From assembly GCA_937873665.1 (NCBI GenBank), contig CALMYW010000415.1, positions 1-14,420 of the forward strand: DNA of 14,420 nt. The letters run 5' to 3'. Under the pieces are notes generated by a model. It did not search any database and was not told the DNA's origin. It worked only from the letters and a program-made list of their open reading frames with translations. The translations under genes and the position numbers were made by a program. Positions 1 to 14,420 of this stretch are shown here, piece by piece (position 1 is the first letter of the stretch; each line of letters begins with the position of its first letter). The stretch is from an uncultured Sphingorhabdus sp. (GTDB lineage: Bacteria > Pseudomonadota > Alphaproteobacteria > Sphingomonadales > Sphingomonadaceae).

Positions 1-1454
1 ATGCCGGCGGTTACGTTGAACCGGTCGGTCACCGCATAGGTCGCCTGGCCATAGATGCCGAGTGCCTGGGTGTGAATGTAGCCGGGGGCGATGCTCTCGC
101 TGGCCGTAGTGTTCCCACCGAGGCCGATCACCTGATACGAGCGGTTCGATTCCATGCCCTTGTCGCTCATGTAGAACGCGCCGAGCGAATAATCGAGCTT
201 TCCGGCCAGCGCCTTGCCCGTGAGGTTTAGTTCCTCGGTGAAGACCTTCACCCAGTCCGGGCTACCGGTGAACGACTGATTGCCCGCGCCGGAATTGGCG
301 AAGGGCGTCGAACCAGGGTTCCATGACGACTGGAACGTGCGGCGCTTGTGGGCGCGGTAGGAGATGATGTTCTTCAGCGTGGCGTCGCCGAGATCGATCT
401 CGGTGCGGTTGTTCACGCCCCAGACGGTGAGCGTGAAGGCATCGTTGAGGTTGCCGCTCTCGCACTCGGTCTGGAACGGCACCGTCGACCCCGCGGTGCA
501 ACGCGACGGACGGTAGAGATCGAAGATCGAATCGGTGCCGAATTCGTTGGCGATGGCCCACGGCCCGCGGGCCTTCTGTTCGGCAAGCAAGCGCTGCGAA
601 TTGGCGACGCCGCCGAGCAGGGAGCCCGAGCCCCCATTGAGGAAATCGACCATGATAATCGCCGCCGGGGTCTGGCGCTGGTCGAAGTAGTCGGCCGAGA
701 GGTAGTTGCGCACGTTGCCGCTGTCGATGGTCAGCGAGGCGCGGAAACTGTCGTTGTTGGTCCCGTTCCAGCGGTCGCCGTTCAGCACGTTGGTGACATA
801 GCCCTTGCGCTCGCGATGCTCGCCCGCGATCCGGAAGGCGACGTTTTCGCTGAGCGGCATGTTCACTACGGCGGTGACGCGGCGCAGCGAATAGTCACCG
901 ATCGAGCCCGAAATGTTGCCAGTGTAACCGGCCGCCGGATCGGCCATCTTCGGCGTGACCACCAGCGCGCCGGCCGTGGAATTGCGGCCGAACAGGGTGC
1001 CCTGCGGCCCCTTGAGGATCTGCACGTCGTTAAGATCGTACATCATCTCGCCCACGCCATAGGGGTGGGCCAGCACGGTCTGGTTGTAGATGATCGAGGC
1101 CGAGTTCTCGAAGTAGATGTGGCCTTCCTTCTGGCGGATGCCGCGGATGCCGATGGTGAGAAGCTGCGGGTTGGTCGAGGCGCCGGCGATGATCACGTTG
1201 GGCGTCTGGCGCGAGAGCGAGACGAAGTCGGTCACGCCCTTCTTGGACAGGGTGTCGCCCGACATCGCGCTGACCGCGATCGGCACGGCCTGCTGGCTCT
1301 CCTCGCGTCGGCGGGCGGTGACGACGATGGCGTCAAGCCCGGTGTCGGCGCTGCTCGCAGCAGGAGCCGCGGTTTGCGCGAAGCTCACGCCGCCACCGGC
1401 AAGCGATGAACCCGCCGCAAGGCAGCTCACAAGGCGTCGAAGCGAAAGTCTCAT
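1..1454 (-). CDS. TonB-dependent outer-membrane receptor, N-terminal part (runs off left edge)
   Basis: This is an outer-membrane active-transport receptor that takes energy from the TonB-ExbBD complex. The frame stays open from the ATG at 1454 to the window edge, giving 484 codons of a protein that usually has 700-850. A GGGAGGAT ribosome-binding site lies just upstream of the ATG and decides the start. Residues 1-27 look like a Sec signal peptide ending near SFAQ. A TonB box (IVVTAR) lies at about 43-48. The plug domain follows and carries the classic GPQGTLFGRNSTAGAL block at about 149-164. The region after about residue 170 is barrel-like, with alternating aromatic and polar strands. The end of the barrel and the C-terminal aromatic residue are outside the window. 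The gene is divergent from a GntR regulator, which is its most likely controller. The plug type is common in sphingomonad receptors of unknown substrate, so the ligand cannot be named. Confidence 0.93.
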   Translation of the reverse strand, partial: MRLSLRRLVSCLAAGSSLAGGGVSFAQTAAPAASSADTGLDAIVVTARRREESQQAVPIAVSAMSGDTLSKKGVTDFVSLSRQTPNVIIAGASTNPQLLTIGIRGIRQKEGHIYFENSASIIYNQTVLAHPYGVGEMMYDLNDVQILKGPQGTLFGRNSTAGALVVTPKMADPAAGYTGNISGSIGDYSLRRVTAVVNMPLSENVAFRIAGEHRERKGYVTNVLNGDRWNGTNNDSFRASLTIDSGNVRNYLSADYFDQRQTPAAIIMVDFLNGGSGSLLGGVANSQRLLAEQKARGPWAIANEFGTDSIFDLYRPSRCTAGSTVPFQTECESGNLNDAFTLTVWGVNNRTEIDLGDATLKNIISYRAHKRRTFQSSWNPGSTPFANSGAGNQSFTGSPDWVKVFTEELNLTGKALAGKLDYSLGAFYMSDKGMESNRSYQVIGLGGNTTASESIAPGYIHTQALGIYGQATYAVTDRFNVTAG

Positions 1455-1475
1455 AGCTATCCTCCCACATTGTCC

Positions 1476-1489
1476 GGCTCTCACGAGCC
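1476..1489 (-). repeat. Small hairpin in receptor leader
   Basis: GGCTC and GAGCC form a five-base stem around a TCAC loop in the 5' leader of the left receptor gene, about 20 bases before its start codon. It could be part of a leader structure or an operator half. The stem is short and could be chance. Confidence 0.25.
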
Positions 1490-1504
1490 ATGATGCACGA
1501 AACA

Positions 1505-1532
1505 ATCTATAGATAGTTATATGATTATGCAA
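1505..1532. promoter_or_regulatory. Candidate promoter/operator between divergent receptor and GntR genes
   Basis: This AT-rich patch stands out from its GC-rich surroundings. It contains a perfect 10-base palindrome, ATCTATAGAT, at 1505-1514. Read on the minus strand, TTGCAT (1527-1532) and TATAGA (1506-1511) could be a -35/-10 pair for the receptor gene. Their spacer is only 15 bases, shorter than ideal. The palindrome would overlap that -10 element, which would suit repression by the neighbouring FadR-type GntR protein. The operator assignment is inferred from position and symmetry only. Confidence 0.35.
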
Positions 1533-1628
1533 TATGCTAGGAACAGGCCGCCAACGTCGTACAAATCTGCCCGACGGTGGGCCTTCGGCGGCATGGCGGG
1601 TGGCTATTCAGGGAGCGTGTGTTCTGGC

Positions 1629-2414
1629 ATGGACCACGGCATGAACTTCGCGAAGTCATCAGCGATCCGTGTTCCGAAAATGGCCGCGGTCATCGCGGCC
1701 AATATCCGCAAGCAGGTGTTGACCGGCACGCTCCAGCCGGGCGATTACCTGCCGCTCGAAACCCAACTTGCCGAACAGTTCACCGTCGCCCGCGCCACCG
1801 TCCGCGAGGCGATCCGCGTGCTCGAGGCCGAAGGGCTGGTGCAGATCTCGCGCGGTGCGCGGCGCGGCGCGCTGATCCTGACCCCCAGCGCCAATATCCT
1901 CGCGCGGACCATGGGGGTCGCCCTCCAGACCCGCCACGCCACGGTCCGCGACGTCTACGACGTGCGCACCGTGATCGAACCCTTCGCCGCCGGCCTCGCA
2001 GCCGAGGCCAATGCCGCAGAGGCCTCGCGACGCCTGCTCGCCGAAGTGGCGGTGGAGGCCGAGGTGATCGGGCGCAAGGATCACCGCCAGATGCAGCGCT
2101 TGATCGGCCGCTTCCACAAGACCCTGATGGACAGCACCGGCAACATCACCCTGTCGCTGCTCGGAGCCGCCCTCGAAGGACCGGTCAGCGGGCATATTTC
2201 TCTGCTCTATGACAAGAGCAATCAGGATGACTGGTGGGCCCAGATGACCCTATCGATGCGCTCGCGCAGCAAGCTCGCGCGGATCATTGCTGACGGCGAC
2301 GGCCAGACGGCGGCGGCGCACTGGACCACCCACATGGAGCAGACAGGGCGGATCTGGCTGTCCGGCATATCGCAGCACTCCATGGTCAACATCGTCGACG
2401 ACGACCCGATCTGA
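1629..2414 (+). CDS. GntR-family transcriptional regulator, FadR/FCD subfamily
   Basis: This is a DNA-binding metabolite-responsive regulator of 261 residues with the usual two-domain build. The N-terminal winged helix-turn-helix begins near IAANIRKQVLTG and includes LAEQFTVARATVREAIRVLE and a wing ending in GALI. The C-terminal all-helical FCD ligand domain begins near VRDVYDVRTVIEP. It shows the histidines expected of a metal-binding FCD pocket in FHKTLMDSTGN and HWTTHMEQTG. Family members typically sense carboxylic acids or sugar acids. In-frame ATGs occur at 1521, 1593, 1629, 1641 and 1680. 1629 is chosen because GGGAG lies 13 bases upstream and because 1521 would place the start inside the AT-rich control region. 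The exact start is uncertain. It is divergent from the left receptor gene and probably regulates it and itself. It is the last intact gene before a region of broken genes. Confidence 0.9.
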   Translation: MDHGMNFAKSSAIRVPKMAAVIAANIRKQVLTGTLQPGDYLPLETQLAEQFTVARATVREAIRVLEAEGLVQISRGARRGALILTPSANILARTMGVALQTRHATVRDVYDVRTVIEPFAAGLAAEANAAEASRRLLAEVAVEAEVIGRKDHRQMQRLIGRFHKTLMDSTGNITLSLLGAALEGPVSGHISLLYDKSNQDDWWAQMTLSMRSRSKLARIIADGDGQTAAAHWTTHMEQTGRIWLSGISQHSMVNIVDDDPI

Positions 2415-2436
2415 GCCGATTCCGCGCCAACGCTTC

Positions 2437-2454
2437 GGCCGGCCGCAACCGGCC
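2437..2454 (+). terminator. Possible terminator hairpin after GntR gene
   Basis: GGCCGG and CCGGCC form a six-base GC-only stem around a CCGCAA loop, 22 bases after the GntR stop codon. There is no T-run after it, so it is at best a weak intrinsic terminator. Confidence 0.3.
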
Positions 2455-2541
2455 TGCTGGGCTCAGGCTACCGTGGCGATGGAGGTGCCATAGCAAATGC
2501 ACCCGATGACAAGAGGTCCTGGAGCAGGGTAGTAACGCGGC

Positions 2542-2667
2542 ATGTCGTGCCGCCCCAGACCCGCCAATCCGTTCCGCTAATTCAAGACCTCACCCGAGGT
2601 GATCCGCCTTGCGCTTTTGATGTACGTCCGTTTCCCGCTGAGCCTGTGCAACGTCGAGGACCTGCTG
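2542..2667 (+). pseudogene. IS6-family transposase, N-terminal fragment with internal stop
   Basis: Reading from ATG 2542, the translation gives PANPFR, a TAA stop at 2578-2580, then FKTSPEVIRLALLMYVRF and NVEDLL. This matches the N-terminal region of IS6-family DDE transposases, which typically read PFRYF, then a VIRLA..MYVRFPLS stretch, then a VEDLL segment that starts a helix-turn-helix. The stop sits where the family usually has tyrosine, so a single base change explains it. Similarity ends abruptly after VEDLL at 2667, and the DDE catalytic domain is absent. No IS6 terminal inverted repeat is recognisable in the roughly 80 bases upstream. The copy is dead and truncated. Confidence 0.7.
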
Positions 2668-2892
2668 GACGGTGTTCTCGTAATCGGCCCGGAAGCTGTG
2701 CGAATCGAAGAACCCAGCCTCGTCGATGATTCGTTACGCATCCACATGCAAGGGAGCGAAGGGCCGCGACCCTGCCAGGGCAGTCGTTCGCCGTCGAAGG
2801 TGTCAGCCTCAGCCGACAAGGCCTAGCGCTCGTGACCAATGCGGTATTCCTGGCAGGGCGGTCGTCCCCTCTTTGGAATCTGCGAGCGGAAT
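2668..2892. other. Unassigned relic DNA between two pseudogenes
   Basis: No gene could be recognised here on either strand. Short open frames exist: plus frame to 2826, containing VIGPEAVRIEEPSLVDD, and a minus frame containing DEAGFFDSHSF. Neither has a start with a ribosome-binding site or a family signature I can name. The junction at about 2667 with the IS6 fragment is abrupt, so this is probably DNA joined by deletion or recombination. Confidence 0.4.
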
Positions 2893-3211
2893 TCACCACC
2901 GCGCCATCAGACGCCGCTCAAAGGCATCCACGTCCGCCTGCGCCTGCTCCCGCTGCCCCCAGAGGCGGCTCGCGGGTCGGGCGGCGCGTGTACTTCGATG
3001 CGCTTGCCAGCAGAGCCTCTATCCCGTCTCTGGTCCGAAATGCCCTGTCGATCTCCCTCTCGCGGGTGGAGGCGCACGGCACACCCCAGCCGGGGACTGA
3101 GGCGAAGAACGAGCGGCCAGGCGGGAGGATCAGCGACTTGCAGCGTCGCCCGGTGATGGGACATAAAGCGAAAAATCTTTCACCGCTCAAGGGCTGCGGC
3201 TGGGCTACGAT
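2893..3211 (-). pseudogene. Degenerate fragment of a small hypothetical protein with CPxTGRR motif
   Basis: The minus strand from 3211 reads VAQPQPLSGERFFALCPITG, then GRRCKSLILPPG, a SFFAS segment, and an arginine-rich helix (EREIDRAFR). This order resembles small alphaproteobacterial hypothetical proteins that read about WWFxCPxTGRRxxxLYLPPG, then FxSRxAxxLxYxSQRE, then a basic helix. The match is from memory and has not been checked by search. The usual N-terminus is missing: the frame runs directly into IS110-derived sequence. After about 3000 the sensible reading changes frame, and a second frame ends LWGQREQAQADVDAFERRL plus a few residues at the TGA at 2893-2895. It is therefore both truncated and frameshifted. 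Function is unknown. Confidence 0.4.
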
Positions 3212-3226
3212 TTGCATCCACTGATC

Positions 3227-3760
3227 GATCTTGCGAGCAAACGCCCAGGGCCAACAGCTTTGCCCGACCTGGCGAGGGCTGCCATGGGGCTGATGGCAGA
3301 GCAGCTTGAGGGTGTGTAGATGTAGATCCAGGCCCTCAATCGCCGGCTGCTGGCATGGCACAAGCAGGACGCAACCAGTCAGCGTCTCGCGACCATCCCC
3401 GGTGTCTGCGTGATCAGTGCGACCGCCTTGGCCGCGTCTGTCGCAGACCCTGGCCAGTTTCGGTCCGGCCGTGAGTTCTCGGCTTCGCTGGGGCTAGTGC
3501 CGCGCCAGAACTCATCAGGCGGCAAGGACCGGCTTGGGCGCGTTTCCAAGATGGGCGATCGCTATTTGCGCAAGCTTCTGGTGGTCGGCGCGACATCCGT
3601 CGTGCGCCGGGCGAGCCACAGCAAGTCCAACCCATGGGTGGGCAAGCTGCTGGAGCGCAAGCCCACGCGGCTGGTCACGGTGGCCATGGCCAACAAGACC
3701 GCGCGGATCGTCTGGGCGGTGTTGGCGCGGGGCGAGGCGTACCGTTTGGCTGCCGCCTGA
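3227..3760 (+). pseudogene. IS110-family transposase, C-terminal half with two stops
   Basis: The preserved frame carries a TALPDLARAA segment, two in-frame TAG stops at 3317 and 3323, then LNRRLLAWHKQ and the IS110 C-terminal (Transposase_20) signature. That signature reads LATIPGVCVISATALAA, then FRSGREFSASLGLVPRQNSS, GGKDRLGRVSKMGDRYLRKL and LVVGATSVVRRA. This domain in IS110 enzymes carries the serine thought to act with the N-terminal DEDD domain. The DEDD half is missing altogether, so the protein cannot be active. An internal ATG at 3410 leaves a 116-residue open frame that could still be translated, but there is no evidence for this. The left boundary near 3227 is approximate. Confidence 0.85.
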
Positions 3761-3866
3761 TACCTATCGCCGCCCGCCACGCGGCGGCGTCGAACTGCAA
3801 GGGTGCCAATCGGAGTGATGATGACGATCTGAACGCGGCCGCATCGGCTGGAGCAACCCGCGGAGT

Positions 3867-3889
3867 TGTCGGAGCTTTGAGGCTCGACA
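3867..3889 (+). repeat. Hairpin in non-coding right end of IS110 relic
   Basis: TGTCG-G-AGC pairs with GCT-CGACA across a TTTGAG loop, giving eight pairs with one bulged G. It lies about 110 bases after the transposase stop. IS110-family elements encode a structured bridge RNA in a non-coding end. The IS1111 group carries it at the right end, so this hairpin could be a remnant of one. That assignment is inference. Confidence 0.35.
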
Positions 3890-4157
3890 GACTGATTGGG
3901 ATCCAGTCAGCGGACATCATCAGGGCCAGCGGTCACACCATGCCGCACCAACAGGCCGGACAGATGACCGCATTCTGTCAGATCAAATCAGCAAGCCAAA
4001 TTACCTCTTGCAGCGCGGGGGGGCATCCACAGATGACACCTCCATCCGCGACAGTTCGGCTTGCCTTGATTGGGGTAATGAGCCGTCGTTGCATCTCAAT
4101 TGTCCCGATAACCGGTGGTTGGAACGCATAGTCGTGCGACGCTCATCAGAATGCGCC

Positions 4158-4226
4158 TTCCTGGGTGAGCTCACGCGCTGTGCGCAGCCGCCTGATATTC
4201 CAGCCAATGCGCTGCCTGATCTCCAT
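4158..4226 (-). pseudogene. XRE-family regulator, N-terminal half (first 23 codons)
   Basis: From the ATG at 4226 the minus strand reads MEIRQRIGWNIRRLRTAREL followed by TQE. This is the typical first helix and turn of a Cro/C1-type (XRE) helix-turn-helix protein of the R..IG.NIRRLR..R.LTQE type. The frame is then lost: it continues GAF and two stop codons, TGATGA. An in-frame TGA lies 12 bases upstream, so 4226 is the only reasonable start. The missing rest of the domain is found on the other strand at 4748-4930, and the two halves join in frame at a shared GAAG. An 8-base inverted repeat surrounds the start codon. Confidence 0.75.
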
Positions 4227-4244
4227 CCCGGAAAGGGATCAGGC
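4214..4244. repeat. Inverted repeat flanking the start codon of the XRE N-half
   Basis: GCCTGATC (4214-4221) and GATCAGGC (4237-4244) are perfect 8-base arms with a 15-base spacer. The spacer contains the start codon of the minus-strand XRE fragment. As DNA it could be an autoregulatory operator of the XRE protein. As RNA it would fold into a hairpin that hides the start codon. An inner CCC/GGG pair adds stability. It has no following T-run, so a terminator is unlikely. Confidence 0.45.
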
Positions 4245-4321
4245 GATGCGACGGATTAGCCCACGACTCATAAGTCTCATTTCACTGGACTAGCCCAGAG
4301 CCTTCGAGCACAGCTCGGCCC

Positions 4322-4930
4322 ATGGCACGAGCAATCGGAACCCCCGTCCTGGTCAGCAGCTCAGGCAGTCAGAGCCCGCTTGAGCGCATCTATCTCGGGG
4401 TTGGAAACCACAACGAGAAATGGCTGCAGAAGCTCATCCACGCGCATCCCGGCATCCTGCCGATGGCCGAGATCGAGCCGGGGTTTGGCACCCTCATCCC
4501 GGCAGCGATGGAAGTGCCATGCGCCCATGGCCGGATCGACAACCTCTTCGTCAGCCCGTCAGGCGACATCGTCTTTGTCGAGACCAAGCTATGGCGCAAC
4601 GGAGAAAGCAGGCGCGAGGTTGTCGCCCAGGCTCTCGACTATGTCGCGGCGCTCACAGCCATGACGTTTGAAGAGTTTCAGGCGGTCACAGCCAAAGGGG
4701 AGCAGGCGCCCAAGCGGCTCTACGATCTTGTGAAGGACAATCCTGAAGACTTTGCCACCGACAGCGGATTTGATCGCGGTTACATCTCCGGGCTCGAGCG
4801 GGGTGTGCGAAACCCCTCGGTTCTGGTCCTCGAACGCCTTGCCAGGGCCCTCGAGGTTGATGTGAGTGAGCTATTCTCAATCGAGCAGGCGCGTGAGTTT
4901 GCGAAGGCGAGGGGCAGCCGGACGCGGTAG
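4322..4930 (+). CDS. Chimeric reading frame: PD-(D/E)XK nuclease-like N-terminus fused to XRE C-terminus
   Basis: This 202-residue frame is a fusion. Residues 1-142 look like a PD-(D/E)XK nuclease-like protein. RIDNLF gives an aspartate at 73, VFVETKLW gives the E-x-K pair at 87 and 89, and VAQALDY gives a glutamine at 103. This is the arrangement of RecB/NucS-like cores. EEFQAV then GEQAPKRLYDLVKDNPE follows, where related proteins normally continue for another 150 or more residues. From residue 143 the protein instead reads SGFDRGYISGLERGVRNPS and LERLARALEVDVSELF. This is the recognition helix and the rest of an XRE domain without its first helices. The join is at GAA 4745-4747. Only a weak purine stretch precedes ATG 4322. 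The nuclease half keeps its catalytic residues, but its fold is probably incomplete and the DNA-binding half is incomplete. It is likely a non-functional by-product, though the frame is intact. Confidence 0.6.
   Translation: MARAIGTPVLVSSSGSQSPLERIYLGVGNHNEKWLQKLIHAHPGILPMAEIEPGFGTLIPAAMEVPCAHGRIDNLFVSPSGDIVFVETKLWRNGESRREVVAQALDYVAALTAMTFEEFQAVTAKGEQAPKRLYDLVKDNPEDFATDSGFDRGYISGLERGVRNPSVLVLERLARALEVDVSELFSIEQAREFAKARGSRTR
4748..4930 (+). pseudogene. XRE-family regulator, C-terminal half
   Basis: The frame DFATDSGFDRGYISGLERG, then VRNPSVLVLERLARALEVDV and SELFSIEQ, is the second helix onward of a Cro/C1-type regulator, ending at the TAG at 4928-4930. On its own it lacks a start and the first helix. 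It completes the 23-codon N-terminal half found on the opposite strand at 4158-4226. Joined at the shared GAAG they make an 83-residue protein, the normal size for a single-domain XRE regulator such as a restriction-modification controller. At present it is translated, if at all, only as the tail of the nuclease-like chimera. Confidence 0.75.
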
Positions 4931-4982
4931 TAGCAGGCTGCGGGTCCTTTTCAGGGCAGGTGCGCCGGAGGTGATTGACGAA

Positions 4983-5021
4983 TGCGACCAAAAAGCTGAT
5001 CGCTGAGTTCAGTTGGTCGCA
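4983..5021. repeat. Perfect 9-base inverted repeat
   Basis: TGCGACCAA (4983-4991) and TTGGTCGCA (5013-5021) are exact inverted copies separated by 21 bases. It lies about 50 bases after the end of the XRE C-terminal half. It may be a bidirectional terminator-like hairpin, an operator or an old element end. No T-run follows. Confidence 0.45.
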
Positions 5022-5361
5022 GGCGTGCATCGAGGCACTCAGTCGCCCGATCTGCCACACAGCAGAATTGGACTGGCCCGACACAATGTTGAGCGTACAG
5101 ACCCACCGCTGGCAAACTCGGAAGCCTGCCCAAAAGCGCTAGGATCAGCATGCGGGATCAGCCCGAAGGTCGCTTGTGGCCGGAAATGAAGTAAAGGTTC
5201 GAATACGCCCCGCTCCGTCCAGCGGAATGAGGGGGTATTCGCGCAAAGTGGACTTAGGGTTCGACAATGCTGCGCTCCCGCCAAAATGTTCCGAAACGCG
5301 GAAGTGGCGAAGATTTCAGCTACTGGCGCAAAGGATGCTCTCCCTGGGGCATCGCAGCACG

Positions 5362-5376
5362 CCGGCAGAAAGCCGG
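5362..5376 (-). terminator. Possible weak terminator hairpin after aminotransferase gene
   Basis: CCGGC and GCCGG form a five-base stem with a five-base loop about 25 bases beyond the stop codon of the minus-strand aminotransferase gene. No T-run follows, so the role is doubtful. Confidence 0.25.
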
Positions 5377-5399
5377 TCAGTTGCCTGTCGCTGACAACT

Positions 5400-6656
5400 T
5401 CACGCCCGTCCGCGCGGCAACAGTCGCTGGAGCGCGTTGGCCAGGTGATCGCAATCGGCCAGCAGGTTCGCCAGCGCAGGAGTGACGCGGATGCAGGCTC
5501 CGCCAGCCAGGCCGTTACGGACCACTGTAAACACGCCGAATTCGTCCAGCAGACGGGCGGCGAGCTTCCCGTGCCCTTCAGCCGAACTGTCGCCTTTGAT
5601 CCGGAACGAGGTGATTGCGCCGTAGAGGCGAGGATCCGGCGGCGTAAGAATGTCGATAGCGGGATGCCCCTCAAAGGGGGCGACCCAACGGTCTCGTAAC
5701 GCGCGCAGGCGTGTCACGCGCCGCGCTGCGCCTACGGCATCCTGAAAGGCGATGGCCGCCGGAAGGGTCAGGACAGCCGCGAAGTCGACGGTTCCTGTGT
5801 GAACTAGCGCGGCGATTCCGCTTTCGCGGAGTGGATCAGAGGCGGGATCGCGGGCAAACTCGCCATAGCGGCCGCGCCGGACGATCATCGCCCCTACGCC
5901 CAGCGGCGCCCCGATCCACTTGTGCAGGTTGACCCCGATGAAGTCCGCACCAAGGTCCGGCAGGCGGAAATCGAGCTGGCCCAGGCTGTGTGCGGCGTCG
6001 ACGATCACCTCGGCGCCGCGGCTGCGGGCCAGTGCCGTGATCTCCGCCACGGGTAGGACCAGGCCGCTGCGATGGCCGAGATGGGTCAGCAGCACCAGCC
6101 GGGTGCGGGGGTGGGCGTGCAGCGCCGCCTCATAGGCATCGATCAGTCCCTGATGCGTCGCTGGATGGGGCAGGGCGATGCGCACCACCTCCACTCCGCG
6201 CCTTGCTGCAAGCGACGCCATGCAATTCTGCATCGTGTCGTAATCGTGGTCCGCCAGGATCATGGCATCGCCCGAACGCAGGGCCTCGTAGCCGAGGATC
6301 AGCGCCTTGAGCGCCTCTGTGGCATTGCGGGTGAGCACGACTTCATCCGTCTCAACGCCCAGCAGCTTGGCGACCGCGCGGTGCGCGGTGCGCAGGTCTG
6401 CACCCATCGCCCGCCGCGCATAGAAGCTGGTGTCGCGATTGACCCGCTCGACCTGACGCAGATATTCCTGCCGCACCGGGCGGGCCATGGCACCCCAGTT
6501 TCCGTGTTCCAGCTGGATCACGCCGGGCGGCCGATCGTAGAGCGCGGCGATCCGCTCCCAATCGGCCTTGCGCGGCGTGTCAGCCAGGGCGGCGTGCGGC
6601 AGGATCCCGGCCACGGGTGCTGCTGCCGCCGCAGCCAGGATCTCGCGCCGCTTCAT
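5400..6656 (-). CDS. Class V PLP-dependent aminotransferase (isopenicillin-N epimerase-like), Tat-type signal
   Basis: This 418-residue fold-type I PLP enzyme belongs to the class V aminotransferase/cysteine desulfurase superfamily, which includes isopenicillin-N epimerase. The cofactor lysine is K246 in GVNLHKWIGAP. The PLP-ring aspartate and the following histidine are in VDAAHS (D220, H223). The phosphate-binding segment is TRNATEAL (about 109-116), and the C-terminal domain ends in the family's CIRVTPALANLLADCD-type segment. The N-terminus MKRREILAAAAAAPVAG looks like a twin-arginine signal (KRREIL) with a likely cut after ALA at 25, so the folded holoenzyme would be exported to the periplasm. 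The start at 6656 lies 14 bases after the stop of the TonB-dependent receptor, so the two are probably cotranscribed. The substrate may be an amino acid, amine or peptide-derived compound brought in by the receptor. Epimerase, lyase and transaminase activities cannot be told apart from sequence. Confidence 0.9.
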   Translation of the reverse strand: MKRREILAAAAAAPVAGILPHAALADTPRKADWERIAALYDRPPGVIQLEHGNWGAMARPVRQEYLRQVERVNRDTSFYARRAMGADLRTAHRAVAKLLGVETDEVVLTRNATEALKALILGYEALRSGDAMILADHDYDTMQNCMASLAARRGVEVVRIALPHPATHQGLIDAYEAALHAHPRTRLVLLTHLGHRSGLVLPVAEITALARSRGAEVIVDAAHSLGQLDFRLPDLGADFIGVNLHKWIGAPLGVGAMIVRRGRYGEFARDPASDPLRESGIAALVHTGTVDFAAVLTLPAAIAFQDAVGAARRVTRLRALRDRWVAPFEGHPAIDILTPPDPRLYGAITSFRIKGDSSAEGHGKLAARLLDEFGVFTVVRNGLAGGACIRVTPALANLLADCDHLANALQRLLPRGRA

Positions 6657-6670
6657 CCCGAGCCCGCCGC

Positions 6671-9067
6671 TCAGAACCGGATGTCAAGGCGGGCGTAATA
6701 TTGGCCGCCGTCGGTGTCATAGGGGGCGTTGCGCGAATAGATCAGCCCGCGCACCGCCTGGTTGGTGGCCTCGTCCGGATAGGTGCCGAACAGGTTCTCG
6801 GCGCCGATCTTGACCGACAGGTTGCCGCCCAGCTTGCCCGCAACCGCCGCGTCGAACAGCGCCATGCCGCCGAAACGCTGGAACAGTTCGCCCGTCGCAT
6901 TGCCGCTGACGTCCGTCCACGCGTCGTAGAAGCGACCGCGCACCATCAGGTCGACTGGGCCCACGGCATAGGCGAGCGTGCCGGTTGCGTTGTGTTCGGG
7001 CAGGCGCTCCTGGAAGATCCGGGTCTGGGTGGTGTTGGCGATGGCCGCGGTCAGGCCGCTGCGCACCCGCGTCTGGTTATAGTTGTAGGCAAGCGTGGCG
7101 TTGAGCTGGCCCGGACCCACGTCGCGGCGCAGGTTGAACACCACGTCGACGCCGCGCGTGCGGGTGGCAAAGTCGTTGGTGAAATAGCGCACCGCAGTGA
7201 AGCGGTTAGGATTATCGAAGGCGGCGGGCACCGCGAAGGTGCGCGATTCCCCGAACCGGTCGTTCACGTCGATCTGGTATGCGTCGATGGTCACGCTCAC
7301 TCCGCCATCGGTGCGCCAGACAAGGCCAAGGGTCGCGCTTTTCGACTTTTCAGGTTGCAGCGGCTTGGCCCCGAGCGCGATCGCCAGCGGATCGCCCGGT
7401 GAAAGGCGCCCGGTGTTGAAGATCTGCATGGTGGTCGTGTCCAGACCCTGCGACACGCTGCGGCTGTTGGTCTGTCCCGGTGTCGGGGCGCGGAAGCCCG
7501 TTGCATAGGTGCCGCGCAGCGCCAGCCCGGCGACCGGTTCCACGCGCGCGGACAGCTTGTAGGTGAAGCTGTCGCCGAACGAGGAATAGCTTTCATAGCG
7601 GCCCGCCGCGCCGAGCGTCAGGATGGGCGCGGCCTTCCATTCAAGGTCGAGATAGCCTGCGTTGCTGGTCTGCTTGAAGGTACCTGCCTGCAGCGGCCCG
7701 AAGCCCGGAAAGCCGTTGGAATTGGGCGCCAGCCCGGTCGCCGCACCGGGGCCGACCGCCCAGGATGCCGGATCGCCCATGCCGACCTTGTAGGTTTCCT
7801 CGCGCCGCTCATACCCGAAAGCGGCGTTGAGCGGTTCCGCTCCGCCGAGGTCGATCCGGTAGACCATGTCGGCATTGAGCGTCAATTCCCGCTGCTCCAG
7901 CTGGCCGATGTAGAACGCCAGCGGGCTTTGCGGTCCGAGCGAGGCGTTGAGGCTCTCGGTCATGTCATAGTCGATCGTGCTGCGCCCGAAAGCGGCCGAC
8001 AGGTCATAGGTCAGCGCTTCGCTCAGCGCTCCTCTGAGGCCGCCGTTGGTCTGAAGGTCGTTGTAGTGGGTGGCGAAGCGCGGGGTGAAGCCGGTGGGAT
8101 AGACCGTGCGGAACGAGAAGCCGGGAAAGGCGCTGGAGGCGTTGAACACGCTGCCGGTCGTTGCCGGGTTGCGCCAGTTGAAGTCGGTCACGCCTTCGCC
8201 CTGCTGGGCGATGGCGAAGGCATGGAATTCGGCCTTGGGGGCCAGTTCAAAGCGCAGGCTGGCCGATCCCTTGATCGATTCGAGGTCAGGCTGGCCCCAG
8301 CGCTGGACCGGATTAGGCACGGCAAGCGTTGGATTGGCTGCCTGAAAAGCAATCGCATCGGGCCGCTGGCGGGTGCGCGAGGTGGCGTTCTGCTTGTTCC
8401 ATTCGCCAGTGAAGGAAAGGAAGCCGCGATCCCCCAGGCGCGCGCCGCCGCGCAGGCCGACCAGGTATTCGGTGCCATCGCCCGCGTAGTAGCGGGACAC
8501 CTGGCTCACCGCGTGCATGCCGGGCTTTTCGTCGAGGATGATGTTGAGCACCCCCGCAATCGCGTCCGACCCGTACTGGGCCGACGCACCGTCGCGCAGC
8601 ACTTCGATTTGGCCGACCGCAAGGTTCGGAATGCCCGCAAGGTCGGGCGCCTGCGCGCCGCGCGAGCCGAGCAGCGCCGAGCGGTGGAAGCGGCGTCCGT
8701 TGACCAGCACCAGCGTATGGTCCGCCGAGAGCGCCCGCAGCGTCGCCGGGCGGACGAAGGCCTGGCCATCGGCGGCGGGCAGGCGCTGGACGTTGAACGA
8801 GGGCAGCAATTGCGCCAGCCGGTCGTTGAGATCGCCCGAGACGCTCGATGCCACCAGATCCTGCGACAGGACGTCAACGGGTGCCATGGCATCGAACTGG
8901 GTGCGGGTCGCCTCGCGCGTGCCAGTGACGATGATGGCTTCGGACCCGTCGGCTTCGTTGGCATTGGCGTCAGCCGCAGTGTCAGAAGTGGATGCTTCAG
9001 CGGCGAAGGCCGGAGCCGACAGCGAAAAGGCAATGGCGATGGCGGACGCGAGATTAGATTTCTTCAT
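6671..9067 (-). CDS. TonB-dependent outer-membrane receptor, complete
   Basis: This is an outer-membrane gated channel of 798 residues. The start at 9067 is chosen over the upstream in-frame ATG at 9160. AAGGGG precedes it at good spacing, and translation begins with a clean signal peptide, MKKSNLASAIAIAFSLSAPA, with a cut near AFAA. A TonB box (IIVTG) is at about 45-49. The plug domain holds TLVLVNGRRFHRS (about 118-130) and the conserved VLRDGASAQYGSDAIAGVLN block (about 156-175). The rest is a 22-strand type barrel ending in YYARLDIRF, with the terminal phenylalanine recognised by the BAM machinery. The plug block places it in the broad receptor group often found beside catabolic enzymes rather than in classic siderophore receptors, but the ligand is not known. 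It is followed directly by the exported PLP enzyme. The upstream region has repeated TGCGAG motifs that may be regulatory. Confidence 0.95.
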   Translation of the reverse strand: MKKSNLASAIAIAFSLSAPAFAAEASTSDTAADANANEADGSEAIIVTGTREATRTQFDAMAPVDVLSQDLVASSVSGDLNDRLAQLLPSFNVQRLPAADGQAFVRPATLRALSADHTLVLVNGRRFHRSALLGSRGAQAPDLAGIPNLAVGQIEVLRDGASAQYGSDAIAGVLNIILDEKPGMHAVSQVSRYYAGDGTEYLVGLRGGARLGDRGFLSFTGEWNKQNATSRTRQRPDAIAFQAANPTLAVPNPVQRWGQPDLESIKGSASLRFELAPKAEFHAFAIAQQGEGVTDFNWRNPATTGSVFNASSAFPGFSFRTVYPTGFTPRFATHYNDLQTNGGLRGALSEALTYDLSAAFGRSTIDYDMTESLNASLGPQSPLAFYIGQLEQRELTLNADMVYRIDLGGAEPLNAAFGYERREETYKVGMGDPASWAVGPGAATGLAPNSNGFPGFGPLQAGTFKQTSNAGYLDLEWKAAPILTLGAAGRYESYSSFGDSFTYKLSARVEPVAGLALRGTYATGFRAPTPGQTNSRSVSQGLDTTTMQIFNTGRLSPGDPLAIALGAKPLQPEKSKSATLGLVWRTDGGVSVTIDAYQIDVNDRFGESRTFAVPAAFDNPNRFTAVRYFTNDFATRTRGVDVVFNLRRDVGPGQLNATLAYNYNQTRVRSGLTAAIANTTQTRIFQERLPEHNATGTLAYAVGPVDLMVRGRFYDAWTDVSGNATGELFQRFGGMALFDAAVAGKLGGNLSVKIGAENLFGTYPDEATNQAVRGLIYSRNAPYDTDGGQYYARLDIRF

Positions 9068-9091
9068 GATACCCCTTGGCCCCTGTTTTGC

Positions 9092-9172
9092 TGCAACTGC
9101 GAGCAATGCGAGTGGCCAGGAGTTGGCAGGCGAACGTTGCAGTTGTGCGTCTCGAATCATCGCAAATGCGAG
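9092..9172 (-). promoter_or_regulatory. Repeat-rich upstream region of TonB-dependent receptor
   Basis: Three copies of TGCGAG (9098-9103, 9107-9112, 9167-9172) and the near-palindrome TCGCA-AA-TGCGA (9160-9171) lie upstream of the receptor start. CTCGAATCATCGCAAATGCG (9151-9170) looks like an imperfect alphaproteobacterial Fur-type box (minus strand TTGCGATGATTCG). TGCAACTGC (9092-9100) and GCAGTTG (9139-9145) also form an inverted pair. An iron-responsive or other operator is inferred from symmetry and position only. Confidence 0.3.
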
Positions 9173-9243
9173 CTTGTCATTGGGCTATCTTTAGAAGCTA
9201 GGCTGCGCGATGAGTCGTCGTCGGCCAATGATATGCTGCAACG

Positions 9244-9270
9244 CACCCTAAGCTGGTGCAGTTCAGGGTG
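9244..9270 (-). terminator. Hairpin after virB11, possible operon terminator
   Basis: On the minus strand CACCCTGA pairs with TTAGGGTG over eight positions including one G-T pair, with an inner CTG/CAG stem around a CAC loop. It starts 17 bases after the virB11 stop codon, where a terminator for the secretion operon would be expected. No T-run follows, so it may stall or protect the transcript end rather than terminate alone. Confidence 0.4.
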
Positions 9271-9286
9271 GCACCTTGCTGTGTTT

Positions 9287-10294
9287 CTAAAGCGACTTAG
9301 CCTCGGCGATGGCGGCTATGCCGCGCTTGCCGTCGATCCGGTCCAGCTGAACGACGATGTCAATCACAGACGCGGCATATTCCAGCGTTTCCGATCGGGT
9401 CAGGCCGATGCCGGTCTGCATCGCCATTAGCGCGATCTGCTCAAGCGCACCGCGCGGCGTGTTGGCATGGACGGTGGAGAAGGAACCCGGGTGGCCGGTA
9501 TTGATCGCGCGCAGGAAGCTGATCGTTTCCGCACCGCGCAATTCACCCAGCACGATCCGGTCGGGCCGCAGACGCAGGGCAGCCTGCAGCAAGTCTGCAG
9601 AGGTTACACGAGCCTCGCCGAGCTCCCCTTTGACCGCGATAAGGCCGACCCCGTTAGCTCCAGGAAGTCGCAGTTCAGCCGTGTCTTCGACCAAGACGAC
9701 TCGCTCGTGCTGCGGAATCTCGTGCAGCATGGCATTGAGGAAAGTGGTCTTCCCGGTGGATGTGCCGCCCGAAATGAGGATTGTCCGGCGAAGTCGAATC
9801 GCCTCGCGCAGGAAGGCGATCGGCTCTGCCTGGGGGTCGGGCAGGGCAGGTTCCATGCGCGGTGCGATCGGCCCTCGATCGTAGGCGTCGAGAGGCAGGT
9901 CGAGCAGACGGTGACGGCGGATCGCCATTGCCCAGTGGCGCCGGGTGGCCGGCGGGCCGCACAACTGGATTCGCGCGCCATCGGGCAGGGTCGCGGCGAG
10001 CAGCGGATGTTCGCGGTTGATGCCCTGATGACTGATGCGCGCAACCTGCTCGGCCAGTCGCTGAAGCAGCTGGTCGGTCAGTTCGGGCAGGGCCACGCGC
10101 TGCATGCCGGGCTGGGCGGCATCTTCGATCCACAACTCACCCGGACCGTTGACCAGGATTTCGGTCACCGTCTCGCGATCAAGCCACGGCCGGAACGGGA
10201 CGAGATAGGCGTCGAGATAGACGCTGCGTGCAGGGGGAGTCAGTTCCTGCGCTGCCGTCTGCTGCGCCGTCAGGCGATGAAGGCCCGCGTTCAC
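9287..10294 (-). CDS. virB11: Type IV secretion ATPase VirB11
   Basis: This hexameric cytoplasmic ATPase drives pilus assembly and substrate transfer at the base of the secretion channel. It has 335 residues, the normal family length. It shows Walker A GGTSTGKTT at 176-184 (K182), an acidic box VLVEDTAEL at 200-208, Walker B RIVLGELRGAE at 246-256 and the histidine box TGHPGSFSTVHA at 266-277. The N-terminal domain contains VTEILVNGPGELWIE. The start is GTG at 10294, overlapping the virB10 stop by four bases (GTGA), which implies translational coupling. It is the last gene of the operon, and a hairpin follows its stop. Confidence 0.96.
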   Translation of the reverse strand: MNAGLHRLTAQQTAAQELTPPARSVYLDAYLVPFRPWLDRETVTEILVNGPGELWIEDAAQPGMQRVALPELTDQLLQRLAEQVARISHQGINREHPLLAATLPDGARIQLCGPPATRRHWAMAIRRHRLLDLPLDAYDRGPIAPRMEPALPDPQAEPIAFLREAIRLRRTILISGGTSTGKTTFLNAMLHEIPQHERVVLVEDTAELRLPGANGVGLIAVKGELGEARVTSADLLQAALRLRPDRIVLGELRGAETISFLRAINTGHPGSFSTVHANTPRGALEQIALMAMQTGIGLTRSETLEYAASVIDIVVQLDRIDGKRGIAAIAEAKSL

Positions 10295-11421
10295 TGGGTC
10301 GTCACCTGCGAGAAATCGAGGTCGCGTGCGGTGAAGACGCGGATAGGTTGTCCCTGACGAACGCGGACCGTCGGTCCGATCTGGCCCGACTGGCCGACTG
10401 CCGCTGCCGCTGCTGATTGGCCACCGCTGGCAATGACCACCCCGGCATTGCCGCCGATCGCGGAAAGACCGCCGACGACCGACAGCAGCATCGCCGAACC
10501 GAAGCGCTCGAAGAAATGGGAATCGACCTTGCCCGCAAGTCCGGTTTCGCCGCCAAAGCCGATGGCCGGAGAGCCGATGTTCACCGATACACCATCGGGC
10601 CGGATCAGGCGTGTCCAGATCACATAGGCCCGCTTCTGCCCGGCCTGAAGCCCGCTCTTGTACTGACCGATCAGCCGGGAGGAACGCGGCACCAGCACCC
10701 GCGCACCGTCGAACGAGCGCACATCTGTCGAAACCACCGCGCGGACATAACCGGGAACGTCGGTATCGATTGCGGTTTCGAGCACCGCCGGAATCAGCGT
10801 GCCCTGGGTCACGGTCGTGCGTGGATCGAAGCTGGCACTGGCCGTGGCCGAGCTGCCACCGACGCCTCCCAACCGGCTGGCGAAATCCTCGTTCGAATTG
10901 CCGGTTGGACTGGCTGCGGGGCCGGCGCCCGGAACGGCAGGGGTGACCGGAGCGACCAGCGGAGCAGGAAGCGCGCTGGCATCAAACACGACGGTGGGAG
11001 AAGCAGCCGGGTTGCTGGCGGGTCCGGTCAACGCCTGCGTCTGAGGCGGCGCGGCCAGCACAGCCTGCTCGGGCGGCGCAGCGGGGGCATTCCCCGGCTG
11101 GGTGATCGCTTCAGGCGGCACAGCCGGAGCGGCCTCTGGCGGAGCAACCGGGGCTGGCGCCGGCTGCGCGCCCGGCGCAGGCGCCTGCCCGACCTGCCCG
11201 TTGCGCGCGGCATCCATGCTCCACAATGTCACGGCGCCCAGCAACCCGACCAGACCTGCCCCGAGCGCCAGACCGAGACCTTCACGGCCGGGCTTGCGCT
11301 GGGTGACGGCTGGAAGCACGTTGCGGGTGGCGAGGTCGATGATCTCGGCCCCAGCGCGCTCGCGCGGATCCTGATCGTTGGCTGGATCGGGACGCTCGGC
11401 AAGGCGGTTGTTGAGACGCAT
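10291..11421 (-). CDS. virB10: Type IV secretion core-complex protein VirB10
   Basis: VirB10 spans the inner membrane, periplasm and outer membrane and transmits ATP-driven changes to the outer-membrane pore. It has 376 residues. It has a short cytoplasmic N-terminus, one membrane segment at about 48-68 (LGLALGAGLVGLLGAVTLW) and a long proline- and alanine-rich linker at about 80-165. The conserved C-terminal TrbI/VirB10 domain starts at GTLIPAVLETAIDTDVPGYV (about 207-226) and continues with RLIGQYKSGLQAGQKRAYV and RLIRPDGVSVNIGSPA. DSHFFERFGSAMLLSVVGG (300-318) marks the antenna helix region. It ends QGQPIRVFTARDLDFS. The ATG at 11421 is chosen because it lies four bases after the virB9 stop with AAGGA just upstream. 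An earlier in-frame ATG at 11526 would overlap virB9 by 100 bases. Confidence 0.96.
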   Translation of the reverse strand: MRLNNRLAERPDPANDQDPRERAGAEIIDLATRNVLPAVTQRKPGREGLGLALGAGLVGLLGAVTLWSMDAARNGQVGQAPAPGAQPAPAPVAPPEAAPAVPPEAITQPGNAPAAPPEQAVLAAPPQTQALTGPASNPAASPTVVFDASALPAPLVAPVTPAVPGAGPAASPTGNSNEDFASRLGGVGGSSATASASFDPRTTVTQGTLIPAVLETAIDTDVPGYVRAVVSTDVRSFDGARVLVPRSSRLIGQYKSGLQAGQKRAYVIWTRLIRPDGVSVNIGSPAIGFGGETGLAGKVDSHFFERFGSAMLLSVVGGLSAIGGNAGVVIASGGQSAAAAAVGQSGQIGPTVRVRQGQPIRVFTARDLDFSQVTTQ

Positions 11422-11425
11422 TGGC

Positions 11426-12256
11426 TTATTGGTCCTTGGCTGGGGCTTTGACCAGGCCGGTGCCCGGCAAGGCCGGGTTCCCAGCGCGGGCCAGGGTTTC
11501 GGGGTTGCCGGGAGAGAGATTTTCAAGCGTCGCGGAGTCCTTGCCTGACCGCAGCACGATCAGGTCATGTGTGCCTTCGACCACGATGACATCTCCGCGC
11601 ACCGCGAAATTGACCGGTCCTTCTGCCCCAGATTCATTGCGGATCTGGATCGCCGGGATCGGTGTTTTCGCCGGCCAGGCCAGATAGGTCGCGTTGCCAT
11701 CATCATAGATCCGCGACGGCAACAGGGCGCTCTTTCCCTTCATCTTCCACGCGAAATTCAGGTTGGCAGGATCGACGGGGCGCTCCTCCTGCGAGGCTGA
11801 CGCGGCCTGGCTTTCTTCCAGAGTAAGCGCGCTTGCCGCAAGTTGGGTGGAGGTGTCCGGCTTCTCCTCCTCCGGATAGGTGAAGCGCAGGACATAGACC
11901 GGCAGGCCCTGCGCTGCGGCGACCAGATCGAAAAAGTAGGTGCGGCGATCGGTGACCACGGTCATGTTGGTCCGCGCCTTGGCCGCCAGCGGTTTCACGA
12001 ATAGCAAGTTGGCCCGCTTGTTCGGCGTGACCTGCCAGCTGGTCGAATCGCCAATGGCGACATTCTCGATGTGCTCGTCTTCGGCGAAGGCGATGGTTGC
12101 CTGAACGCCGGTGCGGCCGTCGATCCGCACGACTTCATCGGGATTGAACAGACGCGTAGCCAGGCGCGCGTCAGCGCCTTGGGCCGGCACGCTTGCCAGC
12201 AGGGCAAGGCCAAGGATTGCGCTTGGCGCTGCTCGGTGCAGCAGAGGGCGGATCAT
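11426..12256 (-). CDS. virB9: Type IV secretion core-complex protein VirB9
   Basis: VirB9 forms the outer-membrane-proximal ring of the core complex with VirB10 and, where present, VirB7. It has 276 residues, with a signal peptide to about residue 26 (LALLASVPAQG). The N-terminal VirB9/CagX domain reads TRLFNPDEVVRIDGRTGVQA, IENVAIGDSTSWQVTPNK, NLLFVKPL and TNMTVVTDRRTYFF. A linker rich in Ser, Ala and Glu (about 134-160) is followed by the C-terminal domain from NFAWKMKG (about 167) with PSRIYDDGNATYLAW and GDVIVVEGTHDLIVLRSG. It has no lipobox, and no mature cysteine is apparent that would bond a VirB7 partner. The start overlaps the virB6 stop by four bases (ATGA). Confidence 0.95.
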   Translation of the reverse strand: MIRPLLHRAAPSAILGLALLASVPAQGADARLATRLFNPDEVVRIDGRTGVQATIAFAEDEHIENVAIGDSTSWQVTPNKRANLLFVKPLAAKARTNMTVVTDRRTYFFDLVAAAQGLPVYVLRFTYPEEEKPDTSTQLAASALTLEESQAASASQEERPVDPANLNFAWKMKGKSALLPSRIYDDGNATYLAWPAKTPIPAIQIRNESGAEGPVNFAVRGDVIVVEGTHDLIVLRSGKDSATLENLSPGNPETLARAGNPALPGTGLVKAPAKDQ

Positions 12257-13443
12257 CGAAGCATCTCCCGGGGATTGCGGGGCTGGGTTTGGAACCGGCT
12301 GCCAATGCCGCTGGCCCGGCGGGCACGGAGGGCAGGCAAGGCGGGGGCAGCTTGCGCGGCAGCGGTGACGATTTCGGTCCGGCTTGTTCGCACCGCTGAC
12401 ACGGAAGAAGCGTCAGTGGCCGGTTCCGCTGCGGGCGTCATGGTTTGGGCGAAGGCGACCGCGCTCCGACGTCCTCCTGTGTTGGTGATTGCCGCCGCCT
12501 GATCCTGAGGAAGAACCGTTACGGCGCCAGCGGCTTGAGCGGCGCTGCCGGACCTCGAGATTTCGGGGCTTGCCAGGCCGAATACCTGCCATCCTGACAC
12601 CATCGAAGCCGTTACCCGCATGATCATGGTCATCAGCGCGATATGGACCGCCGCGATCAGGAACAGCGCCATCGCCGCTCGCCCGTCGATCTGGCCTTCG
12701 CCGGATCGCAGCGCGCCAATCACCGGGACCAGCAGTTCCATCACGATGCCGCCGCCGGTAACGACGAACAGCGGGGTGGTCGCGGTCAGCACGACCGCGC
12801 GAAGCCAGCCGGCGGTGAGCCCGCGCGTGCCGGAAAACAGGGCAAAGACAACAAAGACGGGACCCACTGCCAGCAGGACTGCCAAAGCGATCCGCGCCGT
12901 TACCAGGATGCCCACGGTGCCAAGCAGCAACAGCAGCGCACCCAGCCACATGACGTTGGCGGGGGTGAAACTGCCAGAAGTTGCCCCGGAACTCGCACCC
13001 TGGGCGCTCTGGCCGCTGCTCGTCGCGACTTCGGCAATGGCCGCGAAAACGATGTCGATCCGATCGGCGAAGATCTGCGTGGCAGAGCCCCGCGCGCCGG
13101 TCAGGACGCTGGCGATCTGGTCAGGCGCGCCGATCGCAAGGTTCCAGACGACGCTCTGGTAGGCGATCCAGCTGGTCGCGAAAGTAAGCACCAGACCCAG
13201 GGTCATCATTCGCGGGGTCAGCGCAGATATGCCGAGCCGGCTGCGGCCGGTGAGCAGCGAGATTGCGAAGAAGGCTATATAGAGAGTGAGCAGGCCGGTC
13301 AGGGCCGGCACCAGTGCGCCATTGCCCCCGAACAGGCGGCCAAAGGCGGCTGCGGTCGTCTCGTTTGCCAGGCAATCGACCGCGCGCAGCGCCGGTGCGA
13401 CGCCAGACGAGGCATTGGCTGCGAGTTCGGCGCAGGTGCTCAT
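12253..13443 (-). CDS. virB6: Type IV secretion inner-membrane protein VirB6
   Basis: VirB6 is the polytopic inner-membrane channel subunit that contacts substrate DNA or protein. It has 396 residues and about six hydrophobic segments at roughly 43-64, 79-100, 163-183, 184-205, 215-245 and 257-276. Between the second and third segments there is a Ser/Gly/Ala-rich periplasmic loop (about 140-160). The last hundred residues (about 295-396) form a hydrophilic Ala/Ser/Arg-rich tail with no membrane segment, longer than in a basic VirB6 of about 300 residues. The ATG at 13443 overlaps the virB4 stop by four bases (ATGA) and starts MSTCAELA. An upstream ATG at 13461 is less likely. Assignment rests on topology and operon position more than on motif matches. 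Confidence 0.85.
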   Translation of the reverse strand: MSTCAELAANASSGVAPALRAVDCLANETTAAAFGRLFGGNGALVPALTGLLTLYIAFFAISLLTGRSRLGISALTPRMMTLGLVLTFATSWIAYQSVVWNLAIGAPDQIASVLTGARGSATQIFADRIDIVFAAIAEVATSSGQSAQGASSGATSGSFTPANVMWLGALLLLLGTVGILVTARIALAVLLAVGPVFVVFALFSGTRGLTAGWLRAVVLTATTPLFVVTGGGIVMELLVPVIGALRSGEGQIDGRAAMALFLIAAVHIALMTMIMRVTASMVSGWQVFGLASPEISRSGSAAQAAGAVTVLPQDQAAAITNTGGRRSAVAFAQTMTPAAEPATDASSVSAVRTSRTEIVTAAAQAAPALPALRARRASGIGSRFQTQPRNPREMLR

Positions 13444-14420
13444 TCGGCAGCCTCTGTCCAATGCGCAGATGGGTCCGCCGCATCACCAGGCCAGGGCTGT
13501 CCGGTCAGCGCGGGATACCAGGCCTGCGGGGCATCGCCATAGGCAGCGCGCAGCGCATCGAGCCGCCGCACGGTGCTTTCCCGGCCAGAAAGCAGCGCCA
13601 GAACCTCGGGCATGCCGGAAAGGTCAAGCCGCACCACCACCGATGCCCCGGGCTGGCGGATCAGGAAGCACCGGCTGTGCGCGGGCAGGGTGCGGATCAG
13701 GTCGAGTTCGTGGGCGGTGAGGGCGAAGCCGTCGCAATAGTCCTCGGCCCGCGCGCGGGCATTTGGCATGAAGATCATCGTCGCGGTCTGTTCTATCAGC
13801 GCGGTCGAAATGCGGCTGTCGAGCGCATCGCGCGCGCTCTGGGTGGCGAACCCGACGAGCGCGTTGCGCTTGCGCAGGGTCTTCAGCCAGTCGCGGATTC
13901 GGGCGGAGAACACCTCGTCGTCGAGCGCCTTCCAGCCCTCGTCGATCAGGATCATGGTCGGCTCGCCGTCCAGCCGCTCCTCGATCCGGTGGAACAGGTA
14001 CATCATCGTCGGCGTGCGCAGCCGGGGCGCTTCCAGCAGGGCGGTCATGTCGAAGCCCAGGGTGCGCGCCGACAGGTCCAGCCGGTCCTCTGCGTTGTCG
14101 AACAGCCAGCCGTTCTCGCCCCCACGGATCCAGGCATCGAGCCGGCTGGCAAGATCGCCCGGTTGTGGGCGGCGCGCCCCGGCGAGCAGTTCGCGGAAGT
14201 GGGTCAGGCGGCGCAGCGAGGGGTCGTTGGCATAAGCGGCGTCGACCGCCTCTGCGATCATGGCCGCCTCTTCAGGGCCATCGGCAGCGAGCAACACCCC
14301 CAGCCAGTCGCGCAGGAAGGCGCGGTTGACCGGGGTGTCGGGCAGGGCGAGCGGGTTGAAGCCGCTGGGGCTGCCTGCCGCGATCCGGCTGTAGGTGCCG
14401 CCGATCCCGCGCACGAACAC
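13440..14420 (-). CDS. virB4: Type IV secretion ATPase VirB4, C-terminal part (runs off right edge)
   Basis: VirB4 is the large inner-membrane-associated ATPase that powers pilus biogenesis and substrate passage. The window holds the last 326 codons of a protein that is usually about 800 residues. Walker B is TMILIDEGWKALDD at 155-168, followed by IRDWLKTLRKRNALVGFATQ (175-194), whose FATQS is the typical VirB4 motif. IEQTATMIFMPNARA (209-223) and FALTAHELDLIRTL (232-245) follow, and SRCFLIRQPGASVVVRLDLS (249-268) matches the family's C-terminal sheet. Walker A lies outside the window. The stop overlaps the next gene's start, so the five genes form one transcript. Confidence 0.95.
   Translation of the reverse strand: MFVRGIGGTYSRIAAGSPSGFNPLALPDTPVNRAFLRDWLGVLLAADGPEEAAMIAEAVDAAYANDPSLRRLTHFRELLAGARRPQPGDLASRLDAWIRGGENGWLFDNAEDRLDLSARTLGFDMTALLEAPRLRTPTMMYLFHRIEERLDGEPTMILIDEGWKALDDEVFSARIRDWLKTLRKRNALVGFATQSARDALDSRISTALIEQTATMIFMPNARARAEDYCDGFALTAHELDLIRTLPAHSRCFLIRQPGASVVVRLDLSGMPEVLALLSGRESTVRRLDALRAAYGDAPQAWYPALTGQPWPGDAADPSAHWTEAAE

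Follow-up and report, generated by a model that had tools for sequence, protein, structure and literature searches.

In the great majority of systems governed by a controller (C) protein, the C gene precedes the endonuclease gene and points in the same direction, according to the accessible part of PMC3850674. The regulator described here is related in sequence to C proteins such as C.AhdI and C.BclI and shares their size (83 amino acids), and the GACT/AGTC palindrome at its own promoter recalls the C.PvuII-like boxes presented in the accessible part of PMC4824078. It differs from the C systems in being divergent from its nuclease gene and in being broken in the window (the whole stretch of 14,420 nucleotides that was analysed). 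Another likeness concerns CR.NsoJS138I, in which nuclease and controller sequences also share one reading frame. According to the same portion of PMC3850674, however, CR.NsoJS138I is active both as controller and as endonuclease, whereas the fusion in the window is nuclease-first and has both of its parts truncated via an inversion. In the literature searched, we found no recognised description of this divergent pair or of a nuclease-controller fusion made by inversion.

Microhomology-mediated deletion-inversions are a general class of repair scar. The locus resembles them by the short stretch of bases shared at the junction, the single inverted piece and the loss of flanking DNA, and differs from them in that the third breakpoint is not seen. 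The relevant features are listed by position, with the basis of each call in brackets.

3240..4038, plus strand: IS110-family remnant (Transposase_20), truncated at its 5′ end, start approximate (Pfam and copies elsewhere)
4039..4156, no strand: stretch of about 118-119 bp of no recognised origin, the place where a simple inversion would have left the nuclease 3′ half (flank searches)
4157..4160, no strand: left breakpoint, CTTC, the inverted copy of the common GAAG (blastn and direct reading)
4158..4226, minus strand: first 23 codons of the regulator gene (its 5′ part), ending TQE (alignment to relatives)
4227..4321, no strand: divergent intergenic region of 95 bp with a putative C-box-like operator (motif comparison)
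4322..4747, plus strand: 5′ part of the nuclease-like gene, 142 codons (comparison with relatives)
4745..4748, no strand: right breakpoint, GAAG common to nuclease and regulator (blastn and direct reading)
4748..4930, plus strand: codons 24-83 and the stop of the regulator gene (its 3′ part), following the nuclease part in frame (match to HTH_3 positions 13-55)

As read in the sequence, the nuclease 5′ part and the regulator 3′ part make up a 202-codon open frame in the window (4322-4930, plus strand). The 23-codon regulator piece (4226-4158, minus strand) lies 95 bp to the left of this frame and soon stops, its strand now continuing with GAF and a stop codon. Translation of the minus strand from 4226 to 4158 gives MEIRQRIGWNIRRLRTARELTQE, and that of the plus strand from 4748 starts with DFATDSGFDRGYISGLERG and ends at the stop at 4930. 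A sequence-only reading of the window had placed the first 23 residues of a regulator on the minus strand at 4226-4158 and the remainder on the plus strand from 4748; it also held that the two rejoin in frame to 83 residues, that a 4-base GAAG marks the cut and that a single event cut the nuclease-like gene too. Read base for base, the halves are where they were claimed to be and rejoin with no base added or lost, CTTC (4157-4160) and GAAG (4745-4748) can be read directly, and the claim that the nuclease-like gene was cut in the same event is supported.

The cut points were located against L001, a metagenome-assembled genome of Erythrobacter sp. MSM4 in which the regulator (minus strand) and the nuclease (plus strand) are divergent. 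In blastn comparisons, window positions 4157-4748 match L001 4837-5427 in the plus orientation (75.5%) and positions 4745-4863 match L001 4840-4722 in the minus orientation (75.6%). From these matches it follows that the two cuts come together at one GAAG and that the central piece is colinear with L001, while the regulator 3′ part was moved to its far end and inverted. The same regulator cut is seen against L006 (blastn) and against L002 and L005 (tblastx). When one cut was placed at random in each of the two L001 genes, nuclease and regulator, 1.95% of 200,000 draws gave a shared stretch of at least 4 bases. Judged from the sequences, the shared GAAG together with the exact in-frame rejoining is more than chance.

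The L001 regulator has 99 codons from an upstream start and 81 from the start homologous to that of the window, and its nuclease has 388 codons from the homologous ATG. Nuclease matches were found in 27 of 397 genomes of the family. A divergent regulator adjoins the nuclease in all seven genomes with at least 50% nuclease identity, and in nine of the 27 when the weaker matches G019 and G289 are added. With G002 and G631, which came from searches other than the 397-genome set, eleven pairs were considered in total. The nuclease frame is long and stop-free in eight of the eleven genomes (G001, G302, G195, G232, G165, G129, G082 and G631); the exceptions are G002, where it is cut short, G289, where it contains a TGA, and G019, which was matched only in part. 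The starts of the divergent genes are 94-96 bp apart in six loci (L001, L002 and L009-L012) and 95 bp apart in the window, and every regulator match found beside a nuclease points away from it. The ancestral arrangement that the sequence-only reading proposed, a divergent pair with starts some 90 bases apart, is supported, and in eight related genomes the two genes are divergent and unbroken. The split arrangement was not found elsewhere, either among the 45 protein matches or among the genome matches listed. Only the window's own protein, among those 45, has both the helix-turn-helix (HTH) and the nuclease part (by Pfam and coverage, with 18 of the 45 sequences read). None of the matches listed from 396 genomes of the order and 114 of the genus (overlapping sets; mostly HTH proteins) spans both parts, and the viral contigs hold no second nuclease-regulator fusion.

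Some of the relatives' loci contain further genes. A DNA methyltransferase of the N6_N4 type lies within 1.5 kb of the nuclease in six of ten of them (L001:7096-8217, L002:6698-8299, L093, L097, L099 and L100), and L095, one of those where none was found, has only 275 bp of flank. The L001 methyltransferase carries a ParB domain. No methyltransferase was found in the window. DUF5681-like genes are present in L002, L093, L044 and L045. L002 and L005 have a broken nuclease gene but an open regulator frame. In L002 (5001-5321 and following, plus strand), the nuclease stops at a TAG inside the QxxxY helix, and the DNA behind this TAG resembles, by eye, the 3′ end of the L001 gene, so that most of the gene would have been deleted with the regulator left open.

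Both regulator halves match one and the same protein in the relatives, as the sequence-only reading had supposed. The 5′ piece can be aligned with MDIRKRIGWNVRRLRAQRELTQE in L001 and L002 and with the translations of five more relatives, and the rejoined protein of 83 residues fills the whole Pfam HTH_3 domain (positions 1-55 of 55, 57.1 bits). Taken alone, the 3′ half covers HTH_3 positions 13-55 (39.8 bits) and the 23-residue 5′ half has no Pfam match; the present DNA encodes the whole domain in no single protein, and it is complete only when the halves are rejoined on paper. In comparisons with solved C proteins, the rejoined regulator matches C.AhdI (E = 3.1e-12), C.BclI (E = 1.9e-9) and 3clc, a named restriction-modification controller protein that we take to be C.Esp1396I (E = 2.5e-9), and it also matches the PADLOC Control_protein profile (5.5e-17). 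By these matches, the regulator resembles restriction-modification controllers. Its copy in the window is beheaded, lacking the first 12 HTH_3 positions, and probably does not work.

The intergenic region of the window contains GACTCATAAGTC at 4265-4276, followed by TCATTTCACTGGACT; GACTTATAAGTC is present in the intergenic regions of L001, L002, L010, L011 and L044. A wider operator motif occurs in 12 of the 26 sequences scanned, the window included, and the exact 27-base operator string of the window (one position left open) in none of 110 loci. The C-box-like palindrome thus stands at the regulator's own promoter as a putative operator. The intact relatives probably encode a C-protein-like autoregulator that would control both its own gene and a PD-(D/E)XK nuclease from a shared operator.

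The nuclease part of the window is 79% identical to L001 residues 1-142 and retains D73, E87-x-K89 and Q103-xxx-Y107. Both the PD-(D/E)XK fold, in a predicted model, and the D...ExK motif, in the sequence, were found, and on the model the nuclease is NucS/EndoMS-like. It differs from NucS/EndoMS and other PD-(D/E)XK nucleases in that it has no Pfam match, a sequence profile search reached NucS only at E = 0.023 and the model has no Foldseek match below E = 0.001. Its N-terminal part matches the PADLOC candidate PDC-S11 (1e-6 for L001 and 5.8e-8 for the window fusion), but these matches cover only positions 24-111 of the 358 of the profile, and no description of a PDC-S11 mechanism was found in the literature searched. 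In the model of an intact relative, the predicted core strands 162-169 and 190-201 fall beyond the cut. The fusion holds 142 of about 390 nuclease residues and 60 of 83 regulator residues, so that neither domain is whole in it, as both would be in a C-endonuclease fusion. Since the cut falls inside the predicted catalytic fold of the nuclease, the 202-residue fusion is probably inactive. Its model has a pLDDT of 55.6 (20 rows) against 86.3 for the intact relative (25 rows), values that come from different alignments and are no controlled comparison. The dN between the window and its relatives lies within the range seen among the relatives for all three pieces (the nuclease comparison leaves out L066, whose row was set one codon off), dS being mostly saturated. 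As no additional decay can be seen in the pieces, the break probably happened recently.

The regulator and the nuclease 5′ part are thus accounted for, but the rest of the nuclease is not: a tblastn search with the whole L001 nuclease found codons 143 to about 390 nowhere in the window. The sequence-only reading had spoken of a small inversion. The inversion at the shared GAAG stands; a plain reciprocal event does not, the nuclease 3′ half being absent and the window lacking the reciprocal junction that such an event would have left beside the other. The 119-bp flank to the left of the cut scores 17 against the closest relative, where a positive control of the same length taken before the right cut scores 88, and its translation receives at most 0.1 bits from a nuclease HMM that gives 230 bits to the corresponding stretch of L001 and 242 bits to that of L012. 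The score was reached by at least 9 of 200 shuffles in 18 of the 20 shuffle-tested DNA comparisons with five relatives, and by none of 200 simple shuffles in the other two, both with L012. In family-wise dinucleotide shuffles over 11 relatives, the maximum was reached by 14 of 300 and the sum by 118 of 300. On the tblastn, HMM and shuffle tests, a nuclease remnant left of the cut is unlikely, although the L012 stretch (28 columns near nuclease codon 280: 23 identical, 2 mismatches and 3 gap columns) gives a faint hint of a decayed one. Positions 4030-4160 and 4930-5400 have no plasmid matches, positions 4020-4160 matched one of the 397 related genomes, solely over the IS110 end, and no close relative was found that combines the pair with these flanks. 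The IS110 remnant ends at about 4038, 119 bp left of the breakpoint; of the IS110 copies in other genomes, several stop at the base that corresponds to 4036-4038 and three extend to 4044-4060. An in-frame TAG can be read in the remnant near 3317.

To account for the absent nuclease 3′ half, either DNA must have been lost at a third breakpoint or a second loss must happen to end at the same base. We consider it probable that a single microhomology-mediated inversion of about 590 bp also lost the nuclease 3′ part. In that case, there would have been one break at the GAAG of the regulator and a further one at the GAAG of the nuclease, and the 590-bp piece, with both promoters and both 5′ ends, would have been reinserted inverted. 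Its nuclease end would have paired with the regulator 3′ end over 4 bases, and its regulator end would have joined a third site further left, with nuclease codons 143 to about 390 being lost at this joining. As the left regulator piece ends where the right one begins, a single three-breakpoint event is simpler than an inversion and a separate deletion; the repair path itself, like the inversion with loss at three breakpoints, is what we infer from the junctions. The locus is a case of ordinary decay with an unusually legible scar, and it illustrates how a single repair event can inactivate a nuclease along with its controller and yield an in-frame chimeric gene.

It is also conceivable, if unlikely, that a simple reciprocal inversion came first and that a separate deletion or IS activity later removed the nuclease 3′ half. 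Ordinary steps would suffice for this, the IS110 remnant ends close to the breakpoint and the nuclease is broken in L002 and L005 too. Nevertheless, that deletion would need an end point 0-4 bases from the breakpoint, the regulator being kept exactly to GAAG, and the 119 bp hold no clear nuclease remnant.

An assembly artefact, in which two unrelated joins were made in silico, would explain why the left junction has no relative, but it is very unlikely: the cut is precise, keeps the frame and falls at a plausible microhomology, and the fused protein, a single database entry, is listed on three contigs, the longest of 22,322 bp, which may not be independent. The three-contig listing makes a single misassembly less likely but is no argument for selection. 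That the fusion is a working protein, kept by selection for its nuclease N-terminal and helix-turn-helix parts, is highly improbable. The 202 codons are open, the catalytic motifs, the start and the operator region are kept, the dN of both parts is not raised, and C-endonuclease fusions are known in nature from the accessible part of PMC3850674. Yet the cut takes away the final core strands predicted for the nuclease domain as well as the beginning of the HTH, the model confidence is low and the protein forms a single cluster, whereas the CR.NsoJS138I of that source is active as both proteins. A phase-variable segment switching regulator and nuclease on and off would fit a piece that contains promoters and 5′ ends and in one orientation restores the regulator, but it is hardly credible with just 4 bp of inverted homology (the 25 pairs listed include no longer one at these ends), no invertase in the 16 window frames run through Pfam (only the truncated IS110 transposase), a nuclease that the other orientation would leave unrestored and no relative with these flanks in the opposite state. 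Given the lack of an invertase among these frames and the 4 bp of inverted homology, the coexistence of both orientations in a culture is unlikely.

Two further mechanisms were rejected. One is a transposition product: the nuclease-regulator junction has no IS end, IS110 stops at about 4038 and no recognised IS abuts either junction. The other is a template switch at the fork (inverted duplication), which would leave a full regulator at the left, where the copy ends exactly at GAAG.

The rearranged locus is ordinary in itself, and a more interesting lead lies in the intact family to which it points: C-protein-like regulators divergent from NucS-like or Mrr-like nucleases, of which no description was found. 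In L045, a related regulator (about 1426-1653, plus strand) with the operator motif is divergent to an Mrr_cat nuclease (399-1346, minus strand); in L006, the regulator-operator part is divergent to a gene for a 297-residue protein with no Pfam match and in L044, by eye, to an uncharacterised gene. Since this part occurs with different divergent genes, and since the regulator is open in L002 and L005 where the nuclease is broken, its distribution suggests a portable controller cassette. Tentatively, such a cassette could drive interchangeable divergent nucleases (NucS-like or Mrr_cat-type) beside a ParB-type methyltransferase, as a restriction-modification-like system not described in the literature searched, in which a single inversion across the common promoter could disarm nuclease and controller together. 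We regard this wider proposal as doubtful.

As for the surroundings, positions 9287-14420 (minus strand) carry conjugative transfer genes by Pfam (T2SSE, TrbI, CagX, TrbL and a TraG P-loop), for which reason the window probably belongs to a plasmid or an integrative element. Between the broken pair and the transfer genes, a class V aminotransferase gene adjoins one for a TonB-dependent receptor (5400-9160, minus strand), and these two are possibly cargo. An open-ended frame of 510 codons at 3-1532 (minus strand) resembles, by eye, a second TonB-dependent receptor. Positions 2550-2671 share 76% identity with DNA from the beginning of an IS6-family transposase gene beside the L006 regulator.
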